This document shows positions 1 through 64,000 of a DNA stretch of 64,000 nucleotides, piece by piece. Position 1 is the stretch's first letter, and each line of letters begins with the position of its first letter. The notes under the pieces were generated by a model that did no database searches, was not told the origin of the DNA, and saw only the letters and a program-made list of their open reading frames with translations. This stretch comes from Sphingosinicella sp. LHD-64 (GTDB lineage: Bacteria > Pseudomonadota > Alphaproteobacteria > Sphingomonadales > Sphingomonadaceae): assembly GCF_031157375.1 (NCBI RefSeq), contig NZ_JAVIFV010000001.1, positions 930,001-994,000 on the forward strand. Reading direction: 5' to 3'. The translations under genes and the position numbers were made by a program.

Positions 1-260
1 GCGAGGGGCCGACCTTCGAGCAGAATTTCGCGTTCACCCGCGATGTCGGGGAGGCGTTCCTCGATATCTTCCCGAAACTGGTGCGGCGGCGGATGGCGAC
101 GCCGTTTACCGAGGCGGATCGGCAGCGGCAGCTCGAATGGCGCGGCCGCTATGCCGAGTTCAACCTGATCTACGATCGCGGCACCCTGTTCGGGCTCAAG
201 ACCGGCGGCAATGTCGACGCGATCCTGATGAGCCTTCCGCCACTGGCGACCTGGTCATGA
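1..260 (+). CDS. hemF: Coproporphyrinogen III oxidase, aerobic (C-terminal end)
   Basis: The gene enters from the left edge; only the last 85 codons are present, read from base 3 to the TGA at 258-260. The peptide carries the conserved end of oxygen-dependent coproporphyrinogen oxidase, including [21 protein letters not shown] and ILMSLPP. The enzyme decarboxylates coproporphyrinogen III to protoporphyrinogen IX in cytosolic haem synthesis. The start and promoter lie outside the window. A strong hairpin follows the stop. I am confident because this C-terminal block is diagnostic for the family. Confidence 0.93.
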
Positions 261-263
261 ACG

Positions 264-295
264 CCGGCGCGCGGGCAAAATCGCCCGCGCGCCGG
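264..295. terminator. Strong hairpin between convergent genes
   Basis: A perfect 13-bp inverted repeat (CCGGCGCGCGGGC, loop AAAATC, GCCCGCGCGCCGG) lies between the end of hemF and the convergent membrane gene. There is no T-run on either side, so it may be a transcript-end stabiliser or a weak two-way terminator rather than a classical intrinsic terminator. Confidence 0.45.
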
Positions 296-302
296 ACGCC
301 CG

Positions 303-1133
303 TCACTGGAATACCGCGCTCCGATCCGTGGTGGTCACCTCACCATAGATGCCCGGCGGCATCGACCACCAGAACAGGAGTAGCGGGACATAGAGGAGGA
401 GGACCAGAAGCTGCGCGTTGGCCGTCGCCAGAATGGCGCCCGCGACGAGGAGCGCCAGCGTCGCGGCGATGGCGGTCAGCACGAAGAAGCCGACGATCGT
501 CCATTGCGACGGTCCGGTGAGGCTCCATGACCGCATCAGGCCGGTGATCGGGTTGATCGTCCGCTCCGCCGCCATGACCGGGCCGATCAGGCTGAGCCGG
601 GCGGCGATCCACAGCATACCAACCAGGAAGGCGACGTAGAAGAGGACGATCAGGAGAACCGCCCCGGCGCCCAGGCCCTGCGACGGAAAGCCGCCTGGTC
701 CCATCGAGGCGAAGCTGACGCCCACGACAGCGATCAAAATCAGCCCTATGATCGCGAGCACAATATAGAGGACGATGACGAGGCCGATATAGAGGAGCGC
801 GAGCATCGCGCCGCCCCCGATCGCCCAACCCAGATTCTGGGCGACCGAATCCTGGCCGCCCGTCATGCCGTGACGCCAGACCGACAGGCTCGTGCCGTAC
901 AGCACGACCATCGCGATCAGGTAGAACAGGAAGAAGCGCCCCATCATCCCGAAGACCATCGCCGGATCGGGTGGCGCGCCGGTCATCGCCTGGCCGAACA
1001 ACGATCCGACCATCAGGAATCCGAGCAGCCCGAGCACCACGAATACGGCCACGACCATGCCCAGCATGATCAGCCAGTTGGCCTTCATGAAATTGAGCGT
1101 ACCGGAAAGAATTCCCCCAATTGTTGCTTTCAT
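303..1133 (-). CDS. Multipass membrane protein, paralog 1 of 3
   Basis: A 276-residue protein with about six hydrophobic segments: residues 18-46, 66-82, 105-145, 156-180, 212-240 and 242-256. It shares a plan with the two genes that follow upstream on the same strand (1864-2811 and 2900-3727). All three have an amphipathic N-terminus, a central 'RSWSLT/ASWALT' motif just before the fifth segment, and a C-terminus ending in a Val-Phe pair two residues or one residue from the end. The family looks like the glycerophosphodiester phosphodiesterase membrane-domain type of integral membrane protein, but no catalytic domain is attached and the function is unknown. The start is supported by GGGGGA upstream of the ATG. 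Confidence 0.8.
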   Translation of the reverse strand: MKATIGGILSGTLNFMKANWLIMLGMVVAVFVVLGLLGFLMVGSLFGQAMTGAPPDPAMVFGMMGRFFLFYLIAMVVLYGTSLSVWRHGMTGGQDSVAQNLGWAIGGGAMLALLYIGLVIVLYIVLAIIGLILIAVVGVSFASMGPGGFPSQGLGAGAVLLIVLFYVAFLVGMLWIAARLSLIGPVMAAERTINPITGLMRSWSLTGPSQWTIVGFFVLTAIAATLALLVAGAILATANAQLLVLLLYVPLLLFWWSMPPGIYGEVTTTDRSAVFQ

Positions 1134-1285
1134 GGCCGATCCCCCGTGCCATTGCGTGGCGCCGCCGACAGCGCGGCACGCTGGTCTAACCCCTTATCGG
1201 TCGTTCGGACAAGGCATGGCGGGCCGCGGCTCCGGCTGATATCACTTCGGGTAATGATTGCCATCCCGATCTCCGCCCGCCTGCA

Positions 1286-1867
1286 ATGAGCGGATCCCTC
1301 ATCTCGATCGATCCGGGCATGGTCGGCGCTGTCGTCACCTACCTCGAGATGAGGGTGCGCCCGCCGCTGCCGCCCGTCCCCGAATCGTCGCTGCGGCTGG
1401 AGCGGTGGGATCCGGTCGATCCGGCGCGGTTCCGGGCGCTGTTCAGGCGGGTGGGTGGCAAATGGCTGTGGTTCTCGCGCCTCGCCATGGATGATGCGAC
1501 GCTGCTCGCGAAGACAGCGGAGGTCAACGCGGTGATCGCGCCGGACGGTGAGGCGGTCGGCCTGCTGGAGCTCGATTTCCGAACGGCAAGCGAATCCCTG
1601 ATCCGCTTCCTCGGCCTTGCGCCCGAATATGCCGGGCAAGGCCACGGCAAATGGCTGTTCGCCGAGACATTGGCGCGCAGCTGGCGGGCGGACGTGCGAC
1701 GGGTGCGCGTCCACACCTGCACGCTCGATCATCCGGCCGCGCTCCCCTCCTATCTCCGCGCCGGGTTCAAGGCCTATGCCCGCGCCTTCGAGAGCTTCCC
1801 CGATCCCCGCCTCGCCGGCCTGTTGCCGCGCGACGCGGCGCCGCAGGTGCCGATTCTCGACGGCTAG
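1286..1867 (+). CDS. GNAT-family N-acetyltransferase
   Basis: A 193-residue cytosolic protein. The acetyl-CoA binding region is recognisable as LGLAPEYAGQGHGKWLF (about residues 109-125), the Q/RxxGxG/A loop of GNAT enzymes, followed by a helix and the typical end of the fold, ALPSYLRAGFKAY, where the late aromatic residues close the active site. The substrate cannot be read from sequence. The gene sits on the opposite strand between two of the three paralogous membrane genes, as if inserted into that array. Its TAG stop overlaps the stop of the convergent membrane gene in the tetranucleotide CTAG at 1864-1867. Confidence 0.85.
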   Translation: MSGSLISIDPGMVGAVVTYLEMRVRPPLPPVPESSLRLERWDPVDPARFRALFRRVGGKWLWFSRLAMDDATLLAKTAEVNAVIAPDGEAVGLLELDFRTASESLIRFLGLAPEYAGQGHGKWLFAETLARSWRADVRRVRVHTCTLDHPAALPSYLRAGFKAYARAFESFPDPRLAGLLPRDAAPQVPILDG

Positions 1868-2811
1868 GCGAACACCTCGACCGGCGCTCGCTCGCCGGCG
1901 AGCCGCAGGTAGATCCCCACGGGCACGAGCACCGTCAAGTAGGACAGCGGGATGGCCGCGACAAATCCCAGAACCATGGCGCTGGCGCCGGCCGCGGTCG
2001 GTGTCATGACATCCTGCAGTGCGAAAATACTGCCGCCGGCCGCGGCCAACAGAGCCGCCAGCACCAAGACGAAGCCGAGGCTGACGATCGCAAGGTAGAG
2101 GGTGATGCGCCCCTGCTCCTCCGAGGTCAGCGCCCAGGATGCGCGGAGCGCGGCGATCACGTTCAGACTCCTGTGGTCCGCCATATGGGCTGCGGTGCAG
2201 GTCAAGCGCGCCGCTGCCCACACCAAAGCCGCGCTGAGCAGAAGCAGCAGCACGACCATGAGGCCGCTCCCGCCGCCGGCCAGGGTTGCGGCGAGACCGA
2301 CATTGCCGGTGGTCGCGCCCAGGATCATCGTCGTCGCCAGTGCCAGCACGAGGCCGGTTCCGATGGTCGCTGCGATCAGGGTGGAATAGGTCGCGAGGGC
2401 GACCGCGAACGGGACGAGGACAGCAAGGATCACGAACGGCATCGCGCCCGGCGGTCCGCCCAGACTTCCGATCATGAGCGCCACCGACACGAGCACCGCC
2501 ACCGTGCCTGCCGCAACGAGACTGGCGACAAGTCCGTAGCCAAGCGCGCCGCCGAACGTCTCGCGCTCGTCGAGGCCGAGCCGCAGGACCGCGAACAATG
2601 CGCAGCTCTGCAGGACATAGTTGACGGCGAGGCCAATGAGAGCGCCCGTCCCCTGCGGCTCCGCCATCCCACCGATCACGGCATATTGAACCGCCAGCGG
2701 CAAGAGCAGGGCGAGCCCGATCAGCAGAACGGCATTCTCGAACGGCCTCACCGTCACAAACCGATAGCCCCGTGCCCAGGCCTCGGCCCAGCCAAATCCG
2801 TTCATGCCCAC
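1864..2811 (-). CDS. Multipass membrane protein, paralog 2 of 3
   Basis: A 315-residue integral membrane protein with about six hydrophobic stretches. It is paralogous to its neighbours on the same strand: the motif RASWALTSEE (about residues 226-235) matches RSWSLT and RSWALT at the same place in the other two copies, and the C-terminus (IYLRLAGERAPVEVFA) parallels [15 protein letters not shown] of the third copy. No enzymatic motif is visible. It follows the third copy by 88 bases on the same strand, so the two may be cotranscribed. The stop overlaps that of the convergent acetyltransferase gene. Confidence 0.8.
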   Translation of the reverse strand: MGMNGFGWAEAWARGYRFVTVRPFENAVLLIGLALLLPLAVQYAVIGGMAEPQGTGALIGLAVNYVLQSCALFAVLRLGLDERETFGGALGYGLVASLVAAGTVAVLVSVALMIGSLGGPPGAMPFVILAVLVPFAVALATYSTLIAATIGTGLVLALATTMILGATTGNVGLAATLAGGGSGLMVVLLLLLSAALVWAAARLTCTAAHMADHRSLNVIAALRASWALTSEEQGRITLYLAIVSLGFVLVLAALLAAAGGSIFALQDVMTPTAAGASAMVLGFVAAIPLSYLTVLVPVGIYLRLAGERAPVEVFA

Positions 2812-2899
2812 CCCCGATCACGCGACCCGCTCCCATGCGGTCGCCAGGCGATGGTGATACGGCAGGCGCGCCCTGTCCAGAGCTCGGCCGTGGCGGGCG

Positions 2900-3727
2900 T
2901 CAGACGAAGACGCCAGCCTGATCGGTGCCGGCCAGTTGGGCGTAGATGCGGGCGATGAGGACGGTGACGAAGGCCGTCACCACCATGTTCATCGCCGCCA
3001 GCACAAGCTGGACGAGGAAGGCGCCGGTCGAGCCCGGCTGAATCGATCCGACCGTCGCCATCACCGCGAGCCCGGCAATGCTCTCGACCGCGAAGGAGAG
3101 GATCGAGACGGTGATGCCGACCAGCAGCAGCAGGCCGATCAGCTTCAGCGTGTGGCCGGACGTCAGCGCCCAGCTGCGCGCCAGGATCGCGAACGGATTG
3201 CCGTTCTCCGCGGCGGCGACGGGAGTCATGGGCATCAGCCGCGCGCCGAAGAAGAGCAGGAACGGCACCAATATGATCATGGTGAGGCCGATCGCCGCGA
3301 GCATCGCGGGCCCGGGCGTGCCGCTTGCGCCCTGCGTGGCCGCGCCGGGAACGAGCATCACGGTGACGATCGCGACGATGAGCAGCAGCACCGCGCCCGC
3401 GATCATGAGCAGCAGCACCGCCCCGACGAGCGGCAGGAAGCGCTGCAGGCCGCGTCCGATCGCTTCCCCGACAGAGGTCGCGGGGCGGAGCGCAAGGTAG
3501 CTGATCGCAAGATTGCCGATCAGGCCGACGAGCAGGGCGATCGGCAGCAGGATCAGCCAGAGGCCGCCCTCCGGCGCCTGATTGGGCCCGGACTGGGGCA
3601 TGATCGCGCCCACCACCGCCATCGGCAGCGACGCCAGCATGAAGGCGAGCGGGAACAGCAGCCGGCTCTCGCGTCCGACGAAAGCCGTCGTCTCGTTCCA
3701 CGCCGTCGTCACCGACAAGTTCGCCAT
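2900..3727 (-). CDS. Multipass membrane protein, paralog 3 of 3
   Basis: A 275-residue integral membrane protein starting MANLSV. I prefer this ATG at 3727 over one 18 codons upstream because AGAAGGGA lies at good distance before it and the upstream extension is basic and unlike the paralogs. It has about six membrane segments and the family motif [12 protein letters not shown]. It is the best preserved copy of the tandem family and the first gene of the minus-strand run. It is transcribed divergently from lipB, 41 bases away. Function unknown. Confidence 0.8.
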
Positions 3728-3768
3728 ATGCTTTCCCTTCTGCTGTCGGGGGTTTATGCGCGAGCGCG

Positions 3769-4485
3769 ATGGACGGCGCAACGCACCCGGAGCAGGAGTC
3801 TGCAGCCCGCGATCCCGTTCGGAAGACAGCGCTCGACGCCATCGAGTGGCGGGAATCGGCAGGCCTGACGCCCTATCCTGGGACGCTGGCCGAAATGGAG
3901 GCGCGCGCAGCCGCGATCCGCGAAGGCGAAGCGCGCGAGCTTGTCTGGCTGCTTGAGCATCCGCCGCTCTACACCGCCGGTACCAGCGCCGATCCGGCCG
4001 AGCTCACCAATCCGCGGGGCTTCCCCGTCTATGCCGCCGGACGGGGCGGGCGATACACCTATCACGGGCCGGGGCAGCGTGTCGCCTATGTGCTGCTCGA
4101 TCTCAACCGGCGCGGCCGCGACATCCGCCGCTATGTTCATGCGCTGGAGGGCTGGGTGATCGACGCGCTCGGCGACCTGGGCATCACGGCCCATCGCGCG
4201 CCGGGGCGGATCGGCATCTGGGTGGACCGAAACGGGACGGAAGCGAAGGTCGGCGCGATCGGGGTGCGCGTGAAGCGCTGGGTCACCTTCCACGGCCTCG
4301 CCGTCAACGTCGTGCCCGATCTCTCGCATTTCACGGGCATCGTACCCTGCGGAATCGCCGAGTTTCCGGTCACGAGCCTTGCCGAACTCGGCGCCGAAAA
4401 TCCCGGTCCGCGTCTCGACGCGGCGCTGAAGGCGCGGTTTTCCGCCTTTCTTGCAGCCGTGGAAGGCGAGTCGGCGAAGGCTTGA
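3769..4485 (+). CDS. lipB: Octanoyl-[ACP]:protein N-octanoyltransferase
   Basis: LipB moves octanoate from acyl carrier protein to the lipoyl domains of 2-oxoacid dehydrogenases and GcvH, the first step of de novo lipoylation in the cytosol. The 238-residue protein has the [12 protein letters not shown] signature at residues 92-103, the catalytic lysine in [13 protein letters not shown] (K160) and the catalytic cysteine in GIVPCGI (C194). Its length is normal apart from a slightly long N-terminus; ATG codons are scarce there, so the start is not certain. The TATAAT promoter of the next gene begins inside the last codons. Confidence 0.95.
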
Positions 4486-4508
4486 GGGCGCCAGTCTTTG
4501 CGTATAAT
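4481..4508 (+). promoter_or_regulatory. Sigma-70-type promoter of lipoprotein gene
   Basis: A perfect TATAAT at 4503-4508 with CTTGAG at 4481-4486 (16-base spacer) lies about 70 bases before the start of the small lipoprotein gene at 4576. Perfect -10 boxes are rare in this GC-rich window, which suggests strong constitutive expression. Confidence 0.6.
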
Positions 4509-4575
4509 GTGCGCGGCGATTTGGGCAAAAAAGGGGGCCTACCCGACCAAATCATCAATCTAGGGAGACCATTTG

Positions 4576-4833
4576 ATGCGTGACATCTTCAAGAAAGCGA
4601 CCACCGGTGCGATGATTGCCGGCGCGGCCCTGATCGTTGCTGCCTGCGGTGGCGAGACTGCCGCGGTGAACAACACCACGACCAACGATCTCGGCATGGA
4701 CACCACCTACAACGACATGGGCATGGACACCAACATGACCATGGATTCGAACCTGGTCGACATGAACATGACGAACGACATGAACGCGATGACCACCGAG
4801 GACAACACGATGGCGGCCGGCAACGGCATGTAA
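4576..4833 (+). CDS. Small Met/Asn/Asp/Thr-rich lipoprotein
   Basis: An 85-residue predicted lipoprotein. A basic N-terminus (MRDIFKK) and hydrophobic stretch end in the lipobox IVAAC, so the mature chain would start at Cys with GGE. The mature part is almost entirely Asn, Asp, Met and Thr in loose repeats such as LGMDTTYNDMGMDTNMTM; it has no predicted folded domain. AGGGAG lies eight bases before the ATG at 4576; a TTG three bases upstream is the alternative. It has its own promoter and a textbook terminator. The next gene encodes a paralogous lipoprotein. The Met/Asp richness suggests possible metal contact, but that is only an inference. Confidence 0.75.
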   Translation: MRDIFKKATTGAMIAGAALIVAACGGETAAVNNTTTNDLGMDTTYNDMGMDTNMTMDSNLVDMNMTNDMNAMTTEDNTMAAGNGM

Positions 4834-4859
4834 GTCGCTCGGACTTTCCGAAGAAACGA

Positions 4860-4893
4860 GAAGGCCGCCGGATTTCCGGCGGCCTTCTTTTTT
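4860..4893 (+). terminator. Rho-independent terminator
   Basis: A 12-bp perfect stem (GAAGGCCGCCGG / CCGGCGGCCTTC) with an ATTT loop is followed by six T residues at 4888-4893. It ends the transcript of the small lipoprotein gene 27 bases after its stop. Confidence 0.92.
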
Positions 4894-4968
4894 GCCCTGC
4901 TTGCGCAACCGCGCGCCGGGGGGATAAGACGCCCTTCACAACAGTCAAAAGGCAGCAGGGAGGCCTTC

Positions 4969-5262
4969 ATGCGCAACCTTCTTTCCACAACCCGCATGTC
5001 CATCATCGCCGGTTCGGCCCTGTTCGTCGCCGCGTGTGGCGGCAGCGAGACCACGGTCAATGCCGGCGCCGCCAACGACCTCGAGAGCAACCTGATGCTC
5101 GACACGCCGGGCAACGATGCCAGCGCGATGGAATCGGTGACCAACGTCGTCGAGCCCCTTCCGACGGCCAATGTCGGCGAGGCCGACGGCAACGTGCTCG
5201 GCGAGACGAGCGGCGGCGACACCGGCGGCGAGACGGTCGACAGCAACGTCGCGGGCATGTGA
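4969..5262 (+). CDS. Small Asn/Asp/Gly-rich lipoprotein, paralog of the preceding gene
   Basis: A 97-residue predicted lipoprotein with lipobox FVAAC followed by GGSETTVN, close to the CGGETAAVN of the preceding gene, so the two are likely paralogs. The mature chain is low-complexity and acidic (Asn, Asp, Gly, Glu, Val), with the end TVDSNVAGM echoing MAAGNGM. CAGGGAGG precedes the ATG. Nothing enzymatic is visible. The shared post-Cys GG-E/S-E-T and a shared amide-rich body suggest a cell-envelope or periplasmic intrinsically disordered role. A GC-rich hairpin without T-run (GGACGCG/CGCGTCC, about 5304-5322) lies after the gene. Confidence 0.75.
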   Translation: MRNLLSTTRMSIIAGSALFVAACGGSETTVNAGAANDLESNLMLDTPGNDASAMESVTNVVEPLPTANVGEADGNVLGETSGGDTGGETVDSNVAGM

Positions 5263-5379
5263 CGGCGCGGCGCCGGGACAGGCGCCGACGAAACGTGGTA
5301 CGGACGCGGCGAACGCGTCCGCAGCCGATAGGGCCGGGGCACGCGCCTTGCTAGGGTGTGGCCAAGGTGGGAGGGAGCC

Positions 5380-6081
5380 ATGGGCAAGTCTTTGAAATCG
5401 CGCCTCAAGGCCGCATCACTGGCGCTGATTGCTGCGCTCGGTTTGGCCGGTGTGGCGCCGGCCGCGGCCCAGGTCCTGCTCTACGATCCCAACTTCCCGA
5501 CCGCCCCGATCGAGCCGAGCGATCCGATGGTGGGCATTCCTTTGCCCGGCGCGACTCCGGCCGAATATCGTGCCCATCTGGTCTGGAACCTGCGCTCCGG
5601 CCTCAACGTGGCGGCGCTGCAGTGCCAGTTTTCGCCCTATCTGCGCACCGTCGACAATTATAACGGCATCCTGGGCCACCACGCCCGCGAGCTCGCCGCC
5701 GCCTATACCGCGCTGGAAGGCTATTTCCGCCGCGTCCACGGTCGTACCGGCCCGCGCCGCTTCGACGACTATTCGACCCAGACCTACAACAATTTCTCGA
5801 CGCTCCAGGCGCAGCTCGGCTTCTGCCAGACGGCGGCAAAGATCGGCCGCGAGTTGCTCGCCGCGCGCCAGGGCGAGTTCTACACTGTCGGCGTCAACCG
5901 GGTCCGTGCGCTTCGCAGCAGCCTGACGCCGGTGCAGGACGCCTACACCTTCACCCGCATGCCGATCGCGCTGGCGCCGGTGAACCTCGCCTGGAACTGC
6001 TCGTCGATCCAGGATCGCCGCGAACGCCGCCAGTGCGAACGCGACCAGCGCGAGGCCCAGCGCGCGGAGCGACGGCGTTAG
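5380..6081 (+). CDS. Secreted protein of unknown function
   Basis: A 233-residue protein with a clear signal peptide (KSRLKAASLALIAALGLAG, cleavage after AAAQ at about residue 31). The mature part is soluble, has three cysteines spaced widely and an Arg/Glu-rich C-terminal tail. GGGAGG lies six bases before the chosen ATG at 5380. Residues 75-180 read as mostly helical. I do not recognise a named family. The stop overlaps that of the convergent queE in the sequence TTAG at 6078-6081. A -10-like TTGCTAGGGT lies about 30 bases upstream. Confidence 0.7.
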   Translation: MGKSLKSRLKAASLALIAALGLAGVAPAAAQVLLYDPNFPTAPIEPSDPMVGIPLPGATPAEYRAHLVWNLRSGLNVAALQCQFSPYLRTVDNYNGILGHHARELAAAYTALEGYFRRVHGRTGPRRFDDYSTQTYNNFSTLQAQLGFCQTAAKIGRELLAARQGEFYTVGVNRVRALRSSLTPVQDAYTFTRMPIALAPVNLAWNCSSIQDRRERRQCERDQREAQRAERRR

Positions 6082-6704
6082 GGTAGGCCGAGAAGCTTGT
6101 GGGTCTGAAGGCTGAGCCGCCAGGCCGGATTGGCCATCACCAAGTCGATCGAGGCGCGAAGCGCGGCATCGCGGTCGGCGCCGTCCATCGGCTGGATCAG
6201 GAAATGGTCGAAATCCCAGCCGGCCAGCGCCGCCGGATCGATTCCAGGCTGTGGCCAGACCAGCTTGAGTTCGTTGCCCGAGCGCTGGACCACCTCGGTG
6301 CCCGCCTTGGGGCTGACGCAGATCCAGTCGAGCCCGTCCGGCGCCGGCAAGGTGCCGTTGGTCTCGATCGCGACCTCGAAACCGCGCGCGTGAAGCGCCT
6401 CGATCAGTCGGGCATCGAGTTGCAGGGAGGGCTCGCCGCCCGTCACGACGACAAGCGGATGCTCACCTTCAGCCCACAGCTGGGCAACCTTTCCGGACAA
6501 CGCGTCCGCCGCATAACGACCGCCATTCTCGCCATCCATGCCGACGAAATCGGTGTCGCAGAACCTGCACTGCGCCGTGGCTCGATCCTGCTCCCTGCCG
6601 CTCCACAGATTGCAGCCGGCGAGGCGCAGGAAGACGGCGCGTCGCCCCACCTGCATCCCTTCGCCCTGGAGGGTGAGGAAAATCTCCTTGACGGCGTAGC
6701 TCAT
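6078..6704 (-). CDS. queE: 7-carboxy-7-deazaguanine synthase (radical SAM)
   Basis: QueE converts 6-carboxytetrahydropterin to 7-carboxy-7-deazaguanine in queuosine biosynthesis, using S-adenosylmethionine and an iron-sulfur cluster. The 208-residue protein begins [16 protein letters not shown]. The cluster cysteines are C31, C46 and C49, a CX14CX2C arrangement that is known for one QueE subfamily and differs from the standard CX3CX2[12 protein letters not shown] and the C-terminal [12 protein letters not shown] are also typical. The start ATG overlaps the stop of queC by four bases (ATGA at 6701-6704), so the two are translationally coupled. Confidence 0.95.
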
Positions 6705-7390
6705 GGCGTCGCCGCATAGCGGATGGGATCGGGAAGGCCGGCCGCGGCGAAACCCTTGGCGCGCAGCCGGCAGGAATCGCACAGGCCGCAATGCGCGCCG
6801 TCGGGCGTCGGATCGTAGCAGGACCAGCTCATGCCGGCGTCGAGCCCGAGCCGCTCCGCCTCCTGCGCGATATCGGCCTTGGAGAGCGCGATCAGCGGCG
6901 TGTGAACGGTGAAGCGGTCGCCCTCCACCCCAGCCTTGGTCGCGACGTTCGCCATCGTTTCGAACGCGGCGATGAAATCGGGTCGGCAGTCTGGATAGCC
7001 GGAATAATCGAGCGCGTTGACGCCGATGAACAGGTCGCGTGCGCCTGCGGCTTCGGCCCAGCCGAGACAGAGCGAGAGGAAGATGGTGTTGCGGGCTGGT
7101 ACGTAGGTGACGGGGATCACGTCCGCCTCTACCCCGGCCTTCGGTACGGCGATGTCGTCGGTCAGCGCCGATCCGCCGAAGCGGCTGAGATCGAGCGGCA
7201 GCACGATGTGCCGCTCCGCACCCAGCGCCGCCGCGATCCGCGCCGCTGCTTCGAGCTCGACCCGATGCCGTTGATTGTAGTCGACGGTGAGCGCGAGCAG
7301 TCGGAAGCCGGCCTCGCGCGCGAGGCCGGCCGCCACCATCGAATCGAGTCCGCCCGAGAGCAGGACCACCGCAAGGGGTTTGTCGCTCAT
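6701..7390 (-). CDS. queC: 7-cyano-7-deazaguanine synthase
   Basis: QueC turns 7-carboxy-7-deazaguanine into preQ0 using ATP and ammonia. The 229-residue protein has the PP-loop LSGGLDS (residues 11-17) and the zinc-binding cysteines C191, C201, C204 and C207 in [18 protein letters not shown]. It is the first gene of a queC-queE operon with a four-base overlap. Other queuosine genes (queD, queF, tgt) are not in the window. The upstream 160 bases hold three stacked hairpins, the last one terminator-like, so expression may be controlled by attenuation; see the separate entry. The Shine-Dalgarno sequence is weak. Confidence 0.96.
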
Positions 7391-7426
7391 GCGCGGCCAT
7401 ATAGCGATGTAGCGCCGGAAAAGAAC

Positions 7427-7516
7427 GGGCCGCTCCCCTGGTGAGGGAGCGGCCCAGTTCAGGCTTTCGCCTGTCTAGGGAGGAAAGCGTGCCCACACGG
7501 CACGCAGCCTCCCTAG
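7427..7516 (-). ncRNA. Candidate structured RNA or leader upstream of queC
   Basis: Read on the minus strand this stretch forms three successive hairpins. The first is a long two-part stem (CTAGGGAGG with CCTCCCTAG, enclosing GCGTGCC/GGCACGC, 7475-7516). The second is CAGGC-GAAA-GCCTG, a perfect 5-bp stem with a GNRA tetraloop (7457-7470). The third is an 11-bp stem GGGCCGCTCCC/GGGAGCGGCCC (7427-7455), followed on the minus strand by GTTCTTTTC, an intrinsic-terminator-like end 37 bases before the queC ATG. It could be an independent small RNA or a queC attenuator. The preQ1 riboswitch consensus is not obvious. Confidence 0.45.
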
Positions 7517-7527
7517 CAAATCCTTGG

Positions 7528-7542
7528 TAAACAGGGCGTTAA
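7528..7542 (-). promoter_or_regulatory. CtrA-like box upstream of the structured RNA
   Basis: On the minus strand the sequence TTAACGCCCTGTTTA fits TTAA-N7-TTAA, the alphaproteobacterial CtrA box, with one mismatch. It lies just upstream of the structured RNA and is followed by GCTAGGG, a -10-like element. A single near-match is weak evidence. Confidence 0.25.
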
Positions 7543-7552
7543 CGCAGATTTC

Positions 7553-7963
7553 CTAGTTGCAGGCGCCGATCCGGCGAGCCTCCGCCCGGACTGCGAAGGG
7601 GATGCCGCGGTCGAGGCCCTGGCTGTCGATCTGTGCCAGCCGCGGCGTTTCGACGCGCACGACCGTCCGCCCCGAACCCGTGCCGGGACAGGAATAGCGG
7701 ACGGTCACCGAACGGTCGTCACTGCCGATCAGGGTCCGGGGGCAGTCCGTGCCCTGGTGCCGCGGCTGAACCAGCTGGCCGGGATCGCCGAGGCAGATGG
7801 CCGCGATCCGGCTGTTGCTGGGTGTGCGCAGCTCCCACTGCCCGGCCTCCAGCCGATCGAGCACCGGAAGGGCTCCGCGCCCCTGGGGGACGGCTGAGCT
7901 GGCGCCCAATGCGCCGAGACCCAGCAGGAACGCCATCCGGACGAAGGAACACATGTCGATCAT
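7553..7963 (-). CDS. Small secreted protein, DUF3617-like
   Basis: A 136-residue protein with an N-terminal hydrophobic export segment (residues 5-24). The mature part contains LEAGQWELR, the opening signature of the DUF3617 family of periplasmic proteins, then a cysteine-containing beta-type domain with CLGDPGQ, DCPRTLIG and RYSCPG, four cysteines in all including the penultimate residue, probably disulfide-bonded. GGGAG lies six bases before the ATG at 7963. Function is unknown for the family. It is a single gene between queC and hslO on the same strand, with the structured RNA in between. Confidence 0.7.
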   Translation of the reverse strand: MIDMCSFVRMAFLLGLGALGASSAVPQGRGALPVLDRLEAGQWELRTPSNSRIAAICLGDPGQLVQPRHQGTDCPRTLIGSDDRSVTVRYSCPGTGSGRTVVRVETPRLAQIDSQGLDRGIPFAVRAEARRIGACN

Positions 7964-8045
7964 CAGCCACTCCCATGAAGCGGCCGGTCTGCCCCCACCA
8001 CCCGGCCCCGGCGCCCTAGCAAAAATTCCTGAGCGAATCGATTCC

Positions 8046-8966
8046 TCAGACCTCCAGATCGCTCAGCCGGATCGGAAAGGATCGCGAGCAGAATTCGCAA
8101 TCGACCCTGATGACGCCTTCCGTGTCGATCATCTCGGCGCGCTCTTCGGGCGCGAAACGGGAAATGACGCTTCGGATATGCTCCGCGCTGCACCGGCAGC
8201 CGCGGACGAGCGGCTGGGCGGCGAGCACGCGCACCTCCTCCTCGTCGTGGAACAGCCGCCAGAGCAGGGTCTCGAGCGACAGCGCCCTGTCGGTGAGTTC
8301 GCCCTCGCGGACCGTCTCGGCGAGAATGCGGACATGGTCCCATTCCGGATGGTCGAGCCGGGTGTGCAGCCGCTCGCGTCCCTCCTCACCCTCGGGGAGA
8401 TGCTGGAGGAGGATACCGCCCGCGACATGGCCGGTATCGTCGACCGCGAGCCGGACGAGGCTCGGAATCTGCTCGGACTGGCTGAAGAAATGCTGCGCTG
8501 CCTCGGCGAGGCTTTCGCCCTCCAGCGGCACGATGCCCTGGTAGCGTTCGTTCGACACTGCCTGGTCGAACGTGACGGCGAGATAGCCCTTGCCGAACAG
8601 GTCGACGAGCGAGGGCAGCACCGCGGTCTCCGCAAGGCGCTCCGCGTCGAAGCGGACATAGCCGCGCAGCTCGCCATTCCTGTAGTCGGCGACGAGCAGG
8701 TCGATGATCCCCGCCTCCGTCTGGGCCTGGAGCGTGAGCTGCCCGCCCGCGTCCTTCAGCATCGCGCCGAGGAGCGCGGTCAGGGTCAGCGCCTCCGAAA
8801 GGATGCGGGCGATCGGCGCCGGATAGGCATGCGCCGACAGCACCTCGTCGAGCACGGGCCCGAGACGCACGAGGCGGCCGCGCGCGTGCCTGCCGGGCAG
8901 CGCGAAGCCGATCGCGACATCGACATTTGCAGCCGACGCCGCGTGGGAAACGGGTTCAGAAGCCAT
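8046..8966 (-). CDS. hslO: Redox-regulated chaperone Hsp33
   Basis: Hsp33 is a cytosolic holdase activated when oxidants remove its zinc and form disulfides. The 306-residue protein has the redox switch at its C-terminus: C257 and C259 in GCRCSAEH, then C290 and C293 in DCEFC, i.e. CXC-X30-CXXC, slightly longer in spacing than the E. coli protein. The N-terminal domain shows the usual KGYLAVTFD and HFFSQSEQIPS motifs. It follows argD by 52 bases on the same strand and is probably cotranscribed with it. Confidence 0.95.
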   Translation of the reverse strand: MASEPVSHAASAANVDVAIGFALPGRHARGRLVRLGPVLDEVLSAHAYPAPIARILSEALTLTALLGAMLKDAGGQLTLQAQTEAGIIDLLVADYRNGELRGYVRFDAERLAETAVLPSLVDLFGKGYLAVTFDQAVSNERYQGIVPLEGESLAEAAQHFFSQSEQIPSLVRLAVDDTGHVAGGILLQHLPEGEEGRERLHTRLDHPEWDHVRILAETVREGELTDRALSLETLLWRLFHDEEEVRVLAAQPLVRGCRCSAEHIRSVISRFAPEERAEMIDTEGVIRVDCEFCSRSFPIRLSDLEV

Positions 8967-9018
8967 GAAGCCGATGTGGCGACGAACCGGCCGGGTTCAA
9001 TAGGCGCGGCCAGGCAGG

Positions 9019-10206
9019 TCAGGCGGCGGCCGGCACCTCGTATTGCCGCGCCGCCTCGGAAAGCTTCTCGACGAACTCGGCGACATGCGCGTCCTCGATC
9101 ACCAGCGGCGGCAGCACGCGCAGGACATTGTCGCCCGCGGCGACGGTGAGCAGCCCGTGCTCGCGCAGGTGGGTGACGAAGGCGCGGCTGTCGCTCTTCA
9201 TCTTGATGCCGAGGATGAGGCCCATGCCCCGCACGCCCTCGAACAGATGGTCGTGATTGGGGATCATCTGCTCGAGCGCGCCGCGCAGGCGCTCGCCCAT
9301 TCGGGTGACGTGGGCGAGGAAGTCGTCATTGGCGACGACGTCGAGCACCGCCTGGCCGGCAGCGCAGGCAAGCGGGTTGCCGCCATAGGTCGAGCCGTGG
9401 GTGCCGACGACCATCCCGGCCGCCGCCTTCTCGGTGGCGAGGCAGGCGCCCATCGGGAAGCCGCCGCCGATGCCCTTGGCCACCGCCATGATGTCCGGGG
9501 TGATGCCGTAATGCTCGTGCGCGAACATCTTGCCGGTGCGCGCGAACCCGCATTGGACCTCGTCGAGGACGAGCATCAGGTCGTTCTCATCCGCGAGCTG
9601 GCGCAGACCCTTCATGAACTCCGGGCTGGCCGGGCGGATGCCGCCTTCGCCCTGAATCGGCTCGATCAGGAAGCCGGCGGTGTGCGGGCCCATCGCGGCC
9701 TTCACCGCATCGAGATCGTCGAACGGGACGACCGTGAAGCCCGGCAGCAGCGGCGCGAAGCCGTCGCGCAGCTTCTCCTGGTTGGTCGCGCTGATCGTGC
9801 CCAGCGTACGACCGTGAAAGGCGTTGGCGAAGGTGACCAGCTCGTGCTTCTCGGGACGACCGTGATGATGGTGGTAGCGGCGCGCGGTCTTGATCGCACA
9901 CTCGACCGCCTCGGCACCCGAATTGGTCAGGAACACCGTGTCGGCGAAGGTGAGGTCGACGAGGCGCTGAGCATAGGCCTCGCCCTGTGGGCTGCCGTAG
10001 AGATTGGAGACGTGGATCAGCGTCGCCGCCTGGTCCTGGATCGCCCCGGTGAGGACCGGATGGCCGTGGCCCAGGAGGTTGACCGCGATGCCGCTGGCGA
10101 AGTCGAGATACTTCTCGCCCTGCTCGCCATAGAGGTAGACCCCTTCGCCTCGCACCGGCCGCACCGGCGAGCGCGGATAGACAGGCATGAGCGGGGTGAT
10201 GGTCAT
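9019..10206 (-). CDS. argD: Acetylornithine aminotransferase
   Basis: A 395-residue class III aminotransferase. The PLP-binding lysine is K244 in MAVAKGIGGGFPMGA, the conserved aspartate that contacts the pyridine nitrogen is in LVLDEVQCGFARTG (D215), and NSGAEAVECAIK binds phosphate. It catalyses the 2-oxoglutarate-dependent step to N-acetylornithine in arginine synthesis and may also serve in lysine synthesis. The next gene in the same direction is hslO; an argF gene, often placed between these two in relatives, is not present here. Confidence 0.92.
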   Translation of the reverse strand: MTITPLMPVYPRSPVRPVRGEGVYLYGEQGEKYLDFASGIAVNLLGHGHPVLTGAIQDQAATLIHVSNLYGSPQGEAYAQRLVDLTFADTVFLTNSGAEAVECAIKTARRYHHHHGRPEKHELVTFANAFHGRTLGTISATNQEKLRDGFAPLLPGFTVVPFDDLDAVKAAMGPHTAGFLIEPIQGEGGIRPASPEFMKGLRQLADENDLMLVLDEVQCGFARTGKMFAHEHYGITPDIMAVAKGIGGGFPMGACLATEKAAAGMVVGTHGSTYGGNPLACAAGQAVLDVVANDDFLAHVTRMGERLRGALEQMIPNHDHLFEGVRGMGLILGIKMKSDSRAFVTHLREHGLLTVAAGDNVLRVLPPLVIEDAHVAEFVEKLSEAARQYEVPAAA

Positions 10207-10234
10207 TTCTGAAAATCCTCTAGCGGGCCAAGGG

Positions 10235-10266
10235 AAAAAGGCGGCCCGCGCAAACAGGCCGCCTTT
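10235..10266 (-). terminator. Rho-independent terminator (minus strand)
   Basis: On the minus strand the stem AAAGGCGGCC/GGCCGCCTTT (10 bp, 10-base loop) is followed by a run of five T residues (plus-strand A at 10235-10239). It ends the transcript of the small secreted-protein gene at 10330-10689 before argD begins. Confidence 0.85.
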
Positions 10267-10329
10267 CGCTCCCCGCTATAGGGATTTTGAGGGCGCCGCG
10301 TCAACGAACGCGGGGCCCCTTGTCAGCGT

Positions 10330-10689
10330 TTAGCCCCGCCAGCGGTCCCAGTCGCGGCGTTCGTAGCGCAGGCGCGCATGGACGGTATTCACGCGGCTCT
10401 GCAGATCGCGCACCTCGCGCCGGTCGAGCCCGTTGCGCGAATAGCGGGCATAGAGCCGGCGGATGTCGTTCGCCTCGCGGCGCAGGCCGAACGCCTCGCG
10501 GCGCGAGATCGTGCGGCGCTGCTCGGCGCGAGTGATCCGGCGATCGAGCTGGTTGATGTCCTGCTGGATCTGGCGATTGGCGCCGGGGTGCAGACGCCAT
10601 GCCGGCTGGGCGACGGCCGGCGACGCGACGATGGCAGTCGAGCCGATCGTGGCGGTGGCCAGCGCGATGGAAACAAGAACCTTACGCAT
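10330..10689 (-). CDS. Small secreted coiled-coil protein
   Basis: A 119-residue protein with a signal peptide (residues 1-27, cleavage after AVAQ). The mature chain is highly charged and arginine-rich, with heptad-like helices around residues 40-110 (INQLDRRITRAEQRR, LRREANDIRRLYARY). No enzymatic motif is seen. Proteins of this build are common small periplasmic proteins in sphingomonads, role unknown. It is monocistronic and has its own terminator. Confidence 0.75.
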   Translation of the reverse strand: MRKVLVSIALATATIGSTAIVASPAVAQPAWRLHPGANRQIQQDINQLDRRITRAEQRRTISRREAFGLRREANDIRRLYARYSRNGLDRREVRDLQSRVNTVHARLRYERRDWDRWRG

Positions 10690-10883
10690 GGATACTCCTC
10701 CTTCAAAACTGACGCGCTTCTACCCCGCGGGCGCTGCCCGCCGGCTGAATGCCGCCGACAGAGTCCGTTCATAAATGTCGCAATTTGTATGAACGAACCC
10801 GTCCCGCTCCACCTCGGGACGAATCGGTCGCACCCGGCCGCGGGCCTGTGCTAGAGTCGGACCGAACCCAGGGGGACGCTGGA

Positions 10884-11120
10884 ATGTCGACTGATCCGCG
10901 GACCGTCCATGTCAGCACGTCAGTCACGCCTGCGCTTGGCGAACCACAATTCGTGCTTGAGCACGGCGACAAGCTCTATCTGACACTCGCTGTTCTCGAA
11001 TATGATCCCGAGGACACCGAGGCGCAGCCACCGAGCGAGATGCTCGGCAGTGGAGAGCCCGTCCGGTCGAGATCGTCAGTATGCCCAGCTTTCCGGCGGA
11101 TCACGAAATGCTGTCGATAG
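10884..11120 (+). CDS. Small protein beside the YcaO-TfuA cluster (possible truncated precursor paralog)
   Basis: A 78-residue protein beginning MSTDPRTVHV, with GGGGGA seven bases before the ATG and a -10-like TGCTAGAGT at 10849-10857. Residues 18-56 closely match the next gene: EPQFVLEHGDKLYLTLAVLEYDP here, EPQFLIEKDGKLYLTLAVLEYDP there, and both continue to MLGSG. After GSGEP the two diverge. The remaining 18 residues are Arg/Cys-rich with poorer codon use, while another frame keeps good codon use for about 50 more codons, so a frameshift truncation is possible. No known domain. It is the first gene of the accessory locus. Confidence 0.55.
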   Translation: MSTDPRTVHVSTSVTPALGEPQFVLEHGDKLYLTLAVLEYDPEDTEAQPPSEMLGSGEPVRSRSSVCPAFRRITKCCR

Positions 11121-11202
11121 CGAAAGGCTATCGGCCGGCACACGTCCATGCTACTACTCCATTCTTCCGTTCTTCTATCATTCAATTTTTCGGGGAGGTA
11201 AG

Positions 11203-11562
11203 ATGATGGCAGGAAGAGTCGTCAATGTCGGGACGGGAGCCGCGGCCAGGGCGGCGCTGGCGGAGCCGCAATTCCTGATCGAGAAGGACGGGAAGCTTTA
11301 TCTGACGCTCGCCGTGCTCGAATACGATCCCAATCACCCGGACATCACTCAGCAGCAGCAGGCCTCGGTCACGCAGCTGCAAACCATGCTCGGCAGCGGC
11401 GGACTGCGGGCCACATTGTTGGAGGAGCCCCTCTCCGCCAGCCCGACGCAGGACGTGGCGCTGCAACAACCCCAGCAGGCCGGCATGGCGCTGCGGATGG
11501 TGGGAGGTCCGCCGCTTGGACTGCAGTTTGCCCAAACGGATCCGCCGCCGAACACATTGTGA
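11203..11562 (+). CDS. Small protein with precursor-like C-terminus, RiPP locus
   Basis: A 119-residue protein (ATG at 11203 or 11206, GGGGAGG upstream). The N-terminal half is paralogous to the preceding gene through KLYLTLAVLEYDP. The middle is Gln-rich. The C-terminus is LQFAQTDPPPNTL, and FAQTDPPPNT aligns residue by residue with the FANTEPPSxT unit repeated six times in the next gene (N to Q, E to D, S to P). I infer a related precursor with one degenerate core, or a helper protein that shares an ancestor. No signal peptide is evident and the family is not one I recognise. Confidence 0.65.
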   Translation: MMAGRVVNVGTGAAARAALAEPQFLIEKDGKLYLTLAVLEYDPNHPDITQQQQASVTQLQTMLGSGGLRATLLEEPLSASPTQDVALQQPQQAGMALRMVGGPPLGLQFAQTDPPPNTL

Positions 11563-11678
11563 GTAAAAGTGTGCTATGAAGCGAGTCGCTGCCACAGCCG
11601 ATGAAATTCCATGGGCGGCAACAGAGACTATTCATTGATAAATGTCATCTGTGGATTTGTATCGGTGAGGAGAGAAGG

Positions 11679-11933
11679 ATGAGCGCACCCGATCCAAACG
11701 AACTAATGGATGCAGCGGAGATATTAGATGGCGGCGCAGCATCCATATCCTTCGCCAACACGGAACCTCCTTCAGTAACGTTTGCTAACACTGAGCCGCC
11801 GTCGGCGACGTTTGCGAATACCGAGCCACCATCAGCGGCGTTCGCGAATACTGAACCGCCATCAATGACGTTTGCTAACACCGAATCGCCGTCCGCGACA
11901 TTTGCCAATACAGAACCACCGCTCTTCAGCTGA
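11679..11933 (+). CDS. Candidate RiPP precursor peptide with six tandem core repeats
   Basis: An 84-residue peptide. Residues 1-24 form a leader-like segment with an acidic amphipathic stretch (NELMDAAEILDGGAAS). Residues 25-84 are six direct copies of a ten-residue unit, consensus FANTEPPSxT, where only position 9 varies freely (V, A, A, M, A) and the last copy ends PPLFS. GAGAGAAGG precedes the ATG. The gene is followed immediately, with overlap, by a YcaO gene and then tfuA, the enzyme pair known to install backbone thioamides. A leader followed by multiple cores fits a modular precursor such as that of the thiovarsolins. It could instead be a repetitive structural peptide, but the neighbours argue otherwise. 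Confidence 0.75.
   Translation: MSAPDPNELMDAAEILDGGAASISFANTEPPSVTFANTEPPSATFANTEPPSAAFANTEPPSMTFANTESPSATFANTEPPLFS
11751..11930 (+). repeat. Six tandem 30-bp coding repeats
   Basis: Six consecutive 30-base units encode FANTEPPSxT. The units differ at many third codon positions (Ala GCC/GCT/GCG, Asn AAC/AAT, Thr ACG/ACT/ACC/ACA, Pro CCT/CCG/CCA) while the amino acids stay constant, so the array is kept at the protein level and is not a recent slippage product. Confidence 0.9.
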
Positions 11934-13065
11934 TAGCGACACGCGGCACTCTGATTTTGGGCCGGCGGCCTTCGCGGACTCGGCCTTCTTCGAGCATGTG
12001 CTGGCCGCATCCGAAAAATGCGGTGTGACGCGACTTGCCGATATCACCGGCCTTGACCGGTTGTCTTTGCCTGTCTGGCAGGCGGTGCGCCCAGCCGGAC
12101 GCGCGCTCAGCGTGCATCAGGGCAAAGGCGCATCGCCAATAGCCGCGAAGATCGGCGCTCTTTGCGAAGCTATCGAAAGCCATTGCGCCGAAAATGCCCA
12201 AGCCGATGGCCCGGTCAGTCGCTTCGACGAATTGCCCGCGTCGCAAACTGCTGCGGAAATCGGAGATTTCTGCAGCAGTCGCGATGTCGTCCTTCCGGAT
12301 GAAGCGGCGATCCAATGGTGCAGAACAACCGACGCGATAACTGGCAACGCTCTCTATATCCCTCAAGCGGTGGTCTCTTTGGACTACACGAAGGGCCTGC
12401 CGAGCCCATTCGATCGCTCCAGCTCGGGACTGGGGGCCGGTCCGACCCATAGCGCTGCTCTCCAAACCTCTGTCCTGGAGCTCATCGAGCGCGACGCGGT
12501 CGGAGCGTGGCAAAGATCGGCGACGGCAATGCCAGTTTGCGACGCTATAGACTTGTCGACAGTACCCTTCGATTGGTTTCAGGCGTGGAGAGACCGTTTT
12601 CGGTCCTTCAACGTCGCCTTGGACTGTTATCCCGTGCCGTCCTTTACCAGCGTGCCGGTCTTTTGCTGCGCCATTGGAGCGCAGGAAGAATTCGGGCCGC
12701 AATATCGCCGGTTCCATGGCACGTCGGCCCATCCGGACGCGGAAGTCGCGCTTTTCAAGGCACTTGCCGAGGCAATTCAGTCCCGCCTCACCCTGATCGC
12801 CGGAGTGCGGGATGACATATTGCCGTCCTACTATTCAGCCCGAGAGGAGAAGCCGGCGGGGGCCGGAAGGCGCATCCGATTACAGCCATGGCGTGAATTT
12901 ACAGTCTCGCATTCGAGCTGGGAGGCCATCGTGGAGGAGCTGGCGATGCATGGCTACAGGCAAATCGCCGTGAAGATGCTCAGCGAGGGTTTGGAGGGGA
13001 TCGTCGTGACCAAGGCTTTCGTGCCCGGCCTCGGCTCGCTAACCCGAAGCCGCCGAGCGGCCTGA
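11902..13065 (+). CDS. YcaO-domain cyclodehydratase/thioamidation protein
   Basis: YcaO enzymes phosphorylate a peptide backbone amide with ATP so that a nucleophile can replace the oxygen. The three nucleotide-binding blocks are visible: CEAIESHCAE, VLELIERDAVGAW, and EAIQSRLTLIAGVRDDI. The usual opening GVTRLADITGLDRL and the HQGKG motif are present. No ATG exists near the front: TTG at 11902, TTG at 11872 or GTG at 11998 are possible. I favour 11902, which gives 387 residues and the normal distance to GVTRLADITGLD but overlaps the precursor gene by 32 bases in another frame without a Shine-Dalgarno. The next gene, tfuA, overlaps the stop by one base. Confidence 0.9.
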   Translation: MPIQNHRSSADSDTRHSDFGPAAFADSAFFEHVLAASEKCGVTRLADITGLDRLSLPVWQAVRPAGRALSVHQGKGASPIAAKIGALCEAIESHCAENAQADGPVSRFDELPASQTAAEIGDFCSSRDVVLPDEAAIQWCRTTDAITGNALYIPQAVVSLDYTKGLPSPFDRSSSGLGAGPTHSAALQTSVLELIERDAVGAWQRSATAMPVCDAIDLSTVPFDWFQAWRDRFRSFNVALDCYPVPSFTSVPVFCCAIGAQEEFGPQYRRFHGTSAHPDAEVALFKALAEAIQSRLTLIAGVRDDILPSYYSAREEKPAGAGRRIRLQPWREFTVSHSSWEAIVEELAMHGYRQIAVKMLSEGLEGIVVTKAFVPGLGSLTRSRRAA

Positions 13066-13889
13066 TGACGGTCGTCGCCTTTGCTGGCCCTTCCCTGCCA
13101 CCGGAGGACCGCGCCGGCGTCTATGGCGTCGAATGGTGTCCGCCGGCGGAAGCGGGTGACTTGCTGCGCCTCGATGCCGGTCCGGAGCTGACCGTCTGCC
13201 TGATCGACGGCTATTTCGACCATCGCCCGGCGGTGCGGCACAAAGAGATTCTTTTGCTCTTATCGGAGGGTGTCCGGATTCTCGGGGCAAGCAGCATCGG
13301 CGCGCTGCGCGCAGCGGAAATGGCGGCGTTGGGCATGATCGGCGTCGGCTCGATCTATCGAGCTTATGCCAGCGGTCGCATCGTTGGCGATGATGAGGTC
13401 GCTCTCATTCATGGTCCCGCCGACGCGGGATGGCGCCCGGTTTCCATTCCGCTGGTGGACGTTCGGGCGACCCTTTGCCGAGCCCTTCGCGACCGAATGC
13501 TTTTGCTGGAGGATGCCCGGTCATTGCTGATCGCCGCTGGAGAGATCCATTATATCGAGCGTTGCTGGGAGGGCCTCATTGCCGCGTCCGGCATTCCAAC
13601 TGTTGTACAGGCGCGCCTTCGGGCATGGTTGCGCGACGGGCAAATGTCGCAAAAGCGGCTCGACGCGCAAGCCTGCATCGCCGCGGCATTGGATAACTCA
13701 GCTATCCCTCCGATCCGCCCGCCGCTGGTGAGGACGGCCTTTCTCGAGGCGCTGGCACAAGAATGCGGGATTGCTCCGCCGTGGCTTCCTTCAGAACCCG
13801 TTTCAACAGCCCGAGCACCCACTCACGGCGGGCCTCCTGCTGGAAGGGATGGAAGCGAAGCACCCAGTCGAGAAGCTGTTCCTCACTGA
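13065..13889 (+). CDS. tfuA: TfuA-like protein, YcaO partner
   Basis: TfuA proteins assist YcaO enzymes in peptide thioamidation, probably by helping deliver sulfide. The 274-residue protein opens VVAFAGPSL and has the family core VCLIDGYFDHRPAVRHKEIL, then GVRILGASSIGALRAAEM, then MIGVGSIYRAYASG, all hallmark TfuA blocks. Its ATG overlaps the ycaO stop (TGATG), so the two are coupled. The last about 60 residues overlap the convergent regulator gene by 188 bases. The tail after about residue 245 is low-complexity and may be a recent extension. No transporter, protease or other tailoring gene is adjacent. Confidence 0.88.
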   Translation: MTVVAFAGPSLPPEDRAGVYGVEWCPPAEAGDLLRLDAGPELTVCLIDGYFDHRPAVRHKEILLLLSEGVRILGASSIGALRAAEMAALGMIGVGSIYRAYASGRIVGDDEVALIHGPADAGWRPVSIPLVDVRATLCRALRDRMLLLEDARSLLIAAGEIHYIERCWEGLIAASGIPTVVQARLRAWLRDGQMSQKRLDAQACIAAALDNSAIPPIRPPLVRTAFLEALAQECGIAPPWLPSEPVSTARAPTHGGPPAGRDGSEAPSREAVPH

Positions 13890-15345
13890 GTTCTCCCGAG
13901 CCGCACCAACGCGCCGCCACGGCACTACGCCAGGCCCGAGCGCGCTCGGGCGCATCGGCTGCGCCAACACCAGCCGCAGCGAGGAGCGCATAGAGATCGC
14001 TGGAGATGGTTCGCTGCGCTACCAGCGCCAGCCGTGCCGCGGCCGTAGCGAACTCCTGGTGCAGGAGATAAAGGAGACCCTCTTCCTCACGCGGCCCTTC
14101 GGTGGCGAACAGCGTCAGGCTTCGGCAGCGGCTCAACAGCTCGGCCGCGCGATCCAGCTCATCAAGAAACATCAGGCCGGTCGCCACCTCGACCAGCCGA
14201 ATCTGGCTGTAGGGATTGATGCGGAATGCTTCATCGAAATGCTGGAGCGCTGGCGCCGCTTCGCCTGCCCATAAATGGCACCAGCCTTTCACCGTATGGA
14301 GGTGCGATTCCGTGGGGTCTATTGCGATCGCCTTGTGCGCCAGTTCATAGGCTCGGCGACGCTCGCTCTCCCCCGTCGCGCCGAGACCGGTGAAGCAAAA
14401 GTCGGTATTGTACAAACGGATCAGCGGTGGATAGGCCTGAACGAGATCGGGATGGATCGCTATCAGCCGCTCCCACGCCGACGCCAGGTCGCGCGCCTCC
14501 TCGAGGGTATTGAGGCGGAGCATTCTTAGCCGCGCAGTGAAATAGTGATCGTAAGCGTCGTCGGGCTGAAGGGGCAGATTGCGCAGTACGTCGTCGTAGA
14601 GGCGGGGCAGAGCGGCACCGGCTACGCTGCGGGTCAGCTCCTCTGCGCCGCGCGACAAGCTTTGCTGTTCGAGCAGTATCTGATCGGCCCAGATGATCGC
14701 CCCGGTCGGCAGGCGCGATATGCGGGTGAAGGCCTGGATGCCCTCGCCATGGCGGAGCAGCCGGACGGACAGCCGATAGTCCCTCTCGCCGGAGCCGCCG
14801 TCCACGCCCGGCGCCATATCCATGTCGGAGACCAGGCGGATGTCCCGGAACCGCGAAAGCGCGATCAGCACCTCCTCCTGCAGCACCGCGCCGAGATGGG
14901 GATCCGTCTCGGCGATGGCGGTATCGTCGAAGGCCGGCACGTAGAGCAACGGGGCCCGCCCCAGACGCTGGGCCTCGGCGGTCCTGACGATCCGCGGAGG
15001 CGCCTGGGCAGACTGCCGCGTCACCTCCGGAAGCAGGCGGTAACCGCGGCCGTACACGCTTTCGATATAATGCGGCTTGCTCGACGGGTCGTCGAGCGCC
15101 CGGCGCAGCTCCTTGATGACCGAGGTCAGGGCGGACTCGGTCACGATCGTCCCATCCCAGACCGACGCGAACAGCGCGTCCTTGGTGAGCAGCTGGCCGT
15201 CCTGCTCGGCGAGCATCAGCAGCAGGCGAAACGCCTTGCGGCCGAGCTTGACCGGCCCGTTCGGCCCGACGAGCCGTTCGTCGGTGCGGACGATGGTGAA
15301 ATCGCCGAAACTGAGGTCGCATTCGCGATCGAACTCTGCCGACAT
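13702..15345 (-). CDS. Winged-helix DNA-binding protein with TPR-like C-terminal region
   Basis: A 547-residue regulator. Residues 10-105 form an OmpR/CadC-type winged helix (VKLGRKAFRLLLMLAEQDGQ, SALTSVIKELRRAL, YIESVYGRGYRL). No receiver domain and no membrane segment follow. The long remainder is helical with tetratricopeptide-like units around residues 330-500 (AYELAHKAIAIDPTESHLH, ALQHFDEAFRINPYSQ). The start at 15345 has GGAGG eight bases upstream. It is convergent with tfuA and overlaps it by 188 bases. It could regulate the RiPP locus or be unrelated; no target sites were identified. Confidence 0.8.
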   Translation of the reverse strand: MSAEFDRECDLSFGDFTIVRTDERLVGPNGPVKLGRKAFRLLLMLAEQDGQLLTKDALFASVWDGTIVTESALTSVIKELRRALDDPSSKPHYIESVYGRGYRLLPEVTRQSAQAPPRIVRTAEAQRLGRAPLLYVPAFDDTAIAETDPHLGAVLQEEVLIALSRFRDIRLVSDMDMAPGVDGGSGERDYRLSVRLLRHGEGIQAFTRISRLPTGAIIWADQILLEQQSLSRGAEELTRSVAGAALPRLYDDVLRNLPLQPDDAYDHYFTARLRMLRLNTLEEARDLASAWERLIAIHPDLVQAYPPLIRLYNTDFCFTGLGATGESERRRAYELAHKAIAIDPTESHLHTVKGWCHLWAGEAAPALQHFDEAFRINPYSQIRLVEVATGLMFLDELDRAAELLSRCRSLTLFATEGPREEEGLLYLLHQEFATAAARLALVAQRTISSDLYALLAAAGVGAADAPERARAWRSAVAARWCGSGELSEEQLLDWVLRFHPFQQEARREWVLGLLKRVLKEATAEQSRILVPAPRERPSSPAAGGSEG

Positions 15346-15504
15346 GAACCGGGCCTCCGACGACGCGACACCGGCTCCTATCATATTTGGGTGCGACGGA
15401 GGTGCAAGAATGGTGGGGCCTGGCGGGAATCTGGAAAGAATCTGGGAGGTTGTTTTCCAGCCCCCCCTCAGGATCGCCGCCTCTCCCACGGCTATCCAGC
15501 CGTC

Positions 15505-15693
15505 ATGGACCGCCGTAGCTTCGACCATGTCGCCAAGCCGATCGCACTCGCCCTGCTGCTGGGCGTGATCCTGATTCTGCACCCAGGGAGGCTGTTTTGC
15601 ATTCACCCTTCGCCCGTACTTACCGCTGCGCCGTCGCCGCCGGCGCCGCCAGCCGCTGCCAAGTTCTCGCGCGTTCAGGTGGCCCGGCCGTGA
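15505..15693 (+). CDS. Short single-span membrane peptide
   Basis: A possible 62-residue peptide with one hydrophobic segment (IALALLLGVILIL) and a Pro/Ala-rich tail. No clear Shine-Dalgarno precedes the ATG. It gains support because its TGA overlaps a GTG (GTGA, 15690-15693) that is a plausible start of the following acetyltransferase, and because GC-rich codon use is maintained. The function is unknown and the gene may not be real. Confidence 0.35.
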   Translation: MDRRSFDHVAKPIALALLLGVILILHPGRLFCIHPSPVLTAAPSPPAPPAAAKFSRVQVARP

Positions 15694-16412
15694 ACGAGTG
15701 GGCCGCCAATGACGACGCCGCTGGCCAGGCGATTGCGGGTCCGCCCTGGACGCGTCTGTTCGGCCGGGGCCCGTTGCCCGCCGATGGCCCGGCGAACAAC
15801 GACTCGGCGCCCGCCCGAAACGGGGATGAAGCGCGTCCGGCGCTTGCCGCGCCGATCGCCATACCGCCGCGGCTGGCGCCGAGCCTCACCGCGCCGCGCT
15901 TCCCGCGCCGGATCGAAACGCCGCGCCTCGCGCTCGACATGCCGACGCTGGAGGATTTCCACGCACTGCAACGCATGGCGGCGGATGCATCGATGTTCCG
16001 CTATTCCGAGCGCGGCGCGATGACGGCCGACGAGGCGTGGAACCTGCTGCTGCGCCATGTCGGGCACTGGCTGGTGGCCGGCTACGGCGTCTTCACCGTC
16101 CGGGACAAGGCGAGCGGCCGCTTTGCCGGCCTGGTCGGCGGCTCCTCCTTCCAGCGCAATCTCGGCCCGGACTTCGATGCCGTTCCCGAAATGACCTGGA
16201 CGATCGCCTCCGAATTCCGCGGGCGCGGCTTCGCGACCGAGGCGGCGGCGGCCGTCGTGGAGGCCGTCGAGGCGCAGCCTGCGCTGCAATCGACCGTGTG
16301 CCTCATCCATGTCGACAACCAGGCGTCGTTGCGCGTCGCGGCGAAGCTCGGCTTCCGCTTCTTCCGGTACTGCGACTATCGCGGCTACGGCGCCGGGCTG
16401 TTCTGCCGCTGA
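15690..16412 (+). CDS. RimJ/RimL-type GNAT acetyltransferase
   Basis: From the GTG at 15690 the protein has 240 residues. A TTG at 15597, preceded by AGGGAGG at ideal distance, would add 31 residues. The first about 75 residues are low-complexity, then the GNAT_3-type domain starts at RRIETPRLALDMPTLEDFHAL. The acetyl-CoA motif is WTIASEFRGRGFATEAAAA and the fold ends with HVDNQASLRVAAKLGFRFF. Such enzymes acetylate protein N-termini or small molecules; the substrate is unknown. It is convergent with the DUF885 peptidase gene, eight bases apart. Confidence 0.85.
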   Translation: MNEWAANDDAAGQAIAGPPWTRLFGRGPLPADGPANNDSAPARNGDEARPALAAPIAIPPRLAPSLTAPRFPRRIETPRLALDMPTLEDFHALQRMAADASMFRYSERGAMTADEAWNLLLRHVGHWLVAGYGVFTVRDKASGRFAGLVGGSSFQRNLGPDFDAVPEMTWTIASEFRGRGFATEAAAAVVEAVEAQPALQSTVCLIHVDNQASLRVAAKLGFRFFRYCDYRGYGAGLFCR

Positions 16413-16419
16413 GCGCCGG

Positions 16420-18219
16420 TCAGCCGGTGGTCCGGCCGGCCGGGGTCGCCGGCGCGTTCTCGACGCTGGCGATCCAGGCGCGGACCTGCTCCTCGAGCAC
16501 CGGCAGCGGCACCGAGCCGAGGCCGAGGATGGTGTCATGGAACCCGCGCTGGTCGAAGCGCGTGCCGAGCCGCTGCTCGGCCTCGGCGCGTAGGCGGCGG
16601 ATGGTGATCTCGCCGAGCTTGTAGGCGACCGCCTGGCCGGGCCAGGCGATGTAGCGATCGACTTCGGTCGTGATCTCATGCTCGGAAAGCGCGGTATTGT
16701 CGCGAAGATAGGCGAGCGCGCGATCGCGGCTCCAGCCGAACTGGTGGATGCCGGTATCGACCACCAGCCGGCAGGCGCGCCACATCTCGTAGGTGAGGCG
16801 GCCGAAATCCTCGTAGGGGGTCTGGTAGATGCCCATGACGGTGCCGAGCCACTCCGTGTAGAGGCCCCAGCCTTCGCCATAGCCGGAGAAATAGGTCTCC
16901 TGGCGGAACGCGGGGCGATTCGGCCCCTCCAGCGCCAGCGCCGCCTGGAAGCTGTGGCCCGGCGTGCATTCGTGCAGGGCCAGCGACGGCAGCGTGTAGA
17001 GCGGGCGGGCCGGCAGATTGTAGGTGTTAAACATGCAGTTCTGCAGGCCGCCGCGGCCGCCGGTGTAGATGGGGGCAAGCTCGTCCGGCACCGGAATGAT
17101 GCCGTGGCGGTAACGGGGCAGCGTGCCGATGATGTTCCTGAGCTGCCCTTGCGCCCGCATCACGACATAGGAGGCATAGCCGAGCAGCTCGTTGGGCGTC
17201 TTCGCATAGAATTGCGGATCGGTGCGCAGGAACTGGAGGAATTCCGGGAAGGTGCCGGTGAAGTTCGCCCGGCGCATCACCTGCTCCATCTCGGCGCGAA
17301 TGCGCGCGACTTCGCGAAGACCGGTCTGATGGACTTCCTGCGGGGTGATCTCAAGGGTGGTGAACTTGCGGATCATCGCCTGGTAATAGGCTTCGCCGTC
17401 CGGCATCTCGGAGGCGCCGATCGCGGTGCGCGTCTGGCGCATATAGTCGTTGCGCATGAAATCGAGCAGCGCGCGATAGGCGGGCGCCGCCGCTTCGCGG
17501 ATCGCGGCCAGGCCTTCGGTGCGGAGCTGCTGCTGCTCGGCCGCCGGGATGTTTGACGGCATATGGGTGAACGCGCGGAACAGCGGGCTGGTCTCGTCGG
17601 CGGCGAGATAGGGTTCGATCGTCGCGTCGCGCCCGGTCACCGAAACGCGGGGCACGCTGAAGCCGCGCGCCAGGCCGGTGCGCATGTTGGCGATATTCTC
17701 GTCGAAATAGCGGGGGATATCGCACAGGCGCCCGATATAGCGGCGATATTCCTCGGCATTGTCGAAGCCCTGGCGTGGACCGATCCCCGCCCAGAAGAAG
17801 GTGTCTGCGTTGAACGGCGCCTCGTAGATCTTGAAGCGCACGTCGTTCGCCAGACCTTCGATCGAGGCGCGGAACACGGCGGCGTTGATCTTCTCCTCGG
17901 GCGACAGCTGGTCGACCGGAATGGCGTCGAGCTGCCGCAGCACATTCTCCCAATAGGCGAGCCGCGCCGCCTGCGACGCCGCATCGACCTTCGGGAGATG
18001 ATCGGCGAGCGCGCCCGGGCCGGAGCCCTCCAGCTGGCCGAGCTCGTTCTGCCGCCATGCCCATTCGGCGTTGTAGAGCGCGCGGAGCCGCTCGTCGGCG
18101 CGGCTCGGCGCCGTGGCAGTGCCCTGTGCGCCCGCCGTTTGGGCAAGTGCGCCGTTCCCCGGCAGCAATCCCAGACACACCGAAGCCAACAGAAGATGGA
18201 CGGCGACACGCTCGCGCAT
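16420..18219 (-). CDS. DUF885-family secreted metallopeptidase-like protein
   Basis: A 599-residue exported protein with a signal peptide (residues 1-27). It belongs to the DUF885 family, related to zinc peptidases. The probable metal site is LHECTPGHSFQ (HExxxxH form of the family), with the downstream YGEGWGLYTEW block supplying the further glutamate. The mature enzyme would act in the periplasm on peptides. GAGGAG lies eight bases before the ATG. A 19-bp palindrome (18241-18259) sits 21 bases upstream, and a near-identical copy precedes the TonB receptor gene, so this gene is probably controlled by the adjacent GntR protein. Confidence 0.85.
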   Translation of the reverse strand: MRERVAVHLLLASVCLGLLPGNGALAQTAGAQGTATAPSRADERLRALYNAEWAWRQNELGQLEGSGPGALADHLPKVDAASQAARLAYWENVLRQLDAIPVDQLSPEEKINAAVFRASIEGLANDVRFKIYEAPFNADTFFWAGIGPRQGFDNAEEYRRYIGRLCDIPRYFDENIANMRTGLARGFSVPRVSVTGRDATIEPYLAADETSPLFRAFTHMPSNIPAAEQQQLRTEGLAAIREAAAPAYRALLDFMRNDYMRQTRTAIGASEMPDGEAYYQAMIRKFTTLEITPQEVHQTGLREVARIRAEMEQVMRRANFTGTFPEFLQFLRTDPQFYAKTPNELLGYASYVVMRAQGQLRNIIGTLPRYRHGIIPVPDELAPIYTGGRGGLQNCMFNTYNLPARPLYTLPSLALHECTPGHSFQAALALEGPNRPAFRQETYFSGYGEGWGLYTEWLGTVMGIYQTPYEDFGRLTYEMWRACRLVVDTGIHQFGWSRDRALAYLRDNTALSEHEITTEVDRYIAWPGQAVAYKLGEITIRRLRAEAEQRLGTRFDQRGFHDTILGLGSVPLPVLEEQVRAWIASVENAPATPAGRTTG

Positions 18220-18240
18220 AGCTCAGCTCCTCATTCTAGA

Positions 18241-18259
18241 ATCGTATACTGAATACGAT
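18241..18259 (-). promoter_or_regulatory. Operator palindrome, probable GntR-protein site 1
   Basis: ATCGTATACTGAATACGAT is a 7-bp inverted repeat with 5-base spacer. It matches the sequence at 23773-23791 at 16 of 19 positions. Its place directly in front of the DUF885 gene and beside the FCD-type GntR gene makes it the likely binding site of that regulator. Confidence 0.65.
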
Positions 18260-18302
18260 CCCGAAAGAGACCGGCTGTCAAGGGTGTCTTGAGCGTATCA
18301 CG

Positions 18303-18977
18303 CTAATTTCCGCGGCCGGACAGCTGCCGGCGCAGATCCTCGAGCGTCTGGCCGATATGGATGCGCAGCAGCTGCACCAGCTTGGCGTCGTCGGCAGCGA
18401 GCCAGGCTTCGAGCAGCAGCCGGTGCTCGTCATTGGCGCGTTCGTCCCGGCCAAGCGGCTCGAGATGCTTGCGCACATAGCGTTCGGACAGGACGTGCAG
18501 GCGTTCGAGGATGCCGATCGTGATCGGCTGGCGGCACGGGCGGATCAGGGCAAGGTGGAAGGCGCGGTTGAACGCGCCGACGCCTTCGCCATGCTCGGTC
18601 GTCACCCGGTCGAGCGTCTCCAGCGTTTCCCACGCGGCCTTGCGGTCGTTCGGCGTAGCGTTGTGGGAGGCACGCGCCGCCGCGTCCGGCTCCAACTGCA
18701 GCCGCAGGGCGAAGACTTCCTCGGCCTCTTCGGCGCTTAGCGCCCTCACGAAATAGCCGCGATTGGCCTCGGCGCGGAGCAGCCCCTCCTGCTCGAGGCG
18801 GGTCAGCGCCTCGCGCAATGGAATCTTGCTGACCCCGAGCTGCGCGGCGAGCAGCTCCTGCCGGATCGGCCTGTCCGGCAGTACCTCGCCGCTCAGGATG
18901 CGGTTGCGCACCAGCTCGACGAGCTGGTCGGAAAGATTGCGGACGACAATTGCATCGGTGCCCAGGGCAGTATTCAT
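18303..18977 (-). CDS. GntR-family regulator with FCD domain
   Basis: A 224-residue regulator. The N-terminal winged helix runs from about residue 15 to 80 (LVRNRILSGEVLPDRPIRQE, LGVSKIPLREALTRLEQEGL), and the C-terminal all-helical FCD effector domain follows (FALRLQLEPDAAARAS, FNRAFHLALI, HRLLLEAWLAADDA), with the metal/ligand Asp and His residues in place. Such repressors usually respond to a pathway organic acid. It lies inside the locus it probably controls, between an amidohydrolase and the DUF885 peptidase. Two near-identical palindromes and a related half-site in this locus are candidate operators. The Shine-Dalgarno is weak; ATG at 18977 was chosen by domain fit. Confidence 0.88.
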   Translation of the reverse strand: MNTALGTDAIVVRNLSDQLVELVRNRILSGEVLPDRPIRQELLAAQLGVSKIPLREALTRLEQEGLLRAEANRGYFVRALSAEEAEEVFALRLQLEPDAAARASHNATPNDRKAAWETLETLDRVTTEHGEGVGAFNRAFHLALIRPCRQPITIGILERLHVLSERYVRKHLEPLGRDERANDEHRLLLEAWLAADDAKLVQLLRIHIGQTLEDLRRQLSGRGN

Positions 18978-19067
18978 GGGCCGATCATAGCGGCTTTTGC
19001 CCCCTTGTCGTGAAGATCGTGACGATTTCGACCGAGATTTGTCCGGCATGGAGACAAGGACTCGGTA

Positions 19068-20717
19068 TCAGCGCGTATGATCTGCCGCCTCGATGACCAT
19101 CGGCCCGGGCGGGATGTTCCGCTCGGCGCGCTGGGCGGCGACCATCGCCCGGACCTCCGCGCGGAGCTGGCGGGCGTCGTAGATGATGCCGTCCTTGACC
19201 GTATAGGCGACGCCGCCGACGCGCTCGGTTTGGCCGGTCTCGTCGTTGAGGCGCAACGAGCCGGTGCCGAACAAGAGGCGCAGATTCGCCACCGGATTGC
19301 CCTGGACGATGACGAGGTCCGCCTTGCGCCCGGCCCGGATCGTGCCGACCTGGTCCTCGTGCCCCAGCGCACGGGCGCCGGCCTGCGTTGCTGCGTGGAT
19401 CACTTCCAGCGGGCTGAAGCCGGCCTCGCGCAGCAGCTCCATCTCCTGAACGTAGCCGAAGCCGTAGAGATTGTAGATGTAGCCGCTGTCGCTGCCCACC
19501 GTGACAGTGCCGCCCCTGTTCTTATATTCGTTCACGAACTGCATCCACAGGCGGTAGTTCTGCCGCCAGGCCATTTCGTTTTCGGTGGTCCAGTCGAACC
19601 AGTAGGAGCCGTGGTTGACCCGGCTCGGCCGGTACCAGTCCCAGAGCGCCGGCAGCGTATAGTCGTCATGCCAAGTCGCCCGGCTCATCCGCATGAAGTC
19701 GCGGCTGGTCAAATAGGCGGTGAAGGTCGGGCTCAACACGAAATTGCGTTCGAGCAGCGTGTCCATCACCTGCTCCCAGGCGGGCGAGCCGGGGGCGGCG
19801 GTCTGCGCCCAGAGCTGGCCGGCCTCGCCGAAGCGCATCTGCTCGTCGTCGTTCACATAATCGACCGGGAAGGCCTGGACCTGCCGGTCCTCGAACATCG
19901 CCTCCGGCAGCCCGTACCAATGTTCCATGGAGTCGAGCCCGTGGGCGGAGGTGTCGAGCACGTTCGCATAGGCGACGACCGGCTGGGCATGGTGCATGGT
20001 GGTGCGCAGGCCGATCCGTTCCGCCTCGTCGAGCGCGGCGAAGAGCACATCCTCGGCGCCGCCGATGAACTTGATGCCGGCCGCGCCGCGCCGTTTCGCC
20101 TCGCGTACCGCATGGCGCGCGGTCTCGGGGTCGTTGACCGGCCGGTCGAGGATGTCGTGGAACATCGGATAGATGTCGATGCGCGGCGCGACGATCTCGT
20201 TGCGGTCGCTGCGGCGGGCGACGTCCGCCAGCCACTCGATCGGCCGGCCGCCGCTGCCGACGTCGCGCACGGAGGTGACGCCATGCCCCATCCAGAGCTT
20301 CAGGATATAGTCGGAGGGGACGTGCTGGCCGTCGCTCAGGGTATGGAGATGGGTGTGGGTGTCGACGAAGCCGGGCAGGACATAATAGCCGGTCAGGTCC
20401 ATCTCGTGGTCGCCGGGCGCGGCGCGCAGCTGTTCGTTGATCGCCCCCGGCGTGCCGATCGAGCGGATCTCCGCGATCCGGTCGTTCTCCAGGACGAGGT
20501 CGACCGGACCACGCGGGGGCGCGCCGGTGCCGTCGACGATGGTGACGTTGCGCAGAACGGTGCGCGCGAACGGACCGACGCCCTGGGTACGGGCCGGGAT
20601 CGGGTCGGGAACGGCCTGGCCCGCCTCCGCCCCGACCGATGCGGGGATGGCGGTGCCGGCGGCGAGCAGCGCGAGGGCGCAGAGCGGACGAAGGATGGTC
20701 GGGCGCAGGGAAAGCAT
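19068..20717 (-). CDS. Secreted metal-dependent amidohydrolase
   Basis: A 549-residue exported amidohydrolase of the imidazolonepropionase-like group, acting in the periplasm. Metal-site motifs are DTHTHLH, the probable carboxylated lysine in AGIKFIGG, MHHAQ, SMEHWYG and the catalytic aspartate in VGSDSG. A signal peptide covers residues 1-30. The beta-sandwich flanks (TIVDGTGAPPRGPV; GTIRAGRKADLVIVQGNP) are intact. Relatives hydrolyse dipeptides such as Xaa-Pro or Xaa-Arg. Here it lies 62 bases after a TonB receptor gene and in a hydroxyproline-type locus, so a peptide substrate is likely. The exact specificity is not readable. Confidence 0.87.
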   Translation of the reverse strand: MLSLRPTILRPLCALALLAAGTAIPASVGAEAGQAVPDPIPARTQGVGPFARTVLRNVTIVDGTGAPPRGPVDLVLENDRIAEIRSIGTPGAINEQLRAAPGDHEMDLTGYYVLPGFVDTHTHLHTLSDGQHVPSDYILKLWMGHGVTSVRDVGSGGRPIEWLADVARRSDRNEIVAPRIDIYPMFHDILDRPVNDPETARHAVREAKRRGAAGIKFIGGAEDVLFAALDEAERIGLRTTMHHAQPVVAYANVLDTSAHGLDSMEHWYGLPEAMFEDRQVQAFPVDYVNDDEQMRFGEAGQLWAQTAAPGSPAWEQVMDTLLERNFVLSPTFTAYLTSRDFMRMSRATWHDDYTLPALWDWYRPSRVNHGSYWFDWTTENEMAWRQNYRLWMQFVNEYKNRGGTVTVGSDSGYIYNLYGFGYVQEMELLREAGFSPLEVIHAATQAGARALGHEDQVGTIRAGRKADLVIVQGNPVANLRLLFGTGSLRLNDETGQTERVGGVAYTVKDGIIYDARQLRAEVRAMVAAQRAERNIPPGPMVIEAADHTR

Positions 20718-20779
20718 GGCCGGCTCCTGTTACGAGAAAGCGGCGCCGCTCTCGGGGAAGAGCGGCGCCCAGGGAGGGA

Positions 20780-23737
20780 TCAGAAGGTGACCGTGCCCCC
20801 GATGAAGAAACGCCGGCCGATCACGTCGTAGAGCGACACGTCGGTATTGGCGTCGCCGGACAATGCGGTACCGAGGATCGGCGGCTTGTTGTCGAAAAGA
20901 TTGTCGATCCCGCCGAACAATTCGAAATTTCCCCCGATCCGCACCCGCCCGGCGAGATCGAAATACCATTGCGCGCCGACCTCCTCGACCGCTGCGGTGA
21001 CGTTCGGACGCAGCTCCAGCCCGTCGATCATCCGGCCTTGCAGCCTGACCGTGACCGGTCCGCTGTTGTAGGTGCCGGACAGGTTGAGCTTGAAGTCAGG
21101 CGTCGCAAACACCCCGGTTCCGGTGCAGCCGCCGCCGAAATAGCCGGCGCAGTCGAGCGGTGCCTGGTTGCTGAGCACCTGGGTCGAACGTTCGAACAGC
21201 CAGCTCGCAACGGCCTGGAGGTTGAGCGACGCGCTCTGGCCGTTGATCGAGGCGAAGGCGCCCAAGGGAATGCGGTAGTCCGCCTGCGCATCGATGCCCT
21301 CGACCTTGAGCGAGCCGATATTGCTGAGCTGGGTCGAGACGAAGTCGATCTGGCCGTTCGACAGGCGGAAGATCGCCTGGCAGGTGGTCGAGTTGATGTC
21401 GAGATTGGCGAAGCAGTCGTTGATCGTCTGGTTCGCATTGATCGTCGCGATCGCATTGTCGACCTGGACCTTGAAATAGTCGACGGTGATGTTGAGCCGG
21501 TCGAGGAACGGCGGCTGGATCACCGCGCCGACGGTCAACGTCTTCGACCGCTCCTCCTGCAGGTTCGGATTGCCGCCCGAGCGGACGAGGAAGCCGAGTC
21601 CCGCCTGCGTAAAGGTCGGCAGGTCCGCCGCCGGCACGCCCTGGGCGATGCAGAGCTGCTGCTGCGCGGCCGTCGGCTGGCGCGAGGCGATGCAGGGGTC
21701 CTCGCCCGAGGAGAAGCCGGTCGCGATCGGCTGGAACAGCTCGTTGAGCGTGGGCGCCCGGATCGCGCGATTGTAGGCGGAGCGGAAGCGCAGCCAGCTC
21801 ACCGGCGCATATTCGCCGCCGACCTTCCAGGTGAAGACGCCGCCGATCGTCGAATAGTCCGAGTAGCGGACAGCGCCTTCGATCGCGAGCGTTTCGGCAA
21901 AGGGTTGTCCCGACAGGATCGGGACACGCATTTCGCCGAAAAACTCCATGAGGTTGAAACGCCCGCCGGTCGCAGCCTGGGATCCCGGACCATATTCGCC
22001 GGCAAGGTCCTGCGGGCTCGGGTTGAAATCATATTGATCCCGGCGCGCCTCGACGCCTGCGGCCACCGCCACCGGACCCGCCGGCAGGTTGAACAGCGCA
22101 CCGCTCAACGACGCGCCGACCACCTGACGGGTGAACAGCTCGTCGCTGACGCGTGGCGGGGTGATGAACCGCCCGGCCTCCGGCGTGATCGAGCCGTAGC
22201 CGAAGATATTGACCGGCACGCAGCCGAGATTCGCATTGCGGCAGACGACCTGGCCGGCGCCGTTGACCACGACGTCGAGGCCCTGGCTGAGCCGGGTCAG
22301 CGAGATGAAATTCTCGAGCCGCGTGTCCGCACGGTTGCGCTGATACTGGTAGAAGACCTCCCACCGCCACGGGCCCCCGAGCAGATCGAAATTGCCGCGC
22401 GCGCCGGCGGTGATGTTGATCGAGTTGCGCTCGTAGAAGGAATCGCGGGTGCCGAGCTCATCGGCGCGGCGCGCCGCGCCAACGACCGCCGCAGTGCCAT
22501 CGCCGTCCGGATCGAAGATCGCGGCATTGTTGACGAAGAAATTCCGGACCGCCGCCTGCAGGCCCGGATTGGTGGCGTAGTTGGGGACGAGCAGCGTCTG
22601 CGAGGGCGCTCCCGGCGTCAGCGGCGCGAAGGATTCCGGCGCCAGCACGGTGTTGTTGCGGGTGTTGACGTAGAAAATCTCCGTGAACAGCTCGACATTG
22701 TCGGCCACTTCGTAGCGGGCGAGGCCGGAGACCTGGATGCGCTCGAGCGGGCGCAACAGGTAGTTGAACGGGGCATAATTATAGGCGTTCTCGGGCGTGC
22801 AATAGGCGCCCGGGACGCCATTTTCGCGGAAGACGATGCTGTTGAGATTGGTGCAGGGCCCGTCGGGCGTGAGGTTGACGCCGACGAGCTGCGCGAGCTG
22901 CGCCGAGCTGAGGCCGATGCGCGTGCCGGGCACGTTGCCCGAGCCACCCGGCACGAGCTCGCCGTTGATGGTGTCCAGCGGCACCTGCGCGAAGTCGCGG
23001 TTCGCCTGGAACACCGGATCGCGCTTCGTGTAGGAGGCCGACAGCACGATGTTTCCGCGATCGTCGGAGAAGTTGGTGCCGAAGGTCGCGTCGATCTTGT
23101 GCGAGGCACCATCGTCCCGGAAGGTCTGGCCGTAGAGATAGCTGACCTCCAGCCCTTCGAAGTCGTTCTTGAGGATGAAATTGACCGCGCCGGCGATCGC
23201 GTCCGAACCGTAGACCGCAGAGGCGCCGCCGGTGATCACCTCGACCCGCTCGACCAGCGCATCGGGGATCGTCGACAAGTCGACCAGGCCATCGGAATTG
23301 GCCGGAATGAAGCGCCGCCCGTTGGTGAGGACAAGGGTGCGGGTGGCGCCGAGACCGCGCAGGTTCGCAGTCAGCACACCCGAGCCGCCGCCATTGTTGA
23401 CGCTGGACGTGTTGCCCGACGCGAGCTGCGGGAACTCGTTCAGCGTGTTCTCGATCGTGACGTTGCCCGAGAGCTCGATATCAGCCTCGCCCACGATCGT
23501 GGTCGGGCTGGGCGCGGTGAGATCGGTGCGGACGAGGCGCGAACCGGTAATGACGATGGTGCCGGTGTCGCCTTCGGCATTCACGTTGCCGCTGGGCGCG
23601 ATGCTGTCGGGCGGCTGCGTTGCCGCCTCCTGGGCGACAGCCGGCGCGGATATTCCGGCCGCGGCGCCCCAGAAGAGGCCCGAAGACAGCAGAATGGCAG
23701 GCAGACGCGAAACCCCATCGCGCACGATCCGTCGCAT
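20780..23737 (-). CDS. TonB-dependent outer-membrane receptor
   Basis: A 985-residue receptor with a signal peptide to about residue 36. A TonB-box-like TIVITGSRL begins the mature part, followed by a plug domain with RGLGATRTLVLTNGRR and RVEVITGGASAVYGSDAIAG, and a large beta-barrel ending in the aromatic FFIGGTVTF. This build resembles the sphingomonad receptors for oligopeptides and plant polymers rather than siderophore receptors. AGGGAGGA lies five bases before the ATG at 23737. It heads the minus-strand run receptor, amidohydrolase, GntR regulator, DUF885 peptidase, and carries an operator palindrome 35 bases upstream. Confidence 0.92.
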   Translation of the reverse strand: MRRIVRDGVSRLPAILLSSGLFWGAAAGISAPAVAQEAATQPPDSIAPSGNVNAEGDTGTIVITGSRLVRTDLTAPSPTTIVGEADIELSGNVTIENTLNEFPQLASGNTSSVNNGGGSGVLTANLRGLGATRTLVLTNGRRFIPANSDGLVDLSTIPDALVERVEVITGGASAVYGSDAIAGAVNFILKNDFEGLEVSYLYGQTFRDDGASHKIDATFGTNFSDDRGNIVLSASYTKRDPVFQANRDFAQVPLDTINGELVPGGSGNVPGTRIGLSSAQLAQLVGVNLTPDGPCTNLNSIVFRENGVPGAYCTPENAYNYAPFNYLLRPLERIQVSGLARYEVADNVELFTEIFYVNTRNNTVLAPESFAPLTPGAPSQTLLVPNYATNPGLQAAVRNFFVNNAAIFDPDGDGTAAVVGAARRADELGTRDSFYERNSINITAGARGNFDLLGGPWRWEVFYQYQRNRADTRLENFISLTRLSQGLDVVVNGAGQVVCRNANLGCVPVNIFGYGSITPEAGRFITPPRVSDELFTRQVVGASLSGALFNLPAGPVAVAAGVEARRDQYDFNPSPQDLAGEYGPGSQAATGGRFNLMEFFGEMRVPILSGQPFAETLAIEGAVRYSDYSTIGGVFTWKVGGEYAPVSWLRFRSAYNRAIRAPTLNELFQPIATGFSSGEDPCIASRQPTAAQQQLCIAQGVPAADLPTFTQAGLGFLVRSGGNPNLQEERSKTLTVGAVIQPPFLDRLNITVDYFKVQVDNAIATINANQTINDCFANLDINSTTCQAIFRLSNGQIDFVSTQLSNIGSLKVEGIDAQADYRIPLGAFASINGQSASLNLQAVASWLFERSTQVLSNQAPLDCAGYFGGGCTGTGVFATPDFKLNLSGTYNSGPVTVRLQGRMIDGLELRPNVTAAVEEVGAQWYFDLAGRVRIGGNFELFGGIDNLFDNKPPILGTALSGDANTDVSLYDVIGRRFFIGGTVTF

Positions 23738-23772
23738 ATGTTCCTCCCTTGCAGCTGCTACGTGGCAGCAGA

Positions 23773-23791
23773 TTCGTATACAAAATACGAT
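23773..23791 (-). promoter_or_regulatory. Operator palindrome, probable GntR-protein site 2
   Basis: TTCGTATACAAAATACGAT matches site 1 in 16 of 19 bases and lies 35 bases before the TonB receptor start, in the promoter region between two divergent transcripts. Confidence 0.65.
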
Positions 23792-23907
23792 ATACACAAG
23801 AGAGAGCCTGTCAATTAGGGATATGTCGGGGGCCGAGTTCTCAGGGAAAAATCCTCTCGATTCGAATGGAGGGGGAAAGGCCAATACAAGACTGATCGGC
23901 ACCCTCT

Positions 23908-23917
23908 AGTATACGAT
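23908..23917 (-). promoter_or_regulatory. Related operator half-site, site 3
   Basis: On the minus strand ATCGTATACT repeats the first ten bases of site 1 exactly. It lies 18 bases before the start of the divergent dehydrogenase gene. The second arm is not preserved. Confidence 0.45.
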
Positions 23918-23935
23918 TGTGGAGACCAGCGAACG

Positions 23936-24961
23936 ATGGACGGCAAGATACGAATGAGCCTCGACGAGGTGCGGAACCTCACGGAATCCGCCCTGGTCCG
24001 GCTCGGCCTGGACGAACGGCAGGTGGCTGCGGTCGCCGTCACGATCGTCGCCGGCGAACGCGACGGCTGCGCGGCCCACGGACTCTATCGATTGCTGGTC
24101 TGCGCGCGCACGGTTCGCGCCGGCAAGGTGACGCGCGATGCCCAACCCGTCGTTCGAGATGTCGCCCGCGCACTCGTTCGCGTCGACTGCGGGGGCGGCT
24201 TTGCCCAGATCGGGTTCGAAGCGGGCGCGCCGGTGCTCGCCGCCAAGGCGCGGGAATATGGCCTGGCCGGCCTCGGCATCAACAACTGTGTTCATTTCTC
24301 GGCGCTCTGGCCGGAAGTCGAGGCGCTGGCGCGCGACGGTCTGGTCGCGTTCGCCTTCACGCCGAGCCATGCCTGGGTCGCGCCGGCCGGCGGGACGACC
24401 CCGATTTTCGGAACCAATCCCATCGCCTTCGGTTGGCCACGGCCCGGCGGCGACCCCTTCGTGTTCGATCTCGCCACCAGCGTGACGGCACGGGGTGAGA
24501 TCGAGCTGCACCGGCGGGAGGGTCAGCCGATCCCGCTGGGCTGGGGGCTGGATCCCGAGGGCAACCCGACGACCGATGCCGCGCAGGCGCTGGCCGGCGC
24601 GATGCTGACCTTCGGCGGCCACAAGGGATCGGCACTGGCCGCCATGGTGGAGCTGATCGCCGGACCGCTCATCGGCGACATGACGAGCGTGGAATCGCTT
24701 GTGGCCGATGGCGGTGCGGGCGCCTCACCGATCGGCGGCGAACTCATCATCGCCATCGATCCGAGCGGTTTTCTCGGTAGCGCGGCGGCGCAACACCTCG
24801 CCCGCGGCGAGCAGCTTTTCGATGGCATTGCCGGGCAGGGGGCGCGCCTCCCATCCGAGCGCCGTTATCGGGCACGGGCGCGCAGCCTCGTCGAAGGCGT
24901 CGAGGTGCCCGCGCGCCTGATCGCAGAGATCGAGGCGCTGTTCGATGCCGATGCGGATTGA
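23936..24961 (+). CDS. Ldh/Mdh-family reductase, probable delta1-pyrroline-2-carboxylate reductase
   Basis: A 341-residue NAD(P)-dependent oxidoreductase of the malate/L-lactate dehydrogenase 2 superfamily, which includes DpkA-type delta1-piperideine/pyrroline-2-carboxylate reductases. Family blocks are VAGERDGCAAHGLYRL, GINNCVHFSALWPEVE, GTNPIAFGWP, FDLATSVTARG and FGGHKGSALAAMVELIAG. The dehydrogenases have a catalytic His in a 'SxHxG' context; here the equivalent is NNCVHFSALWP, consistent with the reductase branch. It is 15 bases upstream of the hydroxyproline dehydratase-like gene, whose product, pyrroline-2-carboxylate, would be its substrate, giving L-proline. Confidence 0.82.
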   Translation: MDGKIRMSLDEVRNLTESALVRLGLDERQVAAVAVTIVAGERDGCAAHGLYRLLVCARTVRAGKVTRDAQPVVRDVARALVRVDCGGGFAQIGFEAGAPVLAAKAREYGLAGLGINNCVHFSALWPEVEALARDGLVAFAFTPSHAWVAPAGGTTPIFGTNPIAFGWPRPGGDPFVFDLATSVTARGEIELHRREGQPIPLGWGLDPEGNPTTDAAQALAGAMLTFGGHKGSALAAMVELIAGPLIGDMTSVESLVADGGAGASPIGGELIIAIDPSGFLGSAAAQHLARGEQLFDGIAGQGARLPSERRYRARARSLVEGVEVPARLIAEIEALFDADAD

Positions 24962-24976
24962 GGGGACCAGGCAACG

Positions 24977-26008
24977 ATGCAACGCCTTTGCGTGACCGAC
25001 ATGCACACTGCCGGAGAGCCGGTGCGGATCGTCACCGACGGCTATCCCGACCTTCCGGGCGCGACCATTCTCGAGAAACGCCGGGAAGCGATGCACCGGC
25101 ACGACGCGCTGCGGCGCATGCTGGTGCTGGAGCCGCGCGGGCACGCGGGCATGTATGGCGTCATTCCGGTCGCGCCGACGGACCCGCGCGCCGCCTTCGC
25201 GGCCTTGTTCATCCACGGCGAAGGCTACAGCACGATGTGCGGCCATGCGACGATCGCGCTCGGCAGATGGCTGGTGGAATCGGGCCGGGTCCCGGTGGCA
25301 GAGCCCGAGACCCGCTTCTGCATCGAGCTTCCCTGCGGTCTGGTCGAGATACGCTGCGCCGTGGAGAACGGTATCGTCCACCGCACCGCGTTCATAAGCG
25401 TCCCCGCCTTCCTCAGCCGCCGCGACGTCGCGATCGCGGTGCCGGGCCTCGGCCCGGTGCGATTCGATCTCGCTTATGGCGGCGCCTTCTACGCCGTTCT
25501 GCCGGCCAGCCGCCTCGGCCTGTCCTTCTGCGACGCACCGTTCGAGCGGCTGGTGTCGGCCGCGACGGCACTGACCGACGCCGCCCGCAGCGCGCTCGAC
25601 ATCGTCCACCCGGACGCGGAGGATCTCGGTTTCCTCTATGGCACCATCCTCACCGATGACGCCGCGCCACCCGCACCGACCTACAATCTGTGCGTGTTCG
25701 CCGATGGGCAGATCGATCGCAGCCCGACGGGCAGCGGGGTGACGGCGCGCATGGCGCGCGACCACGCGCTCGGCCTGATCCGACCGGGGCAGGAACGCCT
25801 TTTCTTCGGCCCGACGGGAATCGGATTTTCCGGATGCGTCACCCGGGCTGATGAACCCATCGACGGCACCGTGCGCGTGCTCGTATCGGGCAGGTCCCAC
25901 CACAGCGGCACGGCGGTGTTCGACATCGAGCCCGATGACCAACTTGGTGGCGGATTCACGCTGCCCAAGACATTCCGGGATGTCGCAGGCCGTGACGGAT
26001 GCGCCTGA
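24977..26008 (+). CDS. Proline-racemase-family enzyme, probable trans-3-hydroxy-L-proline dehydratase
   Basis: A 343-residue member of the proline racemase fold. The first catalytic residue is C88 in STMCGHATIALG. The position of the second catalytic cysteine is a threonine, T251 in DRSPTGSGVTARMA. Racemases and 4-hydroxyproline epimerases have Cys/Cys; Cys/Thr is the arrangement of trans-3-hydroxy-L-proline dehydratase (as in human L3HYPDH). The predicted reaction removes water to give delta1-pyrroline-2-carboxylate. It follows the reductase gene in the same operon. Peptidase, amidohydrolase and receptor genes of the same locus would supply hydroxyproline from peptides. Confidence 0.85.
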   Translation: MQRLCVTDMHTAGEPVRIVTDGYPDLPGATILEKRREAMHRHDALRRMLVLEPRGHAGMYGVIPVAPTDPRAAFAALFIHGEGYSTMCGHATIALGRWLVESGRVPVAEPETRFCIELPCGLVEIRCAVENGIVHRTAFISVPAFLSRRDVAIAVPGLGPVRFDLAYGGAFYAVLPASRLGLSFCDAPFERLVSAATALTDAARSALDIVHPDAEDLGFLYGTILTDDAAPPAPTYNLCVFADGQIDRSPTGSGVTARMARDHALGLIRPGQERLFFGPTGIGFSGCVTRADEPIDGTVRVLVSGRSHHSGTAVFDIEPDDQLGGGFTLPKTFRDVAGRDGCA

Positions 26009-26063
26009 TGACCCTGCGCCTGTTCGCTATCGCCTCGCGCCCAGGAGCAGGTTAGAGGACCCT

Positions 26064-26459
26064 ATGCCGAAGTCCGCCACCGAGGTGATGCAGGAAGTCC
26101 TGCTCGCCGCCGTCACCGATGCGATCGTCGCGCTCAAGGATGCGTCGAAGGGCGTGCCGAATATCTTGCTCCGCGATCTGGGCGCGATCCATGCCAACAC
26201 GACCTTCGCCGATCTGCCGCCGGCGCTGCAGGCGGCGATCACCGCCAGCGTCCGGAGCGGCTTCAACCGGCTGCTGAAGGAAGGTTATTCGGTTTCGATC
26301 GGGTCGGGACCGGGCGCCGCGCCGACACGGCCGCAAACCGGCGGACGGGAGGATGGCCGGCGACCGAGACCCAATGGTCCGCGCAAGCCGGGCGGGCACC
26401 GGAATACGCCGCGAGGCAGCCGCCCCGGCGGAGGCAAGCCGCCGCGCAAGCCGCAATAG
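26064..26459 (+). CDS. Small protein with basic Pro/Gly/Arg-rich tail
   Basis: A 131-residue protein with AGAGGA before the ATG. Residues 1-80 look folded and helical (EVMQEVLLAAVTDAIVALKD, FADLPPALQAAITASVRSGF, NRLLKEGYSVSIG). Residues 85-131 are a disordered basic tail of Arg, Pro, Gly and Lys that could bind nucleic acid. I do not recognise the family. It is convergent with proC. Confidence 0.7.
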   Translation: MPKSATEVMQEVLLAAVTDAIVALKDASKGVPNILLRDLGAIHANTTFADLPPALQAAITASVRSGFNRLLKEGYSVSIGSGPGAAPTRPQTGGREDGRRPRPNGPRKPGGHRNTPRGSRPGGGKPPRKPQ

Positions 26460-26476
26460 CAACTCCGATCGCGGCG

Positions 26477-27298
26477 CTATTCCTTCCGGCGTGCCTCGGC
26501 CGCGATCTCGAGGCTGCGGCGGCGTGACGCCTCGAGCGTGCGAACGACGAGATCGCTCAGCGCACCGTCGGAATCGAGGACCTTGAGGCCGGCCTCGGTC
26601 GTCCCGCCAGGACTCGTCACCTGCCGTGCGAGTTCGGACGGGTCGGTATTGGCGGATCGGGCAAGAATGGCGGCTCCCTCCACGGTTGCGAGCGCGAGAT
26701 GCAGCGCCCGGTCTTTCGGGAAGCCCAGCTTCGCGCCACCTTCGGCCAGCGCGTCGATGAAACGATAGACAAGGGCCGGGCCGCTTCCCGCCAGGGTGGT
26801 GACGAGGTTGAACAAGGTCTCGTCATCGAACCATTCGGCATGGCCGAGCGGCGCCATCAGGCCGGTTGTGAGGTTGCGCGCGGCCAGATCGTCGCTGTCG
26901 CTGAAGAGACCGATAACCCCCTTGCCGAGGCGAACGGGCAAATTCGGCATCGCCCGAATGATCGTCCGCGGCACCGGAAAACGCATCCTGAGCGACGCCA
27001 GCTCGACGCCGGCGAGGATCGAGACGAGGATCGTTTCCTCGTCGAGGATTGGCGCCAGCGCGTCCGCCACGACATCGAGCTGGTAGGGCTTCATGCCGAG
27101 CAGCACGATCGCCGGCACTTCATCCTCGGGATAATCGGTGGTGACGCGAACGCCCTCTCCGATCGGGCGACCGCTCGGCCGGATCACGCTGACATGGGCC
27201 GGATCGATACCCTCCTCGATCCAGCGCGCCAGCATCGCACCCGCCATGTTGCCGCAGCCGGCGAGCCAGAGCGGTCCGGGAAGGAGGGGATCAGCCAT
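26477..27298 (-). CDS. proC: Pyrroline-5-carboxylate reductase
   Basis: A 273-residue cytosolic enzyme for the last step of proline synthesis. The N-terminal Rossmann fold has LAGCGNMAGAMLARW; the C-terminal dimerisation domain carries LVTTLAGSGPALVYRFIDAL and the ProC signature ARQVTSPGGTTEAGLKVLD. ATG at 27298 (MADPLLPG) has GGAG nearby; an ATG 12 codons upstream is less likely. In relatives it sits next to ybjN; here 1.5 kb of repeat-rich DNA separates the two. Confidence 0.95.
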   Translation of the reverse strand: MADPLLPGPLWLAGCGNMAGAMLARWIEEGIDPAHVSVIRPSGRPIGEGVRVTTDYPEDEVPAIVLLGMKPYQLDVVADALAPILDEETILVSILAGVELASLRMRFPVPRTIIRAMPNLPVRLGKGVIGLFSDSDDLAARNLTTGLMAPLGHAEWFDDETLFNLVTTLAGSGPALVYRFIDALAEGGAKLGFPKDRALHLALATVEGAAILARSANTDPSELARQVTSPGGTTEAGLKVLDSDGALSDLVVRTLEASRRRSLEIAAEARRKE

Positions 27299-27308
27299 GG
27301 CGGCTCCG

Positions 27309-27731
27309 TTACTGCGATCGGCCGCCCGCGTCACGCCCTTCGGCGGGGCTCGGGGCGGGCCCTTCGACTTCGCTCAGGACAGGCGGAAGTTTCATAACGT
27401 CCGAAAGTTCGCGGTGCCCACAGGGCTTTCGGGCGGGGTCGCCGCGTTCGGCGCCGGGAGGTTCAGCGGCAAGGAACAAGGCGGCCGCGCAGGCACGGGC
27501 GAAGCCTTCGGCGCCGGGGCGGCGGCGCAGCGCGCAGGCGCTCTGCGGGGTCATCCTCGCCAGCGCCGCGGCCCGCCCGCCATGGCCGGTCGCGGCGAGC
27601 GCGAGGACGTAGCAGCGCTGACGCGCCGGCGTCCACCCGTCGCGCCGGGCACGGAGCGGGACGGGCGCGAAGGTCAGGAGCGCAAGGAGATGTGCGGGAA
27701 TCCGGGGTGGAGGATCGGGATGCTGTTCCAT
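27309..27731 (-). CDS. HTH-like small protein with repeat-derived C-terminus
   Basis: A 140-residue product. Residues 1-80 contain DGWTPARQRCYVLALAATG and RMTPQSACALRRRPGAEGFA, which reads like the helix-turn-helix domain of a small protein family common in sphingomonads (usually '...AGSVTAAARAVGMSRESAYRLR...'). The motif is degraded here. The last 30 residues (PPVLSEVEGPAPSPAEG) are the translation of a dispersed REP-like element, so the true end was lost. I regard it as a decaying gene. Confidence 0.45.
   Translation of the reverse strand: MEQHPDPPPRIPAHLLALLTFAPVPLRARRDGWTPARQRCYVLALAATGHGGRAAALARMTPQSACALRRRPGAEGFARACAAALFLAAEPPGAERGDPARKPCGHRELSDVMKLPPVLSEVEGPAPSPAEGRDAGGRSQ
27360..27384. 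repeat. REP-like dispersed element
   Basis: The sequence starting CCCTTCGACTTCGCTCAGG matches a dispersed repeat seen in many sphingomonad genomes, usually read through as 'LSEVEG' in adjacent reading frames. It forms the end of the truncated gene here. Confidence 0.6.
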
Positions 27732-27836
27732 CCGTCAGCTTGGATCAGAAGAAATCCTATTTGTATCCAACAATCGTACCGGGCAGCATTCGCGCCATGC
27801 AGGCGCTCGCCTGCGTCTGGGCTGAAGGCCCCATAT

Positions 27837-27928
27837 TTCACGCGAAGACGCAAAGACGCGAAGGGCCGGAGAGGCGCATCGGCTTATGCGTTCCTCGGAC
27901 TCTTTGCGCCTTCGCGTCTTTGCGTGAA
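27837..27928. repeat. 92-bp inverted-repeat element (MITE/REP-like)
   Basis: Two arms of about 27 bases, starting TTCACGCGAAGACGC and ending TTTGCGTGAA, face each other around a 38-base centre. The arms are themselves built of repeated ACGCGAAG/ACGCAAAG units. It encodes nothing and lies in the low-GC interval between proC and ybjN. Confidence 0.7.
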
Positions 27929-27996
27929 TAGCTGCCGCCGAAACGGCAATGGGTTTGAATTAGGTATCGTGTCCTCGCAACTGCGGGGGAAGGGGG

Positions 27997-28553
27997 TTAT
28001 GGTGCCGGAGAGCTATTCTCACTACGAAGACTAATGCTCGTGGCGATTATCTCGGTCAGACGTAGATAACCAAGATCCGATGGGGGGACGCCTTCGAGAT
28101 TTACATTGATGGCCGTCCATCCGCCTTCTTCAAGTTCATCAGTCAATGCCAATGTCATCGTGCGTGGCTCGCCAGTAGGCGCGCCGCTTTGGTCAGTTTT
28201 GCCATAGGTTATGCGAAGCTCGCCTCGATTGATCGTAGCCCTTGTCGGATTTCCAGACCTCAGTCGGACGCGAGAGCCGTTCGCATAAGGGCGGACATCC
28301 TGAAGACTTACAGTCAGCGTGCCGATAGTGCTTCCTATGTCAACGAAGCCGCTGCTGCCAGGCGTAAGCTGAGCAGATCGGTAAGATTCTGATTCGAGAC
28401 GTGAAACTTGACCCCGCAATTCCGCTACCTCTCTTCTGAGGATAGCCACATCTGAATTTAGGTCAACGATCTCGCCAGCCCTTGTTAATTCGGATGCGGT
28501 ATCCTCTCACATCCGGCAAGCCCAATCGCAGCCAATATGATGACTATACGCAT
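27997..28553 (-). pseudogene. Frameshifted lipoprotein gene (DUF3251-like)
   Basis: Bases 28553-28509 encode MRIVIILAAIGLAGC, a textbook lipoprotein signal ending in a lipobox, then hit TAA after eight more codons. One base shifted, from about 28505 on, the reading continues DTASELTRAGEIVDLNSD into a 150-residue open frame (GTG at 28449) with a coiled coil (VAILRREVAELRGQVSRLES) and a C-terminal domain with SLQDVRPYANGSRVRLRSGN, similar to the YajI/DUF3251 lipoproteins. A single missing base at TGTGAGAGGATA (28502-28513) explains the break. It may be a real pseudogene or a sequencing error. Lower GC than its neighbours. Confidence 0.65.
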
Positions 28554-28838
28554 CTCCGATCCTCCCCAGCGCCTTATACCTCATCCGAAACGAGCCGCAT
28601 CTTCCCAGTAGAAACGCTAACAGGACAAGTGGGTTAGTTGCGGAACAATGGGACTGGTAGATCGCTTTGGCGAATCATCGACTTGAGAGTGCCGGGTTCA
28701 ATTCCCAGGACACAATACTCAATTGCAAGTCAGTACACCGTCACCGAAATTGAAGCGACGAAGCATCCAGAAATGGCACCGCCCTGCTGGATTGCTTCGC
28801 TCCGCTCGCAATGACGAGAGGAGGCGTTTCGAAGCGCC
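28554..28838. other. Non-coding, lower-GC interval
   Basis: No convincing gene. It contains a T-arm-like fragment (GGGTTCAATTCCC near 28692) without a matching tRNA body, and a REP-like element at its right end. It looks like remnant DNA between the frameshifted lipoprotein and ybjN. Confidence 0.5.
28786..28815. repeat. REP-like dispersed element
   Basis: The stretch GATTGCTTCGCTCCGCTCGC followed by AATGACG is a widely dispersed repeat type in GC-rich proteobacteria. It lies directly behind ybjN. Confidence 0.55.
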
Positions 28839-29348
28839 TCAGGCCTCGCCCTGCGTCTCGATGAGGGCGGCGGCGATCGCTTCCTGGGGGGTCTTGTCGG
28901 CCCACAGGACGAACTGGAAGACCGGGTAGAAGCGCTCGCATTCCTCGATCGCCGCCTCGACCAGGGTCTCGGCCTGCTGGAGGCTCAGCGTCCCGCTGTC
29001 CTCGCCTTCCAGCAAGGCGGCGTGGCGGAAGAGGACGAGGCCCGAGGCCGACCAGAGCTCGAAATGGCCGAGCCAGAGCTGCTCGTTGATCAGGCCGATC
29101 GTCTCGTAGGTCGCGTCGCGCTTCTCGGCCGAGACGCGGATGTCGGGGAGCGCGAGGAACTGGAGGACGTGGTCCTCCGGCCGCCAGATCGCACGCAGCT
29201 CGTACTGCGTCCAGCTGCCCTGGAAGCTGGAGACGATCTCGTCGTCGCCGCTGCGCTCGAAATCCCAGCCGAGCGCCGTATAATAGGTCTCGAGCATGTC
29301 GATAGGCGCGCTGGCCTCCCGCTCGAGCTCATATTCATCCATATTCAT
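28839..29348 (-). CDS. YbjN domain-containing protein
   Basis: A 169-residue cytosolic protein of the YbjN family (type III secretion chaperone-like fold). Typical blocks are LETYYTALGWDFERSGDDEI, LRAIWRPEDHVLQFLALPD and INEQLWLGHFELW. YbjN proteins affect motility and stress responses in enterobacteria; the alphaproteobacterial role is unknown. ATG at 29348 has GGGA upstream; MDEYE two codons further is an alternative. Followed upstream on the same strand by the UbiK-like and TspO genes. Confidence 0.88.
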   Translation of the reverse strand: MNMDEYELEREASAPIDMLETYYTALGWDFERSGDDEIVSSFQGSWTQYELRAIWRPEDHVLQFLALPDIRVSAEKRDATYETIGLINEQLWLGHFELWSASGLVLFRHAALLEGEDSGTLSLQQAETLVEAAIEECERFYPVFQFVLWADKTPQEAIAAALIETQGEA

Positions 29349-29447
29349 AAAGCGATCCCGGCCCGCTTTTGTTCGCATTAACTGCCTTTCCCCGCGGCAA
29401 AGCGCAAGAAAGGCCGTGGCACGCCGTCAAAGAAAATTGTGGATAGG

Positions 29448-29738
29448 TCAGGCGCCCTTGCCGGGCGGCTTGCGTTTGGATGCGGCCTTTTCGGCCGGTG
29501 CAACAGTCTCGAGAGCAGCGATCCGCGCCTTCAGCGCCTCGTTTTCCTCGCGCGCGGCGATAGCCATCGCCTTCACCGCCTCGAACTCTTCGCGGCTCAC
29601 CATATCGAGCCCGCCGACCCATTCGCGCGCACGCTCCTGCATCGCGCTCTGCGCCTCGCGGGTCATGCCGGCGACGGTGCCGGCGGCGCCGTTCAGAACC
29701 TTCACGAAATCGTCGAACAACTTATTCTGGGACTGCAT
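29448..29738 (-). CDS. UbiK/BMFP-type accessory factor
   Basis: A 96-residue helical protein. LFDDFVKVLNGAAGTVAGM is the amphipathic membrane-binding helix and VSREEFEAVKAMAIAAREEN the coiled coil of the BMFP/UbiK family, followed by a Lys-rich tail. UbiK assists the ubiquinone biosynthesis complex in the cytosol and binds lipids. GGGAGGA lies six bases before the ATG at 29738. It is 21 bases from tspO and probably cotranscribed. Confidence 0.85.
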   Translation of the reverse strand: MQSQNKLFDDFVKVLNGAAGTVAGMTREAQSAMQERAREWVGGLDMVSREEFEAVKAMAIAAREENEALKARIAALETVAPAEKAASKRKPPGKGA

Positions 29739-29759
29739 CGCACGTCCTCCCAAACCCAA

Positions 29760-30314
29760 TCAGAGCGAGATATCGGTGCTTGCGGCGCCGGGCGCAAGCG
29801 TTTCGGCGCCGGGGTTGAGGACGAGGATCTGGAAATTGAGCGCGGCGGCGAGCATCAGCCAGCCGAGACAGGGGAAGAGCAGCAACGCCGCAAGCGGCCG
29901 GATTCGCCAGATGAACAGGATCATCGCGACCGCCACGACGATCATCGCCGCGATCAGCGAAAGCGCCAATGACATCTCGTGCATGCCGAAGAAGACCGGC
30001 GACCAGGCGAGGTTGAGGGCAAGCTGAAGCCCGAACAGGACCAGCGCCCGCTCCCGCCCCCGCGCGCCCCTGGCGTGGAGCACCATCGCCAACGACAGGC
30101 CAAGCAGGATGTAGACCAGGGTCCAGGCTGCGCCAAACGCCCAGCCCGGCGGCATGAAAGCCGGCTTGTCGAGCGCGGCGAACCAGGGATTGTCGTAGCC
30201 CGACCCCGACAGTGCGCCGGACAGGGTCCCGAGCAGCACCACGGCGGGGACGGTCACCAGCGCATAGCGCAGGAAGCTCATGCGGAGCTGCGATTTCGAA
30301 GCGAGTCCCGTCAT
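29760..30314 (-). CDS. tspO: TspO/MBR family tryptophan-rich sensory protein
   Basis: A 184-residue inner or outer membrane protein with five helices. Family motifs include NPWFAALDKPAFMPPGWAFG, AWTLVYILLGLSLAMV, LFGLQLALNLAWSPVFFG and FIWRIRPLAALLLFPCLGW. TspO binds porphyrins and cholesterol-like ligands and modulates tetrapyrrole-dependent expression. Residue order and length (slightly long at the N-terminus) are normal. The RND permease stop lies 16 bases upstream on the same strand. Confidence 0.92.
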   Translation of the reverse strand: MTGLASKSQLRMSFLRYALVTVPAVVLLGTLSGALSGSGYDNPWFAALDKPAFMPPGWAFGAAWTLVYILLGLSLAMVLHARGARGRERALVLFGLQLALNLAWSPVFFGMHEMSLALSLIAAMIVVAVAMILFIWRIRPLAALLLFPCLGWLMLAAALNFQILVLNPGAETLAPGAASTDISL

Positions 30315-30330
30315 CCGGCCCCTTTTGCGT

Positions 30331-33300
30331 TCACTCGGCTGGATGCGGCTGCAGCCCGCCCGGCTGGTTCAACTGGGTCTCGAGCCGGCGGCTCACGGCG
30401 AGCGGCGAGCCGGTGAAACGCGCGAGACGCGAATAGAGCAACGGAATCAGGAAGAGGGTGATGACGGTCGCGATCGCGACGCCGAAGACGATGACCACGC
30501 CGATCGCCGAACGCGCGGCTGCGCCGGCCCCGGTCGCCAGCATCAGCGGCACCGCGCCCGCCACCGTCGCGATCGAGGTCATCAGGATCGGGCGCAGGCG
30601 CCGGCGGGCGGCATCGCGGATCGCGGTGCCGATATCGCGGCCCGCGTCGCGCAGCTGGTTGGCGAACTCGACGATCAGGATGCCGTTCTTGGCGGCGAGA
30701 CCGACGAGCATGACCAGGCCGACCTGGCTGTAGAGGTTCATCGTCTGGCCCATGATGGCGAGGCCGATCAGTCCGCCGGCGACGGCGAGCGGTACCGTCA
30801 TGATGATGACGCCGGGATGGACGAAGCTCTCGAACTGGGCGGCGAGTAGCAGGTAGACGACGAGAATGGTGAGACCGAACACCAGATAGATCGAGCCGCC
30901 CGCCTCGCGGAAAGACTGGCTTTCGCCGCGATAGCCGACCGCGGTCACCTCCGGCGCGGCCGCGGCCTGCGCCTCCATGAAATCGAGCGCCTCGCCCATC
31001 GAATAGCCGGGCGCGAGGCTGGCGCTGATCGTGATCGCCCGCAGCTTGTTGTAGCGGCCGAGATCGCGTGCGCCAGCCGCATCGTGCGTGCTCACGAGGT
31101 TGGAGAGCGGCACCAGGGTGCCGGTCCGGCTGCGCACATAGATCTGGGCGAGGTCGGTCTCGTTGGCGCGGGCCCCCTCCTCGGCCTGAACGACGACGCG
31201 ATACTCCTCGCCGCGGTCGAGATAGGTGGAGACGCGGCGTGATCCGAGCAGGGTCTGGAGCGCATTCGACACGTCGGCCACCGAGACGCCGAGATCGCCG
31301 GCGCGGGCGGTGTTGACCTCGACCCGGAGCTGCGGCTTGGTTTCCTTATAGTCGCTGTCGACGTTGATCAGCCCGGGATTCTGCGCCGCCGCAGCGAGGA
31401 TGCGGTCGCGGGCGGCGGCGAGCTCGGGATAGGTCGCGCCGGCGATCACGAAGTTGACCGGCTGGCCGCGCCCGCGGCTCAGGGAGTTGCGGATCGAGGC
31501 GTTGCCGCGCACCGCGGCGACCTGGCCGAGCTCGTGGTTGATCTGGTTGACGACGTCCTGCGTCGCAATGTCCCGTTCCTCCCAGGGCCTGAGGAAGATC
31601 GAGGCGGCGCCGCTGTTGAAATCGTCGCTCGCGCCGAAGCTGGCCGGCGCACGCGTGACGACGGTACGCACGATGCCTTCGTTGCCGTTCTGGCCGAGCA
31701 GCGGCAGAAGCCGCGTCTGGACCTCGCCCATATAGCGGTCCATCTCGGCGAAGCCGGTGCCTTCCGGGGCGTTCACGTTGACGTTGATGATGCCGGTGTC
31801 CTCGGTCGGCGCCAGCTCCGACTGGAGGGTGAAGAAGAGCGTGCCGGAGGCGGCCAGGAAGAGCGCGATCGCGATCGAAGGGATGAGCGGCTTGCGCAGC
31901 GCCCAGTCGAGACGGCGGGCGTAGAAATACTCGAGCTGCTTGAAGCGCCGGTCGATCCAGGCGGCGAGGCCCTTGCGTTCCTCGTGACGCAGCAGCTTGG
32001 AGCAGAGCATCGGCGCCAGGCTAAGCGCGAAGAAGCCCGAGAAGGCGACCGCGCCGACCATCGCCGCGGCGAGTTCGCGGAACAGCAGGCCGGTCTGGCC
32101 GGCGATGAACATGATGGGCACGAACACCGCGCAGACGACGAGCGTCGTCGAAAGCACCGCGAAACCGACCTGACGGGTGCCGTTGAAGGCGGCGGCGAGC
32201 GGCGGCTCCCCTTCCTCGATCCGGTGATAGACGTTTTCCAGAACGACGATGGCGTCGTCGACGACGATGCCGATCGACAGGACCAGCGCCAGCAGCGTGA
32301 AGAGGTTGATCGAAAAGCCGAACATCCACAGCACGCCGAAGCTCGCGAGAATGCAGAGCGGCACCGTCACGGCCGGAATCAACGTCGCCCGCCAGCTGCC
32401 GAGGAACAGATAGATGACCAGCACGACCAGGATGGCGGCCTCGGCCAAGGTTCCCCACACCTTCTCGATGGCGCGTTCGATGAACATCGACTCGTCCGAG
32501 CCAACGGCGATCGACATGCCCTCGGGGAGGGTCGGTTCGATCTGCGCCATCATCGCCTTCGCCGCCTCGGCGACGGCGAGGGTGTTGGCGCCGGACTGGC
32601 GGACGATGCCGAGGCCGATCGCCGGATTTCCGTTGAGACGGAAGAAGCTGTAGGGATTTTCAGGTCCCTGCTCGATCCGGGCGACGTCGCCAAGCCGGAC
32701 GAGATAGCCGTCATTGCCGCGCCCGACGATCAGCTGACGGAACTGCTCGGCGGTGGCGAAGGGCCGGTCGACGCGCAGCGTGACATTCTGCTGTGTCGAT
32801 TCGATGCGGCCGGCGGGCAGCTCGACATTCTGGCTGCGCAGGGCATTCTCGATATCGGCCGGGGTGAGCCCGAAGGCGGCAAGCCGGGGCGGCTGGATCC
32901 AGACCCGCATGGCTGGACGCGCCTCGCCGCCGATGAAGACGCGCGCCACGCCGTCGATCGCGGAGAAGCGATCGAGCAGGTTGCGATCCACCCAATCGGA
33001 GAGCTGCAGCGGGGACCAGTCCGGCTTCGAAATCACAAGGAACAGGATCGGGAAGGCATCGGCGTCGACCTTGCGGACCTCGGACGACAGAACCTCGTCC
33101 GGCAGGTCTTCCGTCGCGGCGCCGACCCGATCGCGCACGTCGTTGGCGGCGGAATCGATGTCACGGCCGGGGGCGAACTCGATGGTGATGTCCGACTGGC
33201 CGTCCCGCGAGCGCGAGGTGATCGTCTGGAGCCCCTCGATGCCGGCGAGCTGCTCCTCGAGCACCTGGGTGACCCGGGTCTCGACCACGCTCGCCGCGGC

Positions 33301-33459
33301 GCCGATATAGCGGGTCTCGACCGACACGATTGGCGGGTCGACATCGGGAATCTCGCGGACCGAGAGACTGAAGAAGCCGACCAGTCCGATCACCGCGATC
33401 AGCATCGCGACGACCGCTGCGAAGACCGGCCGTTTGACGGAAAGGTCGGAGAGCTTCAT
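30331..33459 (-). CDS. RND efflux permease (HAE1 family)
   Basis: A 1042-residue inner-membrane proton-driven efflux pump. The proton-relay aspartates are in SIGIVVDDAIVVLENVYHR (TM4). Porter-domain repeats follow each of two periplasmic loops, and GLAAKNGILIVEFANQLRD and GAAARSAIGVVIVFGVAIAT mark TM10-12. It forms a pair with the adaptor gene three bases upstream. No outer-membrane channel gene is adjacent, so a TolC-like protein encoded elsewhere must complete the pump. The substrate is not predictable. Confidence 0.94.
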   Translation of the reverse strand: MKLSDLSVKRPVFAAVVAMLIAVIGLVGFFSLSVREIPDVDPPIVSVETRYIGAAASVVETRVTQVLEEQLAGIEGLQTITSRSRDGQSDITIEFAPGRDIDSAANDVRDRVGAATEDLPDEVLSSEVRKVDADAFPILFLVISKPDWSPLQLSDWVDRNLLDRFSAIDGVARVFIGGEARPAMRVWIQPPRLAAFGLTPADIENALRSQNVELPAGRIESTQQNVTLRVDRPFATAEQFRQLIVGRGNDGYLVRLGDVARIEQGPENPYSFFRLNGNPAIGLGIVRQSGANTLAVAEAAKAMMAQIEPTLPEGMSIAVGSDESMFIERAIEKVWGTLAEAAILVVLVIYLFLGSWRATLIPAVTVPLCILASFGVLWMFGFSINLFTLLALVLSIGIVVDDAIVVLENVYHRIEEGEPPLAAAFNGTRQVGFAVLSTTLVVCAVFVPIMFIAGQTGLLFRELAAAMVGAVAFSGFFALSLAPMLCSKLLRHEERKGLAAWIDRRFKQLEYFYARRLDWALRKPLIPSIAIALFLAASGTLFFTLQSELAPTEDTGIINVNVNAPEGTGFAEMDRYMGEVQTRLLPLLGQNGNEGIVRTVVTRAPASFGASDDFNSGAASIFLRPWEERDIATQDVVNQINHELGQVAAVRGNASIRNSLSRGRGQPVNFVIAGATYPELAAARDRILAAAAQNPGLINVDSDYKETKPQLRVEVNTARAGDLGVSVADVSNALQTLLGSRRVSTYLDRGEEYRVVVQAEEGARANETDLAQIYVRSRTGTLVPLSNLVSTHDAAGARDLGRYNKLRAITISASLAPGYSMGEALDFMEAQAAAAPEVTAVGYRGESQSFREAGGSIYLVFGLTILVVYLLLAAQFESFVHPGVIIMTVPLAVAGGLIGLAIMGQTMNLYSQVGLVMLVGLAAKNGILIVEFANQLRDAGRDIGTAIRDAARRRLRPILMTSIATVAGAVPLMLATGAGAAARSAIGVVIVFGVAIATVITLFLIPLLYSRLARFTGSPLAVSRRLETQLNQPGGLQPHPAE

Positions 33460-33462
33460 CGG

Positions 33463-34563
33463 CTAGCCGCCCTGCCCGCGCGAAGGCCCCTGCCGCTGCG
33501 CCCGTTGCTGCGAGCTGCGATCGCCGGCCAGGCGCACCTGCATGCCGTCGGCGACCTTGACCACGCCTTCCGTCACGACCCGCTGGCCCGGCCGCAGGCC
33601 ACCCACGATCTCGATGCGGCCCTGCGCCCGCACGCCGGTCCGCACCGGAGTCCGGCGCGCCTGGCCTTGCGCATCGACCACATAGACGAAGCGATTCTCA
33701 CCCTCGCCGACCACGGCGAGCTCCGGCACCGACAGGCCGTTGCGCGGCGCGCTTTCGATGCCGACGTTGAGCAGCATGCCGGGGCGCAGCAGGCGATCCG
33801 GATTCGGAAGCCGTGCACGCACCCGGACGGCGCGGGTGTTGGGATCGATCACCGGATCAATCGTGTGGATCACGCCGCGGAAGGGCCGATCCGGATAGGC
33901 GCTTGAACGCGCCTCGATCGCCTGCCCTTCGCGGATTGCGGGCAGCATCGTTTCCGGCACGGTGAAATCGAGCTTGATCGTCGAAAGGTCGCTGATCGTC
34001 GCGATCTCGGCGCCCTGGCTCGCGATCGCACCGACCGAGATGTTGCGCAGGGATACCCAGCCGGAGAAGGGGGCGCGGATGATCCGGTCGCCGATCTCCG
34101 CCCGAACGGCCTGGGCCTGGGCGCGGGCCTGGGCGGTGGCCGCGACCTGGGTATCGTAGTTGGAGCGTGTCGCGAAGCCGCGGTCCTTCAGCGCTTCGAT
34201 CCGCTGGAGCTGCTGCTGCGCCTCACGCTCGCGCGCCTGGATCTCCTGGAGCTGGGCGCTCTGCTGGGCCTGGCGCAGGACCGCGATGATCTGCCCGCGC
34301 TGGACATAGCCGCCGTCGTCGAAGTTGAGGCGGATGATCCGCTCCGTCACCGGCGCTGCGAGCGTCACCTGCTCGTTGGCAACTGCGGTGCCGACCGCGT
34401 CGATCCGGTTGGCAAAGCGCATCGTCGAGGCGGGCTCGGCCTTGACCAGCGGCAGCGGCTGCTCGCGCTGCCGCTCGCCGCCGCTGCCGCTGCCGCAGGC
34501 GGCGAGGATCGCCGTGAGAGCCAGGATGAGGAACCGCTGCGTCACGTCCGCCTTTTCGAGCAT
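33463..34563 (-). CDS. RND efflux periplasmic adaptor (membrane fusion lipoprotein)
   Basis: A 366-residue adaptor. The lipobox ILAAC gives a lipid-anchored periplasmic protein. Then come the split lipoyl/barrel-sandwich domain (VTLAAPVTERIIRLNFDDGG; RIIRAPFSGWVSLRNISVGA), a helical hairpin of Gln-rich coiled coil, and beta-barrel and membrane-proximal domains. It ends in a Gln/Arg/Gly-rich tail. It bridges the permease to the outer-membrane channel. It is the first gene of the pair; a TonB-independent promoter must lie between 34563 and 34623. Confidence 0.93.
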   Translation of the reverse strand: MLEKADVTQRFLILALTAILAACGSGSGGERQREQPLPLVKAEPASTMRFANRIDAVGTAVANEQVTLAAPVTERIIRLNFDDGGYVQRGQIIAVLRQAQQSAQLQEIQAREREAQQQLQRIEALKDRGFATRSNYDTQVAATAQARAQAQAVRAEIGDRIIRAPFSGWVSLRNISVGAIASQGAEIATISDLSTIKLDFTVPETMLPAIREGQAIEARSSAYPDRPFRGVIHTIDPVIDPNTRAVRVRARLPNPDRLLRPGMLLNVGIESAPRNGLSVPELAVVGEGENRFVYVVDAQGQARRTPVRTGVRAQGRIEIVGGLRPGQRVVTEGVVKVADGMQVRLAGDRSSQQRAQRQGPSRGQGG

Positions 34564-34622
34564 ATTGAGGCCTTTGACAGCCCAATGCGCAAATTTCGGG
34601 TCTTGTCGAGTGGCGCCTTGTA

Positions 34623-35375
34623 TCAATTTGTATCGGCAGGTCGTGCCCTCATCGCGCCGAGCAGGAACTCGACATTGCCTTCCGGCCCCGTGATCGGGCT
34701 TTGCGTCACGCCGATGATGGTCCAGCCGCGGCTTTCCAGCCACGCCGCCACCTGTCGGCACACCCGCTCGTGGACCGCGGCGTCGCGCACCACCCCGCCC
34801 TTGCCGATCTCGTGCCGTTCCGCCTCGAACTGCGGCTTGACCAGCGCGATCAGGCGGCCGTCCGGTTTCGCGAAATTCAGGGCCGTATCCAGCACCTTGG
34901 CGAGGGATATGAAGCTGGCGTCGCAGACGACGATGTCGACGGGTTCGGTGACGATCTCATCGGTCAGGTAGCGGGCGTTGGTCTGCTCGTGGACGACGAC
35001 GCGCGGGTCCTGCCGGAGCTTCCAGGCGAGCTGGTTGGTGCCGACATCGACGGCGAACACCTTCGCCGCGCCGCGCTGGAGGAGAACGTCAGTGAACCCG
35101 CCGGTCGAGCTGCCCACGTCGAGCGCCACCGCGCCGGTCACGCCCCAGCCGAAATGATCGAGCCCGTGCGCGAGCTTGATCCCGCCGCGCGACACCCAGG
35201 GATGCTCCTTGCCGCGGACTTCCAGCGGCGCGTCCCCGGCCAGCGGCTGCCCCGCCTTGTCGATCTTGCGCTCGCCCGAGAAGACGAGCCCGGCGAGGAT
35301 CAGCGCCTGCGCCTTGCTGCGGCTTTCGGCGAGGCCCCGGTCGACGAGGAGCTGGTCAGCGCGGCCCTTCGGCAA
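34623..35375 (-). CDS. tlyA: TlyA-family rRNA 2'-O-methyltransferase
   Basis: A 250-residue protein with an S4 RNA-binding domain ([20 protein letters not shown]) and an FtsJ-type methyltransferase domain (GGIKLAHGLDHF; ALDVGSSTGGFTDVLLQRGA; VCDASFISLAKVL; KPQFEAER). It methylates cytidines in 16S and 23S rRNA, which also gives capreomycin sensitivity in mycobacteria. No ATG is available; TTG at 35375 has AAGGAG seven bases upstream and gives the expected N-terminus. It overlaps the preceding gene by 20 bases. Confidence 0.92.
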   Translation of the reverse strand: MPKGRADQLLVDRGLAESRSKAQALILAGLVFSGERKIDKAGQPLAGDAPLEVRGKEHPWVSRGGIKLAHGLDHFGWGVTGAVALDVGSSTGGFTDVLLQRGAAKVFAVDVGTNQLAWKLRQDPRVVVHEQTNARYLTDEIVTEPVDIVVCDASFISLAKVLDTALNFAKPDGRLIALVKPQFEAERHEIGKGGVVRDAAVHERVCRQVAAWLESRGWTIIGVTQSPITGPEGNVEFLLGAMRARPADTN

Positions 35376-35787
35376 AGCCGATCTCCTTGCGACGGTGCGA
35401 CAGGTACAAGACGAGGTCGGCGGCCGTCTCCAGCGGCGGGATGTGCTCGGGTGTACGCCCGGACGGGATTGGCAGAGCAAGTCTCTGAAAAAGATCTTCG
35501 ATCAGACCCTCCAGCTCATCGGCATCAATACCGAAAAAGCTGTCCAGCAGGTCACCCGGATTGGGAAAAACGCCTGACCGGCAATAGGCCGTCAGTTTGC
35601 GATAAACCTCAACGGCAACCACTTCATCGCCGCCCAACCCCTCCATCGTAGCGACGAAGTTGTCTTCAGACAGGTTGGGGCGCTTCGCCGCGGCCGCGCT
35701 TTGGGCGCGATCAAAGCGGCGGTTGCGAAAGAGGATCAGCAAAACAACCAGGCTGAGAACCGCCCCGGCGACGATCCAGAAGGTCAG
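35356..35787 (-). CDS. N-terminally anchored small membrane protein
   Basis: A 128- to 143-residue protein. A TTG at 35742 gives [10 protein letters not shown] but cuts through a transmembrane helix. Reading further up, the frame continues to a CTG at 35785-35787 that overlaps the dxs stop (CTGA), preceded by GAAGGGG seven bases away, and yields a full helix ([17 protein letters not shown]). I favour the longer form. The soluble domain (residues 40-143) is acidic and helical, with [16 protein letters not shown]. No known family. Coupled to dxs upstream and tlyA downstream. Confidence 0.6.
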
Positions 35788-37712
35788 GCCCGGGCCCCTT
35801 CGACCACGCCCGCGCTGTTGTGGCGGAGCGCCTTCAGCACGGTCTCGACGATGCCGTCAGCGTCGAGGCCGGCTTCGGCATATTGCTTCTCGGGCTTGTC
35901 CTGGTCCTGGAAGACGTCGGGCAGGCGCATGGTCCTGAGCTTCAGGCCCGCGTCGATCAGGCCGGCGTCGCTGGCCAGCGTCAGCACGTGGGCGCCGAAG
36001 CCTCCGATCGCGGCCTCCTCGACGGTCACCGCGACCTCGTGGGTCGAGAGCAGGCGGCGGATCAGTGCTTCATCGAGCGGCTTAGCGAAGCGAAGGTCCG
36101 CGACCGTCGTGGACAAGCCCTGCGCGTCGAGCCGATCGGCTGCCTTGAGCGCCTCGGCGAGGCGGGTGCCGAGGGAGAGGATCGCGACCTTCTTGCCTTC
36201 GCGGACGACGCGGCCCTTGCCGATCTCCAGCGCCTGCGGAACCTCCGGCAGCGGCACGCCGACGCCGTTGCCGCGCGGATAGCGGACCGCAATCGGGCCG
36301 CTGTCATGCTCCTGCATGGTCTTGGTCATGTGGGCGAGCTCGGCCTCGTCGGCGGCGGCCATCACAACGAAATTGGGCAGGGTGCAGAGATAGGCGAGAT
36401 CGAAGCTGCCGGCATGGGTGCTGCCGTCGGCGCCGACCAGGCCGGCGCGGTCCATGGCGAAGCGGACCGGCAGATTCTGGATCGCGACGTCGTGGACGAC
36501 CTGATCGTAGGCGCGCTGCAGGAAGGTCGAATAGATGGCGACGAACGGCCGCATGCCCTGTGCGGCGAGGCCGGCGGCGAAGGTCACCGCATGCTGCTCG
36601 GCGATGCCGACGTCGAAGGCGCGGATCGGATGGACCTGCGCGAATTTGTCCACGCCGGTGCCGGACGGCATCGCCGCGGTGATCGCGCAGATCTTAGGGT
36701 CGTCATTGGCAAGCTTGGCCAGCGTCTCGCCGAACACGTTCTGATAGGCCGGCGGGCCGCCGCCGGGGCCCTTGTCCTGCTTGCCGGTGACGACGTCGAA
36801 CTTGACGACGCCGTGATATTTGTCGGCGGCCGCCTCGGCGGGCGCATAGCCCTTGCCCTTCTTGGTGACGACATGGACGAGCATCGGCCCGAAATCGGCG
36901 TCGCGGACATTTTCGAGGATCTTGACCAGCAGATCGACATCGTGGCCGTCGACCGGGCCGACATAATAGAAGCCCAGTTCCTCGAAGAGGGTGCCGCCAG
37001 TCGCCATGCCGCGGGCATATTCCTCGGCCTTGCGGGCGGCGGTGTGGAGCGGCGTCGGCAGCTTGCGGGCGAAGCGCTGGGCGAGGCTGCGCAGGGTCAG
37101 ATACTTGCCCGACGACACCAGGCGGGGGAGATAGTTGGAGAGGCCGCCGACCGGCGGCGCGATCGACATGTCGTTGTCGTTGAGGATGACGACGAGGCGG
37201 TTGCCGGCCTGCTCGGCATTGTTCATCGCCTCATAGGCCATGCCGGCGCTCATCGCGCCGTCGCCGATCACCGCGATCGCCTTGCCGGGCCGGTCGGAGA
37301 GCTTGTTGGCGACGGCGAAGCCCAAAGCGGCCGAGATCGAGGTCGAGCTGTGCGCGGCGCCGAACGGGTCATATTCGCTCTCGGACCGCTTGGTGAAGCC
37401 GGAGAGGCCGCCGCCCATGCGCAAGGTGCGGATGCGGCTGCGGCGGCCGGTCAGGATCTTGTGCGGATAGCATTGATGGCCGACGTCCCAGACCAGCCGG
37501 TCCTCGGGCGTGTTGAAGACATAGTGAAGCGCGACGGTCAGCTCGACGACCCCCAGACCCGCGCCCAGATGTCCGCCGGTCACCGAAACGGCCGAGATGG
37601 TCTCGGCGCGCAACTCGTCGGCGAGCTGCTTCAGCTGCTCGCGCTCGAGCTTGCGCAGGTCATCGGGCGTCCCGACGGTGTCGAGAAGCGGCGTTTCGCG
37701 TCGATCGGTCAT
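35784..37712 (-). CDS. dxs: 1-deoxy-D-xylulose-5-phosphate synthase
   Basis: The 642-residue thiamine diphosphate enzyme condenses pyruvate and glyceraldehyde 3-phosphate, the entry step of the MEP isoprenoid pathway. The TPP motif is [21 protein letters not shown]; the substrate-binding [36 protein letters not shown] and [18 protein letters not shown] blocks are intact. The length is normal. It starts the run dxs, small membrane protein, tlyA. Confidence 0.97.
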
Positions 37713-37854
37713 GCTGTCCCCATCTACAGCCGATCTTCATAAGGCCGACCGGCTGGGAAGTCGAACCCTAACACATTGGCGTGCAAGAGAACCCGCTCGG
37801 AAGTTTCAAAAGTTTCAGCTTTTCAGAAGTGAAAAAACGAATCCGCCGGTGCGG

Positions 37855-38313
37855 TTACTCCGCGCAATCCTCGCAGCGGCCGTGGACCTCGATCACCGGT
37901 CGCGCCGGCGCGAAACCGGCTTTTTTCGCGGCGTTGCGGACGCCGTCGGAGAGCCTGTCGTCGTCGATATGCGTGGCCTGGCCGCAGGTGTCGCAGATCA
38001 GGAAGATGCAGTCGTGCAGGCAGCCCGGATGATCGTTGGCGACGTAGGCGTTGGCGCTCTCGACCCGGCGAGCGAGGTTCGAGCCGACGAACAGGTCGAG
38101 GATGCGGTAGACGCTGTTGGCGGCGACGCGGCGGCCCTGATCCTGGCTGACCTTCTCGGCGATGTCGTAGGCCGAGGCCGGCTTCTCGAAGCTCGCCAGC
38201 GCACCGAACACGGCGGCGCGCATCGGCGTCCATTGCTCGCCGGAGCGCTCCATCGTCGAGCGTGCGGCGTCGGAGAGATCGGCGCCCGAATGGCTGTGAT
38301 GCACATGGGTCAT
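37855..38313 (-). CDS. zur: Fur-family zinc-type regulator
   Basis: A 152-residue regulator starting MTHVHHSHS, which gives a His-rich N-terminus. The winged helix is QWTPMRAAVFGALASFEKPA with RVAANSVYRILDLFVGSNL. The C-terminal metal domain has CLHDCIFLICDTCGQATHID and the end GRCEDCAE, i.e. the two structural CXXC pairs. Among Fur paralogs this pattern, together with the adjacent MerC-family gene and an operator-like palindrome in front of it, fits Zur, a zinc-responsive repressor. Mur or PerR functions are less likely. Confidence 0.85.
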   Translation of the reverse strand: MTHVHHSHSGADLSDAARSTMERSGEQWTPMRAAVFGALASFEKPASAYDIAEKVSQDQGRRVAANSVYRILDLFVGSNLARRVESANAYVANDHPGCLHDCIFLICDTCGQATHIDDDRLSDGVRNAAKKAGFAPARPVIEVHGRCEDCAE

Positions 38314-38370
38314 GAGCGGGAATGTAAGCCTTCGTCTCCACCCGGACAAGGCGGGAACAGCGCCCTTCCC

Positions 38371-38450
38371 GTCATCCCGGCGCAGGCCGGGATCTCAGGA
38401 CCAGAAGTCACGACGCGTCTCGACGGGACCCCGGCCTGCGCCGGGGTGAC
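38371..38450. repeat. REP-like inverted repeat
   Basis: Arms GTCATCCCGGCGCAGGCCGG and CCGGCCTGCGCCGGGGTGAC face each other around about 40 bases. It is the same family as the elements at 45854, 46099 and 54842, and lies between merC and zur. Confidence 0.7.
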
Positions 38451-38464
38451 GGCCTGTGAGTCCG

Positions 38465-38833
38465 TCAGATCACCGCGCGGCGGTTGAGGTCGTGGCCGAG
38501 CGCGAGGATGAGGACGCCGACCACCGAATAGACCAGCTCCTCGCCGCCGCCATGGCCGAGCGTCAGCGCGCCGGCCATGATGCCGAGGCCGAGGCCACCG
38601 ATCGCGGACGGGAGCATGAAGCCGTGCTGGCCGATGCCGCGGCCCAGACCGATCACGCCGAGCATCAGCGCGACGATCATGCCGGCCTCGTGGATCAAGG
38701 GGTGCAGCAGGCCGCCGGCCGATGCGACCAGGGTCACCAGCACCGCGCTCGCGATGCAGTGGACGAGGCACAGGCCCGACACGCCGATAGCGAGCCGATC
38801 GATGGCGCCAGTCCTGAACGCATGCTGCAACAA
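38465..38833 (-). CDS. MerC-domain membrane protein
   Basis: A 122-residue four-helix inner-membrane protein. SGLCLVHCIASAVLV is the metal-thiol motif of MerC-type mercuric/metal transporters; helices follow at ALMLGVIGLGRGIG, IGGLGLGIMAGALTLG and YSVVGVLILALGHD. CAGGAGGA ten bases before TTG at 38833 supports this start; an ATG at 38893 would lie inside the putative operator. Next to zur, and likely zinc-regulated; probably a metal transporter rather than mercury resistance, as no mer genes are near. Confidence 0.75.
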   Translation of the reverse strand: MLQHAFRTGAIDRLAIGVSGLCLVHCIASAVLVTLVASAGGLLHPLIHEAGMIVALMLGVIGLGRGIGQHGFMLPSAIGGLGLGIMAGALTLGHGGGEELVYSVVGVLILALGHDLNRRAVI

Positions 38834-38878
38834 GAGTCGCGAGTCCTCCTGGCCCGGATATACGCCGGCGATCGCGAA

Positions 38879-38891
38879 GTTACAACATAAC
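38879..38891 (-). promoter_or_regulatory. Candidate Zur operator
   Basis: GTTACAACATAAC is an imperfect palindrome (GTTAC-AAC-ATAAC) resembling the core of alphaproteobacterial Zur boxes. It lies about 45 bases before the start of the MerC-domain gene, beside zur. Confidence 0.4.
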
Positions 38892-38972
38892 ATTCACGCG
38901 ACGTCGAGGCCGTTGCGCTTTTGCTTCCGACACGGATGATGGGCGCCTGCAGATGGAACGGGGAGCAGACTC

Positions 38973-39374
38973 ATGTTGACCGGCGGCTGCCATTGCGGCG
39001 CGATCCGCTACGAGGTGTCAGGCCCAGCGCGGCGTCACAGCCTGTGCCATTGCCGGGATTGCCGGCGCTCGGCGGGAGCGCCGCTTGTTGGCTGGGCCGC
39101 ATTCCGCGCGGATGACATTCGCCTGACCACCGGAACGCCGAGAGACTATGCGTCGTCAGCGGACGGGCGGCGACACTTCTGCGAACGCTGCGGAACGGGA
39201 CTATTCTATACCAACCCGATCATCTTTCCCGGCGAGATCGACCTGCAGACAGCGACACTCGACGATCCCGATGCCGTGATCGCACCCTCGGCACAGATCC
39301 AGGTCGCCGACCGGATCGGCTGGATGAAGGGCGCGCATGCCCTGCCCGAATTCGCGCGCTTCCCGGACGCGTAG
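38973..39374 (+). CDS. GFA/CENP-V family zinc protein
   Basis: A 133-residue protein of the glutathione-dependent formaldehyde-activating (GFA) fold. Zinc-binding cysteines lie at C6 and C8 (GGCHCGAIRYE), C25, C27 and C30 (LCHCRDCRRS), and C70 and C73 (HFCERCGTGLFY). The name is historical; many members are simple thiol-adduct or unknown-function proteins and glutathione dependence cannot be inferred. Monocistronic. Confidence 0.9.
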   Translation: MLTGGCHCGAIRYEVSGPARRHSLCHCRDCRRSAGAPLVGWAAFRADDIRLTTGTPRDYASSADGRRHFCERCGTGLFYTNPIIFPGEIDLQTATLDDPDAVIAPSAQIQVADRIGWMKGAHALPEFARFPDA

Positions 39375-39434
39375 GGTCCAGACCTTGAGCCGCCGCCCTT
39401 GTGCGCCGTGCTGCGCGGCGGCATAGGCGCGCCC

Positions 39435-40472
39435 ATGCCGCTTTCGCGCCCCGCCACGCCGTCCCCCCGTCCCCGCGCCGTCGCCGGCTGGCTGACCGTC
39501 GTCGCCGTGATGGTCTTCCTGATGGTGGTGGTGGGCGGCATCACCCGGCTCACCGAATCCGGCCTGTCGATGGTGCGCTGGGAGCCGATCTCGGGCGCCA
39601 TCCCGCCGCTGAACGACGCAGAGTGGCAGGCGGAGTTCGACCATTACCGGGCGACGCCGCAATATCAGCAGGTCAATACCGGCATGTCGCTGGCCGAATT
39701 CAAGAACATCTTCTTCTGGGAATATGTCCACCGCCTGCTCGGCCGGCTGATCGGGCTGGTCTTCGCCCTGCCCCTCCTCTGGTTCTGGTGGAAGCGGGCA
39801 ATCCCCGCCGGCTATGGCTGGAAACTCGGCGGCATCCTTGCGCTCGGCGGCCTGCAGGGGGCGATCGGCTGGTGGATGGTCGCCTCCGGCCTCATCGACG
39901 TGCCCGAGGTCAGCCACATCCGGCTCGCGGTTCATTTGCTCACCGCCCTGCTGATCTTCGCGGCGACGGTCTGGGTGGCGATGGACCTGAAGCGCCTCGC
40001 CGTCGATGCCGCCTCCGCACCAGTGAAGATGCCGTTGCTCGGCATCTGGGCCTTGTGCCTGCTGTTTCTCCAGTTCCTGTTCGGCGCTTATGTCGCCGGA
40101 CTCGATGCCGGCTATGCGTTCAACACCTGGCCGCGCATGGGCGAGGAGTGGTTCCCGTCCGAAACGCCGATGCTGGAGCCGTTCCTCAGGAATTTCGCGG
40201 ACAACCCGATCGTCGTGCAGTTCATCCACCGCTGGCTGGCCTTCGTCGTCGCCGGCGTTGCAATCTGGCTCGGCGTCAAGACCTGGGCAATCCGGTTGCG
40301 GACCGATGCCGGTCTGCTGTGGGGCGCCGTCGTCGCGCAGATCCTGCTCGGCATCCTCACCATTCTCTCCGGCGTCCAGATCGACATTGCCGTCGCACAC
40401 CAGGGCATGGCGGTCCTGTTGCTCGCGGCATTGCTCAATGCGGCGCACCGGCTGGGGCAGGCCCGGCCGTGA
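39435..40472 (+). CDS. ctaA: Haem A synthase (type 2 CtaA)
   Basis: A 345-residue inner-membrane enzyme with eight helices that hydroxylates haem O to haem A for cytochrome aa3 oxidases. Haem-binding histidines are in FWEYVHRLLGRLIG, IRLAVHLLTALL, IHRWLAFVV and DIAVAHQGMAVL. The opening VVVGGITRLTESGLSM is the family signature. It overlaps cutA by four bases (GTGA). Cytochrome oxidase genes are not in the window. Confidence 0.95.
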   Translation: MPLSRPATPSPRPRAVAGWLTVVAVMVFLMVVVGGITRLTESGLSMVRWEPISGAIPPLNDAEWQAEFDHYRATPQYQQVNTGMSLAEFKNIFFWEYVHRLLGRLIGLVFALPLLWFWWKRAIPAGYGWKLGGILALGGLQGAIGWWMVASGLIDVPEVSHIRLAVHLLTALLIFAATVWVAMDLKRLAVDAASAPVKMPLLGIWALCLLFLQFLFGAYVAGLDAGYAFNTWPRMGEEWFPSETPMLEPFLRNFADNPIVVQFIHRWLAFVVAGVAIWLGVKTWAIRLRTDAGLLWGAVVAQILLGILTILSGVQIDIAVAHQGMAVLLLAALLNAAHRLGQARP

Positions 40473-40813
40473 CCGACTCCCCGCGAGGCGCGATCGTCAG
40501 CGTCTATGCGACCTTCGCCGATGAGAGCGAGGCAAACCGCATTGCCCGGGCCGTGGTCGAGGAGCGCCTCGCCGCCTGCGCCAACATCCTCGGGCCATGC
40601 CGGTCCATCTATCGCTGGCAAGGCCAGATCGAGGAAGCCGGTGAGGTCGTTGCTGTGCTCAAGACGCGTGCGGAGGTGGCCGATGCCTTGATCGCGCGCA
40701 TCGCCGCGCTGCACAGCTACGATGTGCCCGCCATCGTGGCCTGGCCTGTGACCGGCGCCCTCGATCGCTACGCGGCCTGGGTCTGCAACGAAAGCGGCGA
40801 TGCGACCCGCTGA
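40469..40813 (+). CDS. cutA: Divalent cation tolerance protein CutA
   Basis: A 114-residue trimeric cytosolic protein. GTG at 40469 overlaps the ctaA stop, so translation is coupled. Family features: SVYATFADESEANRIARAVV, EERLAACANILGPCRSIYRW, QIEEAGEVVAVLKTR and HSYDVPAIVAWPV. CutA is linked to copper tolerance in E. coli, though its actual role is unclear. Confidence 0.94.
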   Translation: MTDSPRGAIVSVYATFADESEANRIARAVVEERLAACANILGPCRSIYRWQGQIEEAGEVVAVLKTRAEVADALIARIAALHSYDVPAIVAWPVTGALDRYAAWVCNESGDATR

Positions 40814-40847
40814 TCCGGCGGCCGTCAGACTCTCATCTCTGACCGAC

Positions 40848-40877
40848 AAAAAAGAGCCGGCCCGACCGGGCCGGCTC
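40848..40877 (-). terminator. Rho-independent terminator (minus strand)
   Basis: A perfect 10-bp stem GAGCCGGCCC/GGGCCGGCTC with a 4-base loop is followed, on the minus strand only, by six T residues (plus-strand A at 40848-40853). No protein-coding gene on the minus strand leads into it. Confidence 0.85.
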
Positions 40878-40947
40878 AGGGATACGCCTCGAGGGGAGCT
40901 CAAGGGGCTGATCAGGAATAGCCAAGGTCGGTTAGGCCAAAGCAGGT
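40848..40947 (-). ncRNA. Candidate small RNA
   Basis: A minus-strand transcript of about 100 bases is predicted. A perfect -35 box TTGACA (40977-40982) is followed at 17 bases by TAGTAA (40954-40959), a moderate -10. The RNA would contain a 7-bp hairpin CCTTGAG-CTCCC-CTCGAGG (40887-40905), whose loop exposes CUCCC, complementary to Shine-Dalgarno sequences, then the strong terminator. No open frame is present. Loops with CU-rich anti-Shine-Dalgarno motifs are typical of trans-acting alphaproteobacterial sRNAs. Confidence 0.5.
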
Positions 40948-40982
40948 GGCTTCTTACTACTTGTAGGAGTATTTTCTGTCAA

Positions 40983-41203
40983 ATTGTATGAGTAATAAAG
41001 AGTTGACGACTCGCTGTCATGATCGTCTGCTCCAAGGCATGCGTGTCGCGTCGCGACCGAGTTCAATTTCGTACATGCCCGGGCCGGGGCTGTCCGCTAT
41101 CGCACACGACCCGGTTTTCGGAACCGCTCCAGTTGGCGCATTTTCCCAATTCTTGGGACCCACTGCTGGGTTGCACGGCTCCACACTCCAGCCAATTATA
41201 TTC
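40983..41203. other. Intergenic stretch before the pspC-like gene
   Basis: No convincing gene on either strand. Two small hairpins (CCCAA-TTC-TTGGG and CCCA-CTGC-TGGG around 41147-41170) are present. If the sigma-54 promoter at 41236 is active, enhancer sites for a PspF-like activator would be expected here; none could be identified by eye. Confidence 0.4.
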
Positions 41204-41216
41204 TAACTAGTTGATA
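41204..41216 (-). promoter_or_regulatory. IHF-type binding site
   Basis: On the minus strand TATCAACTAGTTA fits the IHF consensus WATCAA-N4-TTR exactly, in an AT-rich stretch 20 bases upstream of the sigma-54 promoter. IHF bending between enhancer and promoter is standard for sigma-54 systems such as E. coli psp. Confidence 0.5.
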
Positions 41217-41235
41217 TAAATATATTTCATGATTC

Positions 41236-41251
41236 TGGCACGGCCTGTGCT
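41236..41251 (+). promoter_or_regulatory. Sigma-54 (RpoN) promoter of pspC-like gene
   Basis: TGGCACGGCCTGTGCT matches the -24/-12 consensus TGGCACG-N4-TTGCW with one mismatch and correct GG-to-GC spacing. It lies 39 bases before the pspC-like start. Confidence 0.72.
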
Positions 41252-41292
41252 CAGGGAACGGCATCGAGTGTTTTGAACCAAAGGACCAGATG

Positions 41293-41595
41293 ATGCAGAC
41301 CCAGGGCAACCTCTTCACCCGCGACGACACCTTCTTCGGCGTCTGCCAGGGATTGGGCGAGGATCTCGGCTTCAATCCCAACTGGCTGCGCGTTGCCCTG
41401 CCGGTGCTGGCCTTCTTCAATCCGGTCGCGGCGATCGGCGCCTATGCCGCGGGCGGCGTGCTGGTCCTGGCCACCCGGCTCCTTGTCCCCAATCCGCGCC
41501 TCCCCGTGACCGAAGTGCCGACGGAGGTGGAGGCCGCAAGCCCGGTCGAAGCGCAGCCGGCAACCGAGCGCGAGCCGATGCCGCTCGCCGCCTGA
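41293..41595 (+). CDS. PspC-domain protein
   Basis: A 100-residue protein with a PspC domain: LFTRDDTFFGVCQGLGEDLG, then the membrane segment LRVALPVLAFFNPVAAIGAYAAGGVLVLATRLL, and a Glu/Pro/Ala-rich cytosolic or periplasmic tail. PspC works with PspA/PspB in the phage-shock response that protects the inner membrane. AAGGA fits ATG 41293 better than 41290. A sigma-54 promoter with an IHF site precedes it, as in classical psp operons, but pspA, pspB and pspF are not adjacent. Confidence 0.85.
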   Translation: MQTQGNLFTRDDTFFGVCQGLGEDLGFNPNWLRVALPVLAFFNPVAAIGAYAAGGVLVLATRLLVPNPRLPVTEVPTEVEAASPVEAQPATEREPMPLAA

Positions 41596-41731
41596 ACGGT
41601 TCATCCGCCTTCCCCCGGGGCGCGGGTCTGCCCAGCCCGCGCCCGTTTCGTCGGCGTAAACCTCCTCTTTACGGCGACTGGGCTAGACCGGTCCTTCAAG
41701 GCCGCCATCGTGCGGCGCCAGGAGGGCTGGA

Positions 41732-42403
41732 ATGGCTTCGGTTTCGGTTGAGAAGGCAAATGGGGCGCGAACCGGAGCGTTGCTGTTCGCCTGCGTCGCC
41801 GAACATGGCAGCGCCGCCCATCCCTATTTCGCCAGCGAGGCTTTGCTCTCCGGCCCCGACTCGGCGCGCAACCTCGCCGACGCGATCCATTTCCTGTGCG
41901 CGCTGCACGGGCGGCTGCCCGGCGTCGTCGAGTTCGCCGCCCTGCGCTCGATCGAGCCGGCGGCGCGCGCCTGGCTCGCCGAGGCGGGCGAAGCAATGGC
42001 GGTGGAGCGGCACTATCTGACCCGGCTGGCCGTCGCGGCGGGGCCGGCGCCGGGCACGCCCGGCGGGGCGACCAGCGAGACTGCGGTGATCGGCCAGCGC
42101 AACGCCCTTTCCACCCTGTCCCAATCCGACCGGCGCGGCTGCGCGCTCGGCGCGGCGATCGCCTTCGCCGCCGACTGGACCCCGATCCGCGGCCTGCTCG
42201 ACAAGACCGCCCGCCGCCTCGGCCTCGATGCTCCGGCGCAGGAACTCGGCACACCCGAGGCGCTGCTCGTCATCGCCGACGACGCCGGCGAGCCGCCGGC
42301 CGTTTCGCGCGCCATGCTGTTCGGCGCCCAGCAATTCGCCCTCCAGCACCGTGGCCTCTGGGACCTGCTCGAGGCCCGCCAGCAGGCGCGCCGCGACGGT
42401 TGA
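41732..42403 (+). CDS. Conserved protein of unknown function
   Basis: A 223-residue soluble protein with AGGAGG seven bases before the ATG. Mainly helical; features include HPYFASEALLSGPDSARNLA, IHFLCALHGRLPGV, WLAEAGEAMAVERHYLTRLA and IAFAADWTPIRGLLD. Two conserved-looking histidines and a following glutamate-rich helix suggest a ferritin-like or globin-like helical fold, but this is speculation. Such proteins are common single genes in sphingomonads. Next gene (MoxR) is 82 bases downstream on the same strand. Confidence 0.65.
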   Translation: MASVSVEKANGARTGALLFACVAEHGSAAHPYFASEALLSGPDSARNLADAIHFLCALHGRLPGVVEFAALRSIEPAARAWLAEAGEAMAVERHYLTRLAVAAGPAPGTPGGATSETAVIGQRNALSTLSQSDRRGCALGAAIAFAADWTPIRGLLDKTARRLGLDAPAQELGTPEALLVIADDAGEPPAVSRAMLFGAQQFALQHRGLWDLLEARQQARRDG

Positions 42404-42485
42404 CCGGAGTCGCGGCGGGTTGCGCCGCCTCCTCCCGCATGCTTAAGCCGGAGCGACGTTGACGTTCGCGTAAAGGCACGCAGGC

Positions 42486-43331
42486 ATGCGCTTCGAAGGC
42501 ACCTCTTCCTATGTCGCCACCGATGACCTCAAGATCGCGGTCAATGCCGCGGTGCGGCTACGCCGGCCGCTCCTGATCAAGGGCGAGCCGGGGACAGGCA
42601 AGACGGTGCTCGCGCACGAGATTGCCGCCGCACTCGATGCGCCGCTGATCGAATGGCATGTCAAGTCGACCACCAAGGCGCATCAGGGCCTCTACGAATA
42701 TGACGCGGTGGCGCGGCTGCGCGACGGGCAACTGGGTGACGCGCGGGTCCACGACATCCGCAACTATATCAAGAAGGGCAAGCTCTGGGAGGCGTTCACC
42801 TCGGAGCGGCTGCCGGTGCTGCTGATCGACGAGATCGACAAGGCCGACATCGAATTCCCGAACGATCTCCTCCAGGAATTGGATCGCATGAGCTTCGACG
42901 TCTACGAGACGCACGAGACGATCGCGGCCCGGGAACGCCCGATCGTCGTCATCACGTCCAACAACGAGAAGGAACTGCCCGACGCCTTCCTGCGCCGCTG
43001 TTTTTTCCACTACATCAAATTTCCCGACCGCGAGACGATGCAGGCGATCATCGACGTCCATTTCCCGGGCATCCAGACGATCCTCGTCCAGAAGGCGATG
43101 GACATCTTCTTCGCGGTCCGCGAGGTGCCGGGGCTCAAGAAGAAGCCGAGCACGAGCGAGCTGATCGACTGGCTGAAGCTGCTGCTCCACGAGGACCTGC
43201 CGCTGGAGGTGCTCCAGTCGCGCGATCCGACCAAGGCGATTCCGCCGCTGCACGGGGCGTTGCTCAAGAACGAGCAGGATGTCATGCTGTTCGAGCGGCT
43301 CGCCTTCATGAGCCGGCGTCCGGGGGGCTGA
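42486..43331 (+). CDS. MoxR-type AAA+ ATPase
   Basis: A 281-residue ATPase. Walker A is GEPGTGKT, Walker B LLIDEIDK, sensor 1 VITSNNEKELPDAFLRRC including the arginine finger region; the C-terminal lid follows. MoxR ATPases act with VWA-domain proteins to insert metals or assemble complexes. The CoxE-like VWA partner lies 2.9 kb downstream (46209-47387), separated here by three unrelated items, whereas it is usually adjacent. Confidence 0.92.
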   Translation: MRFEGTSSYVATDDLKIAVNAAVRLRRPLLIKGEPGTGKTVLAHEIAAALDAPLIEWHVKSTTKAHQGLYEYDAVARLRDGQLGDARVHDIRNYIKKGKLWEAFTSERLPVLLIDEIDKADIEFPNDLLQELDRMSFDVYETHETIAARERPIVVITSNNEKELPDAFLRRCFFHYIKFPDRETMQAIIDVHFPGIQTILVQKAMDIFFAVREVPGLKKKPSTSELIDWLKLLLHEDLPLEVLQSRDPTKAIPPLHGALLKNEQDVMLFERLAFMSRRPGG

Positions 43332-43360
43332 CGGGGAAACGCCTCCTGATAAGGGGGCTC

Positions 43361-44353
43361 ATGTTCCGGATCGTGACGACGGCGGCGCTGCTGGTCCTAG
43401 CCGGGCCGGCCTTGGCGCAGGACGACTGGCAGCACGCGCAGAGCGGAATCACCATACCGGGCGCGATCGGCGGGATGCGGCGTAGCGAGCCGCGCGACCT
43501 CTCCGGCGGCGCCGGTTATGACGTCATGATCCAGTTCGGCACCGACCAGGAGCCGGCGACGCTCTATATCTACCGCTCCGCCTATCCGAACCCGGCCCTG
43601 TGGTTCGAGCGGACGCGGCTCGCGATGAACACGAATGTCGGTTCCGGTGGCGCCGAAGCCGTCCCGCGCTCGTTCACCCTGCGCAGCGGCACCGCGCCAA
43701 ACGGGATGCGCGAGGAGATCGAGCTGCCGGCCGGCGGCCCCTTCCGCACGACCGCTGTCGCGCTCGCGCAGCTGGACGAATGGATCGTCAAGGTGCGGGT
43801 CACCTCATCCGGCCTCGATCGCGCGGGAATCTCGGCGCGGATGGACACGCTGCTGGACGCACTGCGTCTGCCTGCCGCGCGGGCCGCGCCGCACCCGCTG
43901 CAATTGCCGGCGCTGTGCACCGACGATGTGTCGCTAAGCGGAGTTCCCGCGAGCGGCGATCGGGACGCCGTTCTCGCCGGGGCCATGGCAACCGGCATGA
44001 CGGAGTTTGCCGAAGCCCGCGGGTTCGGTGGGCTCGCCGCCGAACCGGATGCGTGGTGCCGGGAGACGACCGGGCTTCCGAGCCGGCTCGGCTCGGCCTA
44101 CCGGCGACGGGACGGCTCCGCCTGGGTGGCGTTGGTGGGCGATTCGGGCATGGCCGTGTCCGGCCGCGGCCTGGCGCCGGCCGGCCAGGGTGCAGCGACA
44201 TTCGCCAGCACTGCCCGCTCGACCCGGGTCGCGGAAGTCTATGACGATCTGCCCGACCTGATGACTGCCCTCAATGCAGCTGCCCCGGTCCTGATCGGAC
44301 GGTCACCGGGCCTTGTCGAGATTTCCGTTGGAGACACCCAGCCGCGGGAGTAG
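43361..44353 (+). CDS. Secreted protein of unknown function
   Basis: A 330-residue protein with a signal peptide ending ALAQ at residue 19. The mature part is beta-rich, with FERTRLAMNTNVGSGGAEAV and TTAVALAQLDEWIVKVRVT in the first half and two cysteines, probably disulfide-bonded, in the second. No known domain recognised. GGGGG precedes the ATG, 29 bases after moxR, so it may be cotranscribed with it. Convergent with the chemoreceptor gene, three bases apart. Confidence 0.7.
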   Translation: MFRIVTTAALLVLAGPALAQDDWQHAQSGITIPGAIGGMRRSEPRDLSGGAGYDVMIQFGTDQEPATLYIYRSAYPNPALWFERTRLAMNTNVGSGGAEAVPRSFTLRSGTAPNGMREEIELPAGGPFRTTAVALAQLDEWIVKVRVTSSGLDRAGISARMDTLLDALRLPAARAAPHPLQLPALCTDDVSLSGVPASGDRDAVLAGAMATGMTEFAEARGFGGLAAEPDAWCRETTGLPSRLGSAYRRRDGSAWVALVGDSGMAVSGRGLAPAGQGAATFASTARSTRVAEVYDDLPDLMTALNAAAPVLIGRSPGLVEISVGDTQPRE

Positions 44354-44356
44354 GGC

Positions 44357-45769
44357 TCAGTGCCCCGTCTCGTCGCGATAGGCGAGCTCGAAATTGCCCC
44401 AGCGCCGACCGCCGAGATAGAGCGGCACGAACACGTTCTTAACCGCGAGATAGCGCCCGCCGCCAAGCTCCATGCCGTAGGTGGCGAGCATCGCCTCCTT
44501 GTCGCTGGCGATGGCGCGGCGGGTGACGTCGTCGATGAAGTTGCGGCGGTTGCGGCAATGCTCGGCGTTCCACTCCGGATCGTCGGGCCGCTGCGGCTGC
44601 GAACGCTCGGAAAGATGGGTCGGCAGATACCCGTTGATGTCGGTGATCGCGGTCGCGATCAGCCGCGGCTCCTCGGTCATCAGCCGGTCGAGGATCGGTC
44701 GGACCCAGGCATCGGCGAACTCGCAGAAGCGGGTCTCATGCTGGAGCGGGTTGGTGCCGAGCATCGGCACATAATCGGTGTCGAACACGTCCTCGATGCC
44801 GATCTCGCCCTTGCGGACGGCACGCTCGACCACGGACTGGATCTCGCGCATCCCCTTCTGGGCGAACTCGATGAACGGCGTGTCGTCGATCCGGACGCCC
44901 GACGAGGCGAGCAGGTCGAGCATGTCGTTGGAGAGGAGCTCGAGCCGGCTCAGCCGCTCGCGGGTCTGACGGAGCTGCCCGCCATTGGCGCGCGCATCCT
45001 CGGCGAAGAGGGAAAGGCCGCTCTTCACGCTGTCGACGCTGGCCTGGATATGGGCGGTCGACTGGGCGATGCCGTCGGTCTGGCGGTCGACCAGGGCGAC
45101 GATGTCGGCGACGTCGCGCACCGTGTCGTTGATCTTCGAGAACGAGCCCTGCGCGACCCGGCTCTTCTCGACCCCGTTCTTGATCTCGCTGGTCACCGCC
45201 TCCGCCTCGCGGGTCAGCGACGCGATCGTGCCGGCGATCTCGCTGGTCGCGGCGCGGGTGTCGTGGGCGAGCTTCTTCACCTCGGCGGCGACGACCGCGA
45301 ACGAGCGCCCGGCCTCGCCGGCCCGCGCCGCCTCGATCGTGGCGTTGAGCGCGAGCATGTTGGTTTTGTTGGCGATCGTCTCGATCGCCGAGGAGACGGT
45401 GCGCACCCGGCTCATCGCCTCGGCGAATCCGGCCATCCGGTCGCCCAACTGGACGACGAGATCGGTCAGGCCCGAAAAGACCCGGATCGTGTCCTCGATC
45501 GCAGTGCGGCCTTCGTCGAGCTTGTCACGCGCCTGTTCGGCAAGCACCCGCGCCTCGTCGGTCGAATCGGCGACGGTCGCCTGATCGGTGAGGAGGCGGG
45601 TGAACACCTCTTCGAGGCCGTCGAGCATGCGAAGGTTGGTCGAGATTCGGTCGTTGACGCCGGAGACATAGCCCGCGACATCGCTGCATTCGATCGCCAG
45701 GCTGCCGCAATTGCGCGCAACCTCCGCAATCGCCTCGCCGTCCGTCCGCTCCACCGCCGAACTCGCCAC
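44357..45769 (-). CDS. Soluble methyl-accepting chemotaxis-type protein
   Basis: A 470-residue protein without transmembrane helices. The signalling hairpin tip is [30 protein letters not shown], the highly conserved MCP motif (residues about 126-156), flanked by helical bundle segments with few canonical methylation-site pairs. The C-terminal 150 residues form an extra domain with [30 protein letters not shown] and [15 protein letters not shown], like the Cache/TarH-like sensor that follows the MCP domain in cytoplasmic transducers. A GTTAAC (45832-45837) CtrA-like half-site lies upstream. Stimulus unknown; no che genes nearby. Confidence 0.88.
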
Positions 45770-45853
45770 TCCTGTCGCCCCTGCTTTTTGCCCGCGAATT
45801 CCCCCGCTAAGCCGAAGAGGTTGAAAGGACGTTAACTATGGGACAAGTCGCTC

Positions 45854-45879
45854 GTCATCCCGGCGAAGGCCGGGATCTC
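45854..45879. repeat. REP-like dispersed element
   Basis: GTCATCCCGGCGAAGGCCGG continued by GATCTC, a single arm of the same family as the element at 38371-38450. It lies just upstream of the decayed GIY-YIG gene. Confidence 0.65.
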
Positions 45880-45929
45880 GGGTCGAGAAGTCGCTGGCGC
45901 CTGAACTGATCCTTCGCCATTCTGTGGCC

Positions 45930-46095
45930 ATGAGAGGTGGCTGGGTCTACATCAGACCAACAAGCCGAATGGCGTCCTCGATATCGGGGTCTGCGCTGAC
46001 CTCATCACTCGCGTCGGATGGCAACGAGGCTGAAGGTGCATCGGATCGAGGAGACAAATGCCAGCTGGAACGATCTCTGGGAGACGATCCTGTAG
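45930..46095 (+). pseudogene. Decayed GIY-YIG endonuclease gene
   Basis: Three frames together spell a shrunken GIY-YIG nuclease. Bases 45930-45953 give MRGGWVYI; one frame over, TNKPNGVLDIGVCADLITRV follows; after a deletion of the central 40-45 codons a third frame ends KVHRIEETNASWNDLWETIL and TAG at 46093. Intact relatives (about 95 residues) begin GGWVYIMTNKPNGVLYIGVT. The YIG motif is reduced to DIG. Intact copies are commonly flanked by the same REP elements as here. Confidence 0.7.
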
Positions 46096-46098
46096 CTC

Positions 46099-46177
46099 GT
46101 CATCCCGCGCAGCCCGGCATCCCGGAACAAGAAGTCACGACGTGTCTCCACGAGACACCGGCCTTCGCCGGGGTGAC
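46099..46177. repeat. REP-like inverted repeat (degenerate)
   Basis: The left arm GTCATCCCGCGCAGCCCGGC and the right arm CCGGCCTTCGCCGGGGTGAC form an imperfect inverted repeat of the same family as 38371-38450, directly after the GIY-YIG remnant. Confidence 0.65.
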
Positions 46178-46208
46178 GAAGGGTGTGGGATGACCTACAC
46201 ACCCCGCC

Positions 46209-47387
46209 ATGTTCTTCTCCTTCGTCGACGAGCTGCGCGCCGCCGGGATTCCCGCCTCTCTGAAGGAGCATCTCGTGCTCCTGGAAGCGCTCGATGCCGA
46301 GGTGATCGCGGCGCGGCCGGAGGAATTCTACTATCTCGCCCGCGCGACCTTCGTGAAGGACGAGGGGCTGCTCGACCGGTTCGACCAGGTGTTCGGCAAG
46401 GTCTTCAAAGGGCTGGAGACGACGTACGGCACCGAGGAGGCCCCGATCCCGGAGGAGTGGCTGCGCAAGGTCGCCGAGCTCTATCTGACCCCGGAGCAGA
46501 TGGCCGAGATCAAGTCGCTGGGCTCCTGGGACGAAGTCATGGAGACGCTGAAGAAACGGCTCGAGGAGCAGAAGGAACGCCATCAGGGCGGCTCCAAATG
46601 GATCGGCACCGGCGGCACGTCACCGTTCGGCAATTCGGGCTACAATCCCGAAGGCGTCCGGATCGGCGGCGAAAGCGTCCACAAGCGCGCGCTCAAGGTG
46701 TGGGACAAGCGCGAGTTCAGGAATCTGGACAGCCAGGTCGAGCTCGGCACCCGCAACATCAAGGTGGCGCTGCGGCGCCTGCGCCGCTTCGCCCGCGAAG
46801 GCGCGGCGGAGGAGCTGGACCTCGACGAGACGATCAGCGGCACCGCGCGGCGCGGCTGGCTCGACATCCACATGCGGCCGGAGCGGCACAATGCGGTGAA
46901 GCTGCTGCTCTTCCTCGATGTCGGCGGCTCGATGGACCCGCACATCGAGCTGTGCGAGGAGCTGTTCAGCGCGGCGACGAGCGAGTTCAAGAATCTGGAA
47001 TTCTTCTACTTCCACAACTGCCCTTACGAAGCGGTGTGGAAGGACAATCGCCGCCGCTTCAACGAGCGCACGCCTACCTGGGAGGTGCTCCACAAATATG
47101 GCCACGACTACAAATTGGTCTTTGTCGGCGACGCCTCGATGAGCCCCTACGAGATCACCCATCCCGGCGGCTCGGTCGAGCATTTCAACGAGGAGGCCGG
47201 CGCCACCTGGCTGCAGCGGATGACCAACACCTATCCGGCCGCGGTGTGGCTCAATCCGGTCGCCGAGCAATATTGGGGCTACACCAGCTCGATCCAGGTC
47301 GTCCGCCAGCTCATGCAGAACCGAATGTATCCATTGACTCTGGAAGGACTGGACGATGCGATGCGAACCTTGAGCCGCAAGAATTAG
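46209..47387 (+). CDS. CoxE-like VWA-domain protein (MoxR partner)
   Basis: A 392-residue cytosolic protein. The C-terminal von Willebrand factor A domain holds the MIDAS motif as LLLFLDVGGSMDPHIELCEEL (DxGGS instead of DxSGS), followed by SATSEF, VFVGDASMSPYEI. The N-terminal half is helical with FVDELRAAGIPASLKEHLVLLEAL. Such proteins work with MoxR ATPases. No clear Shine-Dalgarno; the REP-rich 370 bases upstream replace a normal promoter region, so the two partner genes have been separated by insertions. Confidence 0.9.
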   Translation: MFFSFVDELRAAGIPASLKEHLVLLEALDAEVIAARPEEFYYLARATFVKDEGLLDRFDQVFGKVFKGLETTYGTEEAPIPEEWLRKVAELYLTPEQMAEIKSLGSWDEVMETLKKRLEEQKERHQGGSKWIGTGGTSPFGNSGYNPEGVRIGGESVHKRALKVWDKREFRNLDSQVELGTRNIKVALRRLRRFAREGAAEELDLDETISGTARRGWLDIHMRPERHNAVKLLLFLDVGGSMDPHIELCEELFSAATSEFKNLEFFYFHNCPYEAVWKDNRRRFNERTPTWEVLHKYGHDYKLVFVGDASMSPYEITHPGGSVEHFNEEAGATWLQRMTNTYPAAVWLNPVAEQYWGYTSSIQVVRQLMQNRMYPLTLEGLDDAMRTLSRKN

Positions 47388-47508
47388 AGTAATTTCCTTT
47401 TGATTGATTGAGCCGCAAGCTGAATTTGCACTTCGAACCCTCTCAGAAAACTGTTGTCGCCACAGGAATCTCCGATAAACTGCAAAGATAAGGGGGGAGG
47501 CGACTCGC

Positions 47509-48441
47509 ATGCGGCTTGGCACGATTCTCTTGGCCGTATCGGCCTTATTGACATCTGCCTGCGCTTCTTCTTCCTATCCACCTCTGGTGTCGATTCCGCC
47601 CGTTCCGCCTGCTGATGAAGCCAATCAAACCGAAATCGACAGGACCCTGACGGCGGCATCGGAGCTCCAGAGCCTCTATGAGGAAGGCTATCTTGAATCC
47701 GCCCAGGTTCGGGATCTCAGTCAATTGCCCATTATCGGCGCGGCCGCCATCGCCGCTCTCATTCTTCTCGACAGCAACGCCGATCCCACCGACGCTGCGC
47801 GTTTCGGTGTCTTTGCCGGCGCCTATACGGCCGGGCGCGATCAATTGAACGGCACGGGCCTTACGGATGCTTATATTGCCGGGCACGGTGCTTTGACATG
47901 CGTCCTCGCCGAAGGATCGAATTTCGCCGGCACCGATGCCCAGACGCGCTATTCGGAACTGGACGATCTTCTTCAGGACATCGCCAATCAGATCGCCGAT
48001 GTCTTGCAGGAGCGCTGGACGGAACCGACCAACTCGGCCTCGCAGGCCGAAGCGCTGAGGCTGGCCCGGGCGATGGCCGATCAGGCGATCACTGCGGCTC
48101 GCACGGCGGAAACCGCCGCCTTGGTCGAGCAGGCTGCCTATCGCGGCAGTCCGACCGTGTTCCGCAATGCCGTTGCGTCGATTTCCGTGAGAGTCGCTTC
48201 ACGCGGCCGCGTCCGGCCGGCCGTCGACTTTGCGACGCTGAGGGACGCGATGGCGCCGGCCAAGGCGCCTGATGTCGGCACTCCGCAAGGCGCAAATCCG
48301 ATGGACGTCGCATCCGTGATCCAAAGGATCGTGACCAAGACGAGCGGCCTCATCACCCTGACGGCCCGTCTAAGTTCGGGCATGCCTTCCTATTCGCAGA
48401 GCCTCGACCGTGTCGCCGCGTGCCCTGATCAAATCAGATAG
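47509..48441 (+). CDS. Lipoprotein of unknown function
   Basis: A 310-residue predicted lipoprotein with lipobox LTSAC at residues 14-18. GGGGGGAGG lies eight bases before the ATG. The body is helical and Ala-rich; a hydrophobic stretch (LPIIGAAAIAALILLD) suggests a second membrane contact. No known domain. It lies 12 bases from the serine protease gene and is likely cotranscribed with it; it could be a partner, inhibitor or scaffold. Confidence 0.7.
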   Translation: MRLGTILLAVSALLTSACASSSYPPLVSIPPVPPADEANQTEIDRTLTAASELQSLYEEGYLESAQVRDLSQLPIIGAAAIAALILLDSNADPTDAARFGVFAGAYTAGRDQLNGTGLTDAYIAGHGALTCVLAEGSNFAGTDAQTRYSELDDLLQDIANQIADVLQERWTEPTNSASQAEALRLARAMADQAITAARTAETAALVEQAAYRGSPTVFRNAVASISVRVASRGRVRPAVDFATLRDAMAPAKAPDVGTPQGANPMDVASVIQRIVTKTSGLITLTARLSSGMPSYSQSLDRVAACPDQIR

Positions 48442-48453
48442 CGAGCGGGCGAA

Positions 48454-49719
48454 TTGACGGCTCGGACGCACCCGAGGGACACGAAGCCCAAGAGATCGCG
48501 CAGAAAGCGTGGTGCAGCGCCAGGCGAAGATGCGATCACCGATTTCCTTGCCGGCGAGGCGTTCCGGTGGCTCGACATTCCGAATATCGTCGGCGTTTCC
48601 ATCGCGCAGAAGCAGCAGGACGGAATGCCGTCGGATCAGCTCGCCGTGCGCTTCGATGTCATCGCCAAGCTGGACGCCCGCGCCGAGATCGTGCGGGCCG
48701 GCAGCCGACCGATCCCCGGAACGATTGAAATCGCCGGTCATGTTCTGCCCACGGATGTCGTCGAGTCATGGCCGCAACCGGAGGAGGCTGCGGCGTCTCG
48801 GACCTCCAGACTGGACCCCATCTGCGGTGGCATCAGCGTCGGCAACCGTGACGAGACGGGAACGCTCGGCGCCGTCCTTTGGCACAATCCGACCGCGCAG
48901 CCTGTCGTCCTGTCAAACTGGCATGTCCTGCATAACAACGCGCAAGATCCGGTCGCGCTTCAGCCGGGTCCCGGTGATGGTGGAACGGCTGAGCGTGACG
49001 TTCTCGGTCGCGTCCAGGATGCCGTTCTCAACTCGCGGCTGGATGCAGCCATTGCCACGATCCGGCACCGCCAGATCGACCCGCGGCTGGCCGGGCTAGG
49101 AATCGCGGTCGAAGGCGTCATGCGGCCCAAAGCCGGCATGCGCGTGGTGAAGTCCGGGAAGTCGACGCGCCTCACCAAGGGCGTCGTGTCACGCATGCAA
49201 AGCGTTTCGTTCAACTTCAGCAGCCTGCCGCTTCGCCACAAGATGCTGGTTTGGGTTATCGAGCCCGACAGCGCGCAGCCGAACGACGGCCCTATTTCCC
49301 TGACTGGAGATTCGGGATCGTGCTGGATGCTGGCCGGCCCGGACGGTCGCCCGACCGGGACAATGGTCGCCCTTCATGTGGGTGGCAACGAAGGCCGGGT
49401 GGCTTATTCCTGCCCCGCCGACGAAATCTTTGCACATTTCCAGATTTCCCCCCTCGGCGAACGGCCGGGGCCCGATCCGCTGCAAAGCGCGACATCCGGC
49501 GTTCCGGGGCTCGGCCGGCACAGCGTCATTGCCCGCAACGGCCTACTGGTTCGAAGCGGCCCCGGCGCGGAGTTTCCGGAAAGGGGCGACCTGGCCTTTG
49601 GAATGGAGGTCGGGATTCTCACCCGCCATGGCGATTGGTTCATGGTGGATCTGCAAGGCGATGGCAGGGCCGATGGTTTCGTGCATGGCGCCTTCCTGAA
49701 GCCGGTCGGCACGACTTGA
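48454..49719 (+). CDS. Nal1-like trypsin-fold serine protease with C-terminal SH3b domain
   Basis: A 421-residue protein, TTG start. Residues 26-105 resemble the N-terminal domain of Nal1-like peptidases (NIVGVSIAQKQQDGMPSDQ, AGHVLPTDVVES). The catalytic triad of the trypsin fold is H157 in VVLSNWHVLHN, D197 in SRLDAAIA and S287 in LTGDSGSCW. The last 60 residues (NGLLVRSGPGAEFPERGDLA to GFVHGAFLKPV) form a bacterial SH3 domain. No signal peptide is visible; the start is very basic. It is preceded by the lipoprotein gene. Substrate unknown. Confidence 0.85.
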   Translation: MTARTHPRDTKPKRSRRKRGAAPGEDAITDFLAGEAFRWLDIPNIVGVSIAQKQQDGMPSDQLAVRFDVIAKLDARAEIVRAGSRPIPGTIEIAGHVLPTDVVESWPQPEEAAASRTSRLDPICGGISVGNRDETGTLGAVLWHNPTAQPVVLSNWHVLHNNAQDPVALQPGPGDGGTAERDVLGRVQDAVLNSRLDAAIATIRHRQIDPRLAGLGIAVEGVMRPKAGMRVVKSGKSTRLTKGVVSRMQSVSFNFSSLPLRHKMLVWVIEPDSAQPNDGPISLTGDSGSCWMLAGPDGRPTGTMVALHVGGNEGRVAYSCPADEIFAHFQISPLGERPGPDPLQSATSGVPGLGRHSVIARNGLLVRSGPGAEFPERGDLAFGMEVGILTRHGDWFMVDLQGDGRADGFVHGAFLKPVGTT

Positions 49720-49901
49720 GATGAAGGCTGCCGGTGGTACGCCGTTTGGACCTGAACGGCCAGAACCGATAGAATAGGTCGAGATCGCGGCCCGAATTCG
49801 ACCGGCAGGCAATCCGGCGCGTCAGGCTGCGGGAGCCGAGTTCTCCCATGTCTTCGCTGTCGTCCGCGAGCGTGATAGGCCTTCCCGGCAAAGGGGTTTC
49901 G

Positions 49902-51110
49902 ATGACGGCGGCACACGCTGAGTCGATGGAGCTGGAAGTGGACGGCCCGCCCTCGCGCGCCGCGGCCCTTGCAAGCCGCGGGCTGGAGGCTGCGTGGCGC
50001 GCCGGCCTGCTGCCGCGACCGATCCTTGACCCTCTCGCCTTCGAGGCCGCCGCGCTTGGCAAGCGGGCGCGTGATAGCTTCGGACCGGTGCAGGAGTGGC
50101 GCACCCCCTATCGCCTGCTCGTCCAGTCACTGCGCGAGGAAGCGGACCTCAATCCGCTCGGCCTCGCCATGGCGCACGGGCAGGTCGTCGGCGCGCTCAA
50201 GGCGCGGATTCGCGCGCAGGAGCTGTGGCAGCAACATCCCGAAATCCTGACGCGGCCGATCCCCGCCCCGGTCGTGATCCTCGGCCCGATGCGCTCGGGC
50301 ACGACCCGGCTGCAGCGGCTGCTCGCCTGCGACGACCGCTTCGCGCATACGCGGTTGTTCGAATCTCTCCATCCGGTGCCGACGCGGGGCCGGGTACTCA
50401 AGACCTGCGCAAGCCTTGCGGCACTGCGCCTGTTCAACCCGGCCATCCCCGCTATCCACCCGATGAGGGCCCGCCAGCCGGACGAGGAATTCGGGTTGTT
50501 CAGCCTGTCTTTCGGCAGCGCCCAGTTCGAGGCGCAGTGGCGGGTGCCGAGCTTCGCGGCCTGGTGGGAGGCGGCCGACACCGGCTGGCTCTATCGCGAA
50601 TTCCGCGCCCTCCTCCAGACCATAAGCTGGGCGCGCGGCGCGCCCGTCGACCGGCCATGGCTGCTGAAGGCGCCACAATTCCTGCAGGACCTGCCCGCCT
50701 TCCTCGATGCCTTTCCCGACGCGCGGCTGATCTGTCTCGACCGCGACCTGGAGCGGGTGGTCGGCTCCTCCGCCTCGCTGGTCTGGCACCAGATGCGCAT
50801 CCAGTCCGACACCACCGACCGCGCCTGGGTCGGCCGCGAATGGCTGCGCAAGACGCGCCTGCGCCGGGAACGGGCGCTGGCGGCGCGCCGGGCCCGGCCG
50901 GACGTGCCGCAGATCGAGGTGCAATGCGAGGCGATGGATGCCGACTGGGAGAGCGAGGTCACCCGCATTTACGACTTCCTCGGCAAGCCGCTCGACGATC
51001 GGTTGCGCCGGCGCATGGCCGGATATGTCGCGGGCGCACGCGGCCATGAGGGCCATCGCTATCGGCTGGAACAGTTCGGCCTGTCGCGCGAGGCCGTCCT
51101 GTCCGGCTGA
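49902..51110 (+). CDS. Sulfotransferase-family protein
   Basis: A 402-residue protein. The PAPS 5'-phosphosulfate loop is VVILGPMRSGTTRLQRLLA (residues about 123-141) and the 3'-phosphate binding region is in LDRDLERVVGSSASLVW. The family resembles large bacterial sulfotransferases acting on carbohydrates or lipids; exact acceptor unknown. AAAGGGG lies before ATG 49902; an ATG 18 codons upstream is less likely. It is a single gene between the protease and the TIR gene. Confidence 0.88.
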   Translation: MTAAHAESMELEVDGPPSRAAALASRGLEAAWRAGLLPRPILDPLAFEAAALGKRARDSFGPVQEWRTPYRLLVQSLREEADLNPLGLAMAHGQVVGALKARIRAQELWQQHPEILTRPIPAPVVILGPMRSGTTRLQRLLACDDRFAHTRLFESLHPVPTRGRVLKTCASLAALRLFNPAIPAIHPMRARQPDEEFGLFSLSFGSAQFEAQWRVPSFAAWWEAADTGWLYREFRALLQTISWARGAPVDRPWLLKAPQFLQDLPAFLDAFPDARLICLDRDLERVVGSSASLVWHQMRIQSDTTDRAWVGREWLRKTRLRRERALAARRARPDVPQIEVQCEAMDADWESEVTRIYDFLGKPLDDRLRRRMAGYVAGARGHEGHRYRLEQFGLSREAVLSG

Positions 51111-51179
51111 ACGCGCAAGGGACCTGCGGCGTGGATCGTGCGTTGCAGCGGGATTCGCGACGAACGGAGGGTGGGCGAA

Positions 51180-52238
51180 GTGGCGGATGTGTTCATCAGC
51201 TATGCGCGCAGCGACCGGCCGCGCTGCACCCTGATCCGCGACGCGCTGGCGGCGCTCCGGATCGACGTGTGGTTCGACGCCGGGATCGCGCCGGGCCATG
51301 TCTTCGACCGAGAGATCGAGCACCAGATCGCGGAGTCAAAGGTGGTGCTGGTGCTGTGGTCGCAGACCTCCGCCGCCTCCGACTGGGTGCGGGCCGAGGC
51401 GCGGGTCGGGCGCGAGGCCGGCAAGCTCGCCGCCGCCTTCCTCGAGCCGTGCGAGCTGCCGCTCGAGTTCCGCTCGGTCCAGACGGAGCTGCTCGCCGCC
51501 GAGGGCCTGGTCGAGGCCGATCCGGTCTGGCCGGGCCTGGTACGACGGATCGGAGAGCTGGTCGGTCGTCCAGGCCTGGCCGAGTTCGCCAGGCTGGCCG
51601 CCGATCCCCCGGCCCCGCCGGAGGCGTGGCGGCGCTGGATCGAGCGCCATCCGGCCGATCCGCTGGTCGACATGGCGGTCGAGCGGATGGTGGAGGGCGC
51701 GGTGCCGGGCCTGCGCGCCGAGCTGGCCGCCGAACGCGCCCGTCGGGCGGCCGCCGAGGCCGAACTCGCCGACCATGTCGAGGCCTCGCGGGCGCAATCC
51801 GGCGAGCTCGCCACCGCCGCCCGCGACCTCGCCAGAGCGCGGCGCGAGCGCGACGAGGCGGAACGGGCGCGCAGCGATGCCGATGGCGAGCTCGCCGCGA
51901 TGCGCGAGAGCCTCGCCCAGCGGCGGGGCGGGCTGCCGCTCATGAGCGCCGATGTCGGTTCCGGCATCGTGCTCGACCAGCGGCTCGCCATCTATGTCTC
52001 AGTGCTGATGTGGGCGATGTCGATCTGGTTCCTGTCGAGCTCGATCGGCCGGCTGTCCGGCTCGCGCGGCGGGCTGGACGACGTCTTCTGGCTGATCATC
52101 GGCGTGATCGCGCTCGTCATTCCCTCTGCGATCGTCACCGTCGTCATCCTGATCAAGCGCCGCGCCCTCGCTGCGGCTGCGGCTGCGGCCAAGGCCACGT
52201 CCGCCGCCGACGCGCGCGTGGAGGGCGCAGGGTCGTAG
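51180..52238 (+). CDS. TIR-domain protein with coiled coil and two C-terminal membrane helices
   Basis: A 352-residue protein; GTG at 51180 has GGAGG upstream and begins directly MADVFISYARSD. The TIR domain covers about residues 1-130, with the box 1 VFISYARSD and a likely NADase glutamate E73 in SDWVRAEARVG. Residues 175-260 are a long Ala/Arg/Glu coiled coil; then two membrane helices (LAIYVSVLMWAMSIWFL; FWLIIGVIALVIPSAIVTVV) end the protein. Bacterial TIR proteins often act in phage defence by NAD depletion or signalling; this membrane-anchored form could also act in other signalling. Confidence 0.85.
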   Translation: MADVFISYARSDRPRCTLIRDALAALRIDVWFDAGIAPGHVFDREIEHQIAESKVVLVLWSQTSAASDWVRAEARVGREAGKLAAAFLEPCELPLEFRSVQTELLAAEGLVEADPVWPGLVRRIGELVGRPGLAEFARLAADPPAPPEAWRRWIERHPADPLVDMAVERMVEGAVPGLRAELAAERARRAAAEAELADHVEASRAQSGELATAARDLARARRERDEAERARSDADGELAAMRESLAQRRGGLPLMSADVGSGIVLDQRLAIYVSVLMWAMSIWFLSSSIGRLSGSRGGLDDVFWLIIGVIALVIPSAIVTVVILIKRRALAAAAAAAKATSAADARVEGAGS

Positions 52239-52287
52239 GAAGATGCTCTAGGAAAATCGGCGCGAAGCCACTATGTGGCGCGCTCCC

Positions 52288-53622
52288 ATGGAACTCGAAC
52301 TCCCCGCCCCGCCCAAGGTCGGCATGGTTTCGCTCGGCTGTCCGAAGAACCTCGTCGATTCCGAGCGCATCCTGACCAAGCTCCGCTCGGACGGCTACGC
52401 CATGTCCCCGGACTATGCCGGCGCGGACGTGGTGCTGGTCAACACCTGCGGCTTCCTCGATTCCGCCAAGGAAGAGAGCCTGGAGGCGATCGGCGAGGCG
52501 ATCGCGGAAAATGGCCGGGTCATCGTCACAGGCTGCTTCGGCAAGGAAGCCGAGATCATCCGGGAGCGTTTCCCGAACGTGCTCGCGGTCACCGGCGCGC
52601 ACCAATATGAGGAGGTGGTCGGCGCCGTCCATGTCGCCGCGCCGATGCCGCCGAGTGCCTATCTGAACCTCATGCCGGACGCGGGCCTGAAGCTGACGCC
52701 GCGGCACTATTCCTATCTGAAGATTTCCGAAGGCTGCAATCACCGCTGCGCCTTCTGCATCATCCCGAGCCTGCGCGGCGATCTCGTCAGCCGCCGCCCG
52801 GACGCGATCCTGCGCGAGGCGGAGAAGCTGGTCGCGGCCGGCACGAAGGAACTGCTGGTCATCAGCCAGGACACCTCGGCCTACGGGGTCGACATCCGCA
52901 AGGAGCCGCGGATGTGGCAGGGGCGCGAGATCGTCCCGCACATGACCGATCTTACCCACGAGCTCGGGCGGATCGCGCCCTGGGTGCGGCTCCACTATGT
53001 CTACCCCTACCCTCACGTCGACCAGGTCATCCCGCTGATGGCGGAGGGGCTGGTCCTCCCCTATCTCGACATTCCGTTCCAGCATGCCTCGCGCAGCGTC
53101 CTGAAGGCGATGCGCCGCCCGGCCAACGAGGCCAAGGTGCTGGAGCGCATCCACGGCTGGCGCGAGATCTGCCCGGACATCGCGATCCGCTCGACCTTCA
53201 TCGTGGGCTTCCCCGGCGAGACGGACGCCGATTTCGAGTATCTGCTGGAGTGGCTCGACGAGGCGCAGCTCGACCGCGTCGGCGCCTTCCGCTTCGAGCC
53301 GGTCAAGGGCGCGGCGGCGAACAGCCTGCCCGGCGCGGTATCGGAAGAGGTCAAGGAAGAGCGCTACGCCCGCTTCATGGCGAAGAGCGCCGCCATCTCC
53401 GCCGCGAAGCTTCAGGCGAAGATCGGCCGCACCCTCGACGTCATCATCGACTCGGTCGACGAGGAGGGCGGCGCCACCGGCCGGTCGGAGGCCGACGCGC
53501 CCGAGATCGACGGCGAGGTCCACCTGCGCGACGCCGGCCATCTCGCCCAGGGCGACATCGTGAAGGTCACGATCGAAGACGCCGACGAGCATGACCTGTT
53601 CGGAGTACCGCACGGCGCCTGA
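52288..53622 (+). CDS. rimO: Ribosomal protein S12 methylthiotransferase
   Basis: The 444-residue radical SAM enzyme methylthiolates Asp88 of S12. The three N-terminal cluster cysteines are C18, C54 and C83 ([34 protein letters not shown]); the radical SAM cysteines are C150, C154 and C157 in [13 protein letters not shown]; a TRAM domain ends the protein. Length is normal. ATG at 52288 (MELELP) is preferred over one five codons upstream. Confidence 0.96.
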
Positions 53623-53681
53623 TCGCCGGCACCCAGGGGCCGGGATGACGAACGACGACAATCGTGCCTAGGATGGGCGCG

Positions 53682-54785
53682 ATGCAAGCCCAACCCCGCC
53701 CCCGCCTCGCCGCGCTCGACAGCTTTCGCGGGATCACCGTCGCCGCGATGATCGTCGTCAACACGCCGGGATCGTGGGACCATGTCTGGTGGCCGCTCGG
53801 CCATGCCGAATGGCACCGCTTCACGCCGACCGACCTCGTCTTCCCCGCCTTCCTCTGCGCGATGGGCGTCGCGCTCGGCCTGTCCTTCCCGCGCGTCATC
53901 GACGCGCAGCTCTGGCGACGCGTCGCCTGGCGGGTCTTCGCCCTGATCGCGATCGGCTGGGCGTGGCAGATGCTGGCACGGCCGGGCATCGAGACGTTCC
54001 GCGTCTTCGGCGTGCTGCCGCGCCTCGGCCTCTGCTTCGGGCTCGCCGCCACGATCGCGATCCTCACCGCGCGCCGCGCACCGGACGGCAAGGCGCGCCT
54101 CAACCCGTCGGCGATTGTCGTCGTCATCCTCGTCCTGCTGCTCGGCTATTGGGCGGCGATGGCGCTCGGCGGCGATTTCACGCCCGAAGGCAATTTCGCC
54201 GGTTGGGTCGATCGCGTCACCGTCGGCACAAATCATATGTGGCAGTCCGGCACAGACGCCGCGGGCCATGTCGTCTACGATCCCGAGGGGTTGCTCTCCA
54301 CCCTTCCCGCCACCGCCAACGTGCTGTTCGGCCTGCTCGCCGCGCTCGCCTGGCAACGCGCGCCCGAACGCGCGATCGCCCGGATCGCCATCACCGGAGT
54401 CGCGCTGGTCCTGCTCGGCCTCGCACTCTCGCCTGCGTTCCCGATCAACAAGAAGATCTGGACCAGCAGCTATGTCCTGCTCACGACCGGCCTGTCGGCC
54501 TTGCTCTTCGCCGGCGTCATCGTCGCGAGCCGCAGTGCGATCGTGCGCCGCGCATTCCAGCCGTTCGATGTGTTCGGGATGAATGCGATCCTCGCTTATG
54601 TCGTGTCGCTGCTGATCGCGCTGGCGGGGATGCGGCTGGGCTTCCAGGCGGCCGCATTCGCGGGAATCGACGGCGTGCTCCGGGCGCCGTATCTCGCCTC
54701 GTTCCTCTATGCGCTGGCGGTGCTGCTCGTCGTGCTGGCGCTGCTGATCCCGCTGCACCGGCGGGGAATCCATCTCCGCCTGTAA
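53682..54785 (+). CDS. NagX/HGSNAT-like membrane acyltransferase
   Basis: A 367-residue membrane protein with about ten helices. RLAALDSFRGITVAAMIVVN is the signature opening of the heparan-alpha-glucosaminide N-acetyltransferase-like family (DUF1624/DUF5009, NagX), followed by the conserved WHRFTPTDLVFPAFLCAMG with catalytic-type histidine. NagX proteins occur in N-acetylglucosamine catabolic loci; no nag genes are adjacent here. ATG at 53682 has AGGATGG upstream; alternatives lie at 53673 and 53664. Confidence 0.85.
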   Translation: MQAQPRPRLAALDSFRGITVAAMIVVNTPGSWDHVWWPLGHAEWHRFTPTDLVFPAFLCAMGVALGLSFPRVIDAQLWRRVAWRVFALIAIGWAWQMLARPGIETFRVFGVLPRLGLCFGLAATIAILTARRAPDGKARLNPSAIVVVILVLLLGYWAAMALGGDFTPEGNFAGWVDRVTVGTNHMWQSGTDAAGHVVYDPEGLLSTLPATANVLFGLLAALAWQRAPERAIARIAITGVALVLLGLALSPAFPINKKIWTSSYVLLTTGLSALLFAGVIVASRSAIVRRAFQPFDVFGMNAILAYVVSLLIALAGMRLGFQAAAFAGIDGVLRAPYLASFLYALAVLLVVLALLIPLHRRGIHLRL

Positions 54786-54841
54786 CCGCAGTTCAATCGA
54801 CGAGCGCGACGTGTTCGATCTGTTCGTGACCTCCCAATTCG

Positions 54842-54923
54842 TCATTCCAGCGAAGGCTGGAATCTCATTTCCTGAAAACGACTCCGAAAAGGCAGAGAGA
54901 TTCCAGCTTTCGCTGGAATGACG
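54842..54923. repeat. REP-like inverted repeat
   Basis: Perfectly matched arms GTCATTCCAGCGAAGGCTGG and CCAGCTTTCGCTGGAATGAC (one mismatch) around about 40 bases. An AT-richer variant of the repeat family of this genome; lies between two genes and may act as transcript end. Confidence 0.75.
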
Positions 54924-54932
54924 GTTTTGCTC

Positions 54933-55793
54933 TCAGGGGAACCGTATGAGGGCCTGCCCCGCGCGAATAGAGGCGCCTTCGGCGATCCCGTCCGCCAGTT
55001 CGAAGCCAGGCGGCGCAATCACGATGATCGTCGAACCGTGCTCGAACCAGCCGATTTCCTCGCCCTTTGAAAGGGCAGTGTCGCCCGGAATCGTGCGGGC
55101 GCCGCCCTCGCGCAGGAGCCGACCGTCGCCGGCGAAGTGGAGGCGGATGCCGGCGACGAGGATCGCGGCGACGGGGACGAGGAGGATCGGATGGCCCGTG
55201 GCGGTAAGGTGCGTGGCGATCACGGCGCGCTCGTTGCGGCAGTACAGACGTTCGACCCGGTTGAGGGCGGCGCGGTTCACGTTCCAGGCATCGCCCGGGA
55301 TGTAGCGGACCTGGTCGACGACCAGGTCGTGCGGTGCATGAAAGCGGTGATACATGCCGGCAGTGAGGCGCAGAGTGGCGAATGTGCCGTCGGCGAAGGT
55401 GCCGGCGTCGGCATCGAGAAGGTCGCCGAGAGCATAGTCCCGCCCCTTCACCTGATAGAGCCGCCCTGCCTCGATCCGGCCGCAGGCGCCGACAATGGCA
55501 TCGCACGGGCTTGAAAGAATTTCCGGATCGGGATCAAAGGTCCGTGCGCCCGGCCTGAGACCGCGTGTGAAGGCGTGATGGAGGCTGCGGAAGCGGGTCT
55601 CCTCGGCATTCTCGAGGTCGGGATCGGCGAAGAAGCGCCACAATGCGATCGAGGGCCTGCTGACCAAGGGCGTCTCGATCTTGCTGAGATTGCCCATCAG
55701 CCGGGTCGCCGAGCGTCGCGGCAGCTTGTTGGTCAACGCGAAGTTCACGTCCTCGCGCAGCAGGAGGCCCATCAGCCGTTCGCGGACTGTCAT
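54933..55793 (-). CDS. psd: Phosphatidylserine decarboxylase
   Basis: A 286-residue membrane-associated enzyme that makes phosphatidylethanolamine. It self-cleaves at the serine of the C-terminal GST motif (WFEHGSTIIVIA) to form the pyruvoyl group; MYHRFHAPHDLVVD with catalytic histidines and the PCDAIVGACG block are typical of the bacterial long form. Convergent elements downstream are REP-type. It lies in a group with a phospholipid methyltransferase, an Mpo1-like protein and an aminotransferase. Confidence 0.94.
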   Translation of the reverse strand: MTVRERLMGLLLREDVNFALTNKLPRRSATRLMGNLSKIETPLVSRPSIALWRFFADPDLENAEETRFRSLHHAFTRGLRPGARTFDPDPEILSSPCDAIVGACGRIEAGRLYQVKGRDYALGDLLDADAGTFADGTFATLRLTAGMYHRFHAPHDLVVDQVRYIPGDAWNVNRAALNRVERLYCRNERAVIATHLTATGHPILLVPVAAILVAGIRLHFAGDGRLLREGGARTIPGDTALSKGEEIGWFEHGSTIIVIAPPGFELADGIAEGASIRAGQALIRFP

Positions 55794-55828
55794 ATTTCGT
55801 ACCGTTCCCTGTCGTAACCCTGCCGTCC

Positions 55829-57499
55829 ATGAGCAACCGGACCACCTGGGCGACCGCAGCCGTCACCGGCGCCGCCACCCTCCTCACTCTCGGCGTCGCG
55901 CGGCGCCGCGTGCTCCTCTCGCAGGCCAAGCACCGTTCGCTGACCGGCCATGTCCGGATGGCGAAGCGGATCGCGGGGCTGATCCCCTTCTACGCCTATG
56001 ACGAACACCGCTTCTTCCGCGCGGATGATCCCGCCGAGGAGGTCGCAGCCGCACGCGAGGCCGGGTTCCGGCGCCTCTCTGCCCTCTACGCCGAACGCTT
56101 CCCCAGGACGCTGGCGCTGACCGCGGACGCGCGCGAGGGCCTCTCCGACCTCCAGTTCACCGGCGCCTACCGCGTCCCCTTCCAGTTCAGCCGCCATGCC
56201 CGCCAGCACCTGCCGACGGGCGCGTTCATGGCCGCGTCGGACGGGGTGATGCTGACCGATCTCGACGGCAACCGTTTCTACGATCTCGCCGGCTCCTACG
56301 GCGCCAACCTGCTCGGCACCGACGTCTACAAGGCCTGCATCGCCGAGGCGGCCGAGCTGGTTGCGGACCTCGGCCCGGTGCTCGGCAGCTACCATCCGGT
56401 CGTCGCCGACAATGTCGCGCGGCTCAGGACCCTCACCGGCATGGACGAGGTTTCGTTCCACATGTCGGGCACCGAGGCGGTGATGCAGGCGGTGCGGCTC
56501 GCCCGCTATCACACCGGACGGCCGCGCATCGTCCGCTTTGCCGGCGCCTATCATGGCTGGTGGGGCGAGGTGCAGCCGGGGATCGGCAACCCCGTGTCCG
56601 CCGACCGCACCGTCACCCTCGCCGACATGTCGGACAAGGCGCTGGCCGCGCTGGCGAGCCGCAAGGACATCGCCTGCGTGCTGGTGAACCCGCTGCAGGC
56701 GCTGCATCCGAACAAGGGCGCACCCGCCGACAGCGCGCTGGTCGATTCGAGCCGCAAGGCGGGCGTCGACCGGACGGCCTATGCCGACTGGCTCCGGCGT
56801 CTCGCCGACACCTGCCGCGCGAACGGCATCGTGCTGATCTTCGACGAGGTCTTCACCGGCTTCCGTCTCGCCCCCGGCGGCGCGGCCGAATATTTCGGTG
56901 TGCGGCCCGACATGCTGACCTACGGCAAGACCCTGGGCGGCGGCTTGCCCGTGGGTGTGATCTGCGGCCCGCACGCCCTCATGAAGCGCTACCGCGACGA
57001 CCGGCCGGGCGACATCTGCTTCGCCCGCGGCACGTTCAACAGCCACCCTTATGTGATGGGCGCAATGAACGCCTTCCTGCGCCGCTTCGAAAGTGCGGAG
57101 GTGCGGGCACTGTACGACGGGATCGACGAGCGCTGGAACAATCGCGCCGCGTCGCTCAACGCGCGGCTGGCCGACGCGGGGCTGCCGGTGGCGGTCGCCA
57201 ATCTTTCCAGCGTCTGGACGGTCGGCTTCACCGTCCCCTCGCCCTATAACTGGATGCTGCAATATTATCTCCGTGCCGAGGGGCTGCATTTGTCCTGGGT
57301 TGGCACCGGCCGGCTGATCTTCAGCCTGAACCATTCCGACGCCGACTTCGCCGAGGTCAGCGATCGCGTCGTTCGCGCCGCTCAGGCCATGCAGGCCGAT
57401 CACTGGTGGACCCACGATCCCGAACTCACCGACAAGACGATCCGCCGCCGCATCCTCAGGGAGATGTTCGCGGCGCGGCGGAACGGGAAGACCGTCTAG
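55829..57499 (+). CDS. Class III aminotransferase with N-terminal membrane segment
   Basis: A 556-residue PLP enzyme. The catalytic lysine is in MLTYGKTLGGGLPVG, preceded by IVLIFDEVFTGFRLAPGG; SFHMSGTEAVMQAVRLARYH binds phosphate. It is closest to glutamate-1-semialdehyde aminomutase-like enzymes, but longer by about 100 residues at the N-terminus, where a hydrophobic segment (TWATAAVTGAATLLTLGV) could anchor it in the membrane. Divergent from psd by 35 bases. With psd, PmtA-like and Mpo1-like neighbours, a lipid head-group or amino-lipid substrate is plausible but unproven. Confidence 0.82.
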   Translation: MSNRTTWATAAVTGAATLLTLGVARRRVLLSQAKHRSLTGHVRMAKRIAGLIPFYAYDEHRFFRADDPAEEVAAAREAGFRRLSALYAERFPRTLALTADAREGLSDLQFTGAYRVPFQFSRHARQHLPTGAFMAASDGVMLTDLDGNRFYDLAGSYGANLLGTDVYKACIAEAAELVADLGPVLGSYHPVVADNVARLRTLTGMDEVSFHMSGTEAVMQAVRLARYHTGRPRIVRFAGAYHGWWGEVQPGIGNPVSADRTVTLADMSDKALAALASRKDIACVLVNPLQALHPNKGAPADSALVDSSRKAGVDRTAYADWLRRLADTCRANGIVLIFDEVFTGFRLAPGGAAEYFGVRPDMLTYGKTLGGGLPVGVICGPHALMKRYRDDRPGDICFARGTFNSHPYVMGAMNAFLRRFESAEVRALYDGIDERWNNRAASLNARLADAGLPVAVANLSSVWTVGFTVPSPYNWMLQYYLRAEGLHLSWVGTGRLIFSLNHSDADFAEVSDRVVRAAQAMQADHWWTHDPELTDKTIRRRILREMFAARRNGKTV

Positions 57500-57514
57500 A
57501 TCCATCGAAACCGG

Positions 57515-57536
57515 ACCCCGGCCCGAAGGCCGGGGT
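57515..57536. terminator. Hairpin after aminotransferase gene
   Basis: ACCCCGGCC-CGAA-GGCCGGGGT is a perfect 9-bp stem with a CGAA loop, 16 bases after the stop. No T-run; probably a REP-type transcript end. Confidence 0.45.
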
Positions 57537-57581
57537 TCAGTTGGGGAGTCCGCCGCGGCCGGGGCCGGGGCGCGTCACCGG

Positions 57582-58211
57582 TCAATGCACGCTGGCGACG
57601 AGTTCGTCGTCGATCCGCTCGCCCTTCAGCAGCCGGACCGGCGCCTTGTGATAGAGCTTGATGTCGTTGAACGGGTCGGTGACGATCTTCAGCGCCCAGG
57701 CGAGTCCGGTCTCGACGTCGCGGATGAAGAAGAGCTGGACGGTGCGGAACACCAGGCCCGCCACGCCGAGGCCCAGCCAGAGCAGGCCGAGATGGCGGAT
57801 AAACTCCACCGGCCCGTTATGCACCGCGAACAGGCCCAGTGCCGTCGGATCGGCCCAGAGCATGACCGGTGTAAGTGCCCAGATCGACATGAACACCCAT
57901 TTGCGGAACAGGTTGTAGCCGACCTTCACGTCTTCCTTATATTCGTGGGTCGCCTGGTTGACGTGGTCGTAGCCCTTGGGCTCGAAGAAGAAATGACCCG
58001 CCTGGCGGCTCGTCATCGCGATCAGCCAGCCGAGCAGGCTTGCCAGCGCCGGATCATGGAAGAGCAGGATGTAGGCGCAGATGAAGGTGCTCGCGCTCAG
58101 GAAATGCAGGCTCTGGTTGATCAGGCTGTGATGGTAATAACGATGATCGTCCCAGCGAAGTTCGTGCAGCAATTCCTTGAATTCACCGATATTCTGTTTG
58201 ACCGCGCCCAT
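57582..58211 (-). CDS. Mpo1-like (DUF962) membrane protein
   Basis: A 209-residue protein with three or four membrane helices. RYYHHSLINQSLHFLSAST and AMTSRQAGHFFFEPKGYDHVN match the histidine-containing motifs of the DUF962/Mpo1 family. Yeast Mpo1 is an iron-dependent dioxygenase that shortens 2-hydroxy fatty acids, an alpha-oxidation step of sphingolipid breakdown, so a fatty-acid oxidation role is possible in a sphingolipid-containing bacterium. It follows the PmtA-like gene by 38 bases. Confidence 0.7.
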   Translation of the reverse strand: MGAVKQNIGEFKELLHELRWDDHRYYHHSLINQSLHFLSASTFICAYILLFHDPALASLLGWLIAMTSRQAGHFFFEPKGYDHVNQATHEYKEDVKVGYNLFRKWVFMSIWALTPVMLWADPTALGLFAVHNGPVEFIRHLGLLWLGLGVAGLVFRTVQLFFIRDVETGLAWALKIVTDPFNDIKLYHKAPVRLLKGERIDDELVASVH

Positions 58212-58249
58212 GTCGTGCCCCGATCGCTTGAGTTGGATTGCGTGAAGGT

Positions 58250-58918
58250 TCAGGCCTCGGCCAGCTTCTCGAAGCGGACGAGGCTGAAATGGCCGAGCGG
58301 CGGCAGTGCGCGCCGCTCGATGAGCCGGACCGAGGGCGTCTTCGCCGCCCATTCGGTGTAGCGTTCCCACGGGAAATCGGTGCGGAAGCCGAGGCGGGTG
58401 GTGACCGGCATCAGCGTCTTCTCGATCGTCTTGCGGACGCCCTTCTCGGCGCCGACGCGGGTCGCGATCACGATCTCGCCGCCGGGCCGCACGACGCGCG
58501 CGAACTCGTCCAGCGCCTTTTCCGGATTGGGCACGGCGGTCACCACATATTGGGCGACGATGACGTCGAAGCTGTTGTCGGGGAATTCGAGGTGCTCCGC
58601 GTCCATGACCTCGATCGCCTCGACATTGTCGAGGCCCAGCGCAGCGACGCGACGGCGCGCCTTTTCCAGCATCGGCTCGGAGATGTCGACGCCGTAGAGG
58701 CGGCTGGCCCGACTGTAGGCGGGCAGCGAGATGCCGGTGCCGACGCCGACCTCCAGGATCCGTCCGCCGATCCGCTCGGCGACCCGGATCGAATCGGCGC
58801 GGCCGCGGCGGAAGACCGGGCCGAAGACGAGATCGTAGACCGGCGCCCACTTGCCATAGGCGCCGGCGACTTGGTCGGTGTGCATGCTGTGACGAGGATG
58901 GACGGCGGCCTGCTGCAT
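58250..58918 (-). CDS. Phosphatidylethanolamine N-methyltransferase-like (PmtA family)
   Basis: A 222-residue SAM-dependent methyltransferase. Motif I is ILEVGVGTGISLPAYS; VAGAYGKWAPVYDLVFGPVF and the C-terminal block VRLIERRALPPLGHFSLVRFE are typical of the Rhodobacter-type PmtA that makes mono-, di- and trimethyl-PE (phosphatidylcholine). ATG at 58918 has GGGAAG upstream. It leads a two-gene operon with the Mpo1-like gene; psd, which makes its substrate, is 2.5 kb away. Confidence 0.85.
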   Translation of the reverse strand: MQQAAVHPRHSMHTDQVAGAYGKWAPVYDLVFGPVFRRGRADSIRVAERIGGRILEVGVGTGISLPAYSRASRLYGVDISEPMLEKARRRVAALGLDNVEAIEVMDAEHLEFPDNSFDVIVAQYVVTAVPNPEKALDEFARVVRPGGEIVIATRVGAEKGVRKTIEKTLMPVTTRLGFRTDFPWERYTEWAAKTPSVRLIERRALPPLGHFSLVRFEKLAEA

Positions 58919-59029
58919 CGCGACGCTCTTCCCTGCGCGCGGCGCCCAGTGCGCGCCGCGAGGGCCGTTATGTTCGCGCAATGTGAAAACCTCGCGACAA
59001 TCGCGCGTTCGTTCGGTTTCAACCCGACG

Positions 59030-60385
59030 CTATTGCGAGAGAGTCGCACCCGCATATCTGGCGATGATCGCGTCGAGCAGCGCCTGCAGCGCGGCCGCGT
59101 CGTGCCAGCGGCCACCCGCCATCACGCCGAGCGGACGCTGCAACGTGCCAAGGTCGTCGAGCGGATTGGCCGCCACGAGCAAAAGATCGGCGCGCTGCCC
59201 CATGGCGACGGTGCCGAAGCGCTCCGCCTCCGGGTTGGTAGAGGCGATGAACGCGCCCGGCCCGCGCGTCGCGGTCGCGAGCACCTGGTAGCGGCTGAGC
59301 CCCGCCGCCTCGAGCGCCGCGAGGTTGCGGTGGAGCGCGAAACCCGACGCCAGGCCCGGGATCGTCGGCGCGTCCGTGCCGGAGATCAGCGGAATGCCGG
59401 CATCGGCGAGCGCATCGACGAAGCGGGCGAGGAAGGCGGCGCGCGTGGCGAGGCTGCCCTCGCGCCGCACATAGCCGCTGCCCCGCCACGCGATCCGGTC
59501 GCTTGGCGCGAGATAGCGCGCCTCGGGCAGGCGCAGCCAGGCGTCGACCACATCCTGCCGGCCGCGCTGCGCCGCGATGGTCTGGTATGTGGCGAGATCC
59601 GCGGTCACCACCGTGCCGGTGCGGCGCAGATAGTCGATCGCGCGCGGGATTTCGCTGTCGGCGGGCGCCGAATTCGGGTCCGCGCCCTCGGGAACGCGGA
59701 AGAAGGAGTAGAGGAACTCCTCGAGATGCGCGACCATCACCTGCCCGCCGGCGATCTGTCGCTCCAGCCCGAGGCTTTCGACAGTGTGCCCGACGACGGG
59801 GAGTCCCACCTCGCGCCCTTCCGCGACCAGCGCCGCGAACGCCTCTGGGCTCAGGCCGTTGTAGACCTTGATGAAATCATAGCCGTTCGCCTTCGCAAGC
59901 CGCACCGCCCAGCGCGCCGCCTCAGGCGTCGCGACGACGAGATGGCCGTAGCGCGGCGATCCGTCGACCGCGAGCGCGACGAAGAGACGCGGCCCGGGCA
60001 CATCGCCGCGCGCGACCGCGGCGCGGGTGCGCCCGACCATCGCATTGGGCGCCTCGCCCAGATCGAGCGCGGTGGTGATCCCGTTGGCCAGCAGCAGCGC
60101 CAGCTCGTCGCGGGTCCCGACATGGACGTGCATGTCGGCGAGGCCGGGCAGCAGCCAGGCTGTGCCGCCACCGTCGACGATCCGGGCGCCATCGGGCACG
60201 CTGAGCCGCGAGCCGATCGCCTGGACGCGCCCGTCGGAGACGAGCACCGTCTGGTTGCGCAGGGCGCGCTCGCTGTCCATCGGCAGAACGTTGACGCGCA
60301 CGAAGGCGGTGACGGCCGGCTGCGCCGCGAGCGGCATGCCGAGACTCAGGAACAGGGCGGCGAGGAGAACGCGAAAGCTGGTCAT
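59030..60385 (-). CDS. Secreted amidohydrolase
   Basis: A 451-residue exported amidohydrolase (signal peptide residues 1-21) of the imidazolonepropionase-like class. Metal-binding motifs: GLADMHVHVG, the lysine in YDFIKVYNG, VVGHTVES, VAHLEEF and the catalytic aspartate in ISGTDAPTIPG. Flanking sandwich segments (VLPMDSERALRNQTVLVSDG) are intact. The substrate cannot be predicted. It is a single gene and not closely related to the amidohydrolase at 19068-20717 beyond the fold. Confidence 0.86.
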   Translation of the reverse strand: MTSFRVLLAALFLSLGMPLAAQPAVTAFVRVNVLPMDSERALRNQTVLVSDGRVQAIGSRLSVPDGARIVDGGGTAWLLPGLADMHVHVGTRDELALLLANGITTALDLGEAPNAMVGRTRAAVARGDVPGPRLFVALAVDGSPRYGHLVVATPEAARWAVRLAKANGYDFIKVYNGLSPEAFAALVAEGREVGLPVVGHTVESLGLERQIAGGQVMVAHLEEFLYSFFRVPEGADPNSAPADSEIPRAIDYLRRTGTVVTADLATYQTIAAQRGRQDVVDAWLRLPEARYLAPSDRIAWRGSGYVRREGSLATRAAFLARFVDALADAGIPLISGTDAPTIPGLASGFALHRNLAALEAAGLSRYQVLATATRGPGAFIASTNPEAERFGTVAMGQRADLLLVAANPLDDLGTLQRPLGVMAGGRWHDAAALQALLDAIIARYAGATLSQ

Positions 60386-60540
60386 GGCCGTGCCATAGTC
60401 ACGCGACGCGCCGGCTCCAATCCCCTCGCGCAGGTCCGTTCGACGTTAGTCGAGCACGCCGGCCGGCGCGATCAATGTCATACCCACCGCAGTGCTACGC
60501 CGCTCTGGCGCGGCGCACGGGAAATGCCTAATTCCGGAGC

Positions 60541-61929
60541 ATGACCGATCTCTCCGCTCTGCTCCAGCCCGACAAGGGCCAGGCCGCCACTCCGCTTCGG
60601 CTCGTCGACAAGAAGGGCTTCGAGGACTGGCTGAAGGCGCAGCCCGAGCAGGCGCGCCGCGCCGCCGAGGCGCAGGGATTCAAGGGCGAAGGATACCAGC
60701 TCGCCATCCTACCCGAGGAGCGCGACGGCTGGTCCGCGGCGCTTGGCGTCGCCAATGTGGCCGAGCTCAGCCCCTGGTGCCTCGCCAAGGCGGCGGAAAC
60801 CCTGCCGGAGGGCACTTACCGGCTGGCGTCGGGCGGGCCGGGCCCGGCGGTGCTCGGCTGGCTGCTCGGCCAGTATCGCTTCGACCGCTACCGCAAGAAG
60901 GCCGAGCCGAAGGGCCCGCGGGTGCTGCTCACCGACGATCCGGCGCGGATCGAGGACACGGTGCTCGTCGCCGCCTCGACCTTCCTGGTCCGCGACCTCG
61001 TCAACGTCCCGGCCGGCGATCTTGGTCCCGCCGAGCTGGAAGCTGCGGCGCGGGAGGTGGCCGACGCGTGCGGCGCCAAGCTCGTCATTGTCTCCGGCAA
61101 GGCCTTGGAAGACGGCTATCCCATGGTCGCTGCCGTGGGCGCCGCGGCCGTGCCGGCGCGCGCGCCGCGGCTGATCACGCTCGACTGGGGCGACCAGCGC
61201 CACCCGAAGATCGCGCTGGTCGGCAAGGGCGTCTGCTTCGACAGCGGCGGACTGGATCTGAAGCCCGCGTCCGGCATGCGCCTGATGAAGAAGGACATGG
61301 GCGGAGCCGCGCATGCCCTCGCGCTCGCGCGGCTGGTGATGAAGGCGAATCTGCCGGTCCGCCTGAAGCTGCTGATCCCCGCGGTCGAGAATGCGGTCTC
61401 CGCCGCCGCCTTCCGCCCGGGCGACATTCTCAGGAGCCGCCAGGGCCTCACCGTCGAGATCGGCAACACCGATGCGGAAGGCCGGCTGATCCTGGCCGAC
61501 GCGCTCGCCGACGCGGCGGCGGACAAGCCCGAGCTCATCCTCGATTTCGCGACCCTGACCGGCGCCGCCCGCGTCGCCCTGGGGCCGGATCTGCCGGCGC
61601 TCTTCGCCAATGACGACTTGCTGGCGAACGATCTGCTCGCAGCGGGGACCGCAGCCTCCGACCCGCTCTGGCGCATGCCGCTGTGGAAGCCCTACGAGGA
61701 GATGCTGTCCTCCGATGTCGCCGATCTCGGCAATGTCTCGGAAGCCCCAATGGCGGGCGCGGTCACCGCCGCTCTCTTCCTCCAGAAGTTCGTGCCCGAA
61801 GGCACGCCCTGGGCGCACTTCGACACGTTCGCGTGGCGCTCCAGCGCCAAGCCCGGGCGGCCGAAAGGGGGAGAGGCCCTGGGACTGCGCGCCGCCTGGG
61901 AGGTGCTGCGCGCACGTTATCCACGCTGA
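60541..61929 (+). CDS. M17 leucyl aminopeptidase family protein
   Basis: A 462-residue cytosolic metallo-aminopeptidase. The catalytic core is KIALVGKGVCFDSGGLDLKP, MKKDMGGAAHALALARL and the signature NTDAEGRLILADAL, which together hold the two metal ions and the catalytic Lys and Arg. The N-terminal domain (WSAALGVANVAELSPWCLAK) differs from PepA, so PepB-like or the sphingomonad branch is likelier. It releases N-terminal residues from peptides. Confidence 0.93.
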   Translation: MTDLSALLQPDKGQAATPLRLVDKKGFEDWLKAQPEQARRAAEAQGFKGEGYQLAILPEERDGWSAALGVANVAELSPWCLAKAAETLPEGTYRLASGGPGPAVLGWLLGQYRFDRYRKKAEPKGPRVLLTDDPARIEDTVLVAASTFLVRDLVNVPAGDLGPAELEAAAREVADACGAKLVIVSGKALEDGYPMVAAVGAAAVPARAPRLITLDWGDQRHPKIALVGKGVCFDSGGLDLKPASGMRLMKKDMGGAAHALALARLVMKANLPVRLKLLIPAVENAVSAAAFRPGDILRSRQGLTVEIGNTDAEGRLILADALADAAADKPELILDFATLTGAARVALGPDLPALFANDDLLANDLLAAGTAASDPLWRMPLWKPYEEMLSSDVADLGNVSEAPMAGAVTAALFLQKFVPEGTPWAHFDTFAWRSSAKPGRPKGGEALGLRAAWEVLRARYPR

Positions 61930-62020
61930 TTTTCGCGGAAATCTGCAGGAATCCTGAAACGAAACGGGCGCTGGCTGGTTCTTGCTCCGTAACGTCGATC
62001 AATTTTCGGAGTTTGGCAAC

Positions 62021-62389
62021 GTGGCGGACCAGTCCCTCAAGAGCTGGATGGAAACGCTCATCAACTATGTCCGATCGGGGGAGCCGGACCTTACCAATCG
62101 CCAGATGGCGCTGATGCTGATGGTCTATCTGACCCCGGGGCCGCATACGGTCCGCGGCCTCGCCCATATCCTCGGCGTCTCGAAACCGGTCATCACGCGC
62201 GCCTTGAACACGCTCGGCTCGCTCGGCTATCTGCGGCGGGTTCGCGACGAGAGCGATCGCCGCAACGTCTTCGTTGCAAGGACCAGCACCGGGCAGGACT
62301 TTCTTGACTCTTTCCAGCGCAACCTCGACCAGGATGGCCCCAACCGGAGAGCGGCTCGCGAACGCAGCTTCATCCTCCAGCACGGATGA
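62021..62389 (+). CDS. MarR-type winged-helix regulator
   Basis: A 122-residue regulator. GTG at 62021 is favoured because CGGAG lies nine bases upstream; TTG at 61982 would add 13 residues. The winged helix is LTPGPHTVRGLAHILGVSKP with the recognition helix ITRALNTLGSLGYLRRVRDESDRR. MarR regulators control stress or catabolic genes; the target is unknown. It overlaps the downstream NlpC-like gene by 56 bases, so both are probably cotranscribed. Confidence 0.85.
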   Translation: MADQSLKSWMETLINYVRSGEPDLTNRQMALMLMVYLTPGPHTVRGLAHILGVSKPVITRALNTLGSLGYLRRVRDESDRRNVFVARTSTGQDFLDSFQRNLDQDGPNRRAARERSFILQHG

Positions 62390-63221
62390 GCGCTTCAACC
62401 TGTCCGGCCCCTCGGTGCCGCTCGATGCGCGGCTGAACGCCTATCGCAGCGATCTCGCCGATATCGGCCTCGCCGGCCGCATCCTCGCACCCCACTATGC
62501 CCGGCCGCTGATGCGGGCGTGCGGCGCCCATGCGACCTATGTCCGCGGCAGGGCAGATGGAGAGAGCGCGGCGATCTCCGAATTGTTGCCGGGCGAGGAT
62601 TTCGCGGTGCTGGAATATGCCGGCGGCTGGGCCTGGGGCTATTGCGCGGCCGATCATGTCGTCGGCTATGTCGAGGCGATCACGCTCGCGGCGCCGCAGA
62701 TCTGGACTCATATCGTGTGCGAGAAATGGGCACCCGTCGCCCCCGACGCGCGGATCACCGCACCGGTGCTGGCGGGGCTGCCCATGGGCGCACGGCTGCA
62801 CGGCGAGGAATGCGGCGCCTGCCTCTCGACCGAATATGGCTGCGTGCCGCTCAGCCATTTGCGGCCGATCGCGGAGCCCTGCGAAGATCCGGTCGCGGTG
62901 GCCGAGCGGCTGATCGGCGCGCCTTATCTGGAGGGCGGGCGCGGGCCCGCAGGCGTCGATGCGGCCGGCCTGATCCAGCTCGCGCTCGGCCTGAGCGGAA
63001 TCGAGGCGCCGCGCTTCGTCGAGCAGCTGGCGGTCCTCGGCGCGCCGGTGCCATCGGGCGCGCCCTTGCGCCCCGGCGATCTGATCGTCGCCGACAGCGA
63101 GGCCGGGCTGATGATCGACGATCTCATGCTGATCCATGCCAGCAGGTCCGCCGGCAAGGTCACGACTGCGCCTTATGCGGCGTTCGATGGCCCGGACACG
63201 GCGCGCCGCCGCCTGTTCTGA
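62334..63221 (+). CDS. SH3/NlpC-P60 protein lacking catalytic residues (pseudoenzyme)
   Basis: A 295-residue protein with one or two SH3-like segments (AISELLPGEDFAVLEYAGGW) and a C-terminal NlpC/P60 domain. The active-site cysteine that should stand in DCSG is alanine (A210 in GGRGPAGVDAAGLIQLAL), and the HVG histidine motif reads SEAGLM (E256). Only the third polar residue (H268 in LIHAS) remains. It cannot be a cysteine peptidase and is probably a binding or regulatory protein in the cell wall. ATG 62334 lies inside the marR-type gene. Confidence 0.82.
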   Translation: MAPTGERLANAASSSSTDERFNLSGPSVPLDARLNAYRSDLADIGLAGRILAPHYARPLMRACGAHATYVRGRADGESAAISELLPGEDFAVLEYAGGWAWGYCAADHVVGYVEAITLAAPQIWTHIVCEKWAPVAPDARITAPVLAGLPMGARLHGEECGACLSTEYGCVPLSHLRPIAEPCEDPVAVAERLIGAPYLEGGRGPAGVDAAGLIQLALGLSGIEAPRFVEQLAVLGAPVPSGAPLRPGDLIVADSEAGLMIDDLMLIHASRSAGKVTTAPYAAFDGPDTARRRLF

Positions 63222-63224
63222 GCG

Positions 63225-64000
63225 TTACATTTCGCCGCGCGCGCGGCGGATCGCGTACCAGCGCTGCACGTTGGCATTGTGCTGGTCCAGCGTGTCGGCG
63301 AAGATATGTCCGCCGGTCCCGTCCGCGACGAAATAGAGCGCGTTGGTCTGCGCCGGGTTGAGCACCGCCGCGATCGATTCCCGGCCCGGATTGGCGATCG
63401 GGCCGATCGGCAGGCCGGCGCTGCGATAGGTGTTGTAGCCATTGTCGGCATTGAGCTCCGAGCGCAGGATGCGCCGGCCGAGCGGGCGCCCGCGTGTGAT
63501 CGGATAGATGACGGTGGGATCGGCCTGCAGCGGCATGCCGCGTCGCAGCCGATTGGTGTAGACGCCCGCGACCATCCGCCGCTCGGAGGGCTTGCCGGTC
63601 TCCTTCTCGACGATCGAGGCGAGGATGATCGCCGCCTCCGGGCTCGCCACCGCGCTGTTGCCGCCGCGCTGCCCCCAAAGCCGTTCGAGCTCGCGGCGCA
63701 TCGCCCCGCGCATCCGGTCCAGCACCGCCACGCGGCTTTCGCCGCGGCGGTAGGAATAACTGTCCGGCAAGATCGACCCTTCCGGCGGCACCTCGATATT
63801 TCCGGTGAGATAGGGGACCTGCATCAGCCGCTCGTGCACCAGCACGGAGGGCATGCCTTCGGGGATCGTGACCAGCCGCTGGATCGGCCGCCCATATTGG
63901 AGGTGCGTCAGGATCGCCGCGGCGCTCATCTTCGGCCGGAGCTGGAACTCGCCAGCCTGGATCGGTGCGTTGCCACCGAACAGCCGCGCGAAGCCGCGGA
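63225..64000 (-). CDS. mltG: Endolytic murein transglycosylase (5' end missing)
   Basis: The gene runs off the right edge; 258 codons of the C-terminal part remain. MltG cleaves nascent glycan strands and is thought to terminate them. The conserved motifs are VTIPEGMPSVLVHERL, GSILPDSYSY, ILASIVEKETG with the catalytic glutamate, LPLQADPT-type segment (MPLQADPTVIYP), YNTYRSAGLPIGPIANPG, and ALYFVADGTGGHIFA. The N-terminal membrane anchor lies outside. Convergent with the NlpC-like gene, three bases apart. Confidence 0.95.
   Translation of the reverse strand, partial: RGFARLFGGNAPIQAGEFQLRPKMSAAAILTHLQYGRPIQRLVTIPEGMPSVLVHERLMQVPYLTGNIEVPPEGSILPDSYSYRRGESRVAVLDRMRGAMRRELERLWGQRGGNSAVASPEAAIILASIVEKETGKPSERRMVAGVYTNRLRRGMPLQADPTVIYPITRGRPLGRRILRSELNADNGYNTYRSAGLPIGPIANPGRESIAAVLNPAQTNALYFVADGTGGHIFADTLDQHNANVQRWYAIRRARGEM

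What the first reader, a model, noticed from the sequence alone, without database searches (positions are those of the whole stretch)
11679..13889. Compact YcaO-TfuA RiPP cluster with a six-repeat FANTEPPSxT precursor
A short leader is followed by six decapeptide copies, then directly by YcaO and TfuA, the enzyme pair known to make backbone thioamides. The core motif FANTEPPS is not one I recognise from thiovarsolins, thioamitides, methanobactins or other described families. Multi-core precursors release several identical small products, so the cluster may make a modified 8-10 residue peptide. No protease or exporter is adjacent, so these functions would be supplied elsewhere or the peptide acts inside the cell.
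Basis: partly seen in the sequence, partly recalled or inferred. Interest (0 to 1): 0.92.

Follow-up and report, generated by a model that had tools for sequence, protein, structure and literature searches.

The report
Repeat-core thioamide peptide cassette with regulator
A sphingomonad bacterium carries a small gene set that probably swaps oxygen for sulfur in short repeated peptides, and in its relatives this set travels with a dedicated regulator that may be reading those peptides.

Summary
In detail: an 84-aa ORF (11679-11933) with six decapeptide copies, then YcaO (PF02624) and TfuA (PF07812). FANTEPP codons vary almost only synonymously between copies. The gene upstream (11203-11562) is a leader-bearing precursor with one C-terminal core, FAQTDPP. 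Its leader family lies beside YcaO in 18 of 397 sphingomonad genomes; 8 of 14 representatives carry [NQ]T near the C-terminus. FANTEPP is the local, leaderless, six-fold form of that wider core; two congeners have other multi-core forms. Of 397 genomes, 29 have this YcaO, 28 the regulator's sensor half, 27 both, lying close together in 25; in 18 genomes the regulator co-diverges with YcaO as tightly as TfuA does. Best reading: a transferable YcaO-TfuA RiPP cassette, probably thioamidating the core Asn/Gln, whose product is likely sensed by this regulator. The chemistry and the sensing are inferred, not shown. New variant of a known kind.

The parts
10797..10797 (.). left end of synteny with congeners; what follows differs between genomes
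   Evidence: blastn homology of the hslO-argD side ends at window 10795-10797 in 4 of 5 congeners compared, at 10572 in the fifth
10884..11120 (+). leader-only copy (78 aa), no core; probably a decaying duplicate of the next gene
   Evidence: 48% identity to 11206-11559, E 4.7e-12; leader HMM 3.7e-10 over model positions 4-45 only
11203..11562 (+). leader-bearing precursor, one C-terminal core FAQTDPPPNTL (start ATG 11203 or 11206)
   Evidence: Homologues beside YcaO in relatives; alignment A1
11679..11933 (+). leaderless multi-core peptide gene, six copies of FANTEPPSxT-like decapeptide
11751..11930 (+). the six core copies
   Evidence: synonymous divergence, pS 0.96 / pN 0.02 over FANTEPP
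11872..13065 (+). YcaO (start uncertain: TTG 11872, TTG 11902 or GTG 11998)
   Evidence: PF02624 2.4e-43; only YcaO match in this genome; aligns to MJ1094, 6pe3, E 1.2e-12
13065..13889 (+). TfuA; 3' end overlaps the convergent regulator
   Evidence: PF07812 1.6e-41; 6xp8 E 4e-28
13702..15345 (-). winged-helix (Trans_reg_C) + middle domain + TPR regulator, 547 aa, no membrane-like stretch
   Evidence: PF00486 1.9e-17, weak TPR; AlphaFold pLDDT 89.7; co-occurrence and co-divergence with YcaO; max 19-residue hydropathy 1.16
15597..16412 (+). GNAT acetyltransferase, optional part (start uncertain)
   Evidence: PF13302 8.8e-24; homologue in 7 of 25 loci

Best explanation
A transferable RiPP cassette of sphingomonads. 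(1) Short precursors are made: here one with a conserved ~70-residue leader and a single C-terminal core (FAQTDPP), and one without that leader carrying six cores (FANTEPP). (2) YcaO, fed with sulfide by TfuA, converts one backbone amide per core to a thioamide, most likely at the conserved Asn/Gln before Thr. (3) General cellular peptidases release small peptides; in some genomes a linked GNAT may cap them. (4) The peptide, made in several copies per precursor for high yield, is bound by the TPR half of the linked cytosolic winged-helix regulator, which then adjusts transcription of the cassette or other genes. Shown by sequence: the genes, the core family, the multi-core forms, the linkage and co-divergence of the regulator. 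Inferred: thioamidation, its site, release, binding and response.
For: Enzyme pair. Repeats under protein-level constraint. Leader family first found with a two-sequence seed beside YcaO in other genera; the 21-row model then hit 19 of 397 genomes, 18 of them at YcaO, the 19th (G055, 2.6e-4) not, and no copy elsewhere in those genomes (the 18 are rows of the model, so only the absence elsewhere is independent). [NQ]T in the last 22 residues in 8 of 14 representatives, shuffles 1.8-2.3, about 2 of 20,000 as high. Multi-core forms in G023 (3 cores) and G004 (2 cores, no leader). A 2026 preprint shows YcaO-TfuA thioamidating Asn in SNKEWQE (PMC13174530, passages). Regulator: within 3.5 kb of YcaO in 23 of 25 fetched loci; best genome match is the linked copy in 22 of 25 genomes (with 17); YcaO 29, sensor half 28, both 27 of 397 (Fisher 2e-38, genomes not independent); partial r given argD 0.77 for YcaO-regulator, 0.78 for YcaO-TfuA, 0 of 5000 permutations, 18 genomes. 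The DNA-binding half differs (OmpR-type or SARP/BTAD-type) while the sensor half is kept.
Against: No chemistry seen. 6 of 14 representatives lack strict [NQ]T in the tail; G095 and G325, not in the 14, lack it too. One genome with YcaO (G063) lacks the regulator, G141 too (fragmented), in G179 it lies 13 kb away, in G109 on another contig. Co-divergence could reflect mere travel as one cassette. TPR folds match very many unrelated proteins. The leaderless repeat may not be a substrate. No promoter-like or Rfam match was found.
Confidence: 0.5

Rival explanations
1. Same RiPP chemistry, but the regulator is an ordinary pathway-specific activator that responds to something else, and the peptide is an exported bioactive compound.
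For: SARP/BTAD-type regulators are commonly pathway activators in actinobacteria (recalled). The regulator is linked irrespective of its DNA-binding type. TPR sensors bind many things.
Against: No transporter is conserved in 25 loci; the sensor half, not the DNA-binding half, is the conserved part.
Confidence: 0.3
2. The real substrate is the leader-bearing single-core precursor 11203-11562; the six-fold repeat ORF is a by-product or a decoy that is not modified.
For: The leader is the conserved element across genera; the repeat ORF has none.
Against: FANTEPP is held at protein level across copies; G004's only candidate also lacks the leader, and G023 has three cores.
Confidence: 0.12
3. YcaO makes another backbone change (azoline or amidine) instead of a thioamide.
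For: YcaO enzymes do several reactions (general knowledge); the core Thr could be an azoline site.
Against: TfuA is adjacent, or fused in L057, and TfuA is tied to thioamide formation (PMC6511847, PMC8120280, passages); no dehydrogenase or RRE seen in the window genes scanned.
Confidence: 0.06
4. The pair modifies a host protein, as archaeal pairs do on methyl-coenzyme M reductase, and the small ORFs are incidental.
For: Best family models are the McrA ones.
Against: Scores are below those models' cut-offs (YcaO 122 of 365 bits, TfuA 171.5 of 235.2); small peptides of one family sit directly upstream in many genera.
Confidence: 0.02

Closest known systems
Thiovarsolins (Streptomyces varsoviensis; PMC6511847, passages)
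   Same: Repeating precursor, YcaO and TfuA; precursor + YcaO + TfuA suffice for thiovarsolin B; no dedicated protease; N-acetylated product, and here a GNAT is linked in 7 of 25 loci.
   Different: Core there APR; extra heme-oxygenase-like, ATP-grasp, amidinotransferase and MFS genes. Here core is [F]A[NQ]T-type, a different leader, and a regulator is the constant neighbour.
std cluster (Streptomyces thermodiastaticus; PMC13174530, preprint, passages)
   Same: YcaO-TfuA acts on a core with a conserved Asn and thioamidates the Asn backbone.
   Different: Core SNKEWQE, MNIO and a peptidase-carbamoyltransferase fusion; none seen near the window's pair.
TfuA-related clusters from global mining (PMC8120280; sections 11-13 and passages read)
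   Same: YcaO-TfuA with a nearby small ORF; that study reports 797 precursor families, most BGCs in Proteobacteria.
   Different: The text does not mention Sphingo-, a repeat precursor or a TPR regulator; its supplement was not readable here, so the family may be listed there unnamed.
CadC / SARP type one-component regulators
   Same: Winged-helix or BTAD half joined to a TolB-like/TPR half; CadC periplasmic domain and ToxR DNA-binding domain are among the top fold matches.
   Different: No membrane-like segment; linked to a RiPP pair.
RRNPP peptide receptors (Rap, PlcR and kin; recalled)
   Different: Gram-positive, XRE-type HTH, unmodified secreted peptides (recalled); here OmpR or SARP type DNA-binding and a modifying enzyme pair.

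Membership tests
YcaO-TfuA thioamidated RiPP cluster | YcaO domain with the ATP-binding stretches | tested here: met
   PF02624 2.4e-43; GKG..E..E, E..ERDA and E..QSR stretches align with MJ1094
YcaO-TfuA thioamidated RiPP cluster | adjacent TfuA | tested here: met
   PF07812 1.6e-41, ATG overlaps YcaO stop
YcaO-TfuA thioamidated RiPP cluster | adjacent precursor peptide | tested here: met
   11203-11562 and 11679-11933
YcaO-TfuA thioamidated RiPP cluster | backbone thioamide in the product | not testable with these tools
   needs mass spectrometry
YcaO-TfuA thioamidated RiPP cluster | ThiS-like sulfur carrier for TfuA | not tested
   carrier role taken from a passage of PMC13063428; the genome was not searched for it
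Thiovarsolins | APR/GPR core repeats | tested here: not met
   repeats are FANTEPP-type
McrA-glycine thioamidation pair (TIGR03266 / NF033432) | score over the curated cut-off | tested here: not met
   122.1 of 365 and 171.5 of 235.2 bits
Leader family of sphingomonad YcaO precursors (defined here) | leader HMM match | tested here: met
   11206-11478: 5.0e-22, 10905-11030: 3.7e-10; not met by 11679-11933, best E 2.8
RRNPP receptors | TPR domain | tested here: met
   TPR in Pfam weak for the window copy (TPR_2 0.0083), clear in relatives (4.9e-7, 4.3e-9); helical repeat model
RRNPP receptors | XRE-type HTH | tested here: not met
   Trans_reg_C 1.9e-17 instead
RRNPP receptors | binds an imported or internal peptide | not testable with these tools
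   needs a binding assay

The most novel reading that the evidence does not exclude
A peptide-signalling circuit of Gram-negative bacteria in which a ribosomal peptide must be thioamidated to become the ligand of a cytosolic winged-helix/TPR (or SARP/TPR) regulator; the whole circuit (precursor, YcaO, TfuA, receptor) moves between sphingomonads as one cassette, and lineages raise the signal dose by multiplying the core and dropping the leader.
Probability: 0.33. Interest if true: 0.88.

Novelty: new variant of a known kind. Interest (0 to 1): 0.62.

Why it matters
Few YcaO-TfuA products are known, and the function of thioamidated peptides in Proteobacteria is open. Here the pair has a recognisable precursor family, a core with a conserved Asn/Gln-Thr, and a single, co-diverging regulator, so both the product and its cellular role become directly testable with four genes. 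If the regulator binds the product, it would be a signalling use of backbone thioamidation, which my literature searches did not turn up.

Tried and rejected
Rejected: (a) FANTEPPS as a conserved substrate motif: a degenerate DNA pattern for FA[NQKH]T[ED]PP hit this genome six times (five repeats plus FAQTDPP) and four of 282 other genomes once each, no more than the reversed control (five genomes). (b) A conserved 'F[EQ]HT.[LM]W' small ORF after TfuA in other alphaproteobacteria: it is the C-terminus of TfuA. (c) Six regulator matches among 20 class-level loci: two (L165, L168) are weak TPR-only matches; four stand; no chance control was run for them. (d) Known fold for the leader: model pLDDT 71.8, pTM 0.42, no PDB match at E 0.001 or better; one profile search of PDB sequences gave only E 0.12 or worse. 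(e) Known family for the precursors: of 21 members, NCBIfam gave NF003372 (hypothetical protein) for five at best E 0.0047, Pfam best 0.047: treated as chance. (f) Plasmid collection: two weak low-complexity tblastn matches. (h) A clean empty site: left flank synteny ends at 10795-10797, but the right flank (DUF885) lies elsewhere in two congeners looked at, so insertion is not proven. (i) Leader acting in trans from 10884-11120 on the repeat peptide: possible, but that copy looks like a decaying duplicate. (j) Promoters, terminators and Rfam: nothing above background. Rows dropped: the [NQ]T count used 14 representatives, one per genus or near-identical group as I chose them; the congruence test used 18 of 25 fetched loci (genus g85 left out because its best argD match, 47-48%, looks like a paralogue; G325, G063, G179, G297 had no argD fetched).

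Full report
What is there. The window lies in a 3.89-Mb genome (G000, window at C1:930001-994000) whose congeners include Sphingosinicella sp. CPCC 101087 (L007, contig of the same length as G009:C1). The ORF 11679-11933 holds six decapeptide copies. Five read FANTEPP and one FANTESP in the first seven positions; the last three positions drift. The copies differ at the DNA level almost only at synonymous positions: pS 0.96, pN 0.02 over FANTEPP, and 1 nonsynonymous codon where 15.1 +/- 1.8 would be expected. So the peptide is translated and held at protein level. YcaO and TfuA follow (PF02624 2.4e-43, PF07812 1.6e-41); the genome has no other YcaO match. NCBIfam places YcaO over the cut-off of the general YcaO kinase-domain model and both proteins below the cut-offs of the McrA-thioamidation models. 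By sequence the nearest solved proteins are MJ1094 (6pe3, 1.2e-12) and a TfuA protein (6xp8, 4e-28).

A missed precursor. Directly upstream, 11203-11562 ends in LQFAQTDPPPNTL. Its first ~70 residues are a leader-like domain, EPQFLIEKDGKLYLTLAVLEYDP..., predicted as strands and one helix with modest confidence (pLDDT 71.8). A two-sequence seed found relatives beside YcaO in other genera. Their tails end FEATDPPHN, YQQTGPEEGGG, SPLNTGPRV, MAQTNPIAPDE, FQQTWGGGN, PVNTGTSG and so on. In 8 of 14 representatives an [NQ]T dipeptide lies in the last 22 residues; shuffles give 1.8 (whole protein) or 2.3 (tail only), about 2 of 20,000 as high. Six of the 14 do not have it in strict form (for example EATDP, QSTGP, ELSGP, ANIED, AMIGS), nor do G095 and G325, which I left out of the 14. 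With the 21-row model, 19 of 397 family genomes matched at E 0.001; 18 are at YcaO and one (G055, 2.6e-4) is not. All 18 are rows of the model, so the independent part is that no further copy appeared elsewhere. The window has one more leader copy, 10884-11120, 48% identical to its neighbour and without a core.

Multi-core forms. Three of the five congeners with TfuA (5 of 26 genomes) carry multi-core peptides: the window (six FANTEPP, no leader), G023 (three (F/S/M)AN(I)(G/E)D after a worn leader) and G004 (two ANI(R/D)P in a 47-aa ORF without leader). In G023 and G004 the gene sits between TfuA and the regulator. G009 and G024 have single-core leader peptides. So core multiplication with leader loss seems to be going on in this genus. 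Multi-core peptides of other sequence also lie upstream of YcaO in four of 20 class-level loci (SAEIF/SADLY twice in L165, L168; GKQRFA two or three times in L172, L174).

Cassette boundaries. Homology of the hslO-argD side ends at window 10795-10797 in four of five congeners and at 10572 in the fifth. Three of the five (G018, G003, G011) lack TfuA; the other two carry it elsewhere. The right side could not be closed: the DUF885 neighbour lies elsewhere in the two congeners looked at. A GNAT acetyltransferase gene beyond the regulator has homologues in 7 of 25 loci.

How it likely works. YcaO activates a backbone amide with ATP and TfuA releases sulfide from a carrier (roles from PMC13063428 passage, and PMC6511847 passages). 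A 2026 preprint shows a YcaO-TfuA pair thioamidating Asn (PMC13174530 passages); the conserved Asn/Gln of the present core is the natural candidate. In thiovarsolin biosynthesis a repeating precursor, YcaO and TfuA suffice, with release by endogenous peptidases proposed, so the lack of a protease here is no objection. With no conserved exporter and one constant, co-diverging, cytosolic TPR regulator, I think the likeliest role is an intracellularly read signal or feedback ligand. That step rests on linkage alone.

Literature. Searches for YcaO + TfuA with Sphingomonas, with transcriptional regulator and tetratricopeptide, and thioamidat + RiPP + alphaproteobacteria gave no paper in the held library. 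PMC8120280 (abstract, sections 11-13, passages) reports 797 precursor families from TfuA clusters, most in Proteobacteria; its supplement was not open to me, so this family may be there unnamed. PMC6511847, PMC13174530 and PMC13063428 were seen as passages only. PMC8084935 is not held.

Noticed in passing
window 11869-12000: YcaO has no ATG; its frame opens inside the fifth repeat. Starts TTG 11872, TTG 11902 or GTG 11998, none with a clear Shine-Dalgarno. L044, L046, L048 and L053 also show no ATG before the conserved part. Coupling or frameshifting from the precursor is conceivable.
   Followed up: partly
window 13702-13889: TfuA and the convergent regulator overlap by 188 bp, both with C-terminal extensions.
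   Followed up: no
window 16420-18219: DUF885 protein next to the cassette; the genome has 14 matches at E 1e-30, and a DUF885-like homologue is also near the L041 cassette.
   Followed up: partly
L165, L168, L172, L174 upstream of YcaO: Other alphaproteobacterial YcaO-TfuA loci have multi-core short peptides: SAEIF x2, SADLY x2, GKQRFA x2 and x3.
   Followed up: no
L177, about 2.5 kb after the YcaO match start (in YcaO orientation): A 92-aa protein ending in GG that looks ThiS/MoaD-like, possibly the sulfur carrier for the pair (no family search done).
   Followed up: no
L057:7388-9292: YcaO and TfuA are fused in one 635-aa protein; five further genomes show similarly long open frames at YcaO (G157, G170, G194, G221, plus G325 itself, 642-655 aa).
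   Followed up: partly
L041:8587-8862, L042:7825-8103: These leader precursors have two AQT motifs (AAQTRPR and MAQTNPI), perhaps two cores.
   Followed up: no
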